Source: Actinomycetota bacterium
GTDB taxonomy: Bacteria; Actinomycetota; Geothermincolia; Geothermincolales; RBG-13-55-18
Assembly (NCBI GenBank): GCA_014360645.1
Contig: JACIXD010000013.1
Location: forward strand, 1-64,000
Reading direction: 5' to 3'
Length of the DNA: 64,000 bases
A program made the translations under genes and the position numbers. Below are positions 1 to 64,000 of this stretch, piece after piece. Under the pieces are notes generated by a model. That model saw only the letters and a program-made list of their open reading frames with translations. It was not told where the DNA came from and searched no databases. How positions within the stretch are numbered: position 1 is the stretch's first letter; the number at the start of each line of letters is the position of its first letter.

Positions 1-64
1 CCATGAGCAGGTGGTAGGTATAGGTCCTGTCTCCCCGGCGGTTGCGGATAGTCTGCACATACAT
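1..64 (-). CDS. Transposase, N-terminal fragment cut by the window edge
   Basis: An open frame begins at an ATG at 64 and runs off the left edge of the window, giving 21 residues that begin MYVQTIRNRRGDRTYTYHLL. This resembles the N-terminus of IS1634-type (IS4 superfamily, DDE) transposases, which open with a short basic beta-strand segment rich in R, G, Y and H. The 140 bases upstream of the start (65-205) are much richer in A+T than the rest of the window, as expected for the non-coding end of an insertion sequence. No terminal inverted repeat could be fixed because only one end is present. With so few residues the family assignment is tentative. Confidence 0.45.
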   Translation of the reverse strand, partial: MYVQTIRNRRGDRTYTYHLLM

Positions 65-204
65 ATTAGCAACTTTATATCATAATCATACCTTGTTGTA
101 AAGGTACTATATAATCGATGGCGCCCTTGTAATCTTAGCAACATGACCAGGCATGAATCAACCCCATATGGGGATTTACCTGGGCTTCTATGAATTTATT
201 ATAT

Positions 205-405
205 TCATGGCTCGGAAGTTCCGTTGAAATGCTCGTCGCGCCTCTGCACCAGCTTGTAGATGATGTACATGCCGTAGATGCCGCAGGTGACGATGGAGAG
301 CAGGATGGCCATCCCGGGATCGGTGATGAAATCCGTGCTCGCCCGCGCGGCGATGTTGTACTCCAGTGCCGACCCCGCCTGGCCTTCCATGGGTGTTCCT
401 TCCAT
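205..405 (-). CDS. Truncated DUF4234-like membrane protein
   Basis: This encodes 66 residues from an ATG at 405, preceded by AAGGAGGAAGAT. The longer reading upstream of 405 is arginine/glycine-rich and has no ribosome site. Residues 31-54 form one hydrophobic segment (ILLSIVTCGIYGMYIIYKL) followed by VQRRDEHF, which matches the first membrane helix and basic turn of DUF4234 proteins. Family members normally continue with at least one more membrane region, but here the frame ends six residues after RRDEHF. The AT-rich flank of a transposase gene begins just beyond, so the gene has probably lost its 3' part to an insertion. Function is unknown. It lies close to a DUF2752 gene on the same strand. 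Confidence 0.55.
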   Translation of the reverse strand: MEGTPMEGQAGSALEYNIAARASTDFITDPGMAILLSIVTCGIYGMYIIYKLVQRRDEHFNGTSEP

Positions 406-601
406 ATCTTCCTCCTTTTCCCTCCAGGGGAGGCTATTCCGCCCCCGCCTGCTCGCCTGTCCGACTTCGCCGCCTTCCCGGCCCAACCGCCGCCGCCCGG
501 ACTTCCCCCTTTCCCGTCCTTCCTCCCCACCCCTTACTCCGCCGCCCCGCCGCGCGAACCGCCGCCGCGCAGCGCCTCCCCGCAACCCGGCCACGCCTGG
601 T

Positions 602-1072
602 CTAGACGTTGACGCCGAAGACCGCCAAGCGCAGGACCCAGGCCAGAGCGAGCAAGGCCAGGAGCAGCCAGGCCGCTTTCCTCATGGCGTCTCTCCCCGG
701 TCGGGGCAGGAAACGCGCCGCGAGCATTCTCTCCAGGACCAGGAGAGAGGTCGCCGCGGCCACGATGAGGAAAAGCGGGGGGCCCAGCAGGTGCATCCTG
801 AAGGCTTCCTCCCAGCGCCCGTGGGCGGTGGCCGCGAAGCTGCGGGTCATGCCGCACAGGAGACAGGGCAGGCCAGTCAAGCGGTGGAAAAGACATCCCG
901 GGGTCACTCCGTCCACCACCCCTTTGAGGTAGGGATAGAGAAAGGACGCTCCCAGGACCAGGAAACCCGCCCCTATGAGCTCGCTCTCCCTCGTAAGGGA
1001 TCTTTTCCCGAGTGTATCCGGAAAGGCCGGGACCCCCGTTGACCTCGATACCAGGCCGGCATCATCCAGCAT
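602..1072 (-). CDS. DUF2752 membrane protein
   Basis: This encodes 156 residues. The centre carries the DUF2752 signature: a hydrophobic stretch, then GCLFHRLTGLPCLLCGMTRS, which matches the family pattern CPFxxLTGxPCPxCGxTRA, followed by membrane helices rich in A, L and F. Three to four membrane segments are visible (about residues 37-52, 93-110 and 135-153). DUF2752 proteins are small integral membrane proteins of unknown function, often encoded next to TM2 or DUF4234 proteins, which fits the truncated gene 197 bases downstream. The start used follows AAAGGATGG. The reading is secure at family level but gives no biochemical role. Confidence 0.75.
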   Translation of the reverse strand: MLDDAGLVSRSTGVPAFPDTLGKRSLTRESELIGAGFLVLGASFLYPYLKGVVDGVTPGCLFHRLTGLPCLLCGMTRSFAATAHGRWEEAFRMHLLGPPLFLIVAAATSLLVLERMLAARFLPRPGRDAMRKAAWLLLALLALAWVLRLAVFGVNV

Positions 1073-1441
1073 GCCCTCACCATCCTTTTCCCTCGCCGTC
1101 CATTATACCCGAGGACGGCCTTTCGCTCTTCCGCTTTGCCGGGGGATCGGGAAAGGGCCGTCCCCGTCAAGGGCATCACAAAGGCGGCACTCCTGTCTCT
1201 GCCGAGGTAGACGAGCGGCTCCCGAAGCGGTCTTGTCGTCAGCGGCATCAACAGAGCGGCATTCCTTGAACTCCCATGCACCTGGATACAGTTTCCATTT
1301 CCTCGCCGCCGCATTCCACGTGCAGCCATATGCCGTGTATGATTTCAGGGCTGGAGACCGCTGGTACCACCCCCTGACGGGGCCTTAAGTCGCGGGCCCG
1401 CGCAACCGATGGTGGGATTAGGAGATCGAGGGGGAGGAGCG
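1073..1441. other. Intergenic region without a gene
   Basis: I see no convincing gene in these 369 bases. The only structure noted is an imperfect direct repeat of about 30 bases, 1164-1194 against 1236-1266. The cores GGCATCACAAAGGCGGCA and GGCATCAACAGAGCGGCA lie 72 bases apart. The stretch probably holds the divergent promoters for the DUF2752 gene and the prepilin gene, but no clear -10/-35 pair was found. Confidence 0.5.
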
Positions 1442-1783
1442 TTGCGCAAGCCGAGAGTTCTCGCCAGGGAAGACGGATTCTCGCTGGTGGAACTGATGAT
1501 CGTTGTGGGCATCATCGGCGTCCTGGTGGGGATCGCCCTGGTATCCTACGAAGCATCGGTAAACCTCAGCAAGAAGGCAGCCTGCCGCGCCAACCTCAAG
1601 ATCATCCGGGAACAGTTGCTCAACTACTGCGCCGACCATGAAGACTACCCGGGTTCCCTCGGCGAGCTGGTCCCGAACTATATCGAGAACGAACGGGGCA
1701 TCAGGTGCCCCGCCACGGGAGAGATATACCATTACGACCCCGCGAGCGGCGAGGTGTGGTGCCCGTACCATCAGGACCTCTAG
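1442..1783 (+). CDS. Type IV prepilin-like / pseudopilin protein
   Basis: I place the start at the TTG at 1442 because it follows GGGGGAGGAG at good spacing. An ATG 33 bases upstream has no ribosome site. The product is 113 residues. It opens with a short basic leader (LRKPRVLARED) and the prepilin peptidase site G/FSLVELM, followed by the hydrophobic helix IVVGIIGVLVGIALVSY, which forms the pilin core. The C-terminal part has CRANLK...NYC and CPATGEIYHYDPASGEVWC, a form common in minor pilins and GspG-like pseudopilins. It should be processed by PilD and exposed in a pilus or pseudopilus. No other pilus genes are in the window, so it is isolated from its machinery. Confidence 0.85.
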   Translation: MRKPRVLAREDGFSLVELMIVVGIIGVLVGIALVSYEASVNLSKKAACRANLKIIREQLLNYCADHEDYPGSLGELVPNYIENERGIRCPATGEIYHYDPASGEVWCPYHQDL

Positions 1784-1833
1784 GCGGGATCGGCCGGAAG
1801 GCGTGAGGAGAGGCTTGAAAGGGGCGGAGGTGC

Positions 1834-2637
1834 ATGAGATACGCCAGGTTTGAGCGCATAATCGTGCTGGTCATCGCGGTGGCGGTGGCGGCCATGGCCG
1901 TGGCCATGGCCTTCCAAAAGACGGACGAGGTGGAGATCCTCGGCCACCTGTTGATGATCGCGGTCATCGTCTCCAGCCTTTACGGCGGCAAGAGAGGTGC
2001 CGTAGCGGGTTTTCTGGCCAGCCTGGCCGTATACGCCGCGGCCCGCCTGGTCTGGAGGGGGGATTTCTGTTATGTCACGGCCCTCGAGTTGGTGGGCATC
2101 AAACTCCTCGTCTACGGGGTCCTCGCCCTCCTTTGCGACTACATCAGGATCCAGTTCCGCTACTTCTTCGTGAAGATGGAGCGCCAGGACCTAGTGGACG
2201 ACGAGACCCAGATCGGAAACGAGAGGTTCCTGGCCCGCGAACTCCAGGCCCGCATCGATGAGCATGGGCGTTACCAGACCCCCTTCTCCCTCGTCCGCTT
2301 CTCCCTGGACGGAGATTTTGTGAAGAGACAGCGCCGGGAAGGGGTGAGCGTGATGAGGGACCTGAGCATCTCCGTGCTCAAGAACGACACGCGTTCCGTG
2401 GACGAGCTGGCCAGGATGGGCGACGAGTTCGTGGTCATCCTCCCCAACGTGGGAAGGGAGGGAGCGGAGGTGTGCCGCAACCGCCTGCAGGGCAAGATTT
2501 CCGCGTACATCGAGCGCCACCTGGAGGGAGATAAGGCGGCCGAGGTCCTGAGGGCGGAGGTGCTCTCCTACCCCGAGGACCGGGAGAGCGTGGAGGCCAT
2601 CCTCTCCGAGGCGCAAACGCGGGTGGAGGCAGGCTGA
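1834..2637 (+). CDS. Membrane protein with a degenerate GGDEF domain
   Basis: This encodes 267 residues. Residues 8-110 hold about four hydrophobic membrane segments. The C-terminal 150 residues are a GGDEF-like (diguanylate cyclase) domain: DDETQIGNERF stands in for the usual D-LTGL-NRR motif, and the active-site loop reads ARMGDEFVVILPN at about 193-205. Compared with RxGGDEFxxLLP, one glycine of the signature is missing, while an inhibitory-site motif RxxD (RSVD, 187-190) is kept upstream. A cyclase needs the GG turn for GTP, so this copy may be inactive or act as a cyclic-di-GMP sensor. The gene follows the prepilin gene by 50 bases on the same strand, which may link it to surface-structure control. 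Confidence 0.75.
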   Translation: MRYARFERIIVLVIAVAVAAMAVAMAFQKTDEVEILGHLLMIAVIVSSLYGGKRGAVAGFLASLAVYAAARLVWRGDFCYVTALELVGIKLLVYGVLALLCDYIRIQFRYFFVKMERQDLVDDETQIGNERFLARELQARIDEHGRYQTPFSLVRFSLDGDFVKRQRREGVSVMRDLSISVLKNDTRSVDELARMGDEFVVILPNVGREGAEVCRNRLQGKISAYIERHLEGDKAAEVLRAEVLSYPEDRESVEAILSEAQTRVEAG

Positions 2638-2931
2638 TACCACGAAGGCCGCGTGGACGCGACACCTTCACTCCGGGGCGGGATGCAGAATATTCCCCCC
2701 CGCGCTGGCACGGCGCTTCGCGAGAACCTGCATCCCGAACAGAGGCAGGTCATGGCCGCTGGAGTCCGGCATCCCGGGGGCAGCCTTCTCCCGGAGAAAT
2801 CCTTTCAGGGATCCGCCACAGGGTTCACCCCCGAACTGCGAGGTCCTCGCCCGTGGAGCTCGGTCGCCTCTCCTGAAAGCGGGAACCACGCCGCGCTGCC
2901 GGAACGCCCTTCCGCGCCGGGCGAGGATCGC
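2638..2931. other. Intergenic region, convergent gene ends
   Basis: I see no gene in these 294 bases between the 3' ends of the GGDEF-like gene and the RseC-like gene. A small perfect inverted repeat, TTCTCCCGGAGAA (about 2788-2800), is present, but no T-run follows it on either strand, so it is not a clear terminator. Confidence 0.4.
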
Positions 2932-3402
2932 TCACAGCACCTCCCCGCCGTGCTCGCCGCCTTCAAAGCGGCTCCCGCACCCGTCGCTCGCCTTACCCAA
3001 TACCCGTATTATGGTGGGAGACAATCCCCGGCGCTCCGCCAGCCTGACCCCCAACCATAACGATACGCCTCCCGCCGCCACCGCGGCCATGACCGCCGGC
3101 CCCGCGCCGCCGAAGCCGGCGAGGACGGCCAGGGCCATTACTGAAAGGTAGGCGGCCGCCATGCCCACGAGCGGGAGCCCGAAGACGACCAGGTAGGAGA
3201 GGAGTAGGTGCCCGGAGGGGACCTCGAGGATGACCTCGTCACCCTCCTCCACTCCCAACCGCGCCGTTGCCGAGAACTCCATCACCTGCTCGCGGTCGCG
3301 CGCCAGCAGCCCGCACCCGCCGCATTCCGCGCAGTTCACCCGGGCCACGCGCACCTTCGCGCGCCCGCCCTTCACCTCCATGACCACAGCCCTGCATTCC
3401 AT
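2932..3402 (-). CDS. rseC: RseC-family membrane protein next to rnf
   Basis: This encodes 156 residues. A soluble N-terminal part carries a cysteine cluster (NCAECGGCGLL, about residues 23-33) and a beta domain ending EEGDEVILEVPSGHLL. Two membrane helices follow (about 68-90 and 96-118), then a basic tail. This is the RseC/MucC layout. In Escherichia coli RseC works with the RsxABCDGE (Rnf) complex to keep SoxR reduced. Here the gene is divergent from rnfC, with 282 bases between starts, so a link to Rnf is plausible. The ATG at 3402 has no Shine-Dalgarno sequence, and an AT-rich -10-like element (GATAAACT) lies just upstream, so a leaderless transcript is possible. Confidence 0.8.
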   Translation of the reverse strand: MECRAVVMEVKGGRAKVRVARVNCAECGGCGLLARDREQVMEFSATARLGVEEGDEVILEVPSGHLLLSYLVVFGLPLVGMAAAYLSVMALAVLAGFGGAGPAVMAAVAAGGVSLWLGVRLAERRGLSPTIIRVLGKASDGCGSRFEGGEHGGEVL

Positions 3403-3583
3403 GCTTGAAGTTTATCGTATCCGACGGCCCTTCTCCCAGGGTGCCTCGCGACCCACGGCCTCCCCGCCTCAAGCGCATATGGGCGACCCCACCGGAAATG
3501 GCGGCCGTTTCCAATACGGTTCACATCGCGCTTGACGGCGGAACAGCCCCGGCACCGGAAAAGGAGGGGGAGGCAAAATCCTC

Positions 3584-3635
3584 TGGACTTAACGGCGGGC
3601 AAGGATTAAATTACTGGTGGTATTTTTTTGCCCGC
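3584..3635 (+). promoter_or_regulatory. Candidate rnf promoter with inverted repeat
   Basis: TGGACT (3584-3589) and TAAATT (3607-3612) are separated by 17 bases and could be the -35 and -10 elements for rnfC. An 8-base perfect inverted repeat, GCGGGCAA (3595-3602) and TTGCCCGC (3628-3635), spans the -10 element and predicted start, where a repressor or RNA hairpin could act. This is a reading of the sequence only. Confidence 0.35.
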
Positions 3636-3684
3636 GCCCCGGCGGCAGCGGCAGGGAGGGGTCCGGAGCAGCACAGAAGGAGCC

Positions 3685-5088
3685 ATGGGAAGGACGAGCG
3701 GCCTGCTGTACAGGATCAGGGGAGGTGTACATCCGCCCTCCTCCAAGGACCTGACGGCGGAGAAGCAGATCCGGAGGATTGAGGCTCCCGCCACCGTCAC
3801 CATCCCCATGCGCCAGCATATCGGCGCTCCCTGCACGCCGAGGGTCAAGAAGGGGGACGAGGTCCTGGTGGGCACGGTCATAGGCGACTCCGAGGCCTTC
3901 GTCTCCGCCCCCATACACTCCAGCGTCTCGGGAAAGGTGGTCCAGGTGGCCCCCCAACCCCACCCCGCGGGCGGCGAGGTGCTGGCGGCGATCATCGAGA
4001 ACGACGGCGAGTACCGCCGCGACCCCTCGCTCGCTCCGCCCAGCCCCTGGGAGGACATGCAGCCGGAGGAGATACGCAAAGAGGTGCGGTCGGCGGGCAT
4101 GGTGGGCCTGGGCGGCGCCGCCTTCCCCACCCATGTGAAGCTTAGCCCCCCGCGGGAATACCCTATCGATACCGTGATCCTGAACGGAGCGGAATGCGAG
4201 CCCTTCCTGACCTCGGACTACCGCCTTCTCCTGGAGGAGCCGGACGCGGTACTGGAGGGCATGCGCATCATCATGCGGGCGGTGGGCGCCCGCAGGGGGA
4301 TAGTGGCCGTCGAGGACAACAAGCCCAAGGCCATCAAGGCCATGGAGACATGCGTAAGAGGGTCGGGCATAGAGGTGGCTTCCCTGCGCACCCGCTACCC
4401 ACAGGGAGCGGAGAAGGTGCTCATCGCCAACCTGCTGCACAGGGAAGTGCCCTCGGGCGGTCTCCCCATGCACGTGGGGGTGGTGGTGAACAACGTAGGC
4501 ACCGCGTATGCCATAGCGCGCCGGTTCTCGGAGGGGATGCCCCTGGTGGAGAGGGTGGTCACGGTCACCGGATCGGTGGTGCGCGAGCCCTCCAACCTCA
4601 TGGTCCCGCTGGGGACCGGTTTCTCCCATGCCGTGGAGGCATGCGGTGGGTTCACCGAGCCGCCCGCCAAGGTGATCATGGGCGGGCCCATGATGGGGCT
4701 GGCGCAGTATACCCTGGAGGTGCCGGTGGTGAAGGGCACCTCGGGCATCCTAGCCCTCTCCTGGAAGGAGGCGCGGTACAGCGAGCCCGCCGAGCCGGTC
4801 TGCATAAGGTGCGGGCGCTGCGTGGACGTCTGTCCCATGGGGCTCATCCCCACCTATCTGGGCACCTACGCCCATAACGAGAAATGGGACCTCCTGCAGA
4901 GGCTCCATATAGAGGACTGCATAGAGTGTGGCTGCTGCACCTATACCTGTCCCACCAAGAACCCCCTGGTCCAGCTGATCAAGACCGGTAAGGCGGAGCT
5001 CGCGCGACGCAGGCAGCACGCGGAAAGGCGCGAGTCCGAAAACCGCGCCGCGGCAGAAAAGAGCGAGGGGGCGGGGAAGGATGGATGA
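3685..5088 (+). CDS. rnfC: Rnf complex subunit RnfC
   Basis: RnfC is the peripheral subunit of the Rnf ferredoxin:NAD+ oxidoreductase that binds NADH/FMN and carries two [4Fe-4S] clusters. The product is 467 residues from the ATG at 3685, which follows AGAAGGAG. The N-terminal barrel-like domain (LYRIRGGVHPP...) leads to the nucleotide/FMN region with GMVGLGGAAFPTHVKL and LNGAECEPFLTSDYRLL. The two ferredoxin motifs are CIRCGRCVDVCP from residue 373 and CIECGCCTYTCP from residue 412. It heads a six-gene operon in the order C-D-G-E-A-B, the arrangement known from Acetobacterium and clostridia. The stop overlaps the rnfD start by 8 bases. Confidence 0.95.
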   Translation: MGRTSGLLYRIRGGVHPPSSKDLTAEKQIRRIEAPATVTIPMRQHIGAPCTPRVKKGDEVLVGTVIGDSEAFVSAPIHSSVSGKVVQVAPQPHPAGGEVLAAIIENDGEYRRDPSLAPPSPWEDMQPEEIRKEVRSAGMVGLGGAAFPTHVKLSPPREYPIDTVILNGAECEPFLTSDYRLLLEEPDAVLEGMRIIMRAVGARRGIVAVEDNKPKAIKAMETCVRGSGIEVASLRTRYPQGAEKVLIANLLHREVPSGGLPMHVGVVVNNVGTAYAIARRFSEGMPLVERVVTVTGSVVREPSNLMVPLGTGFSHAVEACGGFTEPPAKVIMGGPMMGLAQYTLEVPVVKGTSGILALSWKEARYSEPAEPVCIRCGRCVDVCPMGLIPTYLGTYAHNEKWDLLQRLHIEDCIECGCCTYTCPTKNPLVQLIKTGKAELARRRQHAERRESENRAAAEKSEGAGKDG

Positions 5089-6127
5089 GGGGAAGCTCAT
5101 CATCTCCACCTCTCCCCATGTGAGGGACCCCATCAACACCCGCCGCATCATGTGCCACGTCATCGCGGCCCTGGCGCCGGTGACCGTATACGCTTTGGTG
5201 ATCCACGGGCTTTCCGCCCTCTGGGTGCTGCTGGCCTCCATCGCGGGCGCCATGTTGGGAGACTTCTCCATGCAGAAGGGCAGGCGGCTGCCCGTGACCC
5301 TGGATGACTGTTCCGCCCTCTTGACCGGCCTTCTCCTCGCCCTTACCATGCCGCCCAAGCTGCCCTGGTGGGTGGCCGGCGTGGCGGGGCTGGCGGCCAC
5401 CGTGCTCGGCAAGCAGATGTTCGGCGGGCTGGGGCACAACATCTTCAATCCCGCCCTGGTGGGACGCGCGGTGGCCTTCGTCTCCTGGCCCGGGTACTTC
5501 GCGGCCGGGTACGCCAAATCCGCCGCCATCGGCATCGCCAATACCGCCGCCCACAAGACCATCCAGGCCGCCGTGGACGTGGCCAGCGGGGCCAGCCCTC
5601 TGGCGGCCATGAAGATCGTCTACGACCCGTCGACCAGCCCCATCGGGCCGGGCGGGGTCCCTCGAGGCATCGTCGCCAGCACCTACTACAAGCCGCTGCT
5701 CCTGGCCAATCCCTGGGGGTGCATAGGCGAGGTGTCGGCTCTGCTGCTCATCCTGGGCGGCATCTACCTCGTGGCCACCCGGGTCATAGGATGGAGGATA
5801 ACCGTGTTCTACGTGGGCACGGTGGCCGCGCTCACCGCCATTACCGGGCGCGATCCCCTTTTCTACATTCTGGCGGGAGGCCTGCTCATCGGGGCCGTGT
5901 TCATGGCCACGGACTACACCACCAGTCCCCTGGCGCGGCGGGGAAAGATCGTCTACGGCATCGGCCTGGGAGTGGTCACCTGGCTGCTGCGCTTCTGGTC
6001 CAACAACCCGGAGGGCGTGATGTTCGCCATCCTGTTCATGAACGCCCTGGTGCCCCTCATCGACCGCTACATCATGCCCCGCCGTTACGGCAGGGTAAAG
6101 GAGGCGGAGGAGGCGGTGAGAACATGA
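5081..6127 (+). CDS. rnfD: Rnf complex subunit RnfD
   Basis: RnfD is an integral membrane subunit carrying covalently bound FMN. It encodes 348 residues with about eight to nine membrane segments. Family motifs seen include the N-terminal SPHVRDPINTRRIMCHVIAA and the FNPALVGRA loop. The flavin attachment motif, normally (S/T)GAT, reads SGAS here (residues 169-172, in DVASGASPLA), so the residue that would carry the FMN phosphoester is Ser172 rather than Thr. Serine can be accepted by flavin transferase ApbE in some substrates, so this may still work. The gene overlaps rnfC by 8 bases and rnfG by 4, consistent with translational coupling. Confidence 0.94.
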   Translation: MDEGKLIISTSPHVRDPINTRRIMCHVIAALAPVTVYALVIHGLSALWVLLASIAGAMLGDFSMQKGRRLPVTLDDCSALLTGLLLALTMPPKLPWWVAGVAGLAATVLGKQMFGGLGHNIFNPALVGRAVAFVSWPGYFAAGYAKSAAIGIANTAAHKTIQAAVDVASGASPLAAMKIVYDPSTSPIGPGGVPRGIVASTYYKPLLLANPWGCIGEVSALLLILGGIYLVATRVIGWRITVFYVGTVAALTAITGRDPLFYILAGGLLIGAVFMATDYTTSPLARRGKIVYGIGLGVVTWLLRFWSNNPEGVMFAILFMNALVPLIDRYIMPRRYGRVKEAEEAVRT

Positions 6128-6690
6128 CCAGGACCATCCTCAACCTGGGCTTGCGGCTGCTGGTCGTCTGCCTGGTGGCGGCGGTGGGCCTGGGCCTCAC
6201 CTACACGCTGGTGAAGAACAGGATCGAGGAACAGGACCGCAAGCGCCGCGCCGAGGCGGCGGAGGCCGTGCTATCCGCCATCGAAGCCCGGCCCCAGGAG
6301 GACCTGGAGCTGACGGCCTCCCTGCAGGAAAGATTCGCCGACCTCATCGGGGTCTTCGAGGGCCTTGACGCGTCGGGAGACGTCATCGGCTACGCCTTCG
6401 TGCTCAAGAGCAAGGGCTATAACTTCATCACCATGGCCGTGGGGGTGGACGCCGAGGGCAAGGTGACGGGCATCGATATCGTGACCAACGAGGAGACGCC
6501 CGGGCTGGGCGCGGTGGCGGCCGAGAAGCCCGAGTTCCTGGGCCAGTTCAAGGGCAAGGGGCCGGAAAAGCTCACCCTCAAGGTGGACGTGGACGCGGTG
6601 AGCAGCGCCACCTACACCTCCCGCGGCATCACCAACGGGGTGAACATGGCCCTTGAGGTCTGGAAACATCTGAGCAATAAGGGCGATTAG
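6124..6690 (+). CDS. rnfG: Rnf complex subunit RnfG
   Basis: RnfG is a membrane-anchored subunit with an extracytoplasmic FMN-binding domain. The product is 188 residues from the ATG at 6124, which sits in an ATGA overlap with the end of rnfD. The same frame is open far upstream, but that part is an out-of-frame reading of rnfD. One N-terminal helix (about residues 7-28) is followed by the FMN domain with GYNFITMAVGVDAEGKVTGI, NEETPGLGA and the attachment motif SSAT (Thr163, in DAVSSATYTSRG). The motif is intact, unlike in the neighbouring RnfD. A flavin transferase (ApbE) would be needed, and none is seen in the window. Confidence 0.94.
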   Translation: MTRTILNLGLRLLVVCLVAAVGLGLTYTLVKNRIEEQDRKRRAEAAEAVLSAIEARPQEDLELTASLQERFADLIGVFEGLDASGDVIGYAFVLKSKGYNFITMAVGVDAEGKVTGIDIVTNEETPGLGAVAAEKPEFLGQFKGKGPEKLTLKVDVDAVSSATYTSRGITNGVNMALEVWKHLSNKGD

Positions 6691-6701
6691 GAGACGGGCG
6701 C

Positions 6702-7331
6702 ATGGAAAAGGAGAGGACCCTCTGGGGAGAGTTCATAAAGGGCTTCATAACCACCAACCCCCTGCTGGTGCTCATGGTGGGCCTCTGTTCCTCCCTGGCC
6801 ATCTCCACCCGGGTGGAGAGCTGCATCTTCATGGGTATGGCGGTCATCTTCGTGCTCACCTGCTCCAACATCATCATCTCCCTCATACGCAACTTAATCC
6901 CCGACCAGATCCGCATCCCCATTTTCATCGTGGTCATCGCCTCCTTCGTCACCATCGTGGATCTCACCCTGAAGACCATCCCCGCGGTCTACGAACGCCT
7001 GGGGGTCTGGATACCCCTCATCGTAGTCAACTGCATCATCCTGGCGCGCGCGGAGGGCTATGCCTCCAGCGCCAAGGTCTCGCACGCCATGATGGACGGC
7101 CTGGGCATCGGCCTGGGATACACCTGCGTGCTGCTGATCATGAGCGTCGTCCGCGAGCTCTTCGGCACCGGCAAGATCGTGATGTTCGAGCACACCATCA
7201 TCAGCCTGGGGACGAACAAGATGCCGGCCATACTCATCCTCTTCCCCGGCGCCTTCATAACCTTCGCCCTGCTCTCCGCCCTGCTGCAGTGGTACCAGCA
7301 GCGCCGCAAGCCCGAGATCGAGGGGGGATGA
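6702..7331 (+). CDS. rnfE: Rnf complex subunit RnfE
   Basis: RnfE is a hydrophobic membrane subunit of the Rnf complex, paralogous to RnfA and forming with it the core half-channels that pass electrons across the membrane. It encodes 209 residues with six predicted membrane segments. Family landmarks are FIKGFITTNPLLVLMVGLC at the N-terminus, TCSNIIISLIRNLIPDQIRIP with its cysteine in the second helix, and VNCIILARAEGYAS. Both cysteines (in TCSN and VNC) match the positions that ligate the shared intramembrane iron-sulfur centre in RnfA/E and NqrD/E. It lies 11 bases after rnfG and 4 before rnfA. Confidence 0.94.
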   Translation: MEKERTLWGEFIKGFITTNPLLVLMVGLCSSLAISTRVESCIFMGMAVIFVLTCSNIIISLIRNLIPDQIRIPIFIVVIASFVTIVDLTLKTIPAVYERLGVWIPLIVVNCIILARAEGYASSAKVSHAMMDGLGIGLGYTCVLLIMSVVRELFGTGKIVMFEHTIISLGTNKMPAILILFPGAFITFALLSALLQWYQQRRKPEIEGG

Positions 7332-7335
7332 CGGG

Positions 7336-7959
7336 ATGCACGAGGCCTGGCGTTTTTTCCTGCTCTTCTTCGGCGCCGCCATCGTCGCCAACATCCTGCT
7401 CATCCGCTTCATCGCCCTCTGCCCCTTCTTCGGGGTCTCCAACAGCCTGGAGACCTCCCTGGGCATGAGCATCTCCGTGATCTTCGTCATGGTCATGGCC
7501 ACCTCGGTGAGCTGGCTGGCATGGAACTACGTCCTGGATCCCCTGGAGGTAGGACAGTTCCTTTACATCCCCACCTTCATCCTGGTCATCGCCAGCCTGG
7601 TGCAGTTCGTGGAGATGGTGATCAAGAAGACCAGTCCTCCCTTATATCGTGCCATGGGCATCTATCTTCCCCTCATCACCACCAACTGCGCCGTTCTCGC
7701 CGCGGCTACGGAGAGCGTGAAGCCCGGCTTCTTCACCAAGCTGAACATCGCCTACAGCTACGGTTTCGTGGAGGCGGTGATCTATACCCTCGGGGTGGCG
7801 GTGGGCTTCTCCGTCGTGCTCGTCATCTTCGCCGCCATGCGCGAGCGCATAGACCTGGCGCCGGTGCCCAAGTTCTTCCGCGGCGTGCCCATAGCCTTTA
7901 TCGCCGCGGCCCTGTTCTCGCTGGCCTTCATGGGCTTCGCGGGCATGTTCGGACTGTGA
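7336..7959 (+). CDS. rnfA: Rnf complex subunit RnfA
   Basis: RnfA is the partner of RnfE in the membrane core of the Rnf complex. It encodes 207 residues with six membrane helices. The family motifs LCPFFGVSNSLETSLGM (about residues 34-50) and TTNCAVLAAA (about 115-124) place a cysteine in each half, as needed for the shared intramembrane iron-sulfur centre. The C-terminus (PIAFIAAALFSLAFMGFAGM) is typical. It is 4 bases after rnfE and 10 before rnfB. The ATG at 7352 in the same frame is not used, because MHEAWRFFLLFFGAAIVANI is the normal N-terminus and is spaced correctly after GAGGGGGATGACGGG. Confidence 0.94.
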   Translation: MHEAWRFFLLFFGAAIVANILLIRFIALCPFFGVSNSLETSLGMSISVIFVMVMATSVSWLAWNYVLDPLEVGQFLYIPTFILVIASLVQFVEMVIKKTSPPLYRAMGIYLPLITTNCAVLAAATESVKPGFFTKLNIAYSYGFVEAVIYTLGVAVGFSVVLVIFAAMRERIDLAPVPKFFRGVPIAFIAAALFSLAFMGFAGMFGL

Positions 7960-7969
7960 GGAGAGCGGC

Positions 7970-8860
7970 ATGGACTGGTCCCTGATCTGGAAGGCGGCCA
8001 TAGCCCTGTCGGGCTTCGGGGCTCTGCTGGGGGCAGTGCTGGCCGTGGCCTCGAAGCGCTTCCACGTGGAGATAGATCCCAGGGTCCAGGAAGTGCTGGA
8101 TGCCATGCCCGGGTCCAACTGCGGCGCCTGCGGGCTTCCCGGCTGCGAGGCGGCAGCCGAGGCGGTGGTCAGGGAAGACGCCCCGGTCACCATCTGCCGG
8201 GCGGGAGGACCGGAGGTGGCCGCGGAGGTGGGAAGGATCATGGGCGTCGAGGTGGGCTCCATGGTTCCCCTGGTCGCCCACATCCACTGCCGCGGCGGAG
8301 CCAGCCTATCTCCCATCCGCGCCGTGTACCAGGGCATCAACTCCTGCCGCGCGGCGGAGACGGCGGGGGGTGGGGGCAAGGCCTGCCCCTACGGATGCCT
8401 CTGCCTGGAGGACTGCGCCAAGGTCTGTCCCGTCAACGCCATCACCTTCGACGAGGACTGCATCAGGCGCGTGAATGTGAGGAAGTGCACCGGCTGCGGG
8501 CTGTGCGCCGACGTATGTCCGCGCGACCTCATCGAGATGGTGCCCGCTTCCGCCACCGTGTTCGTGCGCTGCAAGTGCCAGTACACGGGGAAAAAGGCCC
8601 TGGGGGTGTGCAAGGTCGCCTGCATCGGGTGCAGAAAATGCGAGAAGGTCTGCCCCTCCGACGCCATACACGTGAACAACGGTTTCGCCGCTATCGACTA
8701 CGAGAAGTGCACCGACTGCGGCGAATGCGCCCTGGTCTGTCCCACCGATTCCATCCAGGTATGGGTGGCCAGTGAGGACCATCCCGAGGGCGGGGAGTTC
8801 GTCGTCCCCGAGGGCAAGAAGAAAAAGGGCGCGCGGGAGGACGAGCCGGAGAAGGGTTAA
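7970..8860 (+). CDS. rnfB: Rnf complex subunit RnfB, polyferredoxin
   Basis: RnfB accepts electrons from ferredoxin and passes them into the Rnf complex. It encodes 296 residues. An N-terminal membrane helix (about 8-30) is followed by the Fe-S domain GSNCGACGLPGCEAAAEA (first cysteine at 51). Two double-cluster ferredoxin regions come next, with CLEDCAKVCP, CTGCGLCADVCP, CIGCRKCEKVCP and CTDCGECALVCP. The lysine- and glutamate-rich tail (GKKKKGAREDEPEKG) is not conserved. This is the last gene of the operon; in the C-D-G-E-A-B order rnfB is also last in acetogens. No terminator hairpin with a T-run is seen after it. Confidence 0.95.
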   Translation: MDWSLIWKAAIALSGFGALLGAVLAVASKRFHVEIDPRVQEVLDAMPGSNCGACGLPGCEAAAEAVVREDAPVTICRAGGPEVAAEVGRIMGVEVGSMVPLVAHIHCRGGASLSPIRAVYQGINSCRAAETAGGGGKACPYGCLCLEDCAKVCPVNAITFDEDCIRRVNVRKCTGCGLCADVCPRDLIEMVPASATVFVRCKCQYTGKKALGVCKVACIGCRKCEKVCPSDAIHVNNGFAAIDYEKCTDCGECALVCPTDSIQVWVASEDHPEGGEFVVPEGKKKKGAREDEPEKG

Positions 8861-9274
8861 GGGCAGGACAGGGACATCCGCGCGCCACTCCCGGCATCCA
8901 GGGGCGTAAGCCAGTAGCCTCTCCCGGGGCTTCTATAAGACCCCGGTCCGCCTGTCCCCCTGCGGCGGGCAACGATGTTTTCTCGCCTTTTCCTTGAGCT
9001 CCGTGCCCCGTCGCGGCCTGCATGGCGGCGGCGAGAGCGGTCGTCGCGGCCTTCGGGCGCTCCTCGCCTCCGTCCCCTTCCCTGCGGGGAGAATCAAAGG
9101 CCACGCAACGCTTGATGCCGGCGAGCGCGGGAGCCGGCGGCGATGCCCCCTCGGCAGAAAGCGGCGGATCGCGCCATCGCCTGCGGCCATCTCCCTGTGC
9201 AGCGGAGCGGGATGCGCGCCGGGTCCCGGACCGGCACGGCGCCAGTCGGCCGGGGAAGCGGAGTCATCGATCCG
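8861..9274. other. Intergenic region without a gene
   Basis: These 414 bases lie between the end of rnfB and the end of a convergent minus-strand gene. The open frames in it are arginine/serine/proline-rich and look like non-coding GC-rich sequence. I see no tRNA cloverleaf, riboswitch core or clear terminator. Confidence 0.4.
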
Positions 9275-10519
9275 TCAGTCTCCCCGCAGCCAGCGCAGGG
9301 TGGGCACGAGGAAGGGGTGCTCCTCCTCGAGGCGGGCGAACTCGGGGCCGCGGAGGGCGCCCCCCTCGCGCGCCCATGGGAGGGTGTTGTCGTAGGCCAC
9401 CTCCACGCGCACCGCCTCCGCGAGGCGCGAGCTCTCCACGAGCGCGCCGCAGAGCCTCTCCAGGAAGGCGGCGAAAAGCGCCTCGGCAGCCTCCTCCTCC
9501 TGCAGCAGGTCGCAGGGCAGATAGAGGCCCAGATGGCGAGGGGCGCGCAACACCGCGATGACCGGATCGTAGACCACGGCGAAGAGGCGCCGGCGGAACC
9601 GCGTGCGGTGGTACCCTCCGTGGGGGAGCACGCAGTCGGCCCTCGGCTCCTCCTCCCTCTCGCAGGGCGGGAACACCTCCTCCACAGCCTCACGCACCGC
9701 CGCCTCCAGCCCCTCCACCATCTCCATCCAGCCCCTCTCCCCCGAGAGGGAGAGCTCGGCGAAGAGGGAGCCGCGCAGGGAAATGTCGCCGCCGACGGGC
9801 TCCGCCTCCGCGAGCTCCAGAAATGAGGCCATGCCCCGCACGGCATAGGCATCGTAGGAGCGGTCCCCCAGTCCCGCCAGGCGGTGGGCGGCCTCGCGCC
9901 CCACCTGCAGGATGCGGCCCCGGAAGCGCACACCACCCGCGGGCAGCTTTGCGCCGGCTGGCACGAGAACCGGGATGCGCTGGTAATCTCTGGTAAGCAC
10001 CTCCCGCACGTGGGCGGGGAAATCCGGCCGGTCGAACGCCCTCTTCCCGCGCGGAAAGAGAAAGCCGACCACGCGACCGTCCGGGAAGAGGGGAAACCTG
10101 CTCACGGGGAGGAAATGAGGCGAGGCGGAGGGCTCCCTCTCCCCGCGCCGCAGGGCCGCGCGCATCTCCCCCAGGACATACTGGGGATAGTACGCCCGCG
10201 GCCTGTACACCGCCGCGTAAGGTCCGGCGACAGCCTCGCCCTCGACCTCGTCGCCGGGCAGGACGGACCCGTTGAAGATGCCCCTCTTTATGGAGGCGAC
10301 GTCCATGCCCCCGTGGGTCCTGCCGCTCGCCGACTCCCCCAACACCCCTTCCCGCTGCGAGAGGGCGAGGCAGAGGGAGAAACGCGCCATCTCCTCCGCC
10401 ATCCCCCGCTTCCCGCGCGGCAGGGGTACCCGGTATCTCTCTTCCTCCTCCAAGGTCTTTCCCTTCCCTTTCCTCCGCCGCCTCCAAGTTTCCGCCCACG
10501 GCCGTCCCCCGGGGACCAT
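9275..10519 (-). CDS. Protein of unknown function
   Basis: I do not recognise this family. The frame is open to a GTG at 10594, but an internal ATG at 10519 follows GGGGAG with 5-base spacing and is preferred; it gives 414 residues. The first 40 residues are basic (WRRRRKGKGK). The rest looks like a soluble alpha/beta protein with PYAAVYRPRAYYPQYVLGEM, a segment FPLFPDGRVVGFLFPRGKRAF, DYQRIPVLVPAGAKLPAG, and a C-terminal half rich in E and A. No membrane segment, signal peptide or metal motif stands out. A TATAAT element lies at 10604-10609 on this strand. It is divergent from a flavoprotein gene and convergent with rnf, so context gives no clear role. Confidence 0.6.
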   Translation of the reverse strand: MVPGGRPWAETWRRRRKGKGKTLEEEERYRVPLPRGKRGMAEEMARFSLCLALSQREGVLGESASGRTHGGMDVASIKRGIFNGSVLPGDEVEGEAVAGPYAAVYRPRAYYPQYVLGEMRAALRRGEREPSASPHFLPVSRFPLFPDGRVVGFLFPRGKRAFDRPDFPAHVREVLTRDYQRIPVLVPAGAKLPAGGVRFRGRILQVGREAAHRLAGLGDRSYDAYAVRGMASFLELAEAEPVGGDISLRGSLFAELSLSGERGWMEMVEGLEAAVREAVEEVFPPCEREEEPRADCVLPHGGYHRTRFRRRLFAVVYDPVIAVLRAPRHLGLYLPCDLLQEEEAAEALFAAFLERLCGALVESSRLAEAVRVEVAYDNTLPWAREGGALRGPEFARLEEEHPFLVPTLRWLRGD

Positions 10520-10751
10520 GCGCGCTCCCCGCGCGGCCGCCGTGCCTTCACCGAAGGCTTCATCCCCGCCGGACGGCACGGTTGCCGCCTTCACCTCGCG
10601 ACGATTATACCCCCTGCTCCCCCGCTCCCCGAAACCGCGGACAGATGCAGCCGCGTGGGTACCGCCGCCACTATGGGAAGCAAGACATAGATGTTAATAT
10701 GTGTACGGAATTAGACGCCGCGTCCGGGAGGGGAGCAGGAAAGGAGGAACC

Positions 10752-11837
10752 TTGGCGAGCAAAGCCGACGTGACCATCTACGGCGCGGGGATGTCCGGCC
10801 TGGTGGCCGCCATCGACCTGGCCCGCAAGGGATACGGCGTGGTGGTCCACGACCGCGAGAAAGGGTACGGGGGGGACTCCATCTACAACCCCTCCACCCA
10901 CACCACGGGTATCGACGTGGGGCGCACCTCGGAGTACGTGGGCATCGACCTCTCTCCCGTCTTCCACCCCTTGGCGCGCTGCCCCTTCTACTTCCACGAG
11001 ACGGTGCTGGAGGCTCCCCTGGAGGACCTGGATATGTACACGGTGGAGCGCGGCAACCGTCCCACCAGCCTGGACACCCTGCTCTACGGGGAGGCCCTGA
11101 AGCTGGGGGTGGAGTTCAGGTTCGACTCCCCCCTGAGAAAGGAAGATCTTCCCAGGCTACCCGAGAACACCATCGTGGCCTGCGGGCTCACCCCCAGCGT
11201 CTACGAGATGCTGGGCATCCCCTACCTGCGCTGGTACGGATGGATCTCCCGCGGCGAGATAGGCTTCAGCAACATCTCCTGGATCTGGATCGACGAGGTC
11301 GTCACCGAGTACGGCTACCTGAGCTCGTGCAACAACTTCTACTTCGACCTCCTCTTCTCCATCCGCCCCATCGACCGCGCGGCTCTGAAGAAATACAGCG
11401 ACTTCATGGCCCGCCACGAGGGGGTGGAGCACCGGGAATGGCGCTACGTCTCCGGGGCCGTGCCCATCGCCGCCCCTGACAACCCCCGGCTCTTCCACCG
11501 CGACCTCATCCTCTGCGGCACCATCAGCGGGGCCATGGACCCCTTCTTCTGGTTCGGCATCCTGGGCGCGCTGATCTCGGGGAAGGTGGCGGCCATGGCC
11601 GTCTATGACCGCTCCAAAGCACTGGAGGAGTTCGAACGCTTCAACCGCGGCTTCAAGGCGGGGTTCCTCTTCAAGCAGCACGTGTGGTACAGGATCAGGC
11701 CCCACGTCAGCCTGCTCGAGCTGCAGCTCCGCCTTCTCGGTCCGCAGCGGCTGGCCAGGATGGTGGCCGTGGGGGTGAAGCGGGGGGCCAAGTTCCCCTT
11801 CAACCTCCCCGGCTTCAGCCTGCTGGGGAATTACTAG
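10752..11837 (+). CDS. FAD-dependent oxidoreductase (geranylgeranyl-reductase-like fold)
   Basis: I start the gene at the TTG at 10752 because AAGGAGG lies at ideal spacing before it; an ATG at 10701 has no ribosome site. The product is 361 residues. The N-terminus has the FAD Rossmann motif, VTIYGAGMSGLVAAIDLARK with VVVHDRE at the end of the second strand. The C-terminal region ends its FAD domain with LILCGTISGAMDPFFWFGILGALISGKVAA, as in the GR2/FixC-like flavoprotein family, then a basic amphipathic tail. The substrate is unknown. It converges on the FMN split-barrel gene of the glycyl radical operon. The two stop codons share CTAG, and the genes overlap by 4 bases. Confidence 0.7.
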   Translation: MASKADVTIYGAGMSGLVAAIDLARKGYGVVVHDREKGYGGDSIYNPSTHTTGIDVGRTSEYVGIDLSPVFHPLARCPFYFHETVLEAPLEDLDMYTVERGNRPTSLDTLLYGEALKLGVEFRFDSPLRKEDLPRLPENTIVACGLTPSVYEMLGIPYLRWYGWISRGEIGFSNISWIWIDEVVTEYGYLSSCNNFYFDLLFSIRPIDRAALKKYSDFMARHEGVEHREWRYVSGAVPIAAPDNPRLFHRDLILCGTISGAMDPFFWFGILGALISGKVAAMAVYDRSKALEEFERFNRGFKAGFLFKQHVWYRIRPHVSLLELQLRLLGPQRLARMVAVGVKRGAKFPFNLPGFSLLGNY

Positions 11838-12628
11838 GCGATGCGGTCGCCGGCCAGGGGCGGCATGGCGTTATAGACCTCCCGCACGCGGAAGAGGAGG
11901 GTGCTGCGGCCCAGGGGACGGAGCTCGCCTTTGACCTTGTAGCTCTTCACGTCGAAGGTGAGCACGCACAGCGCCGCCGGGCAGGGCACCATCACCTCCG
12001 CCAGCTCCCGGTTGTAGGAGGTGATGCGGAGGGCGAACCCTCCCTCCCCCGCGGGGGATGCCGCCATCACTGGGAACACGCGGGGATATCCGTCCTCGCC
12101 CATCACCGCCAGCGCCTTCACCGAGGTGAGCCTGACGAACTTCTCCCGCACCATGGGGGGGACGGACACCGCGCCGTTCCCCTCCGCGCGGCGGTGAGCC
12201 CTCACCAGGAGGAAATCCAGGGGCACGGCGGCCATGGAGGCGGCGCGCACCGGTCCCACCTCGCGCACGTCCACCACCCCCGCGGCCCGCACCCCGGAAT
12301 AGGCGTTGTAGCGCATGAGGGGTGAGGAATCCAGGGCGTCCTTGTAGGGCCCGGTCTTTTCGAACCCCCGGAAATCCCCGGTGAGGGTGGCCATGCGCAG
12401 TTTTGTGTTCACCACCGCGGCGGCCACGCGGGGGTTTTCCCGCAGGTACTCCCTGCTCTTCCACATCAGGAACTCCCCGAAGATGAGCCTGTCCCGCCTC
12501 CCGTCCGGCGGCGGCTGCAGGGTGACGATAAGGGCCACGTTGGGACGCCCCTCGGGGTCCACGGTGGCCAGGAACTTCGCCGCCATCTCCTCCGCGAAGA
12601 GGTCCATGACCTCCCTAGGCATGTCCAT
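11834..12628 (-). CDS. Pyridoxamine 5'-phosphate oxidase-family FMN split-barrel protein
   Basis: This encodes 264 residues. The first half matches the PNPOx-like split barrel: MAAKFLATVDPEGRPNVALIVTLQ, the loop DRLIFGEFLMWKSREYLRENPRVAAAVV, and ATLTGDFRGFEKTGPY. The second half adds about 100 residues including SVKALAVMGEDGYPRVFPVMAA, which looks like a second barrel strand pair. Members bind FMN, F420 or heme, so the cofactor is not certain. The gene lies 3 bases after the glycyl-radical activase and is the last gene of the glycyl radical operon, suggesting a redox or protective role there. That role is an inference; the family is not a standard partner of glycyl radical enzymes. Confidence 0.7.
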   Translation of the reverse strand: MDMPREVMDLFAEEMAAKFLATVDPEGRPNVALIVTLQPPPDGRRDRLIFGEFLMWKSREYLRENPRVAAAVVNTKLRMATLTGDFRGFEKTGPYKDALDSSPLMRYNAYSGVRAAGVVDVREVGPVRAASMAAVPLDFLLVRAHRRAEGNGAVSVPPMVREKFVRLTSVKALAVMGEDGYPRVFPVMAASPAGEGGFALRITSYNRELAEVMVPCPAALCVLTFDVKSYKVKGELRPLGRSTLLFRVREVYNAMPPLAGDRIA

Positions 12629-12631
12629 CCT

Positions 12632-13585
12632 TCATACCCCCTTCGCCCTCGCCGTCGCCCCGGACCAGCGGGCGACGCTCACCCCTTCCTCCGCGGCCGC
12701 CTCGGCCAGCCTCTCCATCCTCTCCTCCGTCAACAGCCCCTCTCCGGCGAGGGGAAAGACCATGTCCAGCCGCCGGTACTTGGCGTCGCAGGTGTTGTTG
12801 AAGGCCAGCAGGTCGTACCGCTCCACCGCCGGGAGCTCGTCCCTGATAAAACGCGCTATGGCCCTGATGTTCTCCTCCCCGTCGGTGTAGCCGGGGATGA
12901 CCGGGGTGCGTATCCACATCGGCCGGCCCGTCCGGGCCACGGCGCGGGCGTTTTCCAGCACCGTCGCGAGGGGGACCGCGGTGAAGGCGCGGTGCTTCTC
13001 CGCATCCATGACCTTGAGGTCGAAGAGCACCAGGTCCGCCACCTCCACCAGGGGACCCAGCCTCTCCCAGCTCACCCCGCCGCAGGTGTCCAGGGCCAAG
13101 TGCACCCCCTCCTCCCGCAGCCTGCGCATGAGCGAGAGGGTGAAATCGAACTGCAGGGCGGGCTCCCCCCCGGAGAGGGTGACCCCTCCCCCCGACTTCT
13201 CGTAGAACACGCGGTCCCGCAAGGCCTCCGCCGCCACCTCTCTCACCGTCCTCACCTTGCCGATCACCTCCAGGGCCGCCGCGGGGCAGGCCTCCTCGCA
13301 TCTCCCGCAGGCGTCGCAGCGCTCCCTGTCGATGACCATGCCCTCGGGGGTGAGGGTGAGGGCGCCGCGCGGGCAGGCCTCCAGGCAGTCGCGCGCCCCT
13401 ATGCAGCGCACCTCGTACCATACCAGCTGGGGCTCCCTCGCCAGCCCCTCCGGGTTGTGGCACCAGGGGCAGCGCATGGGGCATCCCTTGAGGAAGACGG
13501 TGGTGCGTATTCCGGGTCCGTCCTCGGTGGAGTAACGCTGGAGGTTAAAGACCACCCCGGTGACGTCGTCGCCTTCAGAGCGCAT
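12632..13585 (-). CDS. Glycyl-radical enzyme activating protein (radical SAM)
   Basis: This encodes 317 residues. It generates the glycyl radical on its partner enzyme using S-adenosylmethionine. The radical SAM motif is CPMRCPWC (C35, C39, C42), with the family lead-in NLQRYSTEDGPGIRTTVFLKG. A two-cluster ferredoxin insert follows (CIGARDCLEACP and CDACGRCEEACP), as in activases of the diol-dehydratase and 4-hydroxyphenylacetate decarboxylase type and unlike the shorter pyruvate formate-lyase activase. TLSGGEPALQFDF is the SAM-binding GGE motif. It overlaps the 3' end of the glycyl radical enzyme gene by 11 bases and precedes the FMN protein by 3, so the three form one operon. Confidence 0.92.
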   Translation of the reverse strand: MRSEGDDVTGVVFNLQRYSTEDGPGIRTTVFLKGCPMRCPWCHNPEGLAREPQLVWYEVRCIGARDCLEACPRGALTLTPEGMVIDRERCDACGRCEEACPAAALEVIGKVRTVREVAAEALRDRVFYEKSGGGVTLSGGEPALQFDFTLSLMRRLREEGVHLALDTCGGVSWERLGPLVEVADLVLFDLKVMDAEKHRAFTAVPLATVLENARAVARTGRPMWIRTPVIPGYTDGEENIRAIARFIRDELPAVERYDLLAFNNTCDAKYRRLDMVFPLAGEGLLTEERMERLAEAAAEEGVSVARWSGATARAKGV

Positions 13586-15974
13586 GGGACTCCCTCGCGA
13601 TGATCTCGTCCTGCATCTCCCGGCCGAGCATGACGAAGTAGGCGTTGTATCCGGTCACCCGCACCAAGAGGTTGCGGTACTCCTCCGGCCTGCGCTGCGC
13701 CTCGCGCAGGGTCTCGGGGTCGATGACGTTCACCTGCAGGGCCGTCCCTCCCCTCTCCCCGTAGGCGCGCAGGAAGGCCATGAGCTTGGAGATGTGTTCG
13801 TGGTCGCGCAGCAGGGAGGGGCTGAAGCTGATGGTATGGGAGGCCCCGTTGGGCGCCGACTCCAGACCCAGCTTGCCCACGGAGAGCAGCTCCGCCGTGG
13901 GGCCGTTGCGGCAGGCCCCGTCCACGGGGCCGATGGCGTTGGAGAGGAAGGTCCCCCTCCTCCTGCCGTCCGGCGTCGCCGCCGTGCCCGGGGCGAAGGC
14001 GATCCAGTAGTTCCAGGAGAGGTACCCGGCGCGATAACGCCTGCCGGTGGCCGGGGACACGCGCTTGCTGACCATCTCCGTCCACAGCCGTGAGAGGTAG
14101 CGGGCCACCCCGTCGGCGTAGTCGTCGTCGTTGCCGTACTTGGGGGCCTTGTTGAGGAGGGTCTGGCGCAGGGCCTCGTGTCCCTCGAAGTCGTCGCGCA
14201 AGGCCCTGGAAAGCTCTTCCATCTTGACCCTGCCCTCCTCGTACACCAGCTTCTTCACCGCCGCCAGGGAATCCGCCGCGGTGGCGAAGGCCACGCCCTC
14301 CACGGTGATGAAGTTGTATCTCGCCCCGCCCCCGGTGATGTCCCTGCCGCTCTCCGCGCACCCCCCCACCAGGGCGGAGAGATAGGGGGTGGGCTCCCAG
14401 GCGGCGCGGATGCGGTCTGCCTCGTCGCTGATGGAGAGCATGTAGTCAATGAGCGCCTTCATCTGCGCCTCGAAGGCGGCCCTGAAATCCTCCCAGGTGG
14501 AAAGGTCTTCCACTCTGCCGGTGTCCGGGCCGATACGTTTTCCGGTGGCCGCGTCGCGGCCGCGGGAGAAGACCATCTCCACCGCCTTGGCCAGGTTGAC
14601 GTTCACGTCCACGGTTCCGGAGCGGTCGTCTCCCTGCAGGGTGTTCTCCAGGCAGCCCACGGGGGCGTAATCCCACAGGCGCTCCTCCGGCAACCCCTGC
14701 CAGGCCAGGCCGCGCATGGAGTTCTCGTCGAAGTTCATGAGAAAGGGGGAACCCTGCGCCCCGGCGATCATCTCCGCCACCCTGCGCAGGAGGGGCTCGG
14801 GGGTGCCGGCGTGCAGCCTGATGTTGGGCTTGGGCTCCAGCATGTTCATCTCCTCGATGACCTCGAGGATGAGCCAGGTGAGCTCGTTGGAGGCGTCGTT
14901 CCCCTCCGCGTCGATGCCGCCGATGGTGATGAGCTGCCCGAAGCCGGAGTTGATGCCCTGGTTGTTCATGACCCGGCACTGGAAATCGTAGGCGTAGTTA
15001 TGCTTTATCCAGTAGCATTCCAGGAGCTCCTTGGCCTCCTCGCGCGTGAGCCTACCGCTCTCCAGGTCCGCGCGGTAATAGGGGAGCATGTACTGGTCGA
15101 AGCGCCCATGGGAGAGCCCGGCGCCGGGGTAGGATTCCGCGGCCATGACCAGCATGTGGGTGAACCACAGCGACTGTAACGCCTCGTGGAAGCTCTCCGC
15201 GGGCTCCCAGGGAACCTTGCGGCAGATGCGCGCGATCTCGCGCAGCTCCTCCGCCCTGCGGGCGTCCCCCTCCTCCCCCGCCAGCCTCTCGGCCTCCTCC
15301 GCGTAGCGGCCTGCGAGCTCGCGTGCCGCCTCGCAGCATTCCATGAGGGCGCGCAGGAAGTCGGCATGGGCGGTGTCCTCAACCTCCGCGAGCATCCGGG
15401 CGAGGCCGGCGTGGATGCCCGCAAAGCCATCCCGCAGCACGCGGGGATAATCCGGGATGAGGTGGCCGGGAACCGCGCCAGCGTTGCCTATGCCCAGCTC
15501 GTTTATCTCCGCGGCCCGCTTCCACCACTTGTCCACGGATTTCTTCCACTTCCTGGCCTCCCGGCGGTCGTGGCACTTGGAGAGGGCGGTGTTGAACTGG
15601 CCGCCTACGATGAGCTCGCCCTCCAGGATGCGCACCGGCAGGTGACGTCGGCATACCTCGCGGAAGAAGACGGCCCTGCGCATGACCAGGGAGCGCTCCC
15701 AGAACCCCTCCGGGAGCTCCACCACCCGTGCCGAGGCGCGCAGCGACTCCGCGAAGGCCCCCATGAAGGGCACCATCTCAGGGATGATCCCCCAGTTCAC
15801 GGGAGACCACACCGCGTCCCATTCCGTCCCCGTGGTGAAGGGCATGACCTCGTTGCGGAAATAAGGCCTGTCCTCTATGGAATAATATTCCTCGCGCAGC
15901 CTACGTACCCGCGGCGTCAGCCCATCCGACGCATGCCAGATCCTCTCCGGCGTGATGACCTCGCTCTCCCTCAT
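13575..15974 (-). CDS. Glycyl radical enzyme of unknown substrate
   Basis: This encodes 799 residues from the ATG at 15974, which follows GGGAGGTG; the frame is open 37 codons further, but that part is basic and unlike the family. The glycyl radical motif RVTGYNAYF lies near the C-terminus (Gly775). The active-site thiyl cysteine is Cys441 in APVGCLENTL, followed by the catalytic-type glutamate (GCxE), as in the PflD/diol-dehydratase branch. The length fits that branch. The N-terminal region has GNAGAVPGHLIPDYPRVL where relatives carry a GH...DY motif. Binding-site residues differ enough that I cannot name dehydratase, decarboxylase, C-N lyase or C-S lyase. It is followed by its activase and lies in a block of acyl-CoA genes. 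Confidence 0.9.
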   Translation of the reverse strand: MRESEVITPERIWHASDGLTPRVRRLREEYYSIEDRPYFRNEVMPFTTGTEWDAVWSPVNWGIIPEMVPFMGAFAESLRASARVVELPEGFWERSLVMRRAVFFREVCRRHLPVRILEGELIVGGQFNTALSKCHDRREARKWKKSVDKWWKRAAEINELGIGNAGAVPGHLIPDYPRVLRDGFAGIHAGLARMLAEVEDTAHADFLRALMECCEAARELAGRYAEEAERLAGEEGDARRAEELREIARICRKVPWEPAESFHEALQSLWFTHMLVMAAESYPGAGLSHGRFDQYMLPYYRADLESGRLTREEAKELLECYWIKHNYAYDFQCRVMNNQGINSGFGQLITIGGIDAEGNDASNELTWLILEVIEEMNMLEPKPNIRLHAGTPEPLLRRVAEMIAGAQGSPFLMNFDENSMRGLAWQGLPEERLWDYAPVGCLENTLQGDDRSGTVDVNVNLAKAVEMVFSRGRDAATGKRIGPDTGRVEDLSTWEDFRAAFEAQMKALIDYMLSISDEADRIRAAWEPTPYLSALVGGCAESGRDITGGGARYNFITVEGVAFATAADSLAAVKKLVYEEGRVKMEELSRALRDDFEGHEALRQTLLNKAPKYGNDDDYADGVARYLSRLWTEMVSKRVSPATGRRYRAGYLSWNYWIAFAPGTAATPDGRRRGTFLSNAIGPVDGACRNGPTAELLSVGKLGLESAPNGASHTISFSPSLLRDHEHISKLMAFLRAYGERGGTALQVNVIDPETLREAQRRPEEYRNLLVRVTGYNAYFVMLGREMQDEIIARESHAL

Positions 15975-16326
15975 CCTCTTACGCACCTCCCGGAACCCGA
16001 CCGGCCTTCCCCGGCCCTGAAAGACTCGCCCGCATATATGCTCGGCATATTTCCCCGCGCGCCGCGCCGGAATGATCCCCGTCACTTAACAGGTTAGCAA
16101 AAAGCATGCCCCTGACCCAAGTTAAGCGGTGCTGCCGGGCCACCCGCAGCAAGGGCTCGCGGCGGAGCCTTCGAGGGTCCGGTCACGCTCCGAGGTGATT
16201 CGAACACGTCTCCGGGGATGCTCGGGGGAGGATCGGCGAATCCCGGGGAGGCGGGCGAGCATCCTCCTTCCGCCGCCCGGCCCCGTCGCGCCGGGCACGC
16301 CCCCTCCCCGCCCCTCCCGCCGCGGC
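15975..16326. other. Intergenic region upstream of the glycyl radical enzyme gene
   Basis: I see no gene in these 352 bases. It should contain the promoter for the glycyl radical operon. The only notable element is the inverted repeat at 16036-16050, listed separately. Confidence 0.4.
16036..16050 (-). promoter_or_regulatory. Candidate operator for the glycyl radical operon
   Basis: ATATGC-TCG-GCATAT is a perfect inverted repeat with 6-base arms and a 3-base centre, about 62-76 bases before the glycyl radical enzyme start. The AT-rich arms stand out against the GC-rich background and could bind a dimeric regulator or overlap a -10 element. No second copy was noticed. Confidence 0.3.
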
Positions 16327-17406
16327 CTAGAAGAGCAGCTTCTGGAACTGCCAGTCCAGGAGGGAGCGGCCCACCTCCAGCAGTCGGAGGTCCCGCTCCA
16401 TAGCCAGCATGGTCTCGTCCCTGGGCACCCTGGCCTCCTCCACCGCGGCGCGCATGCTCTCCACCCACTCCGGCAGCGCCTTGCCGAAGAAGAGGAGGAG
16501 CTCCATGCGCTCCCGCCCGTTCTCGGTCTCGCCGAAGGTGAGCTCCAACAGGCGGGAGCCCAGCGCCCGGTAGGCGGTGAGCTCCACCTTCCTCTGGGCC
16601 AGCAGCACCCGGAGGTCGGGCGAGATGGCGTCGGGATCGAGGCTCGACACCGTCAGGTGATGCCAACGCTCCAGGTAGGACACGAGGACCGGGATCAGCG
16701 CCGTCCTCTCCCAGATGAAGAGGGAGCGGGAGATCTTTTCGTGACCCCATCCCTCCGCGCCGAGGAGATGGTCCCTGGACACCTTCACCCCGTCGAGGAT
16801 GACACGGCCGTGGGGAGCGGTGGGAATATATCCCAGCTCCACCTCCTCCACCCGCACGCCCGCCGCCCTCTCCACCACGAAGGCGGAGAGCCCCTCCTTC
16901 CCCGCGCCGGGGTCGGTGGCCGCCACCACCAGGAAGACGTCGGCCACGGGGGCGTTGGTGACCGGGCTCTTGACCCCCTGCAGGGAATAGCCGTCCCCGC
17001 TTCGCGCGGCGGCGCTCCGCATGCGCGCGGGATCACCGCCCGATCCTTCCTCGGACACCGCCGCCGCCCCGATGTAATCGCCGCCGCACAGGGAGGGCAG
17101 GTAGCGCTCCTTCAGGCGCTCCGACCCGAACACCTGGAGGGGATAGGCGCAGAGGATGACGTGGTCCACCAGGCTGAGCGCAAGCCCCAGATCGAGGCTC
17201 TCGCCGGCGAGGAGGGAGGCGCACTCCACGAACTCGCTCATGCCGGCCCCCCCGCCTCCGTAGCGTTTCTCCAGGGCCATGCCCACGATGCCGGTATCCG
17301 CCATGGCCCTCCAAAGCCCGCGGTCGAAGGCGCCCTTCGCCGCCCTGTCTCCGAGGCTGCCGAAGATCCTGTTGCGCGCGAAGGTCCTCAGTTCCTTGGT
17401 GTTCAT
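16327..17406 (-). CDS. Divergent acyl-CoA dehydrogenase-like protein
   Basis: This encodes 359 residues. The first two-thirds follow the acyl-CoA dehydrogenase fold: LEKRYGGGGAGMSEFVECASLLAGE, then a middle beta domain with AAAVSEEGSGGDP, SPVTNAPVADVFLVVAATDP and VILDGVKVSRDHLLG. The C-terminal helical domain is degenerate. I find no RxQFGxPI segment, no QxxGGxGY FAD motif and no catalytic-glutamate EGTxxIQ motif, and the protein stops about 20 residues short of the usual length. It may be a non-catalytic subunit or may have taken on another role. It lies between the radical SAM gene and the glycyl radical operon on the same strand. Confidence 0.75.
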   Translation of the reverse strand: MNTKELRTFARNRIFGSLGDRAAKGAFDRGLWRAMADTGIVGMALEKRYGGGGAGMSEFVECASLLAGESLDLGLALSLVDHVILCAYPLQVFGSERLKERYLPSLCGGDYIGAAAVSEEGSGGDPARMRSAAARSGDGYSLQGVKSPVTNAPVADVFLVVAATDPGAGKEGLSAFVVERAAGVRVEEVELGYIPTAPHGRVILDGVKVSRDHLLGAEGWGHEKISRSLFIWERTALIPVLVSYLERWHHLTVSSLDPDAISPDLRVLLAQRKVELTAYRALGSRLLELTFGETENGRERMELLLFFGKALPEWVESMRAAVEEARVPRDETMLAMERDLRLLEVGRSLLDWQFQKLLF

Positions 17407-17514
17407 GTCGCCTCACCTCTCAGGGATCTCTCCTCCCCTCCGCCGCGGCCGGTGCCGCGCGTTCATCACCCCTATCATATCCGTAGCCGGGAAAAAACGG
17501 CAAACCGGGGCGGT

Positions 17515-17572
17515 GGGGCTTCAGGCGCGGATGGCGTCGTTCAGGTACTGGGTGTAGTCGATAAGCTCCTGC
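17515..17572 (-). repeat. Duplicated 3' end of the radical SAM gene
   Basis: The last 15 codons and stop of the adjacent radical SAM gene (reading ELIDYTQYLNDAIRA) occur again here, 134 bases beyond the true end and in another frame. The two copies (17521-17570 and 17655-17704) differ at about one base, and the match extends a few bases past the stop. The second copy has no gene body and looks like a recent short tandem duplication. Confidence 0.85.
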
Positions 17573-17654
17573 TTGCGAGGGGAACTGCCGCCGCGCGGCC
17601 GTGGAACACGAGGGATCGGAGGCGGAACATTAACGGACCGGGTATCCCGGGGCT

Positions 17655-19151
17655 TCAGGCGCGGATGGCGTCGTTCAGGTACTGGGTGTAGTCGATGAGC
17701 TCCTGCATGGAGGAGAACTCCTCCCCGGCGAAACAGAACTCCTCCGACCAGCGGTTGAGGCGCAGGCGCTCCCGCTCCTCCTCTCCGAAGGTCTCCAGGA
17801 AGGTCTGGTAGAGAGCGGTGCCCCGGAAGACCACCAGCGGGAAGAAGGTGGCCTCGGTGATCCCCTCCCGGCGCAGTGTCTCCACCGTCCGCTCCATGCT
17901 CGCGCGGCTCTCCCCCGGCAGCCCGGCGATGAAGGTGAGGATGGGGGTCATACCGTGGGCGCGCACCGCCCTGGCGGCAGCGAGGATCTCCTCGCGAGTG
18001 GTGCGCTTCCTCACCACCTCCTTGAGGATGCGGTCGTCGAAGGACTCCGCGCCGATGGCCACGCTCCCGAAGTTGCTCTCGCGCAGCCCTTCCAGCACCT
18101 CCGGGGTCAGGGAGTCGGCGCGCGTCTGGATGTGGTAGGTGAAGGGGAACTCCCTGACCGTCTCCAGCAGCGCCCTGAGGCGGGGGCGGTTGAGGGCGAA
18201 GGTGGCGTCCCCGAAATAGAAGCTGCGATCCCCGGTGGTGAAGTGTTCCCAGCAGTAGGCGAGCACCTCGCGCACGTACCCCGGGGAATGGAAGCGCGTC
18301 TTCCTCTTCCACACCGCGGGATCGAGGCAGAAGGTGCATTCCTCCGGGCAGCCGCGGGAGGTCAGGAATCCTCCCCCGGGGATGTAGTCGTCGAGGGGGT
18401 TGAGGGCTTTCAGGATGCGGTGACGCGTCCCGATGGCGAACTCCTCGGAAACGGTGTAGATATGGGGGAAGCGGTCGATGTCCCTCTCGCGTTCCCGATC
18501 GGGGTTGTTCACCACGCGGCCTCCGGCGTCGCGCCAGGTGAGGCCGGCGATATGGGAAAAATCCCCTTTCCTCCCTTTATCGCGCAGCGCTTGCAGCAGC
18601 TCCAGGGCGGTCCACTCCCCCTCGCCCCGCACCACGAAGTCCGCGGCGCCGTCCTCCATGATCTCCCGGGGATGCATGGTGGAATAGACTCCCCCCGCCA
18701 CCAGCACCGCTTCCGGCACCAGCTCCCGCAGGCGCTTGAGCATCTCGCGGGCATGCAGGGCGATGTAGTAGATGGAGATGGGGAAGAGAACAACCTCAGG
18801 CTGCGCTCGCCGCAAAGACTTTTCCAGGTTTTCCCTCAACATCCGCAGCGCCTCTTCCCCGCCGACGGGAGCCGTGGAAAGGGCGTCGTCGGGGAGGCCC
18901 TCCTCGCTCTCCACGAACCACCTCCGGTCGTCGAAGACGTCGGCCACCAGGTTGATGACCTCGACCTCCACGCCCCTGGCCTTGAGAAAGGCGGCGACGT
19001 ACATGGCCCCGTACTCGGGCACCAGCAACGCCTTGTTGCGGACGGCCCAGTAACGCACCTGCCAGAGAGGATGCGGCCTGGTCTCCATGAGCCCGAACCC
19101 CCAGGCATCGGAGATGATCGCCGTGCGGAGCTCCCGCCTTACCCGGGACAT
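17655..19151 (-). CDS. B12-binding-domain radical SAM protein
   Basis: This encodes 498 residues from the ATG at 19151 (preceded by CAGAGGA); earlier in-frame codons lack a ribosome site. An N-terminal cobalamin-binding-like domain of about 190 residues contains VVLFPISIYYIALHAREMLKRL and VLVAGGVYSTMHPREIMED. It has no DxHxxG motif, so any cobalamin would not be held by that histidine. The radical SAM core follows, with RGCPEECTFC (C268, C272, C275), SFYFGDATFALNRPRL and IQTRADSLTPEVLEGL. The class includes methyltransferases and other B12-dependent enzymes, and the substrate cannot be read from sequence. It sits in the acyl-CoA gene block. Its last 15 codons are duplicated downstream. Confidence 0.85.
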   Translation of the reverse strand: MSRVRRELRTAIISDAWGFGLMETRPHPLWQVRYWAVRNKALLVPEYGAMYVAAFLKARGVEVEVINLVADVFDDRRWFVESEEGLPDDALSTAPVGGEEALRMLRENLEKSLRRAQPEVVLFPISIYYIALHAREMLKRLRELVPEAVLVAGGVYSTMHPREIMEDGAADFVVRGEGEWTALELLQALRDKGRKGDFSHIAGLTWRDAGGRVVNNPDRERERDIDRFPHIYTVSEEFAIGTRHRILKALNPLDDYIPGGGFLTSRGCPEECTFCLDPAVWKRKTRFHSPGYVREVLAYCWEHFTTGDRSFYFGDATFALNRPRLRALLETVREFPFTYHIQTRADSLTPEVLEGLRESNFGSVAIGAESFDDRILKEVVRKRTTREEILAAARAVRAHGMTPILTFIAGLPGESRASMERTVETLRREGITEATFFPLVVFRGTALYQTFLETFGEEERERLRLNRWSEEFCFAGEEFSSMQELIDYTQYLNDAIRA

Positions 19152-19293
19152 GGCGTTTCCTCTGCTCCCTTCTATCCGTAACCGGCCCGTGGCCTGCGCG
19201 ACCACCATGATAACACGCGCGGCGGAAAGCGGGTTGAGACACGGGCCGCGGAGCCCGCCGCGGCCCGTCAGGACGGGGAGATCTCCCTTACCC

Positions 19294-20670
19294 TCATCCC
19301 AGGATGCGCTCCACGCACAGGATGGCGGAGCGCGAGGCGCCCTCTATGGCCAGTCCCCTTCCCAGGTAGGTGTCGCCGGCGAAGAAGAGGCCGTCCACGG
19401 AAGGGGCCCGCACGTCGGGCTTGAAATCCCCCGTGAGCCCGGGCTTGCGCGCCAGGCCGTCGCACCCGGTGGTGAAATATGGCAGGGCGAACTCCACCTC
19501 GCCGTCCTCGAAGGAGTAGAGCTCCTTCACGTCCTCCCAGTGCTGCTCCATGAGGCGGGCCAGGTTGAACTTGTCCTCCAGCTCCCACGGCTCGGCCACG
19601 TTGTCGGTGACCAAGAGGTAGCGGTCGGGCGGGGCCACCCCCGGGTCGAAGGCGGTGGGGGCGAAGGCCTGCAGGGGCAGCCCGGTGCGGGGCGACTTCA
19701 GCGCGGACATGAACACCGTGCGCTCGTAGAGGGGCCGCCGGGTGGCGATGATGTAGCCGAAAAGGCCCGTCCGCTCGCCCCGGATGTCCTCGATGCGCTT
19801 CAGCCACCAGCCCGGCAGAGGGGAATAGCGGCGGTCGAAGTCCAGCACCTTGTCCAGGTGCCAGATGGGGAGGGCCAGCACCACCAGGGGCGCCGTCACC
19901 AGGTCGGTGGAGACGAAACGCCATTCCCTGGCGATGGGGCTGGCTCCCCTGCGGGCCACCCGGACCCCGGCCACCTTCCTGCCCTCGAAGACCACCTGCT
20001 CCACGCGGGCTCCCAGCCTGAGCTCTCCTCCCATTTCCTGGAAGGCATCCACCAGGGGCCCGATGACCCCCCACATGCCGCCCCGGGGATAGGCGGCGAT
20101 GAGCACCGCCCTGCCCTTGATCAGGGCCTCCCTGGCGATGTAGAGGCATTCGCCCGCCGACTGCTCCCTGGCGTCGGGTATGGTGGTCATGATCATGCTC
20201 ATGTTCTCCCATACCTCGCGCAGGCTGCCCGCGAGGTCGTTGCGGTCCAACCACTCCTCGAAGGAACGGTTGTCCCAGGCCTTGAAATCGGGCTCGCCCA
20301 TCTCCGCGATGTCCTTCATGAGGGCGATAAAGCTGGCCTTCTCCTCGTCGGTGAGCTGGATGAAGCTCTGCATGTCCTGCCACTTTCCGTCCTCGTAGAG
20401 GTCCAAGGTCACGGAGAAGGCGGCCCATTCGATCTCCTTGCCCACACGGGCGCCGAGTTCGTGGCAGTAGCCCTTCTTGCCCATCTCGATCATGTGCAGC
20501 CCGATGTCCACGCGGTATCCCCCCGGCAGGTCGTAGGACTGCATGCGGCCTCCCGCCTTGGGATACATCTCCAGCAGCAGGGTCTTCTTTCCGGCCTGCT
20601 GCAGCTGCGTAGCCACCCCCAGGCCGGCGATGCCCGCTCCCACCACGATCGCGTCGTAATCGTACATCAC
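19294..20670 (-). CDS. FAD-dependent oxidoreductase, phytoene-desaturase-like
   Basis: This encodes 458 residues. It opens with YDAIVVGAGIAGLGVATQLQQAG and LLLEMYPKAGGRMQSY, the FAD-binding pair (GxGxxG, then E and GGR) of the phytoene desaturase / CrtI / amine oxidase superfamily. It ends with SVDGLFFAGDTYLGRGLAIEGASRSAILC, the C-terminal FAD-contact motif. The centre (substrate domain) is not close to any enzyme I can name. Desaturases, isomerases and saturases of lipids or quinones use this fold. It is 66 bases after the MoaD-like gene in the same direction and part of the acyl-CoA block, so a lipid-like or alicyclic substrate is possible, but that is inference only. Confidence 0.75.
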   Translation of the reverse strand: MMYDYDAIVVGAGIAGLGVATQLQQAGKKTLLLEMYPKAGGRMQSYDLPGGYRVDIGLHMIEMGKKGYCHELGARVGKEIEWAAFSVTLDLYEDGKWQDMQSFIQLTDEEKASFIALMKDIAEMGEPDFKAWDNRSFEEWLDRNDLAGSLREVWENMSMIMTTIPDAREQSAGECLYIAREALIKGRAVLIAAYPRGGMWGVIGPLVDAFQEMGGELRLGARVEQVVFEGRKVAGVRVARRGASPIAREWRFVSTDLVTAPLVVLALPIWHLDKVLDFDRRYSPLPGWWLKRIEDIRGERTGLFGYIIATRRPLYERTVFMSALKSPRTGLPLQAFAPTAFDPGVAPPDRYLLVTDNVAEPWELEDKFNLARLMEQHWEDVKELYSFEDGEVEFALPYFTTGCDGLARKPGLTGDFKPDVRAPSVDGLFFAGDTYLGRGLAIEGASRSAILCVERILG

Positions 20671-20736
20671 GCCTCCCTCAGCCTCGTCCCCCTCCCAGGA
20701 ACAGATCGGGGGTCGTCGCGGACCCCCGTTGCCGTC

Positions 20737-21021
20737 TCATCCTCCCGCCATGCGGGAGATGATGAACACCTCGTCGCCGTCCCGCAGGGCCTCGCCGTCC
20801 TCCAGGAACGGCGCTCCGCGACGCGCGGCCCTGATGACGGGATGGAAGCGCTTGTTCTCCGCGTCCCACATCTGGGGCGGCATGCGGTGGCCGAGATCCT
20901 CCCCCACGCGGCGCAGGAGGTCCGAGACCGCCGTTCCCTCGGGCAGCTCGTACCTCCTCTCCTTCACCCCCGCGTGGTGCCGGACGATCCCGGTGAGATG
21001 GACCGTTACCTCTATACCCAT
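20737..21021 (-). CDS. MoaD/ThiS-family small sulfur carrier protein
   Basis: This encodes 94 residues with the beta-grasp (ubiquitin-like) pattern. It starts IEVTVHLTGIVRHHAG, has LPEGTAVSDLLRRV, and ends DGEALRDGDEVFIISRMAGG. The terminal Gly-Gly is the feature that is adenylated and thiocarboxylated in MoaD and ThiS. Between is an insertion with PPQMWDAENKRFHPVIRA. There is no MoaE, ThiG or tungsten aldehyde oxidoreductase nearby, although such MoaD-like genes commonly sit beside aldehyde ferredoxin oxidoreductases. It follows an acyl-CoA dehydrogenase gene by only 3 bases and precedes the FAD oxidoreductase by 66, so it belongs to that operon. Its acceptor is unknown. Confidence 0.85.
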   Translation of the reverse strand: MGIEVTVHLTGIVRHHAGVKERRYELPEGTAVSDLLRRVGEDLGHRMPPQMWDAENKRFHPVIRAARRGAPFLEDGEALRDGDEVFIISRMAGG

Positions 21022-21024
21022 CGG

Positions 21025-22179
21025 TCAGAACTTGCCCATGAGCAGGCGGCTGATGATCATCTTCTGGATCTCCGAGGTCCCGGCCCCGATGGTACCCAAC
21101 TTGGCGTCGCGCAGCGTGCGCTCCACGGGGTACTCGCGGATGTAGCCGTAGCCGCCGAAGATCTGCACCGCCTCGTTGGCCACCTTGAAGGCGCTCTCGG
21201 TGACGAAGAGCTTGCACACGCAGGCCTCCATCATGGCCGGGATGCCCTGGTCCTTCATCCAGGCCACGCGGTAGACCAGGAGGCGCGCCGCGTCAAGCAG
21301 GCACTTCATCTCCGCGATCTTGAAGGCCACCGCCTGGAACTTGCCGATGGGCCTCCCGAACTGCTTCCTCTCCTTGGCGTACTCGATGCAGCGGTTGATG
21401 TTGCACTCCATGCCCCCCACCGCCGGAGCCACCATGATGGCGCGCTCCCACTCCAGGGTGGCCTTGCCCACGCCGTAGAAACCCTCGCCTTCCGCGCCCA
21501 GCAGGTTCTCCGCCGGCACCCGGCAGTCGTTGAAGGCCAGCTCGGCGGTGGGAGAGGTGCGGTTCCCCATCTTGTCCAGCTCGCGGCTGACCTCGAAGCC
21601 GGGGGTATCGCGGTCCACGATGAAGGCGCTGATCCCCGCGCCTCCCTTCTCCTTGTCGGTCACCGCCATCACGATGCATAGGTCGCAGATGGGGCCGTTG
21701 GTGATGAACATCTTGGAGCCGTTGATGACGTACTCGTCCCCGTCCCGCACCGCGGTGGTCTTGATGGAGGCCGCGTCGGAGCCGGCGTCCGGCTCGGTGA
21801 GGCCGAAGCAGCTCACCTTCTCCCCGCTGCAGATGCCCGGGAGGTATTTCTTCTTCTGCTCCTCCGTGCCCATCACCCAGATGGGCACCGCCCCGATGAT
21901 GGTATGCGCGCCCCAGGACAGGGACACGCCGGCGTCGCCTCCCCCCGCCGCGAAGGCGTCCATGGCGATGGCGGTGTCCAGGGCCCCCGCGTCGGAGCCG
22001 CCGTATTCCTCCGGGAAGGGGAGACCCAGAAGGCCCATTGCTCCCATTTTCTTCCAGCCGTCCCAGAAGAACTCGCTGTTGCGGTCGTACTCCTCGGTGA
22101 AGGGCGCGATCTCCTTCTCCGCGAACTCCTTGACCTCCTTGAAGAAGGCCTTCTGCTCCTGAGAGAGTTCAAAGTCCAT
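21025..22179 (-). CDS. Acyl-CoA dehydrogenase, isovaleryl-CoA dehydrogenase-like
   Basis: This encodes 384 residues from the ATG at 22179, after AGGAGG. Upstream residues in the same frame are arginine-rich and not part of the protein. The fold is complete: FPEEYGGSDAGALDTAI, CFGLTEPDAGSDAASIKTTA, KMFITNGPICDLCIVMAVT, RKQFGRPIGKFQAVAFKIAEM and QIFGGYGYIREYPVERTLRDAK. Where medium-chain enzymes have catalytic Glu in EGT, this protein has GAGTSEIQ. The catalytic glutamate is therefore probably Glu245 in the helix LEWERAIMV, as in isovaleryl-CoA and long-chain dehydrogenases. That suggests a branched or alicyclic acyl-CoA substrate. Electrons would go to an ETF, not encoded in the window. Confidence 0.88.
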   Translation of the reverse strand: MDFELSQEQKAFFKEVKEFAEKEIAPFTEEYDRNSEFFWDGWKKMGAMGLLGLPFPEEYGGSDAGALDTAIAMDAFAAGGGDAGVSLSWGAHTIIGAVPIWVMGTEEQKKKYLPGICSGEKVSCFGLTEPDAGSDAASIKTTAVRDGDEYVINGSKMFITNGPICDLCIVMAVTDKEKGGAGISAFIVDRDTPGFEVSRELDKMGNRTSPTAELAFNDCRVPAENLLGAEGEGFYGVGKATLEWERAIMVAPAVGGMECNINRCIEYAKERKQFGRPIGKFQAVAFKIAEMKCLLDAARLLVYRVAWMKDQGIPAMMEACVCKLFVTESAFKVANEAVQIFGGYGYIREYPVERTLRDAKLGTIGAGTSEIQKMIISRLLMGKF

Positions 22180-22396
22180 GCTCAACCTCCTCTTGCCTCT
22201 TCCGTTTCTCCGTGGAGAACCCTCCCTGCCTGCATGCTCATTCCGGCTCCGCCGTGGCCGTCCCCGAACCGCTCCCCGGGAGCCGCCCGCGCCGCGCGGC
22301 GCACGTCGCCGGACACACAAGCATCATAATGTGCACGCCCCTACGCCCGCGTCAAGGCCCTCCCGGCCGACGCGGGCGCCGCATCCGGGTCGTACG

Positions 22397-23539
22397 CTAA
22401 CTGCCCAGGACGCTGCGGGCCATGACTATCCGCTGGATCTGGTTGGTACCGTCCCAGATCTGGTTTATCTTGGCGTCGCGCATGTATTTCTCCACCGGGT
22501 AGTCCCGCATGTAGCCGTAGCCGCCGAAGACCTGCACCACGTCGGTGGTCACGCGCATGGCCATGTCGGAGCAGAAGGTCTTGGCGTAGGCGGCCTCGCG
22601 GGTGAAGGGCATCCCCCGGGTCTCCATCCATGCCGCCTTCATGTAGATGAGCCTGCCCACCTCGATGTCCATGGACATGTCGGCGAGCATGAACTGGACC
22701 GCCTGGTTCTCGGCGATGGGGCGCCCGAACTGCACCCGCTGACGCGCGTAGTCCACCGCCGCCTCGAAGGCGGCGCGCGCGATGCCCACCGAGCCCGAGG
22801 CCACGTTGACCCGCGCCTTGTCCAGGGTGATCATGGCGATCTTGAAGCCCTGCCCCTCCTCTCCCAGGCGGTCCTCCGCCGGCACGCGGCAATCGGAGAG
22901 GATGACCTCCGAGGTCACCGAGGCGCGCACCCCCATCTTGCGCTCCTTCTTGCCCCCGCTGATGCCGGGGTTGTCTTTGGGCACCAGGAAACAGGAAAGC
23001 CCGCGCACCCCCTTCGCGGGGTCGGTGGTGGCGTAGACGGTGGTGAGGTCGGCGATGCCGCCGTTGGAGATGAAGCACTTGGTGCCGTTGAGGACATAGG
23101 CGTCCCCCTCACGTACCGCGCTGGTCTTCACGCCCGCCGCGTCGGAACCCGCCTCCGGCTCGGTGAGGGCCATGGCGGCCAGCGAGGGGCGCGAGGTGAG
23201 CTCGCAAAGGTATTTCTTCTTCTGCTCCTCGGACCCCGCCACCAGCAGGGGGGTCACCCCCAGGCCGTTTGCTCCCAGGATAGTGGCGAACCCGCAGCAC
23301 CCCCAGGAGAGCTCCTCGTTCACCAGGCAGGCGGTGAGGAAATCCATGCCCTGGCCGCCGTACTCCTCCGGCACGTAGAGGTAGGTCAGGCCGGCTTTGA
23401 AGGCCCTCTCGATGAAAAAGTCGGGGTATTTCTCCTCCTCGTCGTATTCCGCCGCCACGGGGCGGATCTCTTTCTCCGCGAACTCGTGGGCCACCTTGGT
23501 GATGGCCTTCTGCTCCTCGCTCAGCTCAAACGAGATCAT
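22397..23539 (-). CDS. Acyl-CoA dehydrogenase with Asp at the catalytic position
   Basis: This encodes 380 residues with a complete acyl-CoA dehydrogenase fold: VPEEYGGQGMDFLTACLV, AALALTEPEAGSD-type segment (AMALTEPEAGSDAAGVKTSA), KCFISNGGIADLTTVYATT, RVQFGRPIAENQAVQFMLADM and VQVFGGYGYMRDYPVEKYMRDAK. In the catalytic motif the usual EGTNQIQR is DGTNQIQR, with Asp363 in place of glutamate. The alternative helix position also lacks glutamate (LDKARVNVASG). Asp may still act as the base but would shift geometry, which is of interest for substrate type. The gene is 93 bases after a crotonase gene and 217 before the next dehydrogenase in the same block. Confidence 0.88.
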   Translation of the reverse strand: MISFELSEEQKAITKVAHEFAEKEIRPVAAEYDEEEKYPDFFIERAFKAGLTYLYVPEEYGGQGMDFLTACLVNEELSWGCCGFATILGANGLGVTPLLVAGSEEQKKKYLCELTSRPSLAAMALTEPEAGSDAAGVKTSAVREGDAYVLNGTKCFISNGGIADLTTVYATTDPAKGVRGLSCFLVPKDNPGISGGKKERKMGVRASVTSEVILSDCRVPAEDRLGEEGQGFKIAMITLDKARVNVASGSVGIARAAFEAAVDYARQRVQFGRPIAENQAVQFMLADMSMDIEVGRLIYMKAAWMETRGMPFTREAAYAKTFCSDMAMRVTTDVVQVFGGYGYMRDYPVEKYMRDAKINQIWDGTNQIQRIVMARSVLGS

Positions 23540-23632
23540 GCTGCATTCCTCCCCTTGTGGTGTACGGGCACGGCAAGAACGTGCCTCCGGTATCCCGTGT
23601 TCGTGGTCAAGACCGGCGCAGGACGCGCGCGC

Positions 23633-24415
23633 TCAGCGGCCCCTGAACTGCGGCTTGCGCTTCTCCTTGAAAGCGGCCATCCCTTCCTTCTGGTCCTCGG
23701 TGGAGAAGAGGAGGGAGAAGCACTTGCGCTCGTATGCGAGGCCGGAATAGAGGTCCAGGTTCATGCCCTCGTTGACGCAGGCCTTGGCGCAGGCCAGGGC
23801 CACGGCCCCGTTGCGGATGCAGCGCCGCGCCAGCTCCCTGGCCTCCGCCATGAGCTCCTCCACCGGCACCACCTTGTTCACCAGGCCCATCTCCAGGCAG
23901 GTCCTGGCATCGTAGAAGGAGCCGGTGAAGATCATCTCCTTGGCCCGGTTGGGCCCCACGAGGCGGGGAAGCCTCTGGGTGCCGCCGGCGCCGGGAATGA
24001 TCCCCAGGGTGATCTCCGGCATGCCGAATACGGCCGTCTCCGAGGCCACGATCATGTCGCAGACCAGGGCCAGCTCCGTGCCGCCCCCCAGGGCATATCC
24101 GCTCACGGCGGCGACGACCGGCTTGGGGATGCGTTCCAGCTTCTCGAACCCCGACAGGTCGGCGCCGTAGGCGTTGAGCATGTCGGGGGCGTACTTGCCG
24201 GCCATCTCCTTTATGTCGCCTCCCGCCGCGAAGTTGTCCTCGCCGCCGGTGACGATGACCGCCCGCACGCCCTCGTCCCTGGCCAGCATGTCCGCCGCCA
24301 CGCCCAGCTCCGCGATGAGCTCCAGGTTAAGGGCGTTCTTGGCCTCGGGGCGGTTGAGCCGGATGGTGGCGATGCCCTCGTCGTCCGTTTCCACCAGCAG
24401 GTACTTGAAATCCAT
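23633..24415 (-). CDS. Enoyl-CoA hydratase / crotonase family
   Basis: This encodes 260 residues from the ATG at 24415, which follows GGGAGGT; the frame is open 12 codons further but has no ribosome site. It shows the crotonase signature: IRLNRPEAKNALNLELIAEL, the oxyanion loop FAAGGDIKEMAGK, then VSGYALGGGTELALVCDMIVAS with the first catalytic glutamate, and MPEITLGIIPGAGGTQRL with the second. Both hydratase glutamates are present, so water addition to trans-2-enoyl-CoA is the likely reaction. The C-terminal KEGMAAFKEKRKPQFRGR is normal. It lies in the beta-oxidation-like block between dehydrogenase and second crotonase genes. Confidence 0.9.
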   Translation of the reverse strand: MDFKYLLVETDDEGIATIRLNRPEAKNALNLELIAELGVAADMLARDEGVRAVIVTGGEDNFAAGGDIKEMAGKYAPDMLNAYGADLSGFEKLERIPKPVVAAVSGYALGGGTELALVCDMIVASETAVFGMPEITLGIIPGAGGTQRLPRLVGPNRAKEMIFTGSFYDARTCLEMGLVNKVVPVEELMAEARELARRCIRNGAVALACAKACVNEGMNLDLYSGLAYERKCFSLLFSTEDQKEGMAAFKEKRKPQFRGR

Positions 24416-24651
24416 GCGACCTCCCGTGATGTCTTTACCCTCCAGGGACAAAAGCGGCGACCCGTGATCACGGGCGCTCTGGCGATATATCGAGGATGCG
24501 GCGCCCTCCGCGCCGCAGATCCCGCTCCGCGGTCTCCCGCCGTGCCGCCGTGCACCCGTCCTCGCATCCCTTGACCGTACGGCCGGCGGTCAGCCCGCGC
24601 CGAACCGGGGCACGCGCTTACGCGGTCTATAACCCCGCCGGGCACACGGCG
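24416..24651. other. Intergenic region between crotonase genes
   Basis: These 236 bases hold no gene I can support. The same-strand spacing is larger than elsewhere in the block and may carry an internal promoter, but none could be read with confidence. Confidence 0.3.
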
Positions 24652-25539
24652 TTACTCGAAGATGGTGTCTCCCTCTCCCGCTTCCCTCTCGCCCTCTTTT
24701 CTTCCGACGGCGGCACCTCTCCCCCCCTCCGCTTCGGGCGCGGCCTCGAGGGGAGCGTTCCCTCCGCCCTCCGCCCCAGCCTGCGCGGCATACCTCCTCA
24801 GGGAGGCTGCCGGCTCGCCGCTGGCGAAGCAAGTGGCGAAGCATTCCGCCTCGTGTTCCAGCCCTCTCTCCAGAGGCAGGTCTGGGGCGCGTCTCAGACA
24901 GCGCTTGGCCTGGTAGAGGGCCAGCTTGCCGCAGCTCGCCAGCCTCCGCGCCAGTTCATCCGCCTCTCTCTCCAGGGCATCCTCTCCGGTCACGCCGTTT
25001 ATCAGTCCCCATTCGGCGGCCTCCCGGGCGGAGAGGATGCGGCCGGTGAGCACGAGCTCCTCCGCGCGGCGCAGCCCCACCAGGCGGACCAGCCTCTGGG
25101 TGCCTCCGCCGCAGGGGATCATGCCCAGCCTGGCCTCGGGGAACCCGAACCTTGCCCGGGGGGAAGCCAAGGCGAGGTCGCAGGCCAGGCACAGCTCCAG
25201 CCCCGCCCCCATGGCCACCCCGTTCACGGCGGCGATGACGGGGAGAGGCGAATCGGCAACGCGCCCCACCACGGCCTGCAGCTCTCGGCAGCGCCGGCGC
25301 GCCGCCAGGGGATCGCTCCCCTCCAGTCCCGACATCTCCATGCCCGCGCAGAACGCCTCGCCCGCGCCCGTGATCACCAGAGCCCTGATCTCCGGGTCCG
25401 CCTCCAGCTCGCCCAGGGCCCTCCACAGGGCGCGCAGGGAATGCGGGGAGAGGGCGTTCATGCGCCGGGGACGGGAGAGGATCACCCACCCCGCGGGCGG
25501 CCTTTTCTCCAGGACTATCCCGTCCTTCTCCTCGCCCAC
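24652..25539 (-). CDS. Enoyl-CoA hydratase/isomerase family with extended C-terminus
   Basis: This encodes 295 residues from a GTG at 25539 after GGGGGAACAG. The crotonase core is intact: ILSRPRRMNALSPHSLRALW, the oxyanion loop AFCAGMEMSGLEG, VNGVAMGAGLELCLACDLAL with the first catalytic glutamate, and FPEARLGMIPCGGGTQRL with the second. The C-terminus is unusual. After FASGEPAASLRRYAAQAG it continues for about 40 residues rich in G, E and A (GAEGGGNAPLEAAPEAEGG...), where family members have a short helix ending in KRxPxF. Either the tail is disordered or an ancestral stop was lost. It follows the hydroxyacyl-CoA dehydrogenase gene by 74 bases. Confidence 0.85.
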   Translation of the reverse strand: MGEEKDGIVLEKRPPAGWVILSRPRRMNALSPHSLRALWRALGELEADPEIRALVITGAGEAFCAGMEMSGLEGSDPLAARRRCRELQAVVGRVADSPLPVIAAVNGVAMGAGLELCLACDLALASPRARFGFPEARLGMIPCGGGTQRLVRLVGLRRAEELVLTGRILSAREAAEWGLINGVTGEDALEREADELARRLASCGKLALYQAKRCLRRAPDLPLERGLEHEAECFATCFASGEPAASLRRYAAQAGAEGGGNAPLEAAPEAEGGRGAAVGRKEGEREAGEGDTIFE

Positions 25540-25613
25540 CTGTTCCCCCGTTCGCCGCGCGCCGCCGCGGACCGCCGCGCGGGGCGGTCCGCAGCCGCGC
25601 CTTCAGGCCATGC

Positions 25614-26498
25614 TCAGACCTTCCAGTAACTCTCCTGCTTGCCGCTGGAATAGTCGTAATATCCCTTCCCCGTCTTCCTCCCCAGCAGCCCGGAGGCGAT
25701 CATGCGGTGGATAAGCGGCGGGGGGAAGTACTTGGGGTCTCCGGTGTCGTTGTATATGGCCATGCAGGCATTGGCCAGCACGTCGATGCCGGTCATGTCC
25801 GCGAGCTCCAGGGGACCCATGGGCAGGTTGTAGCCCAGGCGCATCGCCTTGTCGATGTCCTCCGGCGTGGCCACCCCGGCCTCGAGCATCCTGGCCGCCT
25901 CCATGCCCATGGGCAGGTAGAGGCGGTTGGCGATGAAGCCGGCGTGGTCCTTGAGCACGCGCACCGTCTCCTTGCCCACCGACTGCGCCCATTTCTCCGC
26001 TATCTCCATGGTCTCCTCGGAGGTCTGCAGGCCGCGGATGATCTCGCAGAGGCGCATGAGGGGCACGGGGCTGAAGAAGTGGGTCCCCACCACCTTTTCC
26101 GGGCGCCCGGTGGCGGCGGCGATGGAGGAGATGGGGATGGCGGAGGTGTTGGTGGCCAGGATGGTATGCGGGGGACAGACTTCGTCCAGCTTCCCGAACA
26201 CCTCCTTCTTCACCTCCAGCTTCTCGAAGACCGCCTCCACCACCAGGTCGGCGTCGGAGGCGTCGGAGAGCTCGGTGGTGGTGGAGAGGTTGGCCAGTGC
26301 GGCGTCATGCTGCTCCCGGGTTATCTTCTCCTTGGAGAGGAACTTTCCCAGGGAGGACTTGATGGCCTCCATGCCCCTGGCGGTGAACTCCTCCTTCACG
26401 TCGTGCATCTTCACCTTGTAGCCGGCGAAGGCGCTGACCTGGGCGATGCCGCTCCCCATGAGGCCAGATCCTACTACGAAGACGTTCTTGATCTCCAT
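25614..26498 (-). CDS. hbd: 3-hydroxyacyl-CoA (3-hydroxybutyryl-CoA) dehydrogenase
   Basis: This encodes 294 residues from the ATG at 26498, which follows GGAGGGAGGA; the standard length for single-domain-pair 3-hydroxybutyryl-CoA dehydrogenases is about 280-295. The NAD-binding start is NVFVVGSGLMGSGIAQVSAFAG. The catalytic His is in VVGTHFFSPVPLM, the Asn in HAGFIANRLYLPMGMEAARML, and the C-terminal dimer domain has YNLPMGPLELADMTGIDV. It oxidises 3-hydroxyacyl-CoA to 3-oxoacyl-CoA with NAD+. It is the first gene of the minus-strand acyl-CoA block. No thiolase follows within the window, so the pathway is incomplete here. Confidence 0.92.
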   Translation of the reverse strand: MEIKNVFVVGSGLMGSGIAQVSAFAGYKVKMHDVKEEFTARGMEAIKSSLGKFLSKEKITREQHDAALANLSTTTELSDASDADLVVEAVFEKLEVKKEVFGKLDEVCPPHTILATNTSAIPISSIAAATGRPEKVVGTHFFSPVPLMRLCEIIRGLQTSEETMEIAEKWAQSVGKETVRVLKDHAGFIANRLYLPMGMEAARMLEAGVATPEDIDKAMRLGYNLPMGPLELADMTGIDVLANACMAIYNDTGDPKYFPPPLIHRMIASGLLGRKTGKGYYDYSSGKQESYWKV

Positions 26499-26593
26499 TC
26501 CTCCCTCCTTCAGCACTGGAAATCTCCGGCACGGACATGTACACGGTGCATGAAAACCCCTCTACGGACCGCTCCGCCGCCGGCGGCGTAAAA

Positions 26594-26622
26594 AGTATAA
26601 CACAGGGCACTTACGCCGGTAA
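26594..26622 (-). promoter_or_regulatory. Candidate promoter for the acyl-CoA block
   Basis: On the minus strand TTACCG (26622-26617) and TATACT (26599-26594) are separated by 17 bases, about 95 bases before the hbd start. The -10 is good and the -35 weak. The AT content is unusual for this GC-rich background. Confidence 0.35.
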
Positions 26623-26794
26623 CGTCTCCCGGACGGCGCCGATACGCCTTAAAACGCCTCCTCCGGGCCGGGGGCGGGCGAAATGGGCTATCATGTGTTA
26701 TGAAGCGGGGGATGCAGGAGGCCCTCGAAGGGACCCGCGGCCCGGCGGCGCGGACAGGAGGGCAACCCTCCCGAGGCTAGGAGGTGAGCCGGCC

Positions 26795-27163
26795 TTGAGT
26801 GAAAAAAAGAGCGTCGGGGAGCGTCCGGGATCTCCGGGATTCCTACCGGCTATCCGGGTACCCCGAAAGGCGGAGGCGAGGCCGTTGTCTATGAAACGCC
26901 TCTCGGGAAGCGCCGCCGCGGAGGCCTTCGAGGAGGCCCTCACCGGCATGAAGTCGGCGCGGCTGCAGCTCGGTACCTTCTCCCACCTCAGCGGGGATAT
27001 GGGGGAGTACCTCGCCCCGCTGCGACGCGCGGCCGAATCCGCGACGTCCTTTCTCTCCCGCAGGGGCAACGCCCTGATGGTGTCCGCGGTGTTCATCTCC
27101 TGCGCCGGGCTGCTCGATCTGGCGCGCGGCTGGATGCGCATGCGCTCGCGCATCCCCGGATGA
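26795..27163 (+). CDS. Small protein of unknown function
   Basis: I do not recognise this product. The start is taken at a TTG at 26795 because a near-perfect AGGAGGTGA lies 7 bases before it; the reading gives 122 residues. The first 40 residues are basic and proline/glycine-rich. After an internal ATG (26891) the sequence becomes alpha-helical (AAAEAFEEALTGMKSARLQL). A moderately hydrophobic segment near the end (ALMVSAVFISCAGLLDLA) could be one membrane helix. It is alone on its strand, divergent from hbd and convergent with the adenine deaminase gene. The strong ribosome site is the main support. Confidence 0.45.
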   Translation: MSEKKSVGERPGSPGFLPAIRVPRKAEARPLSMKRLSGSAAAEAFEEALTGMKSARLQLGTFSHLSGDMGEYLAPLRRAAESATSFLSRRGNALMVSAVFISCAGLLDLARGWMRMRSRIPG

Positions 27164-27426
27164 AGGAAAGGGCATCCGCGCGCGGGAAAAGCCCCTCCCC
27201 CGGGGGTCCCGGCATGGTAACGATCGCCGTGTAAGTGGCCTTCGACCCCACCGCCTCGTTCCCGCAGATGTTGCCCCGGCCGAGCGCCGCCGGGACGGGA
27301 GAGGCGCATCCCGCCCGACCCGGCGCGCGAGAGGAAGAGCATGCGCCTTCGCATCCCCCGGAGGAAAAGGCCTGTTCGCGACCCGGCGCCCCTCCGGACG
27401 GCGTGTCCTTCCTACGCGGGCCGCGT

Positions 27427-29127
27427 TCACGGGAATAGAGGCGTGTGAGAGAAGGTCCCCACGTCGAAGAGGCCCCGGTCGGTTATCTTCAGCTCCGGTA
27501 TCACCGGCAGGGCCATGAAGGAGAGGGTCATGAAGGGCTCCGCCAGCGGGCACCCCAGGGAACGCGCCGCCTCCTGGAGGGAGGCCACCCGCTCCTTAAC
27601 CTCCTGCAGGGGCAGGGTGGACATGAGCCCGCCGATATCCAGGGGGAGCTCCGCCAGCACGGTCTCCCCTCTTACCACCACCTGTCCGCCTCCCATCTTC
27701 TCCACGGCGCGCGCCGCCGCCATTATCTCGCCGTCCGAGGCCCCCACCGCCAGCAGGTTGTGGGAATCGTGCGCCACCGTGGAGGCCAGGGCTCCCTCCC
27801 GGAGCCCGAAACCGCGGATGAAACCCACCCCCACGTTGCCGGTCCCCCGGTGACGCTCGAACACGCAGATCTTGAGCAGGTCGCGGAGGGGATCGCTCAC
27901 CGCCATCCCCTCCTCCACCTTCGGCCGCTCACGCAGCTTCGCGGTGATGATCTGGTCCGGGATGACCCCGATGACCAGCATCTCCTCTCCTTCCGCCCGC
28001 ACGGCGAGGCTGCCCGCCTTCTCCCAGGCCACGCGCATGGCTCCCGGCGCCGGCGGCACCGGCGCGAGGCCGGGGAGGAAGCGGCCGTCCTCGGCCACCA
28101 GGGCTCCCCCTTTGTAGACCTGCCTGACGCGGAAACCCCGGAGGTCCTCCAGCACCACCAGGTCGGCCCGCATGCCCGGCGCTATCGCCCCGTATCCGCG
28201 CAACCCGAAGCGTTCCGCCGTGTTCAGGGTGACCATGCGCAACGCGGCGAGGGGGTCCAGGCCCAGCGCCACCGCCCTGCGCAGCAACGCGTCCATGTGC
28301 CCCTCCTCCAGGAGGTCCTTCGGCTGACGGTCGTCGGTGACGAAGATGCAGCGCCCCTGCGAGGCCCCTTCGGCGACGGGAAGGAGCGCCTCCAGGTTGC
28401 GCGCCGTAGATCCCTCCCGGATGTAGATGAACATGCCCTTGCCCAGCTTCTCCGCGGCCTCCTCCGCCTTCACACATTCGTGGTCCGACTGCACCCCGGC
28501 GGCGATGTAGGCGTCCAGAGCCGCTCCCGAGAGACCCGGGGCATGGCCGTCGACGGGAAGGCCAGCGCAGGCGGCGAGCTTGGCCAGCACCGCGGGGTCC
28601 CCGTTCACCACCCCGGGGAAGTTCATCATCTCACCCAGCCCCACCACCGCCTTCTCCTCCAGGAGGGGAGCGAGGTCCGCTGCCTCCAGGACCGCCCCCG
28701 CCGTCTCCATGGGGGTGGCCGGGACGCAGGAGGGAAGCATGACGAACACGCTAAGGGGCAGGCCTTCGACCGCCCTCATCATATAGCGCAACCCCTCCAC
28801 GCCGAGGACGTTGGCGATCTCATGGTAGTCGGTGACCACGGCCACGGTGCCGGAGGGGACCACGGCGCGGGCGTATTCGGGCAGACTGACCATGGAGGAC
28901 TCGATATGCACGTGGCCGTCGATGAATCCCGGGCAGAGGAAGCCGCCGCCCAGATCCACGCGCTCCCTCGCCCGCCGCTCTCCGAACCCCGCTATCCACC
29001 CGGCGTGGACGGCCACGCTCTCCTTCACCACCCTGCCCCGGAAGACGTCCACCACCCTCGCCCCGGACAGAAGCAGGTCCGCCTCCGCGTCGCCTCGCGC
29101 CACCGCCAGCAGGTCCTCCGATGCCAT
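27427..29127 (-). CDS. ade: Adenine deaminase
   Basis: This encodes 566 residues, the normal length. Adenine deaminase converts adenine to hypoxanthine for purine salvage, using a metal centre of the amidohydrolase superfamily. The metal motif is GHVHIESSM in FIDGHVHIESSMVSLPEYA, preceded by FLCPGFIDG. Family landmarks follow: VTDYHEIANVLG, LPSCVPATPMET, GLGEMMNFPGVV, VDGHAPGLSG, QSDHECV, IFVTDDR and GFGLREGALASTVAHDSHNL. The C-terminal LTFMALPVIPELK-type segment (FMALPVIPELKITDRGLFDV) is also typical. The gene is transcribed alone or with the downstream small spacer. Identification is firm at family level. Confidence 0.93.
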   Translation of the reverse strand: MASEDLLAVARGDAEADLLLSGARVVDVFRGRVVKESVAVHAGWIAGFGERRARERVDLGGGFLCPGFIDGHVHIESSMVSLPEYARAVVPSGTVAVVTDYHEIANVLGVEGLRYMMRAVEGLPLSVFVMLPSCVPATPMETAGAVLEAADLAPLLEEKAVVGLGEMMNFPGVVNGDPAVLAKLAACAGLPVDGHAPGLSGAALDAYIAAGVQSDHECVKAEEAAEKLGKGMFIYIREGSTARNLEALLPVAEGASQGRCIFVTDDRQPKDLLEEGHMDALLRRAVALGLDPLAALRMVTLNTAERFGLRGYGAIAPGMRADLVVLEDLRGFRVRQVYKGGALVAEDGRFLPGLAPVPPAPGAMRVAWEKAGSLAVRAEGEEMLVIGVIPDQIITAKLRERPKVEEGMAVSDPLRDLLKICVFERHRGTGNVGVGFIRGFGLREGALASTVAHDSHNLLAVGASDGEIMAAARAVEKMGGGQVVVRGETVLAELPLDIGGLMSTLPLQEVKERVASLQEAARSLGCPLAEPFMTLSFMALPVIPELKITDRGLFDVGTFSHTPLFP

Positions 29128-29249
29128 GCACCTACCTCCTCTGCTCCACCATCAGGGATGGTGAAAAGAATCCCGTCCCTCGGCGCCCCGGGCCACGTCT
29201 CGTCGGCTCCGCGGCGCCGAGGCTCCTGCCCGCCGCCCGGCTCCCGCAG

Positions 29250-30263
29250 TCAGATCACCGGTTCCTCTTCCAGCTCTCCCGGCCGCCTGAGGCCCTCCGC
29301 CGGGTAGGTCTTCATCTCCAGGATCACCTTGAGGGCCTCGTCCTTCATGGCGTAGTCGAAGGCCTGGAGCCCCATCTCCAGGGGGAATCTGCGGTCCACG
29401 AGCTCCTGCACCTCCACCAGCCCCCTCATGAGGGCGCGGATGGCGGGCTCGAAGGGTCCGCAGCGGGAACCCACCACCTTTATCTCGTCCACCACCAGCC
29501 TGGAGATGTCCACGTTCAGCGATTCCAGGTAGGTGCTCTTCTGCACGATGGTCCCCCCGGGGTCCACCAGCGAGCGCGCCAGCTCGAATCCCTCCGGCCT
29601 CCCCGTGCACTCCACGACCACGTCGAAACGCTCCTTGAGGTCGAGGTCGTCCCGCAACGCGGTCCTTATGCCCAGCCGATCCAGTATCTTGAGCTTGTGG
29701 GGAAAACGCCCGATGGCCAGCAGCCGGCAGCCGGTGAGGCGCAGCACCTGGGCGGCGAGCAGGCCCAGCTTCCCGTCGCCCAGCACGGCGACGCCGATCC
29801 GCGGGCTCACGTGCACCTGCTCCAGGATGCGGAAACACGCCGCCAGGGGCTCCACGAAGACGGCGGAGTAGAGCGGCAGGGTATCGGGCACCAGGTGCAG
29901 GTTGGCCACGGGAAGGGCCACGTATTCGGCGAAGACGCCGTCGCGCCCGCTGATGCCCAGGGTGGTGCGCTGGGAGCAGTGGCCGGTCTTGCCCTCGATG
30001 CACATGGGGCACACTCCGCACCAGCAGTTGATCTCCCCCACCACCCGCTTGCCCACGAGCTCGGGGTCGTCGGCGGCCTCCACCACCCCTACGAACTCGT
30101 GCCCCATGATCCCCTGGAAATGCATGTAGCCGCGGACGATCTCCAGATCGGTGTGGCAAATGCCCGCGGCCATGACCTTTATGAGCGCCTCCCCGGGCCC
30201 GGGCTCGGGCCGCTGGAGGTCATCCCTCAACTGCAAGCCGCCATCGAAGTAAATGCCTAGCAT
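29250..30263 (-). CDS. Zinc-dependent alcohol dehydrogenase-family protein (MDR)
   Basis: This encodes 337 residues of the medium-chain dehydrogenase/reductase family. Catalytic zinc ligands are in AAGICHTDLEIVRGYM (Cys) and IMGHEFVGVVE (His-Glu). The structural zinc lobe is NCWCGVCPMCIEGKTGHC. The Rossmann segment is IGVAVLGDGKLGLLAAQVLRLTG. Residues 1-10 (MLGIYFDGGL) and GYMHFQGIMGHEF match a branch seen in anaerobic bacteria beside acyl-CoA genes, whose substrate has not been established as far as I know. It probably oxidises or reduces an alcohol/carbonyl with NAD(P). The gene is followed by adenine deaminase in the same direction, without an evident metabolic link. Confidence 0.82.
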   Translation of the reverse strand: MLGIYFDGGLQLRDDLQRPEPGPGEALIKVMAAGICHTDLEIVRGYMHFQGIMGHEFVGVVEAADDPELVGKRVVGEINCWCGVCPMCIEGKTGHCSQRTTLGISGRDGVFAEYVALPVANLHLVPDTLPLYSAVFVEPLAACFRILEQVHVSPRIGVAVLGDGKLGLLAAQVLRLTGCRLLAIGRFPHKLKILDRLGIRTALRDDLDLKERFDVVVECTGRPEGFELARSLVDPGGTIVQKSTYLESLNVDISRLVVDEIKVVGSRCGPFEPAIRALMRGLVEVQELVDRRFPLEMGLQAFDYAMKDEALKVILEMKTYPAEGLRRPGELEEEPVI

Positions 30264-30574
30264 CCTTTCCAGCTCCCTCCGTTCACCTCGCCGCGATCAT
30301 CCCCCCGATATCCCGGCACGGGGCCACCCGCGGCGCTGCGGCGCGTGCCTTTCCGCTCCGCGACACCCCCTGCCGCAGCCGCCTCCCGCCGGGGAGGGAG
30401 AAGCGAGCCCGTCACATGCGTCCCCGACGATGCCTCACGCTCCTCACCTACAATATTATTACCGCCCGCAGTCCTTTTGCACTCCCGAATCCCGCCGCCC
30501 TTTATCTGCCCGCCCCATCGGGCATATACTTTCCTTGTCGGCTGAAGTTACGTGCGCTAAAGGGGTGATGTGCG
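30264..30574. other. Divergent intergenic region
   Basis: These 311 bases separate the alcohol dehydrogenase start from the amidohydrolase start. I see no gene. The right part carries the candidate promoter at 30502-30530. Confidence 0.4.
30502..30530 (+). promoter_or_regulatory. Candidate promoter with operator-like palindrome in its spacer
   Basis: TTATCT (30502-30507) and TATACT (30525-30530) are 17 bases apart, 45 bases before the amidohydrolase start. The spacer holds a perfect inverted repeat, TGCCCG-CCCCAT-CGGGCA (30507-30524), a classic position for a repressor or MerR-type activator. Confidence 0.4.
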
Positions 30575-31510
30575 ATGATCATCGACAGCCATGTCCACCT
30601 GGTGGCGGAGGACTGGATCGACCGCAGCTTCTTCATTGGCATGGCAAGGGTTGCCACCGCTCCCATGGGCAAGATGACGGGGGAATACCCGGATCCTGCG
30701 GCCCTCATCGACAGCCTCATGCCCGTGATCAGCGACACCACGGGCGAGAGGACGGTCGCCAACATGGACGAGGCGGGGGTGGACATGGCCTGTATCTTCG
30801 CCGTGGATTACGGCCTCGCCGCGGGCGAGCCTCCCGTATCCATTGAGGAGCAGAACCGCATGGTGGCCGAGGCCGCCAGGCGCTTCCCGGACCGGCTGGT
30901 CTCCTTCTTCGCCATCGACCCGCGCCGCCCCGAGGGGCTCGACCTCTTCAAGCGCGCGGTGGAGGACTGGGGGATGAAGGGGCTGAAGCTCCATCCTACC
31001 ACGGGCTATTATCCCTACGATCCCGTGGCCTACCCCTATTACGAGAAGTGCATGGAATACGGCATCCCGGTGCTCTTCCACACCGGCAGCCAGCCTGCGC
31101 CCATGAAGTTCCGCTTCACCCAGCCCATCTACGTAGATGACGTGGCCGCGGACTTCCCCGACCTGCCCATCATCATGGCCCACTGCGCCCACTCCCTGTG
31201 GGAGGAGGCCCTGCTGGTGGCGGAGATCAAGCCCAACATCTACTTCGATTTCTCGGGCTGGCAGATGCGCTTCAACAGCCATCCCCAGGATTTCTACCGC
31301 ATGCTGAGGCGGGTACTGGACCAGGTGGGGCCCTGGAGGGTCTTCTTCGGCACCGACGGGCCTTACCTCAACGTCCTCTGCCCCTGGGGGACCTGGGTAA
31401 AGGCGGTCACGGAGCCCGACCTGAGCTGCTGCCCGGAGGTCTCCTTCACCCCGGAGGAGATCGAGATAATCATGGGCAAGGCCTTCGCCAGGCTGCTCAA
31501 GCTGAGCTGA
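30575..31510 (+). CDS. Amidohydrolase family protein (ACMSD-like TIM barrel)
   Basis: This encodes 311 residues. The N-terminal DSHVHL (residues 4-9) is the first metal-binding HxH of the amidohydrolase-2 family. Further family features are FFAIDPRRPEGLDLFKRAVE, GMKGLKLHPTTGYYPYDP, PVLFHTGSQ (His), IIMAHCAHSLWEEALLVAEIKPNIYFDFSGW (His) and FFGTDGPYL (Asp). Members decarboxylate or hydrolyse small carboxylates such as 2-amino-3-carboxymuconate semialdehyde or 2,6-dihydroxybenzoate. Which reaction applies here cannot be read. The start ATG follows GGGGTGATGTGCG. It is convergent with the MMPL exporter gene, 9 bases apart at the 3' ends. Confidence 0.83.
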   Translation: MIIDSHVHLVAEDWIDRSFFIGMARVATAPMGKMTGEYPDPAALIDSLMPVISDTTGERTVANMDEAGVDMACIFAVDYGLAAGEPPVSIEEQNRMVAEAARRFPDRLVSFFAIDPRRPEGLDLFKRAVEDWGMKGLKLHPTTGYYPYDPVAYPYYEKCMEYGIPVLFHTGSQPAPMKFRFTQPIYVDDVAADFPDLPIIMAHCAHSLWEEALLVAEIKPNIYFDFSGWQMRFNSHPQDFYRMLRRVLDQVGPWRVFFGTDGPYLNVLCPWGTWVKAVTEPDLSCCPEVSFTPEEIEIIMGKAFARLLKLS

Positions 31511-31519
31511 GCGCCGCCC

Positions 31520-34021
31520 TCAACCTCTGGCGCCTCCCGCGGCATCCGCCCCGGCGGGCTTGAGGTCGGCGGCCTCGGGGGGCGCCGTCTCGCGCACCAG
31601 CAGGTGGCGCCGCGCGATGAGGGTGATGATGGAGGGGAGCACCAGCAGGCTCGCCGCCAGGGAAGCGGTGAGCGCAAGCGCGGTGACCAGGCTGAAGCGG
31701 CGGATGGGCGCCATGCGCGAGAAGGACACCACCAGGAACGACCCCGCCGTGGCTACGGCGCTGGCCAACAGTGGCTTCCCCACCCTGGTAACGCAGGACC
31801 TCAGGGCCTCCGCCACGCTCACCTCGCCGGGCTCGTACTCCTCTATGAAGCGGTGGGTGACGTGGATGCCGTAGTCGATGCCCATGCCGATGATGAGGGA
31901 GGAGATGAGAACGGTCATCATGTCCAAGGTCCATCCCATAAGGGACAGGAAGCCCAGCTCCACCGCTATGCCAGCCACCAGCACCGAGAGGGTGGCGAGC
32001 CCGAAGGTGAGGGAGCGGAAGATGAGCACCAGCACCAGCGCCGAGAGGCAGAGGGCTAGGACGGCCGTCCACATCTGGGTGGGCACCAGGTTGCCCATCA
32101 TGTCGGCGGTAAGGGGGGTGATGCCTCCCAGGCGCCAGCTCAAGGCGGTGGACCCGAAGGCCTCCTCGGCGGCCTCGGTGAGTATGCGGTCCTTCTCCAG
32201 CATCTCCTGGTTGTTTCTAGCGCCCTCGCTGAAGATGGAGATGAGCGCCGCCCGGTGATCCCCGGATACCAGCTTGCCCTCCTGGGGGCCCATGAGCGCC
32301 TCCAGTTCCGCCAGCGTCTCCTCCGCCTCCGCCCGGGTGGACGGCAGAGCGGCCTCCGGGCTGTCCGCGGGGCCGGCCCTGCCGGTCTCGACGCGGAAAT
32401 CGCGCAGGAGCTCACCCAGGCTGGCGCTGCCCTTCTCGCTGAAGTACGGCGTGGCCGCGATCCTCTCCTGGAAATCCATCATCGCCGCCAGCGCCCGCGG
32501 CTCCATGACCTCCCCCGTCACCAGCAACACGTCCTGCTGTACCCCCCCGAAGATCGATTCCTGCAGGTACTGCGCCTGCAGGGAGGGGATGTCCTGGGGG
32601 GCAAGCGCCCGCAGGTCCGGGGTGGTGGTAAGGCGGAAGGTGCCCATGACGCAGATGAGCACGATGAACCCGTACACCACCACCACCGCGCCGGGACGGT
32701 GCTGGGAGAGGGAGGCGATACCTCCCAGGGCGCGGTCGATGCGCCGGTTGTTGCGGGGGGAGAAGATCTCGATCCCCCGCGGGTCCACTGCCCCTTTGCG
32801 CTGCCTTCTCCGCTCGCGCAGGATCATGAGAGAGGGCAGGAAGGTGACGCTGAAGAGGAAACAGACCCCTATCCCCGCCGCGCACATGATCCCGAACTCC
32901 CGCAGCACGTCGAAGTCGGAGAGGAGGAAGGTGGCGAACCCGATGACGGTGGTGATGCAGGCCAGGAATACGGCCACCCCTACCGTCACCACGGACCTGT
33001 AGGCCGCCCTCCCGGGGTCCCGCTCCAGGCCGAACTCCTCGTAGAAACGGCCCATCATATACACCACGTTGCCCAGGCTGATCCCCAGCACCAGGGGCCC
33101 GATGATGGCCGAGATCACCGTGAACGGGTACCCCACCCATCCCATGAGGCCGTAGATCCAGATGGTGGAGAGCGCGATCACCGCCAGCGGCAGGACCACG
33201 TCGGTGAGTCGCTGGAAGGCGATGAAGAGCAGGGTCACCAACACGATGAGCGCCAGCACCGCCAGCAGCCAGGTGCTGGAATAGACGTATTCCTCCAGGT
33301 CCTTGTCTATGGAGGGATCGCCGCTCACGTAGACGGTGGCGGGGACCTCTCCGCCCTCGAAGTAGGCGTGGAAGAAGTCCTCCATCCTGGTGGCCAGGGC
33401 CTTGCGCTGGGCCGAATCCAGGTCGGGGTTGATCTTGATGATCACCTGCGCGTACCTCCCGTCCGCGGATAGGAGGCCCTGGCCTTTTTTCTCCACCGTC
33501 CACTTGTGGGCCACGGGGTTGGCGAGGTAGAGGGCGACCCCGTCCTCGATCACCTCCTCGAAGGGCTTGCTCCGCGAGGGGTCGGACGGGTCGGGCACCA
33601 GGGTCCCCTCCCCGAACTTGAGGATGGTGGCGATGTCGCTCACCAGCGGGCCGTACTGCTTTTTCGCCTCGTTGAGGGCGTTGCGCGCGAACGCTGTTAG
33701 GTAGTGTTCCATGTAAACAAAGCTGTCCTCCCCCACCGCCTCCGCCATCTCCTCCTCCAGAAGGAGGAACTTCTTGATCATGGGGTAGGAGAGCAGCCCG
33801 TCGCTCTCCACCATCGGCGTCTCCATGGTGGTGCCCCCGAAGAGTTCGTTCACCTGCTGCAGGGTGCGTGAGGTCTCGTATTTGCGGGGGATGAGGTCCT
33901 TCTGCCCCGCCCTGACCTCGAGGAAGGAGATGCCCACCGCCACCGGAACGGTGGCCAGCAGGCATACCGCCACCACTGCGAGGGCGTGGTCCCTACACAA
34001 CCGCGCGAAATATTTCATCAC
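31520..34021 (-). CDS. MMPL/RND-family exporter
   Basis: This encodes 833 residues. The layout is an RND half-transporter of the MMPL/HpnN type: one N-terminal membrane helix (about 15-33), an extracytoplasmic domain, five helices in the first half (about 235-400, with IIGPLVLGISLGNVVYMMGRFYEEF), then a repeat of the same plan with a second loop and five helices near the C-terminus (VLISSLIIGMGIDYGIHVTHRF). The last 20 residues are A/G-rich. The family moves lipids, hopanoids or fatty acids across the membrane with a proton gradient. The start may be GTG 34021 or ATG 34018 after GGGAGGGACCG. It is divergent from an acyl-CoA ligase gene, which would suit a lipid-related role. Confidence 0.88.
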   Translation of the reverse strand: MMKYFARLCRDHALAVVAVCLLATVPVAVGISFLEVRAGQKDLIPRKYETSRTLQQVNELFGGTTMETPMVESDGLLSYPMIKKFLLLEEEMAEAVGEDSFVYMEHYLTAFARNALNEAKKQYGPLVSDIATILKFGEGTLVPDPSDPSRSKPFEEVIEDGVALYLANPVAHKWTVEKKGQGLLSADGRYAQVIIKINPDLDSAQRKALATRMEDFFHAYFEGGEVPATVYVSGDPSIDKDLEEYVYSSTWLLAVLALIVLVTLLFIAFQRLTDVVLPLAVIALSTIWIYGLMGWVGYPFTVISAIIGPLVLGISLGNVVYMMGRFYEEFGLERDPGRAAYRSVVTVGVAVFLACITTVIGFATFLLSDFDVLREFGIMCAAGIGVCFLFSVTFLPSLMILRERRRQRKGAVDPRGIEIFSPRNNRRIDRALGGIASLSQHRPGAVVVVYGFIVLICVMGTFRLTTTPDLRALAPQDIPSLQAQYLQESIFGGVQQDVLLVTGEVMEPRALAAMMDFQERIAATPYFSEKGSASLGELLRDFRVETGRAGPADSPEAALPSTRAEAEETLAELEALMGPQEGKLVSGDHRAALISIFSEGARNNQEMLEKDRILTEAAEEAFGSTALSWRLGGITPLTADMMGNLVPTQMWTAVLALCLSALVLVLIFRSLTFGLATLSVLVAGIAVELGFLSLMGWTLDMMTVLISSLIIGMGIDYGIHVTHRFIEEYEPGEVSVAEALRSCVTRVGKPLLASAVATAGSFLVVSFSRMAPIRRFSLVTALALTASLAASLLVLPSIITLIARRHLLVRETAPPEAADLKPAGADAAGGARG

Positions 34022-34509
34022 CGGTCCCTCCCGTCGACGAAAGAGAGCTCCCGAGCCGCATAGCTCTTCCCGCTGGCGAATCCCTCAATAATCGTAAAAA
34101 CCTTCGCTCCCCGTAGGTTACCCTCCTTCCCCGGGCGCCGCAACCTCGGCATATCCCGCGAAGACGGGACCTCTCCTTTGCCCACAGGTGTCAAGGGAGT
34201 CTCCGACACATCTTGTCGCAATGGGAGACGAATACATGCCAGGCGCAGCGAGAACAAATTATGCGGAAATGATTACCATCCGACACATCTTGTCGCAATG
34301 GGGGATGAAGACATGCCGCCTCCTGTCTAGTAGAATGGTTGCTGACGGCAACCGGGCGGGTTCGCCCCGCGGGGGTTTACGCCACCTTCCGCGCCGCCCG
34401 ACGGGTATGCGTCCCCGGCTGTGGACGCCGTTGGATGGGCGCCCGGCGCGGCGCCGCGATGGCCTCGGCGCCGGAAGGTCACGCCCGCGCCGAGAACGGG
34501 GGTCGGCAG
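34022..34509. other. Divergent intergenic region with a 39-base direct repeat
   Basis: These 488 bases separate the MMPL exporter and acyl-CoA ligase genes. I see no gene. The left-centre holds the two repeat copies listed separately, and the part next to the ligase is open in frame but lacks coding character. Confidence 0.4.
34202..34317. repeat. Two 39-base direct repeats, each with an inverted repeat
   Basis: Copies at 34202-34240 and 34279-34317 match at 36 of 39 positions, 77 bases apart. Each begins with TCC then CGACA-CATCT-TGTCG, a perfect 5-base-arm inverted repeat (34204-34218 and 34281-34295), then GCAATGGG. They could be paired operator sites for the divergent promoters, or a tandem duplication within a decayed mobile element. 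Confidence 0.6.
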
Positions 34510-36030
34510 ATGACCGCGCTGACGGAGATCCTGGACCATACGGTGCGCGCTTTCCCGGAGTTCGAGATCCTTTACTTCGAGGAGCGCGCTTACACCAACC
34601 TGGAGTTGGACCGCCGCTCCCGGCGTATCTCCAACGCCCTCCTGGAGCTGGGGATGGAGCCGGGAGAGGTGCTGCTGGCGCACATGGAGAACTGTCCCGA
34701 CTTCTTCGCCCTCTTCTCTGCCTGCGCCAGGACGGGGATCGTCTTCTGCCCCACCATGTTCCTCCTCAGCGCAGATGAGCTCTCGTGGATCGCCGAGCAT
34801 GCCGGCGCCTCGTACATGGTGACCACGCCGAGCCTGCTGGCAAAGGCGAGGCTCGCGTGTCCGGAGCTCTTCTCCCGCGGGCGCGTCATCCTGGCCGCGG
34901 GAGAGGCGGAGAGCGGGGCCCGCTCCCTCGAGGAGCTCATCTCCGACCAGCCGGAGACCGCCACCGAAACCGCCGCCCTCGGAGACGGCGACACCGCCGC
35001 CCTGCTCTATACCGCGGGGACCACCGGCCGGCCCAAGGGGGTGCTGCTCACCCACGCGAACATCGCCAGCAACGTACGCTCCATCGCGGTGTCCAACCGC
35101 ATAAGCAGGGATGAGACCGCCCTCTCCGCCCTGCCCCTCTCCCATTCCTTCGGGCTGACCACTTCCCTGCTCCCGGCCCTGTGCGGGATGAAGAGCGTGC
35201 TCTTGCCCTGGTTCGACGCCGAGAAGGTGCTCGCCTGCACCGAGAGGTTCCACGTGCGCGCCATTCCCGGCGTTCCGGCCATGTTCGTCCAGCTCCTCAA
35301 CCATCCCCATGCGGCCCGCTACAATACCAGGAGCTGGAAACGGCTCCAGAGCGGCGCGGCCCCCCTGCCCCTGGAGGTGCTCAGGGCCTTCCACGACAAA
35401 TTCGGGATCTATCTCTACGAGGGATACGGGCTCACCGAGGCCTCTCCGGTGGTGAGCTGCCAGACCCCTTTCATCCCTTTCAAGGCGGGCTCGGTGGGTC
35501 CCCCCATCGCGGGCGTCGAGGTCTCCATAAGGGACGACTTCGAGCGCGAGCTCCCGGCGGGCAGCCCGGGGGAGATCACGGTGCGCGGGCCCAACGTGAT
35601 GAAGGGATACCTGCGCGACAAGGAGGAGAGCGAGCGCGCCCTGCGGGGCGGCTGGCTGCACACCGGCGACATCGGTTACCTGGACGAGGACGGCTATCTC
35701 TACATCGTGGAGAGAAAAAAGGATCTCATCATCAGCGGCGGCTTCAACCTCTATCCCGCGGAGGTGGAGGGGGTCCTGGCGAGACACCCCGCGGTGGCCG
35801 ATGCGGCGGTGGTGGGGGAGCCGGATCCCATCCGGGGAGAGGTGGTGCACGCCTTCGTGGTCACGGTGCCGGGGAGGGAGGTGACCGAGCGGGAGCTCAT
35901 CGACTATACCCGCGGCCACCTCGTATATTACAAGTGCCCGCACCGCGTCACCTTCCTCAGGGAGCTGCCGCGCGACCTGCTGGGAAAGCCCTCGCGCCGC
36001 GCGCTGCGCGGTCTTCTCTCGGAAGGATGA
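34510..36030 (+). CDS. Acyl-CoA ligase (AMP-binding)
   Basis: This encodes 506 residues from the ATG at 34510; the frame is open 57 codons upstream, but that part is basic and unlike the family, and the ribosome site (GGGGGTCGGCAG) is weak. The enzyme activates a carboxylic acid as acyl-adenylate then acyl-CoA. Motifs: phosphate loop LYTAGTTGRPKGVLLTH, GYGLTEASPVVSC, HTGDIGYLDEDGYLYIVERK with DLIISGGFNLYPAEVE, and the catalytic lysine in RDLLGKPSRRALR near the end. It resembles medium/long-chain fatty-acid ligases (FadD family). It is divergent from an MMPL exporter gene. The substrate is not determined by sequence. Confidence 0.9.
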   Translation: MTALTEILDHTVRAFPEFEILYFEERAYTNLELDRRSRRISNALLELGMEPGEVLLAHMENCPDFFALFSACARTGIVFCPTMFLLSADELSWIAEHAGASYMVTTPSLLAKARLACPELFSRGRVILAAGEAESGARSLEELISDQPETATETAALGDGDTAALLYTAGTTGRPKGVLLTHANIASNVRSIAVSNRISRDETALSALPLSHSFGLTTSLLPALCGMKSVLLPWFDAEKVLACTERFHVRAIPGVPAMFVQLLNHPHAARYNTRSWKRLQSGAAPLPLEVLRAFHDKFGIYLYEGYGLTEASPVVSCQTPFIPFKAGSVGPPIAGVEVSIRDDFERELPAGSPGEITVRGPNVMKGYLRDKEESERALRGGWLHTGDIGYLDEDGYLYIVERKKDLIISGGFNLYPAEVEGVLARHPAVADAAVVGEPDPIRGEVVHAFVVTVPGREVTERELIDYTRGHLVYYKCPHRVTFLRELPRDLLGKPSRRALRGLLSEG

Positions 36031-36158
36031 GGTCGCCCGCTGCGCTTTCATGCGCGCGCCGAGAACCATCGGAACATGGCGCGGTCCATTGTCGGGATAT
36101 AGGGTCACCTGAAGATCGGTAGATCCCGACGCGCGGGATGCCGTGGCCCGGCGCCGGG

Positions 36159-37130
36159 TCACCGCAGGGACATGCCCTTCTCCTCCTCCACCCGGCGCAG
36201 CAGTTCCCTTACCGCCACCTCCCCCGGACGGTGCCTTCCTCCCTCTATCTCCTTTATCAGGGTGAGCAACGCTGCATGCACGGGTACCGCGGTGCCCGAA
36301 CCGCGCGTCGCCTCCACCACGCGCCCGCTCATCCAGGCCACTTCCGTGGTCTCCCCCGCTTCAGCTCTTCTCTGCATGGGGGGCCTGAGGTCCTCCCATA
36401 CCGCTTCCTCCCACGCCGACCCCGGGCGGGGAAGCTCCACCCCCGCCACGGCCGCGGCCCCGCGGCACTCCTCCGCCGCCTCCGCGCAGAGTGCGTCCAG
36501 GCGGCCGTCCGCGCGCGCCTCCGCGGGCATCATTCCCGACACCGCGCATATGCCGCTCACCGCCGCGGCGCACTGCAAGCGCTCCCAGGCGCTGCCGGCG
36601 ATGTCCGACACCGCCTTCACCCCGCAGGGACAGGCTCGGGCCAGGGCCGAGGCGAGGTCCTCCCAGCCCCCGACATTCCGCTCCGCGAAGGGCCCGACCC
36701 TCAGCTCCCTCATCCCCTCCACCTCCACCACACCCGTGGCGGACTCCTCGGCCGAGACCCAGGGGAGGGCGACGACGGTCCGCTCCGCCCCCACCAGCGA
36801 GGCGAGCTCCGCGGCCGCGAAGCCGTCCTGCAACGAGAGATAGATGCTGTCCCGGTGCACGAAGGGGCTTAACGGCCGCAGCGCCTCTCCGGTCTTCCCG
36901 GCCTCCACCGCCAGCACCAGCGCGTCGTAAGGCGCCGCGGCCCCGCCTTCCTCCCCCACCTCCGGAGCGCAACGCCCCTCCACCGCGCCCCGCAGGACTA
37001 CGCCCTCCGCACGCAGGAAACGCAGGCGCTCCGCGCGCCGTTCGTATAGCACCACCTCCGCGCCGGCGGCCTGGAGCAGGTAGGTCGCCAGGCTCCCCAT
37101 AGCCCCCGCCCCGATCACCGCTATCCTCAT
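36159..37130 (-). CDS. panE: Ketopantoate reductase-family protein (PanE/ApbA)
   Basis: This encodes 323 residues. The N-terminus is the NADP Rossmann motif MRIAVIGAGAMGSLATYLL followed by VVLYERRAERL. The catalytic lysine region and C-terminal helical domain are recognisable in SDIAGSAWERLQCAAAVSGICAVSG, in the place of the family KxxxN motif, and in MSGRVVEATRGSGTAVPVHAAL near the end. However the expected K-L-x-x-N reads A-W-E-R-L-Q-C-A-A, so the usual lysine and asparagine are not clear, which makes substrate identity less certain. In ordinary family members the enzyme makes pantoate for coenzyme A. It is transcribed alone, divergent from dodecin. Confidence 0.75.
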   Translation of the reverse strand: MRIAVIGAGAMGSLATYLLQAAGAEVVLYERRAERLRFLRAEGVVLRGAVEGRCAPEVGEEGGAAAPYDALVLAVEAGKTGEALRPLSPFVHRDSIYLSLQDGFAAAELASLVGAERTVVALPWVSAEESATGVVEVEGMRELRVGPFAERNVGGWEDLASALARACPCGVKAVSDIAGSAWERLQCAAAVSGICAVSGMMPAEARADGRLDALCAEAAEECRGAAAVAGVELPRPGSAWEEAVWEDLRPPMQRRAEAGETTEVAWMSGRVVEATRGSGTAVPVHAALLTLIKEIEGGRHRPGEVAVRELLRRVEEEKGMSLR

Positions 37131-37336
37131 GGTTACCTCCCGTCCCTCTCTTCACGTCGTTCTTCTTACCTCTACCTTCCACCTCCCTTCCCGCCCCTCT
37201 TATTCTTCCCACAACCGTCTCTGCGCTCCTTCCCCGGAGAGGGCGGTCGGCGTGAGCACGGCGCGGCCAGGTTTGGCCTTCCGCGAAGGGGGAAAGATTT
37301 ATTTGAAGGGCGGCTGACGCGAGGAAAGGGGGAGAG

Positions 37337-37552
37337 ATGGGCGACAGCGTGTACAAGATCATCGAGGTGGTGGGCTCCAGTCCCGACTCCTGGGAGGACG
37401 CGGCGCGCAACGCCGTGGAGACCGCCGCCAAGAGCCTCACCGACCTGCGCATCGCCGAGATCGCCGAGCTGGACATGCGTGTAGATGAGGGCAAGGTCAC
37501 CGCTTACCGCGCACGGGTGAAGATCTCCTTCAAATACCACGGAGAGGATTGA
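37337..37552 (+). CDS. Dodecin (flavin-binding protein)
   Basis: This encodes 71 residues, the typical length of a dodecin subunit. The sequence VYKIIEVVGSSPDSWEDAARNAVETAAKSL with LRIAEIAELDMRVDEGKVTAYRARVKISFKYHG matches the family across its length. Dodecins form hollow dodecamers that store riboflavin, FMN or CoA. The ribosome site is AAGGGGGAGAG before the ATG. In a genome with many flavoproteins (Rnf, acyl-CoA dehydrogenases, oxidoreductases) flavin buffering fits well. It is monocistronic; the only nearby gene is the divergent ketopantoate reductase. Confidence 0.93.
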   Translation: MGDSVYKIIEVVGSSPDSWEDAARNAVETAAKSLTDLRIAEIAELDMRVDEGKVTAYRARVKISFKYHGED

Positions 37553-37926
37553 CGGGATAGAGCCCGCATGCGCCGCCGCGAGGTGACGCATGGGAACGGC
37601 TCCATGGGGGGCCCGCGGGGCGACATCCTTTCCTGAACGGAACTCTATGCCCGATAAGGGCGCTTGGAGCCCGCCCGACGCGGAATCCGGCAGAGACACC
37701 GCGCGTCGAGCGCTTACGGAAAATCCTCAAAAGGGCGCTCCGTGCCGGCATCTCATGGGTGCAGTGTCCCTCTCCGGACCAGGCATGCTTCCGTCCAGAC
37801 GGCTTGCCTCCAGACCGGCGGGAGCGGGGATGGCGCCATTGCCGTTTCATGATGTCGGTGACCGCCGCCGTATGCCGGAGCAGCGCGCCGCGCGGATGCG
37901 GCCGTTCTTCCTATACCGGAGCGTCC
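37553..37926. other. Intergenic region without a gene
   Basis: These 374 bases lie between the convergent ends of the dodecin and L,D-transpeptidase genes. Open frames here are arginine/proline/serine-rich and look non-coding. No terminator with a T-run was seen. Confidence 0.4.
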
Positions 37927-39135
37927 TCAGCGGTCGTTGCCGTTCTGGGTCTGTTCGCCCTGCGGCTGCGCTTCCTGTCCGAGCCCAGGATCCTCGGGTC
38001 CCACCGGGGCTCCTTGCTCGGGGGGCGGCGGGGGCACCGGTCTGGAAGTCCAGATGAAGAGGGGCGTTCCCACGCTCACGTGGTCGAAGAGCTCCAGGAT
38101 GGCCTGGTTGGACATGCGTATGCACCCGTGGGAATACAGCCCGGGCACCAGGTTCTTGGTGCCGTGGATGAGCACCGTGCCCCCCGCCGCGCTGGTCACC
38201 AGAGCCCGCACCCCCAGGGGGTTGTCCGGGCCGGGCTCGATGCGGGGGGGCATGTTCTTGGACCACTCCACATTGGGGTTTAGCCACACCGGGTTCTCTT
38301 CCTTGCGGATGATGTAAAACTTTCCCAGCGGGGTGGGGTACTTGGGCTCCCCGGTGGCCACGTAATACGTCTTCACCAGGGTATCCTTGTCGTACCAGCT
38401 CAGGGTGTTGCCCATGATGTCCACCACCAGCACCGTCTTCACGTCGTCGCTGGACAGGGAGGGCGGGGTCACCGCCACCACGGGCTCCAGGACGCGGTTC
38501 TCGCCGCAGAGTGCCGACTGCACCAGCTGCGCGGTGGCGTCGACGTCCATCCACAGCCCGTCCCGGGAGGGATGAAAAGTGAGCCTCCCGGTCTGGAAGT
38601 CGAAATCCAGCGAGGCGTTCCTCACCTCCTGGTCGATTTCCGCGGCCACCGCGCTCAGCTTCTCCTTGAGCACCTGGCCGTCCATGTAGCACTCCAGCCC
38701 GATGTTGATGTCGCCGGGGCGGTTGAAGGCGCGCCGGAAGGCACGCTCGAAAACCGACCTGTTCCATCCCTCGTCGTATGCCTGCTGCACCAAGCTCTCC
38801 ACGTCCAACTCGAGGCCCAGTTCCGCGGGATCCAGAACCCACTGCTCGCCGCGGAACTGCAGGGTTATGGGGAGCATGAGGGGCCTTACCGCCTGCTCGG
38901 TCACCGCCTCCACCGCCTCCTCCCTGGTCATGCCGGTCACGTCGACCCCCAGGATGACGGTGTTGGGGAACATCTCCCCCCGATGGCGGGCATCCGCGTA
39001 GACCAGGAGGGAGGAGGAGATGAGCATGAGCGCGAGGGCGCACCCCAGCACCACGAGCGCCCAGCGCGCCAGCCCGTTCCTCGGCAGCACAAAGGACTTC
39101 AGCTTCTCCCAGTTGCTCAACCTACGCCTGGCCAT
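37927..39135 (-). CDS. L,D-transpeptidase (YkuD) with N-terminal peptidoglycan-binding domain
   Basis: This encodes 402 residues. A membrane helix (about 27-48, WALVVLGCALALMLISSSLL) anchors it to the cell surface. A PG_binding_4/VanW-like domain follows, with VILGVDVTGMTREEAVEAV and a second half around residues 180-230. The YkuD catalytic domain (about 240-370) contains VVDIMGNTLSWY, PTPLGKFYI, GTVLIHGTKNL and the active-site motif SHGCIRMSN, with nucleophile Cys338. The C-terminal 30 residues are P/G/Q-rich. The enzyme makes 3-3 cross-links in the cell wall, typical of actinobacteria. No partner genes are adjacent, and the next upstream gene is 373 bases away. Confidence 0.92.
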   Translation of the reverse strand: MARRRLSNWEKLKSFVLPRNGLARWALVVLGCALALMLISSSLLVYADARHRGEMFPNTVILGVDVTGMTREEAVEAVTEQAVRPLMLPITLQFRGEQWVLDPAELGLELDVESLVQQAYDEGWNRSVFERAFRRAFNRPGDINIGLECYMDGQVLKEKLSAVAAEIDQEVRNASLDFDFQTGRLTFHPSRDGLWMDVDATAQLVQSALCGENRVLEPVVAVTPPSLSSDDVKTVLVVDIMGNTLSWYDKDTLVKTYYVATGEPKYPTPLGKFYIIRKEENPVWLNPNVEWSKNMPPRIEPGPDNPLGVRALVTSAAGGTVLIHGTKNLVPGLYSHGCIRMSNQAILELFDHVSVGTPLFIWTSRPVPPPPPEQGAPVGPEDPGLGQEAQPQGEQTQNGNDR

Positions 39136-39508
39136 GAACCCTTCTTACCTCCGACGTCTTATCCTCTCGTCATTTCCCGCCCTTCGCGCGCGGCCATGCC
39201 CGGTCCAAGAGACCGGGCAGCATCCCCGGCGCCCCGCGTCTTCGCCGCGACCCGCGCGGGCGCGGTCTCGTATCTCCTGCCGGCGCCCGGGAGAGAATAT
39301 GCCTCACCTTCTCAACCTCATGTGACGCCGCGGCGTCCCGGGCGGTTTCATCCTTTCCCGGCGTTCTCCCCTTACCCCATCCGGATGAGCGCTCATCAGA
39401 GCGTATCTTCGGGACCGCTCCAACAGCTCCGGGCGGTGCTCTTTCCTTTACTTCCTCCCGCATACTTCCCGCCGCTCCGGGGACGCCTCCCGCGAGGGGA
39501 GTCCTTTT
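39136..39508. other. Intergenic region upstream of the L,D-transpeptidase gene
   Basis: These 373 bases lie between the L,D-transpeptidase start and the 3' end of the zinc-ribbon gene. I see no gene and no clear promoter in them, although a promoter for the transpeptidase must lie here or further upstream. Confidence 0.35.
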
Positions 39509-39883
39509 TCAATACCGGTCCCATCTCTCCACGAACTGCCGGAAGTAGCAGAAAAAGGAATACTCCGAGAGTACCCTCTGCCGCTCCTCGTGCATGGAGC
39601 GCAGCCGCCCCATATCCCTTTCCATGCCCCGTGAGCCCTCCTCTTCGATGAGCAACAGCAGCTCCCGGTTTCGCCTGCTCAGCTCCTCCAGACGCAGCTC
39701 ATAGCCGGGTATCCACATGGCCAGGAGCTCGCCTTCGCGAAAGCGCGCCAGCGACCTGCAGCGCATGCACTCGTGGCACCCGGCCTCGCCCGCGGAGCGC
39801 ATAACGCCGTTGCACAGCGGGCAATGGAGTTCCTCCTCCCCGGGGCCATCAGGCGTCCCCGGCCATGACGCATTATCCTCCAT
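39509..39883 (-). CDS. Zinc-ribbon protein with coiled-coil tail, unknown function
   Basis: This encodes 124 residues from the ATG at 39883, after GGGAGGCGGGAA. The frame is open far upstream into the next gene, but that part is an out-of-frame reading of the DUF3068 gene. The first half carries LHCPLCNGVMRSAGEAGCHECMRC, a CxxC...CxxC zinc-ribbon. The second half (LRLEELSRRNRELLLLIEEEGSRGMERD and MHEERQRVLSEYSFF) is charged and helical and probably forms a coiled coil. I cannot name the function. It follows the DUF3068 gene by 98 bases in the same direction and might share its transcript. Confidence 0.6.
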   Translation of the reverse strand: MEDNASWPGTPDGPGEEELHCPLCNGVMRSAGEAGCHECMRCRSLARFREGELLAMWIPGYELRLEELSRRNRELLLLIEEEGSRGMERDMGRLRSMHEERQRVLSEYSFFCYFRQFVERWDRY

Positions 39884-39981
39884 TTCCCGCCTCCCAGCCA
39901 TGACCAAAGACACGGGAACCCCGTTCCCGGGGTCCCGCTCTCCGTCTCTGCCGATGCCTGAATACGCCGCCGGGGCGCACA

Positions 39982-41166
39982 TCACCCCTCGGCGGGCTCG
40001 GGAACCTCGCCGCCCCCCATGAGGAGGCCGATGATGAGGAGCAAGGCGCCCACGATGAGCAGCGCCCAGGGTATATACACCTTGACGAGGTTGATCTTGG
40101 AGACGGCGTCCTTGGCGTCGTCGATGGCCGACTTCACCGTCTCCTCGGTCTGGGCGATGCTGTACTCGAGGATCTTGCGGGGTTTGGACTCCCCGAGCTG
40201 GCTCTGCAGCCCCATCAACTGCGAGAGCGCCGGCCCCAGCTCGGGATCGTTCGCGTACTTGGCCAGGATGGCGAAGACCCCAGCCAGCTTGGAGGTGTCC
40301 GGCTCCATATACATGGCCTCGGCATCCTTGTACAGGTCCACCGGCGCGCCGGTCTTGGGTTCGACGGAGGTCTCGATGTCGTAGGTCCAGTAATATTTCA
40401 AGGGGATCTTCTCCTGCAGGGCGGCGTCGAGGCTCTGCAGGTCCTCGGGCGATAGGCGACGCTGCGCCAGGGCCAGCAGCCCGTCCACGTCCACCCCCAG
40501 CGCCTGAAGCTGGGGCTTCAAGGCTTCGAAGGTCACCTCGGAGGGCAGGCCGTTGATCTCCAGGTAGGCCGGGACCACCTCTTTCTTCTCCTCCAGCGCG
40601 GCGCTGCCCTTGAAGTTGTAGACGGTGACGCCGAACTTCTCGACCTCCTCGAGGAACTCGCTCTCCCCGGCCTCCCCTATCTCGCCCTTCCATACCTTGT
40701 AGGTCTCGTCCTTTGAGGTGTCGAAGGGCAGGAGGGGATAGTAGCTGCCATCGCGGTTCACGCGGTTGCCGGCTTTGAAGTCATAAGCACGGTCGTCGTC
40801 GAGGTTCTCGGAGCTCTTGCGGTCCAGGGCGTAGACGGACTGCAGGCCGCCAGGCGGGACCTTCATGCCTCCCACCTCCACCGTGACCTCCTCCTTGATG
40901 AGCGCGGTGGAGGAATCGTACTCCTCCGCCATGGAGACCACCCTGCGCTCGACCTTCATGGGCATCTTCATCTCCTCGCCCTCCGGCAGGGGCTCCTGGG
41001 TGGCGGGGTTCACGTAATAGGTCATCTCGCCCTCGTACTTCGTGGTCGAGTCCAGGTCGTCGGGGATCTTCACCATCGCATTGACGGCGATGGCCCACCA
41101 CAGGATGGCCGCCAGGATGAGAACGATACCCAACGCGATGAGTATCTTGCTGGTCAACCCCTTCAT
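39982..41166 (-). CDS. DUF3068 membrane protein
   Basis: This encodes 394 residues with one membrane helix at each end (about 7-28 and 366-386) and a long extracytoplasmic domain of about 340 residues. The layout, with the entry segment KILIALGIVLILAAILWWAIAVNAMVKIPDDLD-like and the conserved inner part KYEGEMTYYVNPATQEPLPE, is that of the DUF3068 family. These are widespread in actinobacteria and called PorA-like, though they are not shown to be porins. The inner domain repeats the theme of paired VKKEVTV-type strands. Function is unknown. It precedes a zinc-ribbon gene. Upstream (41167-41339) the sequence is locally AT-rich and may hold its promoter. Confidence 0.8.
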   Translation of the reverse strand: MKGLTSKILIALGIVLILAAILWWAIAVNAMVKIPDDLDSTTKYEGEMTYYVNPATQEPLPEGEEMKMPMKVERRVVSMAEEYDSSTALIKEEVTVEVGGMKVPPGGLQSVYALDRKSSENLDDDRAYDFKAGNRVNRDGSYYPLLPFDTSKDETYKVWKGEIGEAGESEFLEEVEKFGVTVYNFKGSAALEEKKEVVPAYLEINGLPSEVTFEALKPQLQALGVDVDGLLALAQRRLSPEDLQSLDAALQEKIPLKYYWTYDIETSVEPKTGAPVDLYKDAEAMYMEPDTSKLAGVFAILAKYANDPELGPALSQLMGLQSQLGESKPRKILEYSIAQTEETVKSAIDDAKDAVSKINLVKVYIPWALLIVGALLLIIGLLMGGGEVPEPAEG

Positions 41167-41339
41167 CGTGACCTCCTTTGACCGTGCCTAGGATAATCCT
41201 CCGCCTGTCGCTTTATTCTATACCTCTCCGCCTTTGTCCTTCGCCGCGACCCACAACCCTAACCTATTCTAACATCGCCGTCGAGGGGTGATCGGTTACC
41301 GTGGGGCACGATCTCCTCACCGGCGCCGGCGGGGAAGGG

Positions 41340-42600
41340 CTAGCGGACCACGCCCGGGTAGTAGCCCGCGGAGACGTGCTCTCCCGCCCAGGCTCCACGG
41401 TACCGGAAATAGAGCGGACGCTCCACAACGATGTCGCCACCGGCGTGCACGGAGAGGGCCAGGCCCTCCTGGTAGGGGGTCATGGAGTTGAGGAACACGG
41501 TGGTCCGGCTGTGGGGATCCAGCTTCACCTTCTCATACAGCACCTCGCCGCTCTCGTGGTGCATGCCGACCTCCGCCTCCACCGCCTGCTCACCTGGGTT
41601 CTGAAGACAGAGCCACGCCTCGAATCCATCTCCGGTGTAGCCCTCGGCGAAGTACCAGTGCCGGGAGGGGGCGGTCACCCCTGCCCCCACGTCCCCTCCC
41701 TCGCACCAGCCATGATAATGGTGATAGATGGGGCGCTCCGCCACCAGCGGCCTTTCCCCCGTCACCGCGATGGAGAGCTGGAGGTCGCGGCCGGCGCGGA
41801 GGTTCACGTCCACGGTGCGGCGGCAGAAGGGCGGGATCAGCTCCTGGTCCTGCCTGACCACTCCTTCCGAGGTCTGGTAGGAGATGCTGACCAGATTGGG
41901 TTCGGGGTTGGGGTTGTACAGGCACAGCCACTCCTCGAAGCCGTTCCCGGTGTAGCCCTCGGCGAAGTACCAGGTGGTGGAGGGGGTGTTGACGCCGGGG
42001 GAGACATGCCCGCCCGCCCAGCGGCCGTGGTAGAGGAAGTAGATGGGGCGCTCGGCCACCACCGGTCGGTCCGAGGTCACGCGCAGCGAGACCTCGTGCC
42101 CCGGACCCACGGCCTGGTTGACGAAAACGGTGTCGCGCTGCCGCGGGTGCAGGGTCCTCCGCTCCTGTCCCAGCACTCCCCCCTGCGAGAAGTACTCGAC
42201 GGTCACCTCCGCCGCCTCCTCTCCCGGGTTGAGCAGGCACAGCCACTCCTCGAAGCCTTTCCCGGTGTAGCCCTCGGCGAAGTACCAGGTGGTGGAGGGG
42301 GTGTTGACGCCGGGGGAGACGTGCCCGCCCGCCCAGCGACCTCCGTAGAGGAAATACATGGGCCTCTCCACCATGAGCGGCAGGGGCGAGTCGACGATGA
42401 CGCTCACGTCGCGCCCCTTCCCCACCTCCCGCGCGACCTCGATGCTCATCCTGCTCTCCTCCGGCACCCGGTAGGAACGTCTTTCGGCGCCTTTCCCCCC
42501 GAAGGCGTAGGTGACCTCGAAGGTCACCGGCTCGTGATGGGGGTTGAGGACCGTGAGCCACTCCTCGAAGCCCTCGCGGGTGGTCCCCTCGGCGAAGTAC
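41340..42600 (-). repeat. Four tandem 315-base coding repeats
   Basis: The C-terminal part of the amidase gene is built from four units in exact 315-base register. The codons for the WYFAEG lead-in begin at about 41635, 41950, 42265 and 42580, and the middle two copies share long identical stretches of DNA. Identity is highest between units two and three, which suggests recent duplication or gene conversion. Confidence 0.85.
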
Positions 42601-43643
42601 CAGTGACGGGCGGCGTTCGCCACCATGAGGTCGCGGGATACGGAGGCCGTGCTCCCGTTCCTGTACCGGGCGGTGGCGCGCAGGGAATAGGTGCCGTCCT
42701 CCAGCGCGCCGCAGTCGATCTCGAAGCGGTAGGGTTTGGAGGTCCTGGTGGCCAGGAGCCGTCCCTCCATCTCCAGGTCGAGGCGCTCCAGGCTGTCGTC
42801 TCCCAGGAGCTGCACCTCCACGTCCACCACGCCCTGGGAGAGGCGGTTTTCCTGCGGCAGGGCGAAGCTGATGCTGGAGGGCATGTGGATGCCGCGCAGG
42901 ATGGCCATGGCCTCGCGCTGGAGGTAGGAGTCGTCCCGCAGGCGCCGCTCCTCATCGGGGTTGGAGATAAATGAGGCCTCGGTGAGGATGGCGGGCATGA
43001 CGGTGTTGTCGAGCACCCCGCAGTCATCCACCTTCCATACCCCGGAGTTGCCCAACCCGAGCTCCCCCACCAGCTCCGCCTGCACGGCGTTGGCGAGCTC
43101 CAGAGACTCCCGGCTGGCGTTCACCGAGACCAGGGTCACGGTATAGTTGATGCTGCGGTCGCTCACCGCGTTATGGTGGATGCTGATGAAGCGGTGAGCG
43201 CCCCAGGAGTTGGCCATCTGCCAGCGCTGGGTGATGCTCACCTTGCTGTCGTCGTAGCGGGTCATGCGCACCTCGGCGCCCTCCGCCTCCAGGAGGTCCT
43301 TGAGTTTGAAGGCCACCGCGAGGTTGACGTCTTTCTCCTTGAGGCCCGTGGGACCCACCGCACCCAACTCACTTCCGCCGTGCCCGGGGTCCACGCAGAA
43401 CTTCCAGCCCGAAAGGGTGCCCCCGTACGCCCTCCGCGCTCCGAAGGGGAGGGAAGGAGGAAAGGAGCACGAGAGACAGAGCAGGACCGCGCAGAGGAAA
43501 AGGCCCGCCCCCGTGTTCCAGGCGCCCCGACTCCTCCCGCCGGCGGCACGCGCCGCGGCCGGACATGCCCGTGAGGCGAGCGCCGCGCCCGCCTCACGGT
43601 CACGCCTCCCGCACGAGGGCCAAGCCCCAGCCCGAAGTCTCAC
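41340..43643 (-). CDS. N-acetylmuramoyl-L-alanine amidase with four 105-residue repeats
   Basis: This encodes about 767 residues from a GTG at 43643 after AGGGAGGT; the frame is open about 105 codons further, so the start is uncertain. A signal-like hydrophobic segment (FLCAVLLCLSCSFPPSL) leads to an Amidase_3 catalytic domain with FCVDPGHGGSELG, FISIHHNA and AILTEASFISNPDEE. These carry the zinc His, His and catalytic Glu. A short Ig-like domain follows. Then come four tandem units of exactly 105 residues, each starting WYFAEGxT and containing GFEEWLxxxNP and RPxYFxYxGxWxGGHV. The repeats probably bind wall polymer or another surface partner. It cleaves the peptide from muramic acid in peptidoglycan. 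Confidence 0.85.
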   Translation of the reverse strand: MRLRAGAWPSCGRRDREAGAALASRACPAAARAAGGRSRGAWNTGAGLFLCAVLLCLSCSFPPSLPFGARRAYGGTLSGWKFCVDPGHGGSELGAVGPTGLKEKDVNLAVAFKLKDLLEAEGAEVRMTRYDDSKVSITQRWQMANSWGAHRFISIHHNAVSDRSINYTVTLVSVNASRESLELANAVQAELVGELGLGNSGVWKVDDCGVLDNTVMPAILTEASFISNPDEERRLRDDSYLQREAMAILRGIHMPSSISFALPQENRLSQGVVDVEVQLLGDDSLERLDLEMEGRLLATRTSKPYRFEIDCGALEDGTYSLRATARYRNGSTASVSRDLMVANAARHWYFAEGTTREGFEEWLTVLNPHHEPVTFEVTYAFGGKGAERRSYRVPEESRMSIEVAREVGKGRDVSVIVDSPLPLMVERPMYFLYGGRWAGGHVSPGVNTPSTTWYFAEGYTGKGFEEWLCLLNPGEEAAEVTVEYFSQGGVLGQERRTLHPRQRDTVFVNQAVGPGHEVSLRVTSDRPVVAERPIYFLYHGRWAGGHVSPGVNTPSTTWYFAEGYTGNGFEEWLCLYNPNPEPNLVSISYQTSEGVVRQDQELIPPFCRRTVDVNLRAGRDLQLSIAVTGERPLVAERPIYHHYHGWCEGGDVGAGVTAPSRHWYFAEGYTGDGFEAWLCLQNPGEQAVEAEVGMHHESGEVLYEKVKLDPHSRTTVFLNSMTPYQEGLALSVHAGGDIVVERPLYFRYRGAWAGEHVSAGYYPGVVR

Positions 43644-43973
43644 GCCGGCCTGTACCTCCCTAACGCCCCGTCTCCCGGCCTTCTTTTCTTTCGGCAACCC
43701 GGGGACAAACCCTTGAGCCGGGAAAGCAGGCATGTTGCCGCGATCCCCGCGCATGCTCCTCGCGGCGCGACATCTCCGCCTCCTTACATGTCCATGTGAG
43801 GACGCCGGCGCGGGCGAGGTTCCTACCAGTTTTCCGCCAGCAACTCGAAGTAGTCGACGGGATGGGCGATCACAGGTATATCCCGGGATCACGCATATGC
43901 GCGGAACATGATCTGCACGGCGGAAAAAGACCCAGCACTTTTCGACCGCCCGAACCATCTCCGCATATCGCGC
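43644..43973. other. Intergenic region between amidase and TPR genes
   Basis: These 330 bases may include part of an alternative N-terminus of the amidase, since its frame stays open here. No independent gene or promoter is evident. Confidence 0.3.
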
Positions 43974-45206
43974 TCAACGTTTGAGCTCCAAGAGGAAACG
44001 CGTGGCCTCCGGCTCGTCCGGCTGGATGCGGAGGACCTCGGCGAAATCCTCCGCCGCGCCGGCGACATCTCCCTTCTTCATCCTCCCCAGCCCGCGGGCG
44101 AGATAGGCGGGGTAGAGGTCGCGGTCGAGGATGAGGGCACGGTCCCAGCTGTCCACGGCATCCGGCCAGGCGTTGAGGAGGGCATAGCAGACGCCCCTCT
44201 CGTAGTAGGCCTCCGCCCAGCCCGGCTTCATCCTGATCACCTGGTTGAAATCGCGGATGGCGCGGTTGTAGAGGGGGTTCTCGCCGGGGTTGAGCTTTCG
44301 GCGCAGAGCCTTCCCCCGCAGCATGTAGGCCTCGGGAAAATCGGGGCGCAGCTTAATAAGGCTCGAGAGGTCCCTTATCGCCAGGCCGTAATGTCCGTAA
44401 TCGAACCACAGCCTCCCGCGGCGGAAGAGGTCCCCCTCGTCGGTGGGATTCTTTTCCAGGTTCTCCGTCAGCTCCCTCAGCAGCAGTTCGTCGCCGCGGT
44501 CCGGGGATGCCGGTCCCTGGCCTTCCTCCCCCTCCAGGAGGTCCGCCACCATCTCCGCCACCCTCCGCGAGCGCACCAGCCCCATATGGGTGGTCGGCCA
44601 CCTCGCGCGCACGTTCAGGGCTCCCTCCAGCCGGCAGCTCGACCAGGGCACAACCGCCAGGTCGATGGGGGTATAGATGGATACGTAGCGCCGCCCTCCC
44701 TCCTCGCCCGGCGCGGCCCGGTATCCCTCTTCCAGGACCCGCAGGAAGGAGCTCGAGGGCACCGCCTCCCGGGCCGCGGCGAAAACCACGAAGGGATAGA
44801 AGGAATACGAGCCGTGATTGGGGGTGCCCAGCATCACCAGCCGGTCAAGGTATTCCAGGGCACCTAGCTGCTCCACCGCGTAGCGGGCCGCGAGACCTCC
44901 CGTGCCCTGCCCCACGACGGAGAGCTTGCGCGCCCCCAGTAGCAGCCTCATCTCCCGCATCCTGTCGTGCAGCGCCCGGGCATAGCGTCGCAGGTCCCCC
45001 GTGCCGCAGCGCGGAGGGCGCAGGGCATAGACCTCGAAATCGAGGGACCGCAGGCGCCGGCGCAAGGTGGCGGTGAGCGCGTTGAGGCGCAGAAAGCCCG
45101 GGAGGAAGAGCACGGGGCTGCGGCTCCTCCTCGCCACCTCGAGCCTTTCCGGGAGCCGCCCGCCGGAAGGCTCCCTGCTCCGGCGCTCCATCAGGGTCTC
45201 CTCCAT
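43974..45206 (-). CDS. Alpha/beta-hydrolase-like domain with TPR repeats, probably catalytically dead
   Basis: This encodes 410 residues from the ATG at 45206, after AAGGAG. Residues 30-225 have the alpha/beta-hydrolase (lipase/esterase) pattern: PVLFLPGFLRLNALTATLRRRL, LSVVGQGTGGLAARYAVEQLG and LVMLGTPNHGSY. In the nucleophile elbow GxSxG the serine is replaced by glycine (G-Q-G-T-G-G, Gly101), so hydrolysis by the normal mechanism is unlikely. The C-terminal part (about 240-405) has several tetratricopeptide repeats, for example LYNRAIRDFNQVIRMKPGWAEAYYERGVCYAL and PDAVDSWDRALIL. It probably acts as a binding or scaffold protein. It precedes the amidase gene on the same strand. Confidence 0.75.
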   Translation of the reverse strand: MEETLMERRSREPSGGRLPERLEVARRSRSPVLFLPGFLRLNALTATLRRRLRSLDFEVYALRPPRCGTGDLRRYARALHDRMREMRLLLGARKLSVVGQGTGGLAARYAVEQLGALEYLDRLVMLGTPNHGSYSFYPFVVFAAAREAVPSSSFLRVLEEGYRAAPGEEGGRRYVSIYTPIDLAVVPWSSCRLEGALNVRARWPTTHMGLVRSRRVAEMVADLLEGEEGQGPASPDRGDELLLRELTENLEKNPTDEGDLFRRGRLWFDYGHYGLAIRDLSSLIKLRPDFPEAYMLRGKALRRKLNPGENPLYNRAIRDFNQVIRMKPGWAEAYYERGVCYALLNAWPDAVDSWDRALILDRDLYPAYLARGLGRMKKGDVAGAAEDFAEVLRIQPDEPEATRFLLELKR

Positions 45207-45689
45207 GCCGGAAGCTCCTTATCCAGACTCTCCGCGCTGCCGTCCCGTCATCGCCCTACCGCTTACGCCGCTACTTCTCAGCTCCTTCTCCACCCGGCGC
45301 AGGCCCTGGACGGAGGTCGGATCCAGGGGCCGGGGCCCGGGTGGCGGGGATCGGTCCCCTCCTCCCGCGGAAAGGCGATGCGGCAAGAGTTCCGCACCAG
45401 GACCCCCGGCGACGACCTCCACGGGCTCCGCCACGGCGCCGGTTATCTTTCCGGGGAAGGTTTCGGGGAAAGGGCGGCGACTTCCTCCGTCACCACGGCA
45501 TGATCGTTTAGCTCGTCACCCCCATGGCACTCCTTCACCCCCGCCCGCACGCGCCGCGCAGGCGCCCGATCTTCCACCTCGTCTCCCCGCATGCGTCCGC
45601 CGGACGGCAACGGCGAGTTCCCCCAGACATGCCTTTTTCACGCGGGTCGAGTCGTTCTCCCGCCCCCGACTTCCGGCGGCGACCCTGCT
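45207..45689. other. Intergenic region without a gene
   Basis: These 483 bases lie between the TPR gene start and the 3' end of the DUF362 gene. Frames are open but basic and proline-rich, as expected for non-coding GC-rich sequence. I see no RNA gene. A promoter for the TPR gene should lie at the left side; none was clear. Confidence 0.4.
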
Positions 45690-46985
45690 TCATCCCCTGG
45701 GGATGATGGGGGTGATGCGCGCCGTGGTGCGGTGCAGGCGCGCCTGTATCAGCAGGCCCAGCGACTCCAGCGCCGGCAGGGGCACCATCCGCAACGGGTT
45801 GACGCCCATGAGCGGCGTCAGGGCGCCGAGGACGTCTCGCAGGTTGTTGCAGCCGCGGGCCGCGCACACCGCTCTCCTCCCCAGCCTGTGCGCCAGCTCC
45901 GGATAGACCTCCTGGAACGCGCAGTCTCCCACCACCAACACCTTACCGCCCAGGGACGCCAGTTCCTCCCGATCTATGCCCTTGCCCATGACGATGCTGA
46001 AGCCACCTTGCCCATCATGATCCACGTAGAGGTACTGCAGCACCATGCGGGTGTTGAGGCTGCACCCCTCGGGGCAACACCGCTCCTTCCCCTCCACGAT
46101 GTGCACGTCCGGAGGATAGACGTCGAGGAGCTCGCTGGTATAGCGGCGCCTGAAGGGGTCGCGCTCGCCGATCACCTCGATCTCGCCCAGGTCGATGGTT
46201 CCAAGACCTCTCTCCGCCGCAAGCCTGAGGTGCTCCACCTCCCGGGGGTCGATGCCCAGGATGTCGCAACCGACCGCGTCCACGGCCAGGGTGTCGTCCC
46301 CGCCGATAAGGACCCCCAGGCGCTCGGCGCATCTGTCCACCAGGCCCTCCGGGTGGTCATGGCCGTGATTCATGGCATAGATGCCCTCGATGAGGGTGAA
46401 ATCCGGCCGGATCAGGTCATAGATGTCGGCGAACTTGCGGTGCAGATTGTAGTTGTGGTCCCTGATGCGGTCGCCCTGCATGATCAGCCCGAACTGGTTT
46501 TTCACCCCCAGGGTGACGGTGGCCATGGAATGGGTCTTGAGTTTGGGGATGCTCAGGTAGAGGTTGTCCCCGCGGTTATCCATGAGCCTCTCCTTCACCC
46601 ACCGCGACACGTGCACGCCGTATCCGAGGGTGGGTAGGGTCACCTCCACCTGCCTGCCCTCGTCCAAGTAAAGAGGCTTGGCGCCCGCTTCCCGGGCCGC
46701 CCTCTCCAGCCCCGTGACGCGGAACACCAGGCGGGTGAAGGCCGCCTGGGTGCAGTTCTCCATCACGTACACCTCGCGGGCCCCCGCCGCCCTGAACAGC
46801 CGCGCGGCGGCAGAGACCACCGCGGGGTGTGTATAGCTGTGGGACTTGTAATCGACGGCGTTGACCTTGATGAAGACGCCCTTCCTTCCCCCCAGCACCT
46901 CCTTCACGCCGCCGAAGGGCTCGAACGCCCGCCCCACCGCGTCCTCGACGTCGTCGCCGACCGCGATCACGGCCACCCTGCTCAT
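45690..46985 (-). CDS. DUF362 domain protein
   Basis: This encodes 431 residues from the ATG at 46985, after AAAGGAGAAAAG; the frame is open 7 codons further. The DUF362 pattern is clear: GVFIKVNAVDYKSHSYTHPAVVSAAARLFRAAG, MENCTQAAF, LSIPKLKTHSMATVTLGVKNQFGLI and LIEGIYAMNHGHDHPEG. The C-terminal half contains ERCCPEGCSLNTRM, a cysteine group that could hold a metal cluster; in relatives a ferredoxin domain sits there, and here only three to four cysteines are found. The biochemical role of DUF362 is not established in general. It is near a RidA gene on the same strand but 238 bases away. Confidence 0.78.
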   Translation of the reverse strand: MSRVAVIAVGDDVEDAVGRAFEPFGGVKEVLGGRKGVFIKVNAVDYKSHSYTHPAVVSAAARLFRAAGAREVYVMENCTQAAFTRLVFRVTGLERAAREAGAKPLYLDEGRQVEVTLPTLGYGVHVSRWVKERLMDNRGDNLYLSIPKLKTHSMATVTLGVKNQFGLIMQGDRIRDHNYNLHRKFADIYDLIRPDFTLIEGIYAMNHGHDHPEGLVDRCAERLGVLIGGDDTLAVDAVGCDILGIDPREVEHLRLAAERGLGTIDLGEIEVIGERDPFRRRYTSELLDVYPPDVHIVEGKERCCPEGCSLNTRMVLQYLYVDHDGQGGFSIVMGKGIDREELASLGGKVLVVGDCAFQEVYPELAHRLGRRAVCAARGCNNLRDVLGALTPLMGVNPLRMVPLPALESLGLLIQARLHRTTARITPIIPRG

Positions 46986-47222
46986 CTTTTCTCCTTTACT
47001 CTCCACCCCGCGACCGCTGACTGCACGCGTTCTTTTGCCGGACCGCCATGTACGCTACCGTGCATCGTGAGTCCTGCTCCGCTCAGATCCTGCCTTCACC
47101 GGCATCACCCCCCGCCCGCGCTGCGGCACGCGCATGCGCCCTGGACCAAAACCCTGCCCGCACCACGAGACCTCTTTCCGGTCCGGCCTGCCCGGTCGGT
47201 GAAGCGGCTGCCGGAAGCGCCC

Positions 47223-47615
47223 CTATTCCCGGTAGGCGACGGCGGAGAGCTCCAACCGGAATCCCCCCAGGAGAGACACCCCCACGGCTGAACGAGATGG
47301 ATAGGGCGGGCGGAAGAACTCCTCGTAGACCTCGTTGAACGCGAAGAGGTCCTCGATATCCGCCAGGTAGACGTTCACGGCGAGCACCCTGTCCAGCCCG
47401 CTGCCGGCCTCCTCCAGGAGGCGTTTCAGGTTCCGCAGCACCACCAGGGCCTCCTCGCGCACATCCCCGGCCACCTCCCTGCCGTCCGGGTTCACCGCCA
47501 GCAGGCCTGAGACGAATACCAGCCTTTCCCAGACAACGGCCGGGGAATACGGGCCCTTGGGCACGGGGATGCCCTCTCCCTCCACGACCTGAAACCCATC
47601 CGCCATCCAGCTCAC
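47223..47615 (-). CDS. ridA: RidA family protein (imine/enamine deaminase)
   Basis: This encodes 130 residues, standard for the family. RidA hydrolyses reactive 2-aminoacrylate and related imines released by PLP enzymes. The sequence opens with the family pattern PKGPYSPAVVWERLVFVSGLLA, then VVLRNLKRLLEEAGSGLDRVLAVNVYLADIEDLFAFNEVYEEFF. It ends with YPSRSAVGVSLLGGFRLELSAVAYRE, in which the substrate-binding arginine (SRSAV) and the nearby glutamate (LEL) are both present. It is in a short same-strand series with DUF362 and an RseC-like gene, each separately spaced, without a proven operon. Confidence 0.92.
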   Translation of the reverse strand: MSWMADGFQVVEGEGIPVPKGPYSPAVVWERLVFVSGLLAVNPDGREVAGDVREEALVVLRNLKRLLEEAGSGLDRVLAVNVYLADIEDLFAFNEVYEEFFRPPYPSRSAVGVSLLGGFRLELSAVAYRE

Positions 47616-47666
47616 CCCCTCGTCTCAAAGAGTATATCACGGGGCCGCTTCAGGGCACCCCACGCC

Positions 47667-48203
47667 TCAATCGGCATCCGGAGTCGGAGATGTCCCATGT
47701 CCGGGGCTGACCCTGATGACGGGGCGGTAGCGGGCCGCGGCGCGTGACCCCGAGCGGTAGGTGCGCGAGATGATGAGGTAGGAGAGGGCGAGGGAGGAAA
47801 AGCCGCAGACAAGGGAGATCGGGACGGCGAGCCTTCCCCCCAGGACGAAGTGGCTCAGCAGTGCCCCCAGCGCCAGGCCGGCGAGGAAGAACAGCAGCGG
47901 TATCCCGTAGAGTACGTATGCGGCGCGTATGGATGTGTTCACGGGGATATCCACCGTCACCCTCTCGCCCGGCTTCGCACCCGCGAGATTCAGCGCGTCC
48001 ACCAGCATGCTGTCCTCGTCCAGCTTCACGCAGCAGGAACCGCAGCCCTCGCACAGCCGGCTCCGCCGCATCAACACCTTCGCCTCCTCCCCCCGTACCG
48101 AGACCACCACGCCCTCCTCGGCCCGCGGACGCGTGGCGGCACGGTAGGCGAAGTGCTGTGAGAGATCGGCGGGCGCCTGCCTCGCCTCGAACTCATCCTC
48201 CAT
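47667..48203 (-). CDS. rseC: Second RseC-family membrane protein
   Basis: This encodes 178 residues from the ATG at 48203, after AGGAGG; a GTG at 48221 is also in frame. The N-terminal domain carries LCEGCGSCCVKLDEDSMLVD, a cysteine group in the place where RseC has its cluster, then NLAGAKPGERVTVDIPVNTSI. Two membrane helices follow (about 97-115 and 120-145, YVLYGIPLLFFLAGLALGALL). It is a paralogue of the RseC-like gene beside rnfC, longer at both ends and poorly similar outside the core. No Rnf genes are adjacent here; the neighbour is a copper ATPase gene, so its job may differ from that of the first copy. Confidence 0.75.
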   Translation of the reverse strand: MEDEFEARQAPADLSQHFAYRAATRPRAEEGVVVSVRGEEAKVLMRRSRLCEGCGSCCVKLDEDSMLVDALNLAGAKPGERVTVDIPVNTSIRAAYVLYGIPLLFFLAGLALGALLSHFVLGGRLAVPISLVCGFSSLALSYLIISRTYRSGSRAAARYRPVIRVSPGHGTSPTPDAD

Positions 48204-48276
48204 CGACACCGGCCTCCTCACTCCGACTAGCGCGGCGCGCGTTCTGCAAGACAGCCCGCCGCCTGCCTTTTCGCCC

Positions 48277-51054
48277 TCATCCCCTGGCGCGCGAGATATA
48301 CTTTTCGGGATCCCTGTCGAACTCCTCCTTGCACGCCAGGCTGCAGAAGTAGATGGTCTTGCCGTCGTATTCGGACGTCGCGGCGGCCTTCTTCCTGTCG
48401 ATCTTCATCCCACATACCGGGTCCGTCGTCTTGCCGAACATCTCCTCTCCTCCTTCCGATTCGCTACGGTCCGCGGCGTCCGGGATCCCGCGGCCGCCTT
48501 TTTCCCCAGCCCGGCCCGCCCAGCTCTCGCGAAAGCGGCGCAGGCGCAGCGAGTTGCTGACCACGGACACGGAGCTGAAGGCCATGGCCGCGGCCGCGTA
48601 TATGGGGTTGAGCAAAAGCCCCCAGACCGGGTAGAACACCCCCGCGGCCAGGGGGATGCCGATGACGTTATAGAAGAACGCCCAGAAGAGATTCTGCTTG
48701 ATGGTGCGCAGGGTAGCGCGGGAAAGCGCGATGGCCGTGGCCACTTTGCGCAGGTCCTCGGAAATGAGGGTGATGTCGGAGGTCTCGAGGGCCACGTCGG
48801 TGCCGCTGCCGATGGCGATGCCGATGTCCGCCCGCGCCAGCGCCGGCGCGTCGTTGATGCCGTCCCCCACCATCGCCACCACCTTGCCCTCGGACTGGAT
48901 GCGCACGATCTCCTCCGCCTTGTCCGCGGGCAGCACCTCCGCCAGCACGCGCTCTATGCCTATCTCTCCGGCCACGGCCTCCGCCGTGGAGCGCCGGTCG
49001 CCGCTGATCATGGCCACCTCCACCCCCATGCCGCGCAGCGCCCTAACCGCCTCCGCCGCCATGGGCTTCACGGTGTCCGCCACCGCGATCAATCCCCTCA
49101 ACTCGCCGCCGGCGGCCACGTAGACCACCGTCTTGCCCTCCCTCGCCAGCTCCTCGGCGCGCGGCTCCAGCGCCCGCGTGGAAGCGCCACCCTCGGCCAC
49201 GAAGGCGGCGGTCCCCAGCCTCACCTCCATCTCTCCCATCCGTGCGGTGACCCCCTTGCCTGGAATAGCCTGGAATTCCGCGGTCTCTCCGGGCTCCAGT
49301 CCCCTCGCCCGCGCTTCCTCCACCACCGCCTCCGCCAGCGGGTGCTCGCTGCCCCTCTCCACCGCCGCGGCCAGCGCCAGCAGCTCCTCCTCCCCGCTTC
49401 CGAACGCGGGGATCACCTCCGTCACCGACGGCCTTCCCCAGGTCAGGGTGCCGGTCTTGTCGAAGACCACCACGTCGAGCTTGCCCGCCCGCTCCAGCAC
49501 CTCGCCGCCCTTGATGAGTATCCCCAGCTCCGCGCCCTTGCCCGTACCGACCATGATGGCGGTCGGCGTGGCGAGGCCCAGGGCGCAGGGGCAGGCGATC
49601 ACCAGCACGGCCACGAAGTTGAGCAGGGCGAAATTGAAGGAGGGCTCCGGCCCGGCGAGGAGCCATACCAGGAGGGTGACGGCGGCGATGATCATCACCG
49701 CGGGCACGAACACCGAGGCCACCTTGTCCGCCAGGCGCTGGATGGGGGCCTTACTCCCCTGGGCCTCCTCCACCATGCGTATTATCTGGGCCAGCACGGT
49801 GTCCTTCCCCACCCGGGTCGCCCGGAAGATAAAATAGCCCGTCCCGTTCACCGTGGCTCCCGTGACCTCGTCGCCGGGATTCTTCTCCACCGGTAGGGGC
49901 TCTCCCGTGAGCATGGATTCGTCCACGGCGCTCCGCCCCTCGGTGACCACGCCGTCCACGGGGATCTTCTCGCCGGGCCTCACCACCACCAGATCCCCCA
50001 CCCTAACCTCCTCCACGGACACGCTGACCTCTTCGCCGTCGCGCAGCACCCGCGCCTCCGGTGCTTGGAGGTCCATGAGCCGGCGGATGGCCTCCGAGGT
50101 ACGCCCCTTGGCCTTCGCTTCCAGGAAGCGCCCCAGCAGGATGAGGGCGATGATGGTGGCGGAGGCATCGTAATAAACCGCCAGCTTCAACCCCGTCCCA
50201 CTGATGAAGGAGGGGAAAAAGGTCGCCACCACGCTGTAGAGGTAGGCCGCGGTGGTGCCCACGGCGATGAGGGTGTTCATGTCCGCGGTGCGGTGACGGG
50301 CTGCCCCGAGGGCCGCGCGGTAGAAGGTGAGGCCGGGCCAGAACTGCACCGGCGTGGCGAGGGCGAAGAGGATGGTGAACAGGGTGCGTTCGGGGATATC
50401 CTTCAGGCCCGGCAGGTGCATCCCCACCATGGAGAGGAACGTGATCGCCGCCGCGGAGGCGAGGCTGTAGATGAGCTTGATCCTGAGGATACGGGTCTCG
50501 CGCTCGCGGCGCCGGCGCTCGCGGTCCAGCGCCTCCTCCCCCTCCTCCGAGGCCACGAGGCGGTATCCCGCGGCCTCCACGGCTCGCGCCATGGACCTGA
50601 AGTCCGTTCTTCCGGGATCGTAGGTCACGCTGGCGCGCTCCGTGGCCAGGTTCACGTCCGCGGACAGCACGCCCTCCACGCCGGAGAGAGCTTTCTCCAC
50701 CCTAGCCACGCAGGAGGCGCAGGTCATGCCCTCCACCGCGTACACCGCTTTCTCCAGCCCCGCGCGGTAACCGAGGTCCTCGATGGCGGAGACCATCTCC
50801 TCCACCGCCGCGGACCCGGGATCGAACACCACCGCGGCCTTCTCCGTGGCCAGGTTGACGTCCGCCTCCTTCACCCCCGGGAGGCCTCGCAGGGCGGTCT
50901 CCACCCTGCCGGCGCAGGTGGCGCAGGTCATCCCGCCCACGTTGATGACCACCCGGGCCGGCTTGGCCTCACCGTCCGCTTTTTCGAGATCCGCGCCCGC
51001 ACCTTCCGCGCCGCGGGCCGACTCCTCTCCATCGCCGCCGTTCACGCCGTTCAT
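48277..51054 (-). CDS. copA: Copper-translocating P-type ATPase with C-terminal YHS domain
   Basis: This encodes 925 residues from the ATG at 51054 (ribosome site GAGGGGG); two in-frame codons lie just upstream. Two heavy-metal-binding domains (GMTCATC and GMTCASC) precede the P1B ATPase. The membrane ion site CPC is at residues 488-490, the phosphorylated Asp532 in [13 protein letters not shown] is the SEHPL motif, and [12 protein letters not shown] the hinge. The last helix has [14 protein letters not shown] (family M-x-x-S-S). The C-terminal about 50 residues are a YHS domain, [20 protein letters not shown] with [18 protein letters not shown], after an acidic linker. This extra domain may receive or pass on metal. 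It is a predicted Cu(I) exporter. Confidence 0.93.
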
Positions 51055-51324
51055 GTCCGTCATCCCCCTCATTCACCCGTCCGCCATGGCCCTCTCTGCC
51101 CTACGAGCGGCGCCTGCTCTCCCGTGCCGGGCGCCTGCCGGACGGATGTCGTTACTCCATATCATCCATCATTCCCGCGGAGGACGAAACTTATCCTCCA
51201 TATATTTCCTTTAATTATGGTGTACCCTCCGCTGCACAACGGCCATGAGCGAGCTCATGCGTCGCGGGAGCCCCGGTGGAAGGGGGTAAGGGTGAAACGG
51301 AGCCGATTCGAGTAAAATGCCCCT

Positions 51325-52398
51325 ATGGGCGAGGAAGGACTCGAGCCGGCCATGGCGCAGCAGGGAAAAAAGCCCCCCGGGCGCTCCAAGCTGAAAAGGG
51401 GACTGCTGGTCGCCGTATCCCTTTCCGCCGCCACCCTCATCCTCATCTCCCTGGTTACCCTGGACCGAGCGACTCTGAGCGCCCTGTCCAACCTCTCCCC
51501 CGGTTTCCTGATGCTCGCCGCCGCCCTCTCCCTGGGGCGCTGGCTCTGGGCGGTGACGCGCATGCGCCTGCTCATCCGCTGCATGGGGGGGCATGTGCGC
51601 CTGCCCGAGATAGCCAAGACCGTATACGCGGGCTACTTCACCGGCCTCATCACCCCCTGGCGGGCGGGTGGGGTGACGGGGGAGATGGCCTTCCTCTACG
51701 CCTACGGGCTGGGGGCCGGCGAGGGAGTCGCGGTGGTCTCCTTCGGCGCCTGCATCTCCACCGCCCTGCTCATGCTCTTCTTCCCCTTCGCCATCCTCAT
51801 CGCGCGCAGGTATATCGCCCTATCCATGTCCATCCAAGGGGTGCTCTTCTCCGCCCTGGCCGTGGGGCTGCTCTACCTGGCCCTGGTGCTCTGGGCCATC
51901 CTCCGTCCCCACAGCGCGGTGGGCGACACCCTCCTCCGGCATTCCCCGGGCTTTCTACGCAGGCGCCTGTGGTATCAGCGCTTCCTCGAGAGGCTGGGCG
52001 AGGAGATCCGAGCCTTCGCGACCTGCCTGAACCGCCTGGCGCGCATCGGACGCGCCCGGCTGCTGGCCGTCACCCTCCTCACCTGCCTCTACTGGTTCAC
52101 CGGCTTCCTCGCCGTTCCCGTCGCCGTGGTGGGCCTGGGCTACGGCGACTTTTTCTGGCGCGCCGTGGTGGCGCAGCTGGTGGTGCACATCCTCATGCCC
52201 TTCGTTCCCACCCCGGGGGGAAGCGGCTTCGGGGAGGTGGGATTCCTCTACGTATACAAGGGCGTGCTGCCCGACCTGGGAGCGGCGGGCCTGCTCACCC
52301 TCATCTGGCGCTTTATAGATTTCTACCTCGGCCTCCTGGTGGGCGGCACCGCCTTCATCCTCATCATGCGAGACATAAGGAAGCGGGACCGCGGGTGA
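51325..52398 (+). CDS. UPF0104/LPG-synthase-TM family membrane protein
   Basis: This encodes 357 residues with about eight to nine membrane helices between residues 25 and 345. The pattern of TVYAGYFTGLITPWRAGGVTGEMAFLY, LLTCLYWFTGFLAVPVAVVGL and HILMPFVPTPGGSGFGEVGFLYVYKG is that of the UPF0104 / lysylphosphatidylglycerol synthase transmembrane (flippase-like) family. Such proteins are thought to move phospholipids or lipid-linked compounds. There is no lysyl-transferase domain, so it is not an MprF enzyme. The ATG has no strong ribosome site, and a later ATG at 51352 is possible. It is divergent from the copper ATPase, with 270 bases between. Confidence 0.82.
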   Translation: MGEEGLEPAMAQQGKKPPGRSKLKRGLLVAVSLSAATLILISLVTLDRATLSALSNLSPGFLMLAAALSLGRWLWAVTRMRLLIRCMGGHVRLPEIAKTVYAGYFTGLITPWRAGGVTGEMAFLYAYGLGAGEGVAVVSFGACISTALLMLFFPFAILIARRYIALSMSIQGVLFSALAVGLLYLALVLWAILRPHSAVGDTLLRHSPGFLRRRLWYQRFLERLGEEIRAFATCLNRLARIGRARLLAVTLLTCLYWFTGFLAVPVAVVGLGYGDFFWRAVVAQLVVHILMPFVPTPGGSGFGEVGFLYVYKGVLPDLGAAGLLTLIWRFIDFYLGLLVGGTAFILIMRDIRKRDRG

Positions 52399-52776
52399 AC
52401 GGAATCTTGTTTCGGGGCATGATTCTGGAACCCGAGGAACAAAGCTGCGATCCCGATATGCGAGCCGGTGGGGGCGGGCGCAGACCGGCGGCAAAATGAC
52501 GTGCCCGTGTTCCAGCAGGTGGAGCGCTCGGCCGCCACTGGGTAGGAGCTTTTTTGCCACCGCGTTTGCTGACCGGGTCCGGTCCCTCCGGCGTTCATCG
52601 TACAACACCTGTACGCACCTAAATCCAAGGAAGTGCTTTCTACCTCCCCCCAACGGTAGCGATAGGCTATGGCCGATCTGGATGGAGCTCTTCTATCAGG
52701 ATGGAGTTCTTCTATAATCATACCTGGTAGAAGATCCCGGGGTATCACGAATCCCCGCAACGCGAAGGGAGAGACG
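52399..52776. promoter_or_regulatory. Intergenic region with palindrome, tandem repeat and promoter-like element
   Basis: No gene is seen in these 378 bases. Three elements precede the methyltransferase gene. CGTACA-ACACC-TGTACG is a perfect inverted repeat (52599-52615). A 17-base unit GGATGGAGYTCTTCTAT occurs twice, 19 bases apart (52680-52696 and 52699-52715). TATAAT follows at 52713-52718, 59 bases before the start. Together they look like a regulated promoter. A stem plus T-run near 52512-52555 might end the flippase-like gene's transcript. Confidence 0.45.
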
Positions 52777-53589
52777 ATGTTCGGACCGCAAGACCTCACG
52801 GTGATCATCGGCGAGAGGATCAACCCCACGGGAAGGCCGAAACTCGCGGAGGAGCTGCGGGAGGGGAAGTTCGACCTGGCCCTGGATGACGCGGCGGCCC
52901 AGGCCGAGGCAGGCGCCGATTACATCGACGTCAACACAGGCGCACCGGGTGTGGACGAGGCCGCCCTCCTTCCCCGCCTGGTGGAGGCGGTAGCGGAGAG
53001 GACCGGGCTTCCGGTCTGCGTGGACTCCGCCGATCCCTCCGCCCTGGCCGCGGCCCTGGAGGCCTACGCCGTCCCCGAGGCCTTGGTCAACTCGGTCACC
53101 GCCGACGACGAGAGCATGAACGCCGTGCTGCCCCTGGTTGCTGAGGCGGGCTGCTACGTCATCGCCATGACCAAAGACAGGGAGGGCATACCTCCCACCC
53201 CGGAAGGGCGCCTGGAGAAGGCAGGGAAGATCGTGGAGCGCGCGGCATCCCTCGGGATACCCGCCGAACGCGTGCTCGTGGACTGCCTGACCATCCCCGC
53301 CGCCACCGACGGCGAGGCCGCCGCGGTGACCCTGGCATCCATATCCCTCATCCGCGCGGAGCTGGGATGCCCAGTGGTCCTGGGCGCCTCCAACATCAGT
53401 TTCGGGATGCCCGAAAGGCCGGCCATCAACGCCGCCTTCCTCTGTCTGGCCATAAAGGCGGGGCTCAACGCCGCCATCGTGAACCCCCTTGAACCGGGTC
53501 TGGTGCTCGCGTTGCGCGCGGCGGATTTCCTGCTGGGGAAGGACCGCATGGGGCGAGCCTACCTCAAGTATTACCGGGCCCACCGCTGA
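52777..53589 (+). CDS. Methyltetrahydrofolate:corrinoid methyltransferase-like protein
   Basis: This encodes 270 residues from the ATG at 52777 after GAAGGGAGAG. The pterin-binding (DHPS/MeTr) barrel is complete: IIGERINPTGRPKL, AGADYIDVNTGAPGVDE, LPVCVDSADPSAL, ALVNSVTADDESM, VLVDCLTIPAATDG and VVLGASNISFGMP. These contain the conserved Asn and Asp residues that bind the methyl-tetrahydrofolate pterin in AcsE-type enzymes. It would transfer methyl between tetrahydrofolate and a corrinoid protein. The next gene, 16 bases on, encodes a corrinoid activation ATPase, as in the Wood-Ljungdahl and O-demethylase systems. No corrinoid protein gene is seen nearby. Confidence 0.86.
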   Translation: MFGPQDLTVIIGERINPTGRPKLAEELREGKFDLALDDAAAQAEAGADYIDVNTGAPGVDEAALLPRLVEAVAERTGLPVCVDSADPSALAAALEAYAVPEALVNSVTADDESMNAVLPLVAEAGCYVIAMTKDREGIPPTPEGRLEKAGKIVERAASLGIPAERVLVDCLTIPAATDGEAAAVTLASISLIRAELGCPVVLGASNISFGMPERPAINAAFLCLAIKAGLNAAIVNPLEPGLVLALRAADFLLGKDRMGRAYLKYYRAHR

Positions 53590-53605
53590 GAGACCGGGGT
53601 GGCGC

Positions 53606-55465
53606 ATGGCGAGTGGGGAATACCGCATCACCGTCGATCCCCTGGGGAGGGTGGTGGACTGCCGCGAAGGACAGACCCTTCTGGAGGCCCTGCGCGAGGC
53701 CGGCATAGGGCTGGAAAGCGTATGCGGGGGACAAGGAAGGTGCGGTAAGTGCCGGGTGCGCGTGCTGGCAGGGGACGCGGGAGAGCCCGCCGACGATGAA
53801 CGTTCCCTTCTTCCCGGAGGATGGAGGGAGAAGGGCCTGCGCCTGGCCTGCCGGGTCATTCCCCGGCAGGACCTCACCGTCTACCTGCCGGCCTCCACCC
53901 TTACGGCTTCCGGCCGCCTGCAGCTCGAGAGCGCCCTTCGCCCCGGGGAGCGCGACCCGGCCGTGCAGGCCTACGACGTAGAGGTGGAGCTGCCGAGCCA
54001 GCCCGGAGACGCGGGCTCGGATCTCCTGCGGCTGCGCGCGTCCCTGCTGCGCGTGGCGCCGAAGGCCGAGCCCGAGAACATAGATATCGAGGCCCTGCGG
54101 GCGCTGCCCCGGATGCTGCGCGAGGAGGGGGGCGCGGTGCGGGCGTTGCTGCGCGGGCGGACCGTCCTGGGAATCATCCCCAGGAAACGCTCCCCGCTGG
54201 GGGCGGCCGTGGACCTGGGCAGCACCAAGATAGCCCTTTTTCTCTACGATCTCGAGAGCGGGGAGATGCTCTCCGCCCGCGGCATGCTCAACCCCCAGAT
54301 ACCCTACGGCGAGGACGTGGTGACGCGTATCCAGTACGCATCGCAGGGAGGCGCCCGGCGCCTGCGCGAGCTGGTGGTGGAGGGTATCGGCCGCGAGCTC
54401 GACGGGATGGCCGCCGGCGCCGCCCGCACCCGGGACGGCATCTTCGAGATGGTGGTGGTGGGGAACACCGCCATGCACCACCTCTTTACGGGCCTGCCGG
54501 TGGAGCAGCTCGGAAAGAGCCCCTACCTCCCGGCCACCGACCTCCCCCTGGAGGTGACGGCCCGCGACCTGGGGCTTGCGCTCAATCCCTCCGCAGTGGT
54601 GTACCTGCCCCCTCCCGTCGCGGGCTACGTGGGCTCGGACCACCTTGCGGCGCTTTCCGCCGCCCGCCTCGAGGAGAGAAAGGGGCCGTCTCTCCTGCTG
54701 GACATCGGCACCAACACCGAGGTGGCCTTGCAGGTCGAGGGCCGCATAAGGTGCTGCTCCTGCGCCTCGGGGCCCGCCTTCGAGGGAGGGGGGCTGAGCT
54801 GCGGCATGAGGGCGGGCGAAGGCGCGGTGGAAGCCGTTTCCATCGATCCCCGCACGGGCGAGCCGGAACTGAAGGTCATCGGGGAGGGGCCTCCCGCGGG
54901 CATATGCGGGTCGGGGGTCCTCTCCATGCTGGCCGAACTGGTGCGGACGGGAACGGTGGACGAAGGTGGCAGGCTGGCGGAGAAAAGTCACGGGGTGACG
55001 CGCCGCGACGGAGGGCTTTCCTTCACGCTATCGCCGGGAGGGGAGGAGCGTGAACCGCTGGCGGTCACCCAGGGCGACATCCGCGAGATCCAGAAGGCCA
55101 AGGGGGCCATGCGCGCGGGCATAGACGCCCTGCTGGCCGAGGCGGGGCTGGCGCCGGGCGACCTGCGGGAGGTGATCCTGGCCGGCGCCTTCGGCACCTA
55201 CATCGATCCCCAGGATGCCCTGGACATCGCCCTCCTTCCGCCCGTGCCGCTGGAGGCGGTGGTGCAGGTGGGCAACGCCGCCGGCGCGGGAGCGCGCTCC
55301 ATGCTCCTAGCGAGCGGAGCGCGCCGCGAGGCGGAGGCGATGGCGGAGCGTATCGAATATCTCGAGCTCTCCGCTTACCCGCGCCTGGGACCCCTCTTCG
55401 CCGCGGGCATGTTCCTCACGGAAGAGGCGGTGGCCGAGGCCAAGCGGCGGTTCCGTCTTGCCTGA
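53606..55465 (+). CDS. Corrinoid activation/regeneration protein (RACo-like)
   Basis: This encodes 619 residues from the ATG at 53606 after GGGGTGG. An N-terminal 2Fe-2S ferredoxin domain (first 95 residues) has CGGQGRCGKCRV with a fourth cysteine in RLACRV. A linker precedes an ASKHA-type ATPase domain with AVDLGSTKIALFLYDLESGE, GNTAMHHLFTGLPVEQLGKS, LLDIGTNTEVAL, AGICGSGVLSMLAEL and VILAGAFGTYIDPQDA. This is the arrangement of RACo/RamA-like activators, which reduce inactive Co(II) corrinoid proteins at the expense of ATP. It is 16 bases after the methyltransferase gene. The RNA-like hairpin and decayed genes lie just beyond it. Confidence 0.9.
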   Translation: MASGEYRITVDPLGRVVDCREGQTLLEALREAGIGLESVCGGQGRCGKCRVRVLAGDAGEPADDERSLLPGGWREKGLRLACRVIPRQDLTVYLPASTLTASGRLQLESALRPGERDPAVQAYDVEVELPSQPGDAGSDLLRLRASLLRVAPKAEPENIDIEALRALPRMLREEGGAVRALLRGRTVLGIIPRKRSPLGAAVDLGSTKIALFLYDLESGEMLSARGMLNPQIPYGEDVVTRIQYASQGGARRLRELVVEGIGRELDGMAAGAARTRDGIFEMVVVGNTAMHHLFTGLPVEQLGKSPYLPATDLPLEVTARDLGLALNPSAVVYLPPPVAGYVGSDHLAALSAARLEERKGPSLLLDIGTNTEVALQVEGRIRCCSCASGPAFEGGGLSCGMRAGEGAVEAVSIDPRTGEPELKVIGEGPPAGICGSGVLSMLAELVRTGTVDEGGRLAEKSHGVTRRDGGLSFTLSPGGEEREPLAVTQGDIREIQKAKGAMRAGIDALLAEAGLAPGDLREVILAGAFGTYIDPQDALDIALLPPVPLEAVVQVGNAAGAGARSMLLASGARREAEAMAERIEYLELSAYPRLGPLFAAGMFLTEEAVAEAKRRFRLA

Positions 55466-55525
55466 GGCTTATTCATCTGAAAGGTTGACGTCCGCGGGCA
55501 GCCGGCGTCTCCGCGTGGTTATGTG

Positions 55526-55577
55526 GTTCTCGTGGAATCTATCGTTGCCGGCAGGAACTGCCGCTGGTCACGAGAAC
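55526..55577 (+). ncRNA. Candidate extended hairpin after the RACo gene
   Basis: GTTCTCGTG (55526-55534) pairs perfectly with CACGAGAAC (55569-55577), and within lies CGGCAG-GAA-CTGCCG. The nested arms form one compact stem. There is no T-run after it. It could be an RNA end structure or a decayed regulatory RNA, since no match to a known riboswitch core was recognised. Confidence 0.3.
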
Positions 55578-55865
55578 GCCGATCCCGAAAGGTCTCGGTG
55601 CAGGCTTCTACGCCTCGCGTATAGACGGCACTGGATGCCGGTCCTCCTACGCGGCGGCAGCCCCTCCGGCCTCGGCATTGATGAACCACCGGCACGCCCG
55701 GTCTCCTGGGGCCCGCGCGCGCGGCTTACCCCCGGCGAACATGGATCATATTCTCATAAAGATACTTACCGGTAACGCGGTTCCGCCAACGAAACCTGTC
55801 CTGGCTGGTCCAAGAGGGCGCGGGGGCGACGCGCCGGTCCTGCGGGTATTCAGGAGGCGAGACGG
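55578..55865. other. Intergenic region without a gene
   Basis: These 288 bases hold no gene I can support between the hairpin and the decayed reading frames that follow. A purine-rich AGGAGG occurs at the right end (55853-55858) before the ATG at 55866. Confidence 0.35.
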
Positions 55866-56580
55866 ATGGTGCTGCTCGAGTTCCTCAAGATGGGGGCGGC
55901 CTCCGCCCTGGACATGGTGGGACACGCGGGCGGGACGCTGAAGGACCTCCTCTTCTCCCCGCGCTACGACCTCGGCCGTCCGTGGTGGAGGAGGCCCGGG
56001 CTGGGGACCATGTACCAGATCGAATGCCGACCGGGCACTGACTGGGGCCGCGATTACCGGGGGTACAACCGCTCCATGACCGGGCCTGACGGGCGGCTGC
56101 TCTTAGACGGGCTTTTATGCAAGAGGAGGAATGGGTGGAGCTGAGCGAGAGGGCCTGCGCCGATCACCACGCGATAAAGATAAAGCGGCACGACGGCATC
56201 TGCTACTTCGACACCGCCCTCGCCGCATGCTCGTGATCCTGGGCGAGTGGTACGGGCCGAGGAAGCGCCTGTTCACGCAATCGGTGCCCGCCCGCTGCCG
56301 GCGCAGGGAGCCGCCCGGGGTCGCGGTGAGCCCGGCGGGCTTCAGGGCCATCGCGTGCGAGCACGGCGGCGACCTGCTCCTGCACCTGGTGAACATGCGC
56401 GGCTCCAGCGGTCCCGTGGAGGTGGAGCTCGAGGGCGGGATGTGGAAAGGCCCGCGCTCCGCCTCGCTCGAGCCGCAGGGCACGGGGGTCGAGATAAACC
56501 GGGGTCCGGGCCCGATGGGCCTGGGGATGCCCTCCGAGCTCGTCGACCGGATAGACGCCGTCGTCAGGCTGCGGCGTTGA
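55866..56580 (+). pseudogene. Frame-broken gene, product not identified
   Basis: An ATG at 55866 follows AGGAGG and opens a 92-residue frame (MVLLEFLKMGAASALDMVGH..., ending RRNGWS). Coding-like sequence continues in two other frames: 56117-56236 (QEEEWVELSERACADHH, with IKIKRHDGICYFD) and 56227-56580 (LVILGEWYGPRKRLFTQSV...). The latter has LLLHLVNMRGSS and PVEVELEGGMW, a pattern like the C-terminal beta-sandwich of some glycosidases. Three frames in 715 bases suggest one gene broken by at least two frameshifts. I do not recognise the intact product. Confidence 0.5.
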
Positions 56581-56953
56581 GGAAAGAGAGCGCTAAGGAC
56601 TGGCGCGCCGGGCCCAAGAAAGACCTTTTGCGCCTGCCGGAGAAGAACCACGAGTTCTTCTCCAGGCTGCAGAGGGACTTCGGGGAGAGGATCTTTTTCT
56701 TCTTCTCCTTCGTGGGCGGCATCTTCGGATACACGTTGGGCGTGCTGGGGTGGGCAACATGGATATTACCCAAGTGCCGGTCGATGCGGACCGCGAGGAG
56801 GGCTTCGAGGCGGTCAGGCGGTCGATAGCCGCGGCGGGCCGGGGAGGAGGCTACGTCATCGCCCCCACCAACTCCCACCCGCACGTCTCCGTGGAGCGGC
56901 TGCGGTGGCTGGTGTAGGCGGTGGAGGCGTACGGGAAATATCCACTGGGCTGA
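56581..56953 (+). pseudogene. Uroporphyrinogen-decarboxylase-type (corrinoid methyltransferase-like) remnant
   Basis: Two pieces of one protein type remain in different frames. The first reads KKDLLRLPEKNHEFFSRL then RDFGERIFFFFSFVGGIFG, like the N-terminal part of the URO-D/MtbA superfamily. The second, from 56759, reads FEAVRRSIAAAGRGGGYVIA and PTNSHPHVSVERLRWLV, like its C-terminus, with an in-frame TAG at 56915 before AVEAYGKYPLG. The roughly 200 residues in between are missing, so a large deletion plus frameshift and stop have inactivated it. Family members include methylcobamide-dependent methyltransferases, which fits the neighbouring methyl-transfer genes. Confidence 0.7.
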
Positions 56954-57065
56954 CGGCGCCCATTCCTCTCCCCGGCCGTGAGGGTCATGGCCGTCCGGAG
57001 TCCGCGTCCCGGTCCCTCCCGCCCTTCCTTCACCGGATCCCGAGCGGCGGAAAGCCCCGGTCGCG

Positions 57066-58067
57066 TTATGGCATCTCCTGCCAGGTCTTGCCGCCCTTGC
57101 GCCAGGTGATGCGGGGCAGCTCGCGCTTGACCATGGAGTCGGCCTTCACGCGCGGATAGCCCAGGACGATGGCCGTGACCGGCACATAGGGCCACTTTAT
57201 CCCCAGGTAACGCTTCAGGTGGGGCAGCATCTTGGCCCCCACGGCGGCGAAGCTCATCCAACAGGTGACCAGCCCCAGGGAATGCGCCGCCAGGACCATG
57301 TTCTGACCGCATATGCCGATGTCCACGTACATGTTGTTGATGCCTCTTTTGTCCCCCAGCAGATATATGAGGCAGGGAGCTCCCAAGAAGACGTCCTTGG
57401 GCTTGAGGATGGCCGTCCCGCCGGTCATGGCCCGCTGGTCCATGAGAGGAGGCAGCAGAGCCGAGGTAAAGGAAAGCAAACTCCTCACCAACGGATTCTT
57501 TTTCCCGGAGAAATAGAACCGGGTGAGGTTACGGTACAGGGGGTCCATCATGTCCGCGATCCTGTCCATCTCCTCGCGGTCGTTGACCACGATGAAGCTC
57601 CAGGGCTGGCAGTTTCCGTGGGAGGGGGCGAAGCGGCCCGCCTCGATAACCCGTCGCACCAGCTCGTCGGGTACCGGCTTCTTGGAGAATACGCGGTTGC
57701 TGCGGCGCCTTAAGATGACCTCCTCCACCGGGGTGAGGCCCTCTATCCCCTCCACCTCCGGTATCTTGGGGTACCCGTCGTCGGGATGCAGGAGCATGGT
57801 CTTGAAGAGGCCTTTCTCCACCTCGTAGAAGCCCTGCATCTGGATGGCGTCCTTCTCGCAGTGGGCCATGCATGCGGAGCAGGACATGCACACCACGCCC
57901 TCGATGAACCTGACCTTACCCCCAGCCACCTCCAGGCAGGCGCAGGGGCATGCCTGCACGCAGTTCCCACAGCCCGTGCACTTCTCCTCGTCCACCACGA
58001 TCTTCGAGTTGGACCACACCTCCGGGTGGGAAGGCAGATAGGTGTAGGAATACTTATCCAGAGCCAA
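57066..58067 (-). CDS. Nitroreductase-family protein with N-terminal ferredoxin domain
   Basis: This encodes 333 residues. The N-terminal domain has two 4Fe-4S motifs, CTGCGNCVQACPCACLEVAGG and CMSCSACMAHCEKDAIQM. The FMN-binding nitroreductase fold follows, with EVILRRRSNRVFSKKPVPDELV, FAPSHGNCQPWSFIVVND, GTAILKPKDVFLGAP and GLVTCWMSFAAVGA. Ferredoxin-nitroreductase fusions occur in anaerobes and reduce nitro, quinone or unsaturated substrates with electrons from ferredoxin; the native substrate is unknown. The last residues include KRELPRITWRKGGKTW. It is the last gene before the decayed region, in the same direction as two acyl-CoA dehydrogenases upstream (137-base gap). Confidence 0.88.
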   Translation of the reverse strand: MALDKYSYTYLPSHPEVWSNSKIVVDEEKCTGCGNCVQACPCACLEVAGGKVRFIEGVVCMSCSACMAHCEKDAIQMQGFYEVEKGLFKTMLLHPDDGYPKIPEVEGIEGLTPVEEVILRRRSNRVFSKKPVPDELVRRVIEAGRFAPSHGNCQPWSFIVVNDREEMDRIADMMDPLYRNLTRFYFSGKKNPLVRSLLSFTSALLPPLMDQRAMTGGTAILKPKDVFLGAPCLIYLLGDKRGINNMYVDIGICGQNMVLAAHSLGLVTCWMSFAAVGAKMLPHLKRYLGIKWPYVPVTAIVLGYPRVKADSMVKRELPRITWRKGGKTWQEMP

Positions 58068-58204
58068 TCTCCTCGACCTCCTTTTTCCAGTGGATCCCCG
58101 CTTGAGGACCTCGCATTCCTTGCAGGCGCCTACCTCGCCACGCCCCGCTCACCGCCGCCCGCACCGCGCCCCTCCGCGATGAGGCCGGCTCTTTTCCCGC
58201 GGGC

Positions 58205-59269
58205 TCAGGAGCCCGACTCCGCCATGTCCAGGAGGCGCAGCAGCTGCTCCTCCTCGGGGCGGGGGAACATCTGGCAGTACTTGGCATCCCGCATCAGGCG
58301 CTCCATGCCATAATCCCGCATGTATCCGTATCCGCCGTGGATCTGCACCCCGTCCATGGCCGCCTGGCAGGCGTTGGCCCCCGCCCTCCTCCAGGCGATG
58401 ATGGCCGGGGCCAGGTCCTCCACCCCGCTGGCGCGGCGGATGAGCGCGCGCCCCTCCTCCATGGCGCAGAGCATGCGGGCCAGCATGAGGCGCATGGCCT
58501 GGTGCTCGATGATCAGCTTCCCCGCCTGGTAGCGCTGGCGCGCGTAGTCGTAGGCCTTTTGGAAGGCCTTGCGCACGATGCCGTTGGCCACCGCCGCCAG
58601 TCCCAGGTAGAGGGTCCTCTCGGTGGCCGCCAGCGCCTCCCTCTCCGACCCGTCCAACACGAAATGAGGCTCGGCGCCCTTCATCTCCAGGGTGGCGAAC
58701 TCGCTCACCCGCCAGCCCAGGGGATAGGGGTCGATGCGGGTCTCCACGCCGCTCGCGCCGACGCGCACGTAGGCCGCCTTCCTTGCCTCCCCGGAGCCTG
58801 CGAAGAGCAGCACCGGGGCGCCCTCCATGACGTTGAAGACGAAGGGGGCACTGCCGCTCACCTTCCCCTCCTCCAGGACGGTCTCCCCGGCGGTGGCTGC
58901 GGTGCACAGGGGACGTCCCCTGGTGAACTCCTCCACCAGGTCCTTGCGGTCGGAGTAGACGAGGGGAACCAGGGCGGCGTTGTGGAAGAGGAGGGCAGCG
59001 GCGAACCCCGCGCTCTCCACGGCGCTTTCCTCCAGGGCCACGCAGAGGGAGTAGAGGTCCACGCCCTCTCCCCCCAGCTGCTCGGGCACCAGGGCAGCCA
59101 GCATGCCCATCTCCCCGGCCTTTTCCACTGCCTTCCACAGGAGCGGAGAGTCCACGGTGTTCTCGAGGTCATCGGCCACGGGGGCCAGCTCGGATACGGC
59201 GAAGTTCAGGGCGTTGCTGCGCAGCACCGTGTACTGTTTGGACTCCCTGGCCCAGGGCACTCCGATCAT
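58205..59269 (-). CDS. Acyl-CoA dehydrogenase subunit lacking the catalytic-glutamate motif
   Basis: This encodes 354 residues from the ATG at 59269 within an ATGA overlap with the upstream gene. The dehydrogenase fold is recognisable from MLAALVPEQLGGEGVDLYSLCVALEE to RQRYQAGKLIIEHQAMRLMLARM and VQIHGGYGYMRDYGMERLMRDAK, the latter with the FAD contact. After that, where the catalytic EGT motif should be, it reads KYCQMFPRPEEEQLLRLLDM and stops. Another glutamate may serve, but the usual one is absent. Together with the overlapping larger dehydrogenase it probably forms a heteromer, as is known for paired FadE proteins of actinobacteria. Confidence 0.83.
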   Translation of the reverse strand: MIGVPWARESKQYTVLRSNALNFAVSELAPVADDLENTVDSPLLWKAVEKAGEMGMLAALVPEQLGGEGVDLYSLCVALEESAVESAGFAAALLFHNAALVPLVYSDRKDLVEEFTRGRPLCTAATAGETVLEEGKVSGSAPFVFNVMEGAPVLLFAGSGEARKAAYVRVGASGVETRIDPYPLGWRVSEFATLEMKGAEPHFVLDGSEREALAATERTLYLGLAAVANGIVRKAFQKAYDYARQRYQAGKLIIEHQAMRLMLARMLCAMEEGRALIRRASGVEDLAPAIIAWRRAGANACQAAMDGVQIHGGYGYMRDYGMERLMRDAKYCQMFPRPEEEQLLRLLDMAESGS

Positions 59270-60750
59270 GCCATCACCCCCTTCTTCAGCGGGCGGGGGA
59301 CTTCCACCCGCAGGGTCTCCTCGAACCGGATGTTGTTCACCACCAGCCGGTTGAGCTGGTTGGTGCCCTCGTAGATCTGGGTGAGCTTGGCATCCCGGTA
59401 GCACTTCTCCACCCAGCGGCGCTCCTCGGAATCCTCCGGCCCCATGAGGCTCAAGGCCCGGGAGCAGAGCTCCATGGCGTTGTCCGCGCAGGAGAACTTG
59501 GCCAGGGAGGCCGTCTCCAGCAGCTGGGTCATGTCCTCGTCCTTCAGGTAATAGCGCAGTATGGCGTTGATCATGGCCTTCCCATAGTAGGAGTTGAGGA
59601 AGTTGCGCATGAGAGGCATGGTCCTGAGGGAGGAAGGCAGTCCGAGGGTGAGGTTCATGATCGGGTTGTCCAAGGCCTTGCTGAAGATGCCGTCCCCCAG
59701 CATGGCATTGCTCATGTACAGACCGCGGTTCTCCTGGATCATGCCCCACATGTCCGCCAGGGCCAGGCGGATACGGTCCTCATCGATGGGGCGCTTCCCG
59801 TTGCGCTTGGTCTTCGCCCAGGCCAGGAAGTGCTGGAAGGCTCCCCGGGCGATGCCGGTGGCGATGGACCCCACCGGACCGCGCGATGCGGCCATGATCA
59901 TGAGGATGCCGTTGCCCATGCCGTCCCCCTCGTAGCCCAGTACGTGGGAGTCGGGGACGAAGACCTCCTCGAAGAGGAGTTCCGCGGCATGGGAGGCGCG
60001 CTGACCCATCTTGAGCTCCACGCGCGGTGTGGAAAATCCTTCCATGTCCCTCTCCACTAGGAAGGTGGTCCAGGTCTGCAGGGGACGGCTGCGGTCCAGG
60101 GCGGCGCAGACGGTGAAGTACTTGGCCTCGCTGCCGTCGGAGATGAAGCATTTCCGCCCGTTGAGCACGTAGCCGCCCTTGACCTTCTTGGCCTCCAGGG
60201 AGAGCTTGGCCTTCTCCAGGTATTCCGGCTCCTCCACGTCCGTCCCCGCCGAGGGCTCGGTGATGGCGTAGGCCATGGTCACCGGCTGTTCCCTGAGCTC
60301 CCCCTCCACGATCTCCTTTAGCACCGTGTCCCAGTGGGCCATGGCCCCCGAGGTGACCAGCGGGGCCACCCCCAGGCTGTGGGCCCCCACGGCCAGGGCG
60401 ATCCCCGAACACCCGGAGCACAGCTCGTCCATGAGCAGGGAGGTGTTGGTGACCATGAACTCCCCGGCTATGCCTCCCAGCTGTCTGGGGATGAACAGGG
60501 AGAGGAAGCGGTACCTGCAGGCCCGGCGCATGATCTCCCAGTCGAAGTACTCCGGCTCCCTCTCCATGCGCATGTCCAGCTCCAGGGCCCTCGGCACGGC
60601 GAAGGTGCGGTTGAACTCCTCCGCCTTCTCGATGAGGCCGATGGTCTCGCGTATCCCCTTCTTCCGTCCGCTCTCCCAGAGCATGCGCAGGATGGGAAAG
60701 TCGCGGAAAAGCCTCCTGCCCGTCTCGCTCAGTTCCTGACCGATCATCAT
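59266..60750 (-). CDS. Acyl-CoA dehydrogenase, larger subunit
   Basis: This encodes 494 residues, about 110 more than a standard acyl-CoA dehydrogenase. It has an N-terminal extension with RDFPILRMLWESGRKKGIRE, then FIPRQLGGIAGEFMVTN and AYAITEPSAGTDVEEPEYLEK, KCFISDGSEAKYFTVCAAL and GNGILMIMAASRGPVGSIATG. The C-terminal domain has SLAKFSCADNAMELCSRALSLMG and the catalytic motif QIYEGTNQLNRLVV, with Glu461. The FAD GGxGY motif is altered. The extension and catalytic motif fit the larger member of a two-gene dehydrogenase. Its stop overlaps the start of the second dehydrogenase gene by 4 bases (ATGA). Confidence 0.87.
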   Translation of the reverse strand: MMIGQELSETGRRLFRDFPILRMLWESGRKKGIRETIGLIEKAEEFNRTFAVPRALELDMRMEREPEYFDWEIMRRACRYRFLSLFIPRQLGGIAGEFMVTNTSLLMDELCSGCSGIALAVGAHSLGVAPLVTSGAMAHWDTVLKEIVEGELREQPVTMAYAITEPSAGTDVEEPEYLEKAKLSLEAKKVKGGYVLNGRKCFISDGSEAKYFTVCAALDRSRPLQTWTTFLVERDMEGFSTPRVELKMGQRASHAAELLFEEVFVPDSHVLGYEGDGMGNGILMIMAASRGPVGSIATGIARGAFQHFLAWAKTKRNGKRPIDEDRIRLALADMWGMIQENRGLYMSNAMLGDGIFSKALDNPIMNLTLGLPSSLRTMPLMRNFLNSYYGKAMINAILRYYLKDEDMTQLLETASLAKFSCADNAMELCSRALSLMGPEDSEERRWVEKCYRDAKLTQIYEGTNQLNRLVVNNIRFEETLRVEVPRPLKKGVMA

Positions 60751-60949
60751 ACCCCCTTCCTCACGGGTTCCCCCTTCCGAAACCGAATACGGCTGCCCCG
60801 AATTCCGATCGGGGCCGCTCTTTCCCGGCCGTCCACATCTACCGGCAGTGCCGGCGCCTTCCTCCCTCCCGCCGCACCCCGCCGGGCCAGCGGAACCTGT
60901 CCGGGAACGCGCGACCGCGCCGGCGGCACCCGCGCGCTCTCCTATCTTC

Positions 60950-62563
60950 TCAGACCTGGAAATCCTCCAGGCGATAGACGTTCTCCGCCTCCGGGGAGAA
61001 TTGGTCCCGGAGCACGCGGTCGAGGTACTTCTCCGAGGCGCTCTTAGGGATCTCCTCCACCACCTGGATGTAGGAGGGGATGGCGTTGCGCTCCAGCCCC
61101 TTCACGGCCTGGCGGAAGATCTCCTCGGGGTCGATGGTCCTCCCCTCGAAGGGCGCCACCGCCGCCACCAGGTCGCTCTCTCCCGGCGCGCCGGAGGCGG
61201 CGGGGATGCCGTACACGCACACCTCGGAGACGTCGGGATGCTCTCCGATGACCTTCTCCACATAGGAGGGGATGATGAACTCGCCCGCCCGGCGCAGCCC
61301 TCCTCCCTCCTTGCGGTAATCGAAGAACAGCCAGCCCTCCTCGTCGCGGTGCACCATGTCGCCGGTACGCAACCAGCCCCCCCGCGTCTTCTCCTCCGAG
61401 TCCTTGGGGCGGCCGTAGTACTCCACCTCGGGCTTCTGGGTCACGGCGCGCATGAGCAGCTCCCCGGTGACGAAGGGCGGCACCTCGTTGTCGTTCTCGT
61501 CCACGATCTTGTACTCCATGAGCCCCTCGATGGGCTTCCCGAAGGAGCCGATGGGTCCCTGGCCGATGGGCTTGTAGGCGAACCCGCCCTCCACCGCCCC
61601 GTACCACTCCAAGATCTTGACGTTGAACCTCTTCTCGAAGGCCTCCCAGATGGCGATGGGCGTCCCCGCGGAGATGACCACCTCCACCGGGTTGTCGGCG
61701 TCGTCGGGACGCGGCGGCTCGTTGTAGATGCCGGACATCATCCCGCCCAGCAGCGAGAAGGTGGTGCACCCATACTTGCGACAGATGTCCCAGATGCGGC
61801 TCTTGGTAAAGCGCTGGCTGATCACCGCCGGGATGCCCAGGGCGATGGCGGACATCAGGGTCACCGCCTGGGCGTTGCCGTGGGTGAGGGAGAGGCCGGT
61901 GTAGAGCACGGAGTCCTGGGTGTAGCCCCACACCATCTGCGCCAGCGCCGTGTACATCACCGTGCGCGTGGCCTTGATCACCACCCCCTTGGGGTTTCCG
62001 GTCACCCCCGAGGTGTAGATGATCTCCATGGGCAGGGTGGGGTCGTCCACGCGGTCGGGCAGGTCGAAGATTTCCGGCCCCTCCAGCAGCTCGTTGATGG
62101 TGGGGTACTTGTTGGCCAGGTCGGGGTCGGCGTCCGGTTTGAGGTTGAGCCAGATCCTCTCCAGGCCGCTGATGCCCACCGCCGCCGCCTCCACCTCGGG
62201 GAGGAGGTCGGCGGTGGTGATCACCGCTTTGGCGTTGCTGTTGCCAAGCATGTAGGCCAGCTTCTCCCCCTTGGAGCGAGGGTCTATGGGCACCACGATG
62301 CATCCCAGGGGAGCCGTGGCGGACATGGCATAGACCACCTCGGGATGGTTGCGCATCACCAGGGCCACCGCGTCCCCCTTGCCGATCCCGCTCTCCCGCA
62401 GCCCCTTTGCCACTTTGAAGCTGTTGGCCACCAGCTGTCTGTAGGTGAGGGGCTCGTCGGGGTAGAGGCCGCCGTTCTCGAATATCAGCCCCACGAAATC
62501 AGGCTTCTCCTCCATCCTCATCTCCAGTTGATGGAAGATAAGAGCGGGGTTCCTTTCACCCAT
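60950..62563 (-). CDS. Acyl-CoA ligase (AMP-binding), first copy
   Basis: This encodes 537 residues from the ATG at 62563, in which AAAGGAG lies 8 bases before; two other starts lie upstream. The adenylate-forming enzyme has phosphate loop IYTSGVTGNPKGVVIK, the adenine site WYGAVEGGFAYKP, the hinge RTGDMVHRDEEGWLFFDYRK, and GGGLRRAGEFIIPSYVEKVI. The catalytic lysine is in IPKSASEKYLDRVLRD near the C-terminus. It would activate a carboxylic acid for the acyl-CoA dehydrogenases located just downstream. A close paralogue begins to the right of the TetR gene. The leader contains operator-like repeats (62867-62898). Confidence 0.9.
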   Translation of the reverse strand: MGERNPALIFHQLEMRMEEKPDFVGLIFENGGLYPDEPLTYRQLVANSFKVAKGLRESGIGKGDAVALVMRNHPEVVYAMSATAPLGCIVVPIDPRSKGEKLAYMLGNSNAKAVITTADLLPEVEAAAVGISGLERIWLNLKPDADPDLANKYPTINELLEGPEIFDLPDRVDDPTLPMEIIYTSGVTGNPKGVVIKATRTVMYTALAQMVWGYTQDSVLYTGLSLTHGNAQAVTLMSAIALGIPAVISQRFTKSRIWDICRKYGCTTFSLLGGMMSGIYNEPPRPDDADNPVEVVISAGTPIAIWEAFEKRFNVKILEWYGAVEGGFAYKPIGQGPIGSFGKPIEGLMEYKIVDENDNEVPPFVTGELLMRAVTQKPEVEYYGRPKDSEEKTRGGWLRTGDMVHRDEEGWLFFDYRKEGGGLRRAGEFIIPSYVEKVIGEHPDVSEVCVYGIPAASGAPGESDLVAAVAPFEGRTIDPEEIFRQAVKGLERNAIPSYIQVVEEIPKSASEKYLDRVLRDQFSPEAENVYRLEDFQV

Positions 62564-62866
62564 CCTCATCACTCCTTTCGTGTGACCCTGCTCTCCGAAG
62601 GCACCGATCGCCGTCACCAGCGGCCCGCCGGCAGGTGCCCCCTTTCCCTCCATGCGTCCGGGGCCTCAACCGCGAGGCGGTCTTCCGCCTGCGCGGCAGA
62701 CTCGCTCCGGAAACACCTTGTCCCGGAAGCCCGGCAAACCGTGGCGGCATCCGCCCGGACCTCGCCGCTCTCGCCCCGCCCGCCACGTGTACTTCGCGGA
62801 CCACGAGAAACAGGGATTCCTTTTGCTTTGCCTCATCTCGTCGCCGCCGCAGCCAGAACCGGATAT

Positions 62867-62898
62867 GGTATAACATACCCTGGTATGATACCATGGTA
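62867..62898. promoter_or_regulatory. Cluster of palindromes, candidate TetR operator
   Basis: Three palindromes lie together between the acyl-CoA ligase and the TetR gene: GGTAT-AAC-ATACC (62867-62879), GGTAT-G-ATACC (62882-62892) and TACCATGGTA (62889-62898). Such AT-rich repeats in GC-rich DNA next to a TetR gene are typical operators. TATAAC within may double as a -10 for one of the divergent promoters. Confidence 0.6.
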
Positions 62899-63008
62899 TC
62901 CATAAAGGTCCGCGCCGTCAAGGGAGATCTCCGCAAGGGTAGGCCGGGCACGGGCGGTAGGAAGGAGGCGCGTGGTTCCGGCGCCGGGATAGGGGCCGGA
63001 GGGAGCTC

Positions 63009-63638
63009 ATGGAAAGAAGAGGGCAGGACATGGCGAAAAGGAAGGAGACGCCGAGGACGGAAAAGGGACAGCAGACGCGGCAGGCCATCTTCGACACCGC
63101 CATCGACCTCTTCGCGAAAAAGGGCTACGACAAGGTGACCGTGGACGACATCTGCACCCGGGTGGGGGTCACCAAGGGGGCCTTCTACAACCACTTCCGC
63201 TCCAAGGACCAGATCATCCTGGAGGAGTTCATGCGCATGGACGAGCACTACGTGCGCGTGGCCGAGGAGATCTCCGCCCTGCCCACCAGCCTGGAGAAGC
63301 TCAGGGCCTTCAACCACGCCGCCATCACCCTCATGTCCGACATCGGGGTGAGGCTGATGAAGGTCCTCTACCATTCCCAGATCGCCCCCCATATGAACCG
63401 ACCTTACCTGGCCGACAGCAGGCGCTACCTCTACCGCATCACCAACCAGCTCATCCGGGAGGGCCAGGAAAGGGGCGAGATCCGCGACGACATCCCCAGC
63501 GAGGAGATGGCCTCCATGTTCATCGACTGCTTCCGCGGTCAGATCTACCACTGGTGCCTGGCCAACGGCTCCTTCGACCTGGTGGGGACCTGCGACCTTC
63601 TCATGCAGCTTTTGCTGGATAGCCTGAAGCCCCGCTGA
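63009..63638 (+). CDS. TetR/AcrR-family transcriptional regulator
   Basis: This encodes 209 residues with the ribosome site GGAGGGAGCTC before the ATG. The N-terminal helix-turn-helix (about residues 25-70) reads RQAIFDTAIDLFAKKGYDKVTVDDICTRVGVTKGAFYNHFRSKD, the standard TetR motif. The C-terminal ligand domain (about 80-205) contains ISALPTSLEKLRAFNHAAITLMSD and has few charged residues in its core, as expected for a lipid or acyl-CoA effector. The divergent acyl-CoA ligase gene and a second ligase gene on the right suggest it controls acyl-CoA metabolism, probably releasing its operators on binding an acyl-CoA. The effector is inferred. Confidence 0.9.
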   Translation: MERRGQDMAKRKETPRTEKGQQTRQAIFDTAIDLFAKKGYDKVTVDDICTRVGVTKGAFYNHFRSKDQIILEEFMRMDEHYVRVAEEISALPTSLEKLRAFNHAAITLMSDIGVRLMKVLYHSQIAPHMNRPYLADSRRYLYRITNQLIREGQERGEIRDDIPSEEMASMFIDCFRGQIYHWCLANGSFDLVGTCDLLMQLLLDSLKPR

Positions 63639-63763
63639 CCTCCCGGGCCCCGGTCTTCGTTCGCATATTTATTCGTTTGCATACTTATTTCAAACTTATT
63701 TCAATCCCCGATGTTCCTGACCTGGAACCGGCCGCCTTCCGCCGGTGGACCAAAGGCCCGTCC
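63639..63763. promoter_or_regulatory. AT-rich spacer between TetR and second ligase genes
   Basis: This short spacer holds an unusually AT-rich run and a perfect tandem repeat of 11 bases, ACTTATTTCAA at 63683-63693 and 63694-63704. Both flanking genes end here (convergent), so this may be a shared end region; a role as operator is less likely. Confidence 0.35.
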
Positions 63764-64000
63764 TCACTCCAGCTTGAAGACGTTGTCGGCGTCGGGGTGG
63801 AAGGCATCCCGCAACACGCGGTCGAGGTGTTTCTCCGAGGGGCTCTTGGGGATCTCTTCCACCACCTGGATATAGCTGGGAACGGAATTGCGCTCCAGCC
63901 CCTCCAGCGCCGCCTTGAAGATGGAGTCGGGGTCTATGGCGCGCCCCTCGAAGGGGACCACCGCCGCCACCAGGTCGCTCTCCCCCGGCGCGCCGGAGGC
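63764..64000 (-). CDS. Acyl-CoA ligase, second copy, C-terminal part only
   Basis: This open frame runs off the right edge; the visible 78 residues are the C-terminus of an adenylate-forming acyl-CoA ligase. They closely match the C-terminus of the ligase at 60950-62563: ASGAPGESDLVAAVVPFEGR, then GLERNSVPSYIQVVEEIPKS and the catalytic lysine region SPSEKHLDRVLRD. The two copies differ at about a quarter of these positions. The stop is at 63764-63766. The pair, flanking a TetR gene, suggests duplication with divergence of substrate. Confidence 0.9.
   Translation of the reverse strand, partial: ASGAPGESDLVAAVVPFEGRAIDPDSIFKAALEGLERNSVPSYIQVVEEIPKSPSEKHLDRVLRDAFHPDADNVFKLE

Follow-up and report, generated by a model that had tools for sequence, protein, structure and literature searches.

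The ASRAH superfamily (Anabaena sensory rhodopsin transducer / TM1070) was defined in 2009 by De Souza, Iyer and Aravind (PMC2739507). Sugar binding was predicted for it on structural and contextual grounds, and binding of peptidoglycan elements was proposed (PMC2739507). Its family 2 is described as secreted amidases, predominantly of Chloroflexi, that carry ASRAH tetrads (PMC2739507), while the Anabaena transducer itself (ASRT) is described as a tetramer (PMC8660804). The ASRAH domain and its pairing as a tetrad with amidases are thus already known.

The window, which is the whole 64,000-nucleotide stretch of DNA analysed here, encodes an amidase that resembles family 2 as described in its predicted fold, conserved Trp and Asn, predicted secretion, fusion to an N-acetylmuramoyl-L-alanine amidase, and four copies of the unit. 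By that description family 2 is always amidase-fused and is found predominantly in photosynthetic bacteria, whereas the units here occur in a whole actinobacterial class and on many types of cargo. The circular permutations that imply a ring are seen here, as set against the description of the Chloroflexi family. TM1070 (1NC7) and ASRT (2II7), of family PF07100, share the unit fold and are both described as tetramers (PMC2739507, PMC8660804), but they are single-unit intracellular proteins that assemble from four separate chains, while here four units lie in one putatively secreted chain. The CWB2 triads of Clostridioides difficile, in which three non-identical repeats are needed for anchoring and the ligand is PSII (PMC4973711), are alike in having a small fixed repeat number and varied surface cargo. 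This is a likeness of working principle only, since CWB2 is another domain family with three repeats instead of four, and its PSII ligand is reported as shown while a glycan is only presumed here. New here are the class-wide spread, the varied cargo, the ruling count of four, and the circular permutation that points to a closed ring. A literature search, with most subscription journals outside its range, found no report of class-wide spread, of a ruling count across cargo, or of circular permutations.

The amidase gene and its repeat units

The amidase ORF lies on the minus strand at 41340-43958 and is open to 43958, with a GTG at 43643 as the likely start. The features of the gene are as follows.

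41340..43643, minus strand: whole gene (GTG start assumed), encoding a putative secreted N-acetylmuramoyl-L-alanine amidase that ends in an array of four ASRAH units
43461..43505, minus strand: hydrophobic signal-peptide-like segment GLFLCAVLLCLSCSF (Kyte-Doolittle scan)
42885..43397, minus strand: Amidase_3 catalytic domain (PF01520, E 1.9e-45)
42675..42872, minus strand: Ig-like linker domain Big_7 (PF17957, 24.1-24.4 bits, cut-off 24.1)
42288..42602, minus strand: ASRAH unit 1 (105 aa)
41973..42287, minus strand: ASRAH unit 2 (105 aa; single-unit prediction pLDDT 94.4, Z 15.7 to TM1070 1NC7)
41658..41972, minus strand: ASRAH unit 3 (105 aa)
41343..41657, minus strand: ASRAH unit 4 (105 aa), stop codon directly after
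41343..42614, minus strand: whole tetrad modelled in one piece (pLDDT 96.7, pTM 0.93)

An earlier, sequence-only reading had called the protein an amidase, and the Amidase_3 profile agrees (155.4 bits, curated cut-off 27). Neighbouring genes on the same strand encode an L,D-transpeptidase with PG_binding_4, and PorA-family (PF11271), TPR and DUF362 proteins. The PorA gene (39982-41166, minus strand, E 2.5e-40), which belongs to a family named after a porin, adjoins the amidase gene. Rfam gave no match in the window, a promoter and terminator scan of the window gave nothing decisive, and a search of a plasmid collection gave no match.

The four 105-residue repeats in an exact 315-base register, as claimed by that reading, were recovered. 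The motif WYFAEG stands at residues 453, 558, 663 and 768 (spacings 105, 105 and 105), and repeat finding returned four DNA copies with start-to-start distances of 315, 315 and 315. The landmarks named with them hold in part: WYFAEG is present in 4/4 units, but GFEEWL and RPxYF are read in only three of four each, with GFEAWL in unit 4 and RPIYH in unit 3. The claim that the middle two units are almost identical in DNA failed, as units 2 and 3 share 62.5% of their DNA and 51% of their protein sequence, similar to units 1 and 2 (61% and 52%). Near-identity is limited to a short stretch that spans the unit 1/2 and unit 2/3 junctions, with 97-100% in three 30-nt bins and 87% over 165 nt. Pairwise identity of the four units is 33-52% in protein (ungapped) and 50-63% in DNA. 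The repeats are beyond chance, because all unit pairs are 33-52% identical without gaps and the unit recurs elsewhere in the genome.

Each unit is an ASRAH-superfamily beta-sandwich, since profiles match TM1070 and ASRT and the AlphaFold2 unit model matches the same fold. A profile of 91 units, searched against 177,635 PDB sequences, matched TM1070 (E 5e-5) and ASRT (E 0.021) and no other sequence at E up to 1. Fold prediction had been suggested as a check on the module, and it gave the ASRAH sandwich with 1NC7 as the best match: the single-unit model (pLDDT 94.4, pTM 0.86) ranks 1NC7 first in Foldseek (E 1.6e-7), with Z 15.7 over 106 residues at an rmsd of 2.0, and reaches Z 11.4 with ASRT (2II7). 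The next, unrelated chain is a carbohydrate-binding module at Z 7.4, a level that may reflect only a common arrangement. The whole tetrad matched TM1070 on single units, with no better whole-length match. PF07100 (ASRT) scores 19.6-20.3 bits in the window protein, below its cut-off of 25, and is above the cut-off at three places in the same genome (two alone, one with its neighbours in frame). DUF5719 (PF18986) does pass in the window protein, with 63.3 bits against a cut-off of 26.2, but the best stretch covers only positions 46-129 of the 319-position model; no paper naming DUF5719 was found in a literature search. With E values up to 1 allowed, Pfam lists neither SLH nor CWB2 in the repeat region of the window protein.

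Of the two superfamily landmarks, the Trp that opens strand 1 is present in 128 of 157 units of the genome and the Asn that closes strand 2 in 169 of 170, and both are present in 4/4 window units. At the His position of the SHEshChhN signature, where the ASRT-like family has its ligand-contact residue, 140 of 170 units have an acidic residue instead (E 75, D 65) and only ten have H; the window units have E in 4/4. At the Cys position L (98) and C (50) are the residues counted among 170, with C in 3/4 window units. With the pocket H and C mostly replaced, the signature is lacking and the units are therefore not ASRT-like (ASRAH family 1). The window gene has the features of family 2 according to the family description (secreted, amidase-fused, four copies), and most paralogues scanned carry cargo other than amidase. 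Near-invariant unit residues in the genome are E6, G7, R52, E80, R81 and Y84. A match to a defined binding domain with a known ligand, named with the earlier reading as what would refute it, is found by half: the superfamily is defined, and its ligand is only predicted.

Spread, cargo and number of units

The module recurs across its own genome and in all 31 genomes searched in the class, as a search for it elsewhere, also suggested earlier, showed. The amidase's own genome has 102 protein matches of the unit and at least 151 profile matches (150 of 225 candidates scored), and an iterated profile places 176 units in 56 ORFs within 40 stretches covering the protein matches. At E <= 1e-6, 75 of 396 genomes of the phylum match. 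These include 31/31 genomes of the window's class, with at least 12 matches each, and 44 of 365 outside it, 39 of which have one or two matches. Scored matches in class genomes number from at least 32 to at least 86 each (about 85 candidates scored); the unscored first-look candidates, up to 588 per class genome, are not a count. Four-unit arrays outside the class but in the same phylum occur as single genes in G197:C44 (L241) and G274:C6 (L244, with weak units). A contig titled Ignavibacteriae bacterium (L102) has a four-unit array typical of the class, and is probably a binning error or a transfer.

Cargo was scanned in 46 pieces (51 non-repeat pieces listed, six left out and L062 added). 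Among the matches are Amidase_3, SpoIID, YkuD, NlpC/P60 with SLH, polysaccharide deacetylase, glycoside hydrolase 39, subtilases, M28, caspase-like C14, 5'-nucleotidase, PGA_cap, CAP, DUF362, FG-GAP, and PQQ and PD40 propellers. By our own count nine of the 46 pieces match wall-acting or deacetylase domains, eight match proteases, one matches PcRGLX and one matches both glycoside hydrolase 39 and glycoside hydrolase 10. Nine of the 46 gave no family match at E of 1e-4 or better. A hydrophobic 14-residue segment precedes the array in 30 of 33 four-unit ORFs; among 291 other ORFs of 300 aa or more in those stretches, with spurious frames counted, 52 have one.

Of the 33 four-unit arrays, 28 stop no more than 25 residues short of the C-terminus. 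A C-terminal secretion signal is ruled out as the role of the array, since the other five end farther inside and three of these precede cargo. Related cargo proteins can have the array at opposite ends, N-terminal in L066 of the same genome and C-terminal in G056 (C3 989229-993185) and G090. Either a true rearrangement or an error of assembly may lie behind the swap between L066 and G056.

Four is the ruling unit number in most of the samples counted, arrays cut by contig or stretch ends being excluded. The 53 non-edge arrays of the draft genome have four units in 33 cases, three in 7, two in 7 and one in 6. Samples of five other genomes of the class hold 40 non-edge arrays, 34 of them with four units and three more that are permuted fours, giving 37/40 (G056 17/18, G079 1/3, G090 12/12, G101 5/5, G133 2/2). 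The G056 stretch was chosen blind to the matches inside, though its far end was known to hold some; the other four samples are contigs already known to carry matches. The 76 complete arrays at named loci divide into 56 with four units, eight with five, six with one, four with two and two with three, and seven of the eight five-unit arrays are permuted fours. Relatives of the window amidase, whose amidase domains are 62-87% identical, have four units in all nine complete cases (L071, L073-L078, L080, L088). None of the arrays counted has five, six or seven complete units, and the sole eight, in a G056 ORF, consists of two separated fours.

In the draft genome, neighbouring units share at least 95% of their DNA sequence in nine of the 14 arrays with two or three units, against three of the 33 with four (Fisher p 2e-4). 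Since nine of the 14 short arrays have such near-identical neighbours, assembly collapse of near-identical 315-base units is likely to be behind many of them, while five of the 14 are not explained in this way. Three two- or three-unit proteins of this genome (L043, L066 and the two-unit subtilase L047) have four-unit relatives by cargo. The DUF362 kind varies, with four units in L086, two in L082 and L085, and one in L113 and G079; single units are also found in certain relatives of four-unit proteins.

Units of the window amidase are inherited position by position among its relatives: unit 2 shares 82% identity with its counterpart in L071, against 47, 47 and 51% with L071 units 1, 3 and 4. 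Some other genes show recent homogenisation or duplication, with neighbouring units 91-100% identical in protein. Duplication thus does occur, mostly within a fixed unit count. Unit phylogeny by position was approximated by nearest neighbours, and 62 of 120 units from four-unit arrays of the draft genome have their nearest relative in the same protein. The best match in other proteins is at the same position for 36 of 120 units in this genome (30 expected) and for 28 of 60 in G056 (15 expected), suggesting old block inheritance that is visible in G056 and blurred in the draft genome.

Circular permutation and probable ring closure

The arrays show circular permutation at three cut points, and the fragments at their two ends complement each other. 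At cut 1, arrays whose first unit lacks strand 1 carry a strand 1 at the C-terminus in 15 of 18 cases, against 1 of 112 arrays with a complete first unit (Fisher p 7.5e-16, a guide only, as homologous proteins are not independent and independence is overstated). This comparison covers arrays with four recognisable units, in which a WYFAEG-like motif was sought within 25 residues after the last unit; edge-cut arrays, exact duplicates and any array short of three full units were excluded. Of the three misses, L051 ends in FFAEG and is caught by a shorter motif, and L128 and L256 have neither motif. The shorter motif, applied with no edge filter, finds a tail strand in 16/18 versus 1/117 arrays. 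It is found just before the first unit in 0 of the 18 strand-1-less arrays, and in the tail in none of the 20 remaining arrays whose tail is 12 residues or longer. The 18 arrays form seven cargo clusters, and the tail strand is present in six of them.

Cut 2 lies near profile position 62. Ten proteins (L089, L099, L108, L111, L114, L119, L132, one from G101 and two from G090) start at position 59-63 onward and end at 60-62, with three full units between. L055 from the amidase's own genome has this layout with only two full units between the halves, themselves near-identical. The flanks of cut 2 read as one interrupted glycoside-hydrolase-like domain (GH42, E 5e-4, below cut-off), and the ten proteins are probably one family derived from one event. 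Cut 3 is found in four genomes outside the class, where proteins L237-L240 start at position 41-44 onward and end at 34-35, again with three full units between. Their amidase domain is 36-38% identical to that of the window protein (Amidase_3 in L239, E 5e-54).

In each register the end pieces sum to one unit, except for a few unaligned loop positions in cut 3. This implies a closed ring, since beads on an open chain would end in an incomplete sandwich on either side. The AlphaFold2 tetrad, with pLDDT 96.7 and pTM 0.93 over 424 residues and confident relative placement of the four units, fits closure but does not alone show it. ASRT crystals are reported to show a planar fourfold ring. Velcro-like closure of the four units into a predicted ring, as in beta-propellers, is well supported by the permuted sequences and the model. 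For a whole tandem array to be circularly permuted would be nature's own clean demonstration that it forms one closed fold.

Proposed retention at the cell surface

The best explanation of these arrays is a single-chain closed ASRAH tetramer that would retain secreted proteins on wall glycan, a reading to which we give a probability of about 0.6. The C-terminal 424 residues of the secreted amidase would form the tetramer, with the last unit meeting the first in a rigid ring. This ring would expose four copies of a conserved pocket, made up of an acidic residue and Trp/Tyr on strand 2 and the near-invariant E-G, R, and E-R-x-x-Y, and together the four pockets may bind with avidity to a repetitive carbohydrate in the cell's own envelope. 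Once bound, the ring would keep the amidase at the wall, along with dozens of other secreted proteins. We infer this surface- or wall-binding role, as did the sequence-only reading, from the signal-peptide-like segment, the wall-acting or secreted cargo of the paralogues, and the sugar binding predicted for the superfamily. Counting against the closed tetramer are the 20 of 53 draft-genome arrays with other than four units, the mixed numbers of the DUF362 kind, the two full units of L055, the misses at cut 1, and the sortase present in 22 of 31 class genomes. A more detailed version is put forward tentatively: a propeller-like ring of whole beta-sandwiches, velcro-sealed and re-cut in at least three ways, that serves as a class-wide retention device on dozens of secreted proteins per genome and reads an undescribed wall glycan. 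If so, a repeat of a domain of unknown function becomes a defined object, a closed ring of four with the job of holding secreted proteins on the wall. It would also indicate a surface-retention module shared across the lineage, whose members are bacteria known from metagenomes; several of them lack a detectable sortase, and none shows more than one SLH gene.

A ring that is purely structural or lattice-forming (an S-layer-like coat or a multimerisation hub), working by protein-protein contacts and with no glycan, is unlikely. In its favour, the module is very abundant and SLH domains are nearly missing, and ASRT is described as interacting with rhodopsin and DNA, with no demonstrated sugar in that description (PMC8660804). 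Against this, the near-invariant polar residues E6, R52, E80, R81 and Y84, with the acidic/aromatic strand at the known place of the pocket, resemble a binding site, although they could also serve the ring interface, and the arrays sit on many kinds of catalytic protein. Rather less probable again is that the ring serves foraging or sensing, by binding an environmental polysaccharide or a soluble ligand instead of the wall of its own cell. The sugar binding predicted for the superfamily (PMC2739507) would suit this, and at least two cargo kinds are glycoside-hydrolase-like, but the single glycoside hydrolase and single PcRGLX piece are set against nine wall-acting or deacetylase and eight protease pieces among the 46.

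The sequence-only reading saw the array as an open tandem repeat of a wall-binding module that duplicates freely, and this we consider very improbable. Neighbouring units that are 91-100% identical in some genes, the 62 of 120 units with their nearest relative in the same protein, and the arrays of one to three units count in its favour. The fixed four that rules most samples, the gap at five to seven among the arrays counted, the position-wise inheritance, and the circular permutations with their complementary ends all speak otherwise, and favour the closed tetramer.

SLH domains and sortase were considered as general anchors in the class and are unlikely to serve as such. SLH matches occur in at most one ORF per genome, in 26 of 31 class genomes, and the SLH ORF of the amidase's own genome itself carries a tetrad. 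Sortase was present in 22 of the 31 genomes and was not found in nine, some of which are incomplete. With sortase missing from nine of 31 genomes and SLH limited to one ORF per genome, another general retention device is therefore wanted, though other anchoring does exist as well, given the sortase of the 22. No sorting signal is evident by eye in the array tails inspected. At G000:C3:135637-136005 and C4:238237-238611 a sortase gene is found some 2 kb or some 6 kb away from a tetrad gene (by-eye comparison), with no obvious functional link in the one stretch read. A like proximity of sortase and tetrad genes is seen in G015, G079, G176, G187, G198, G283 and G330.
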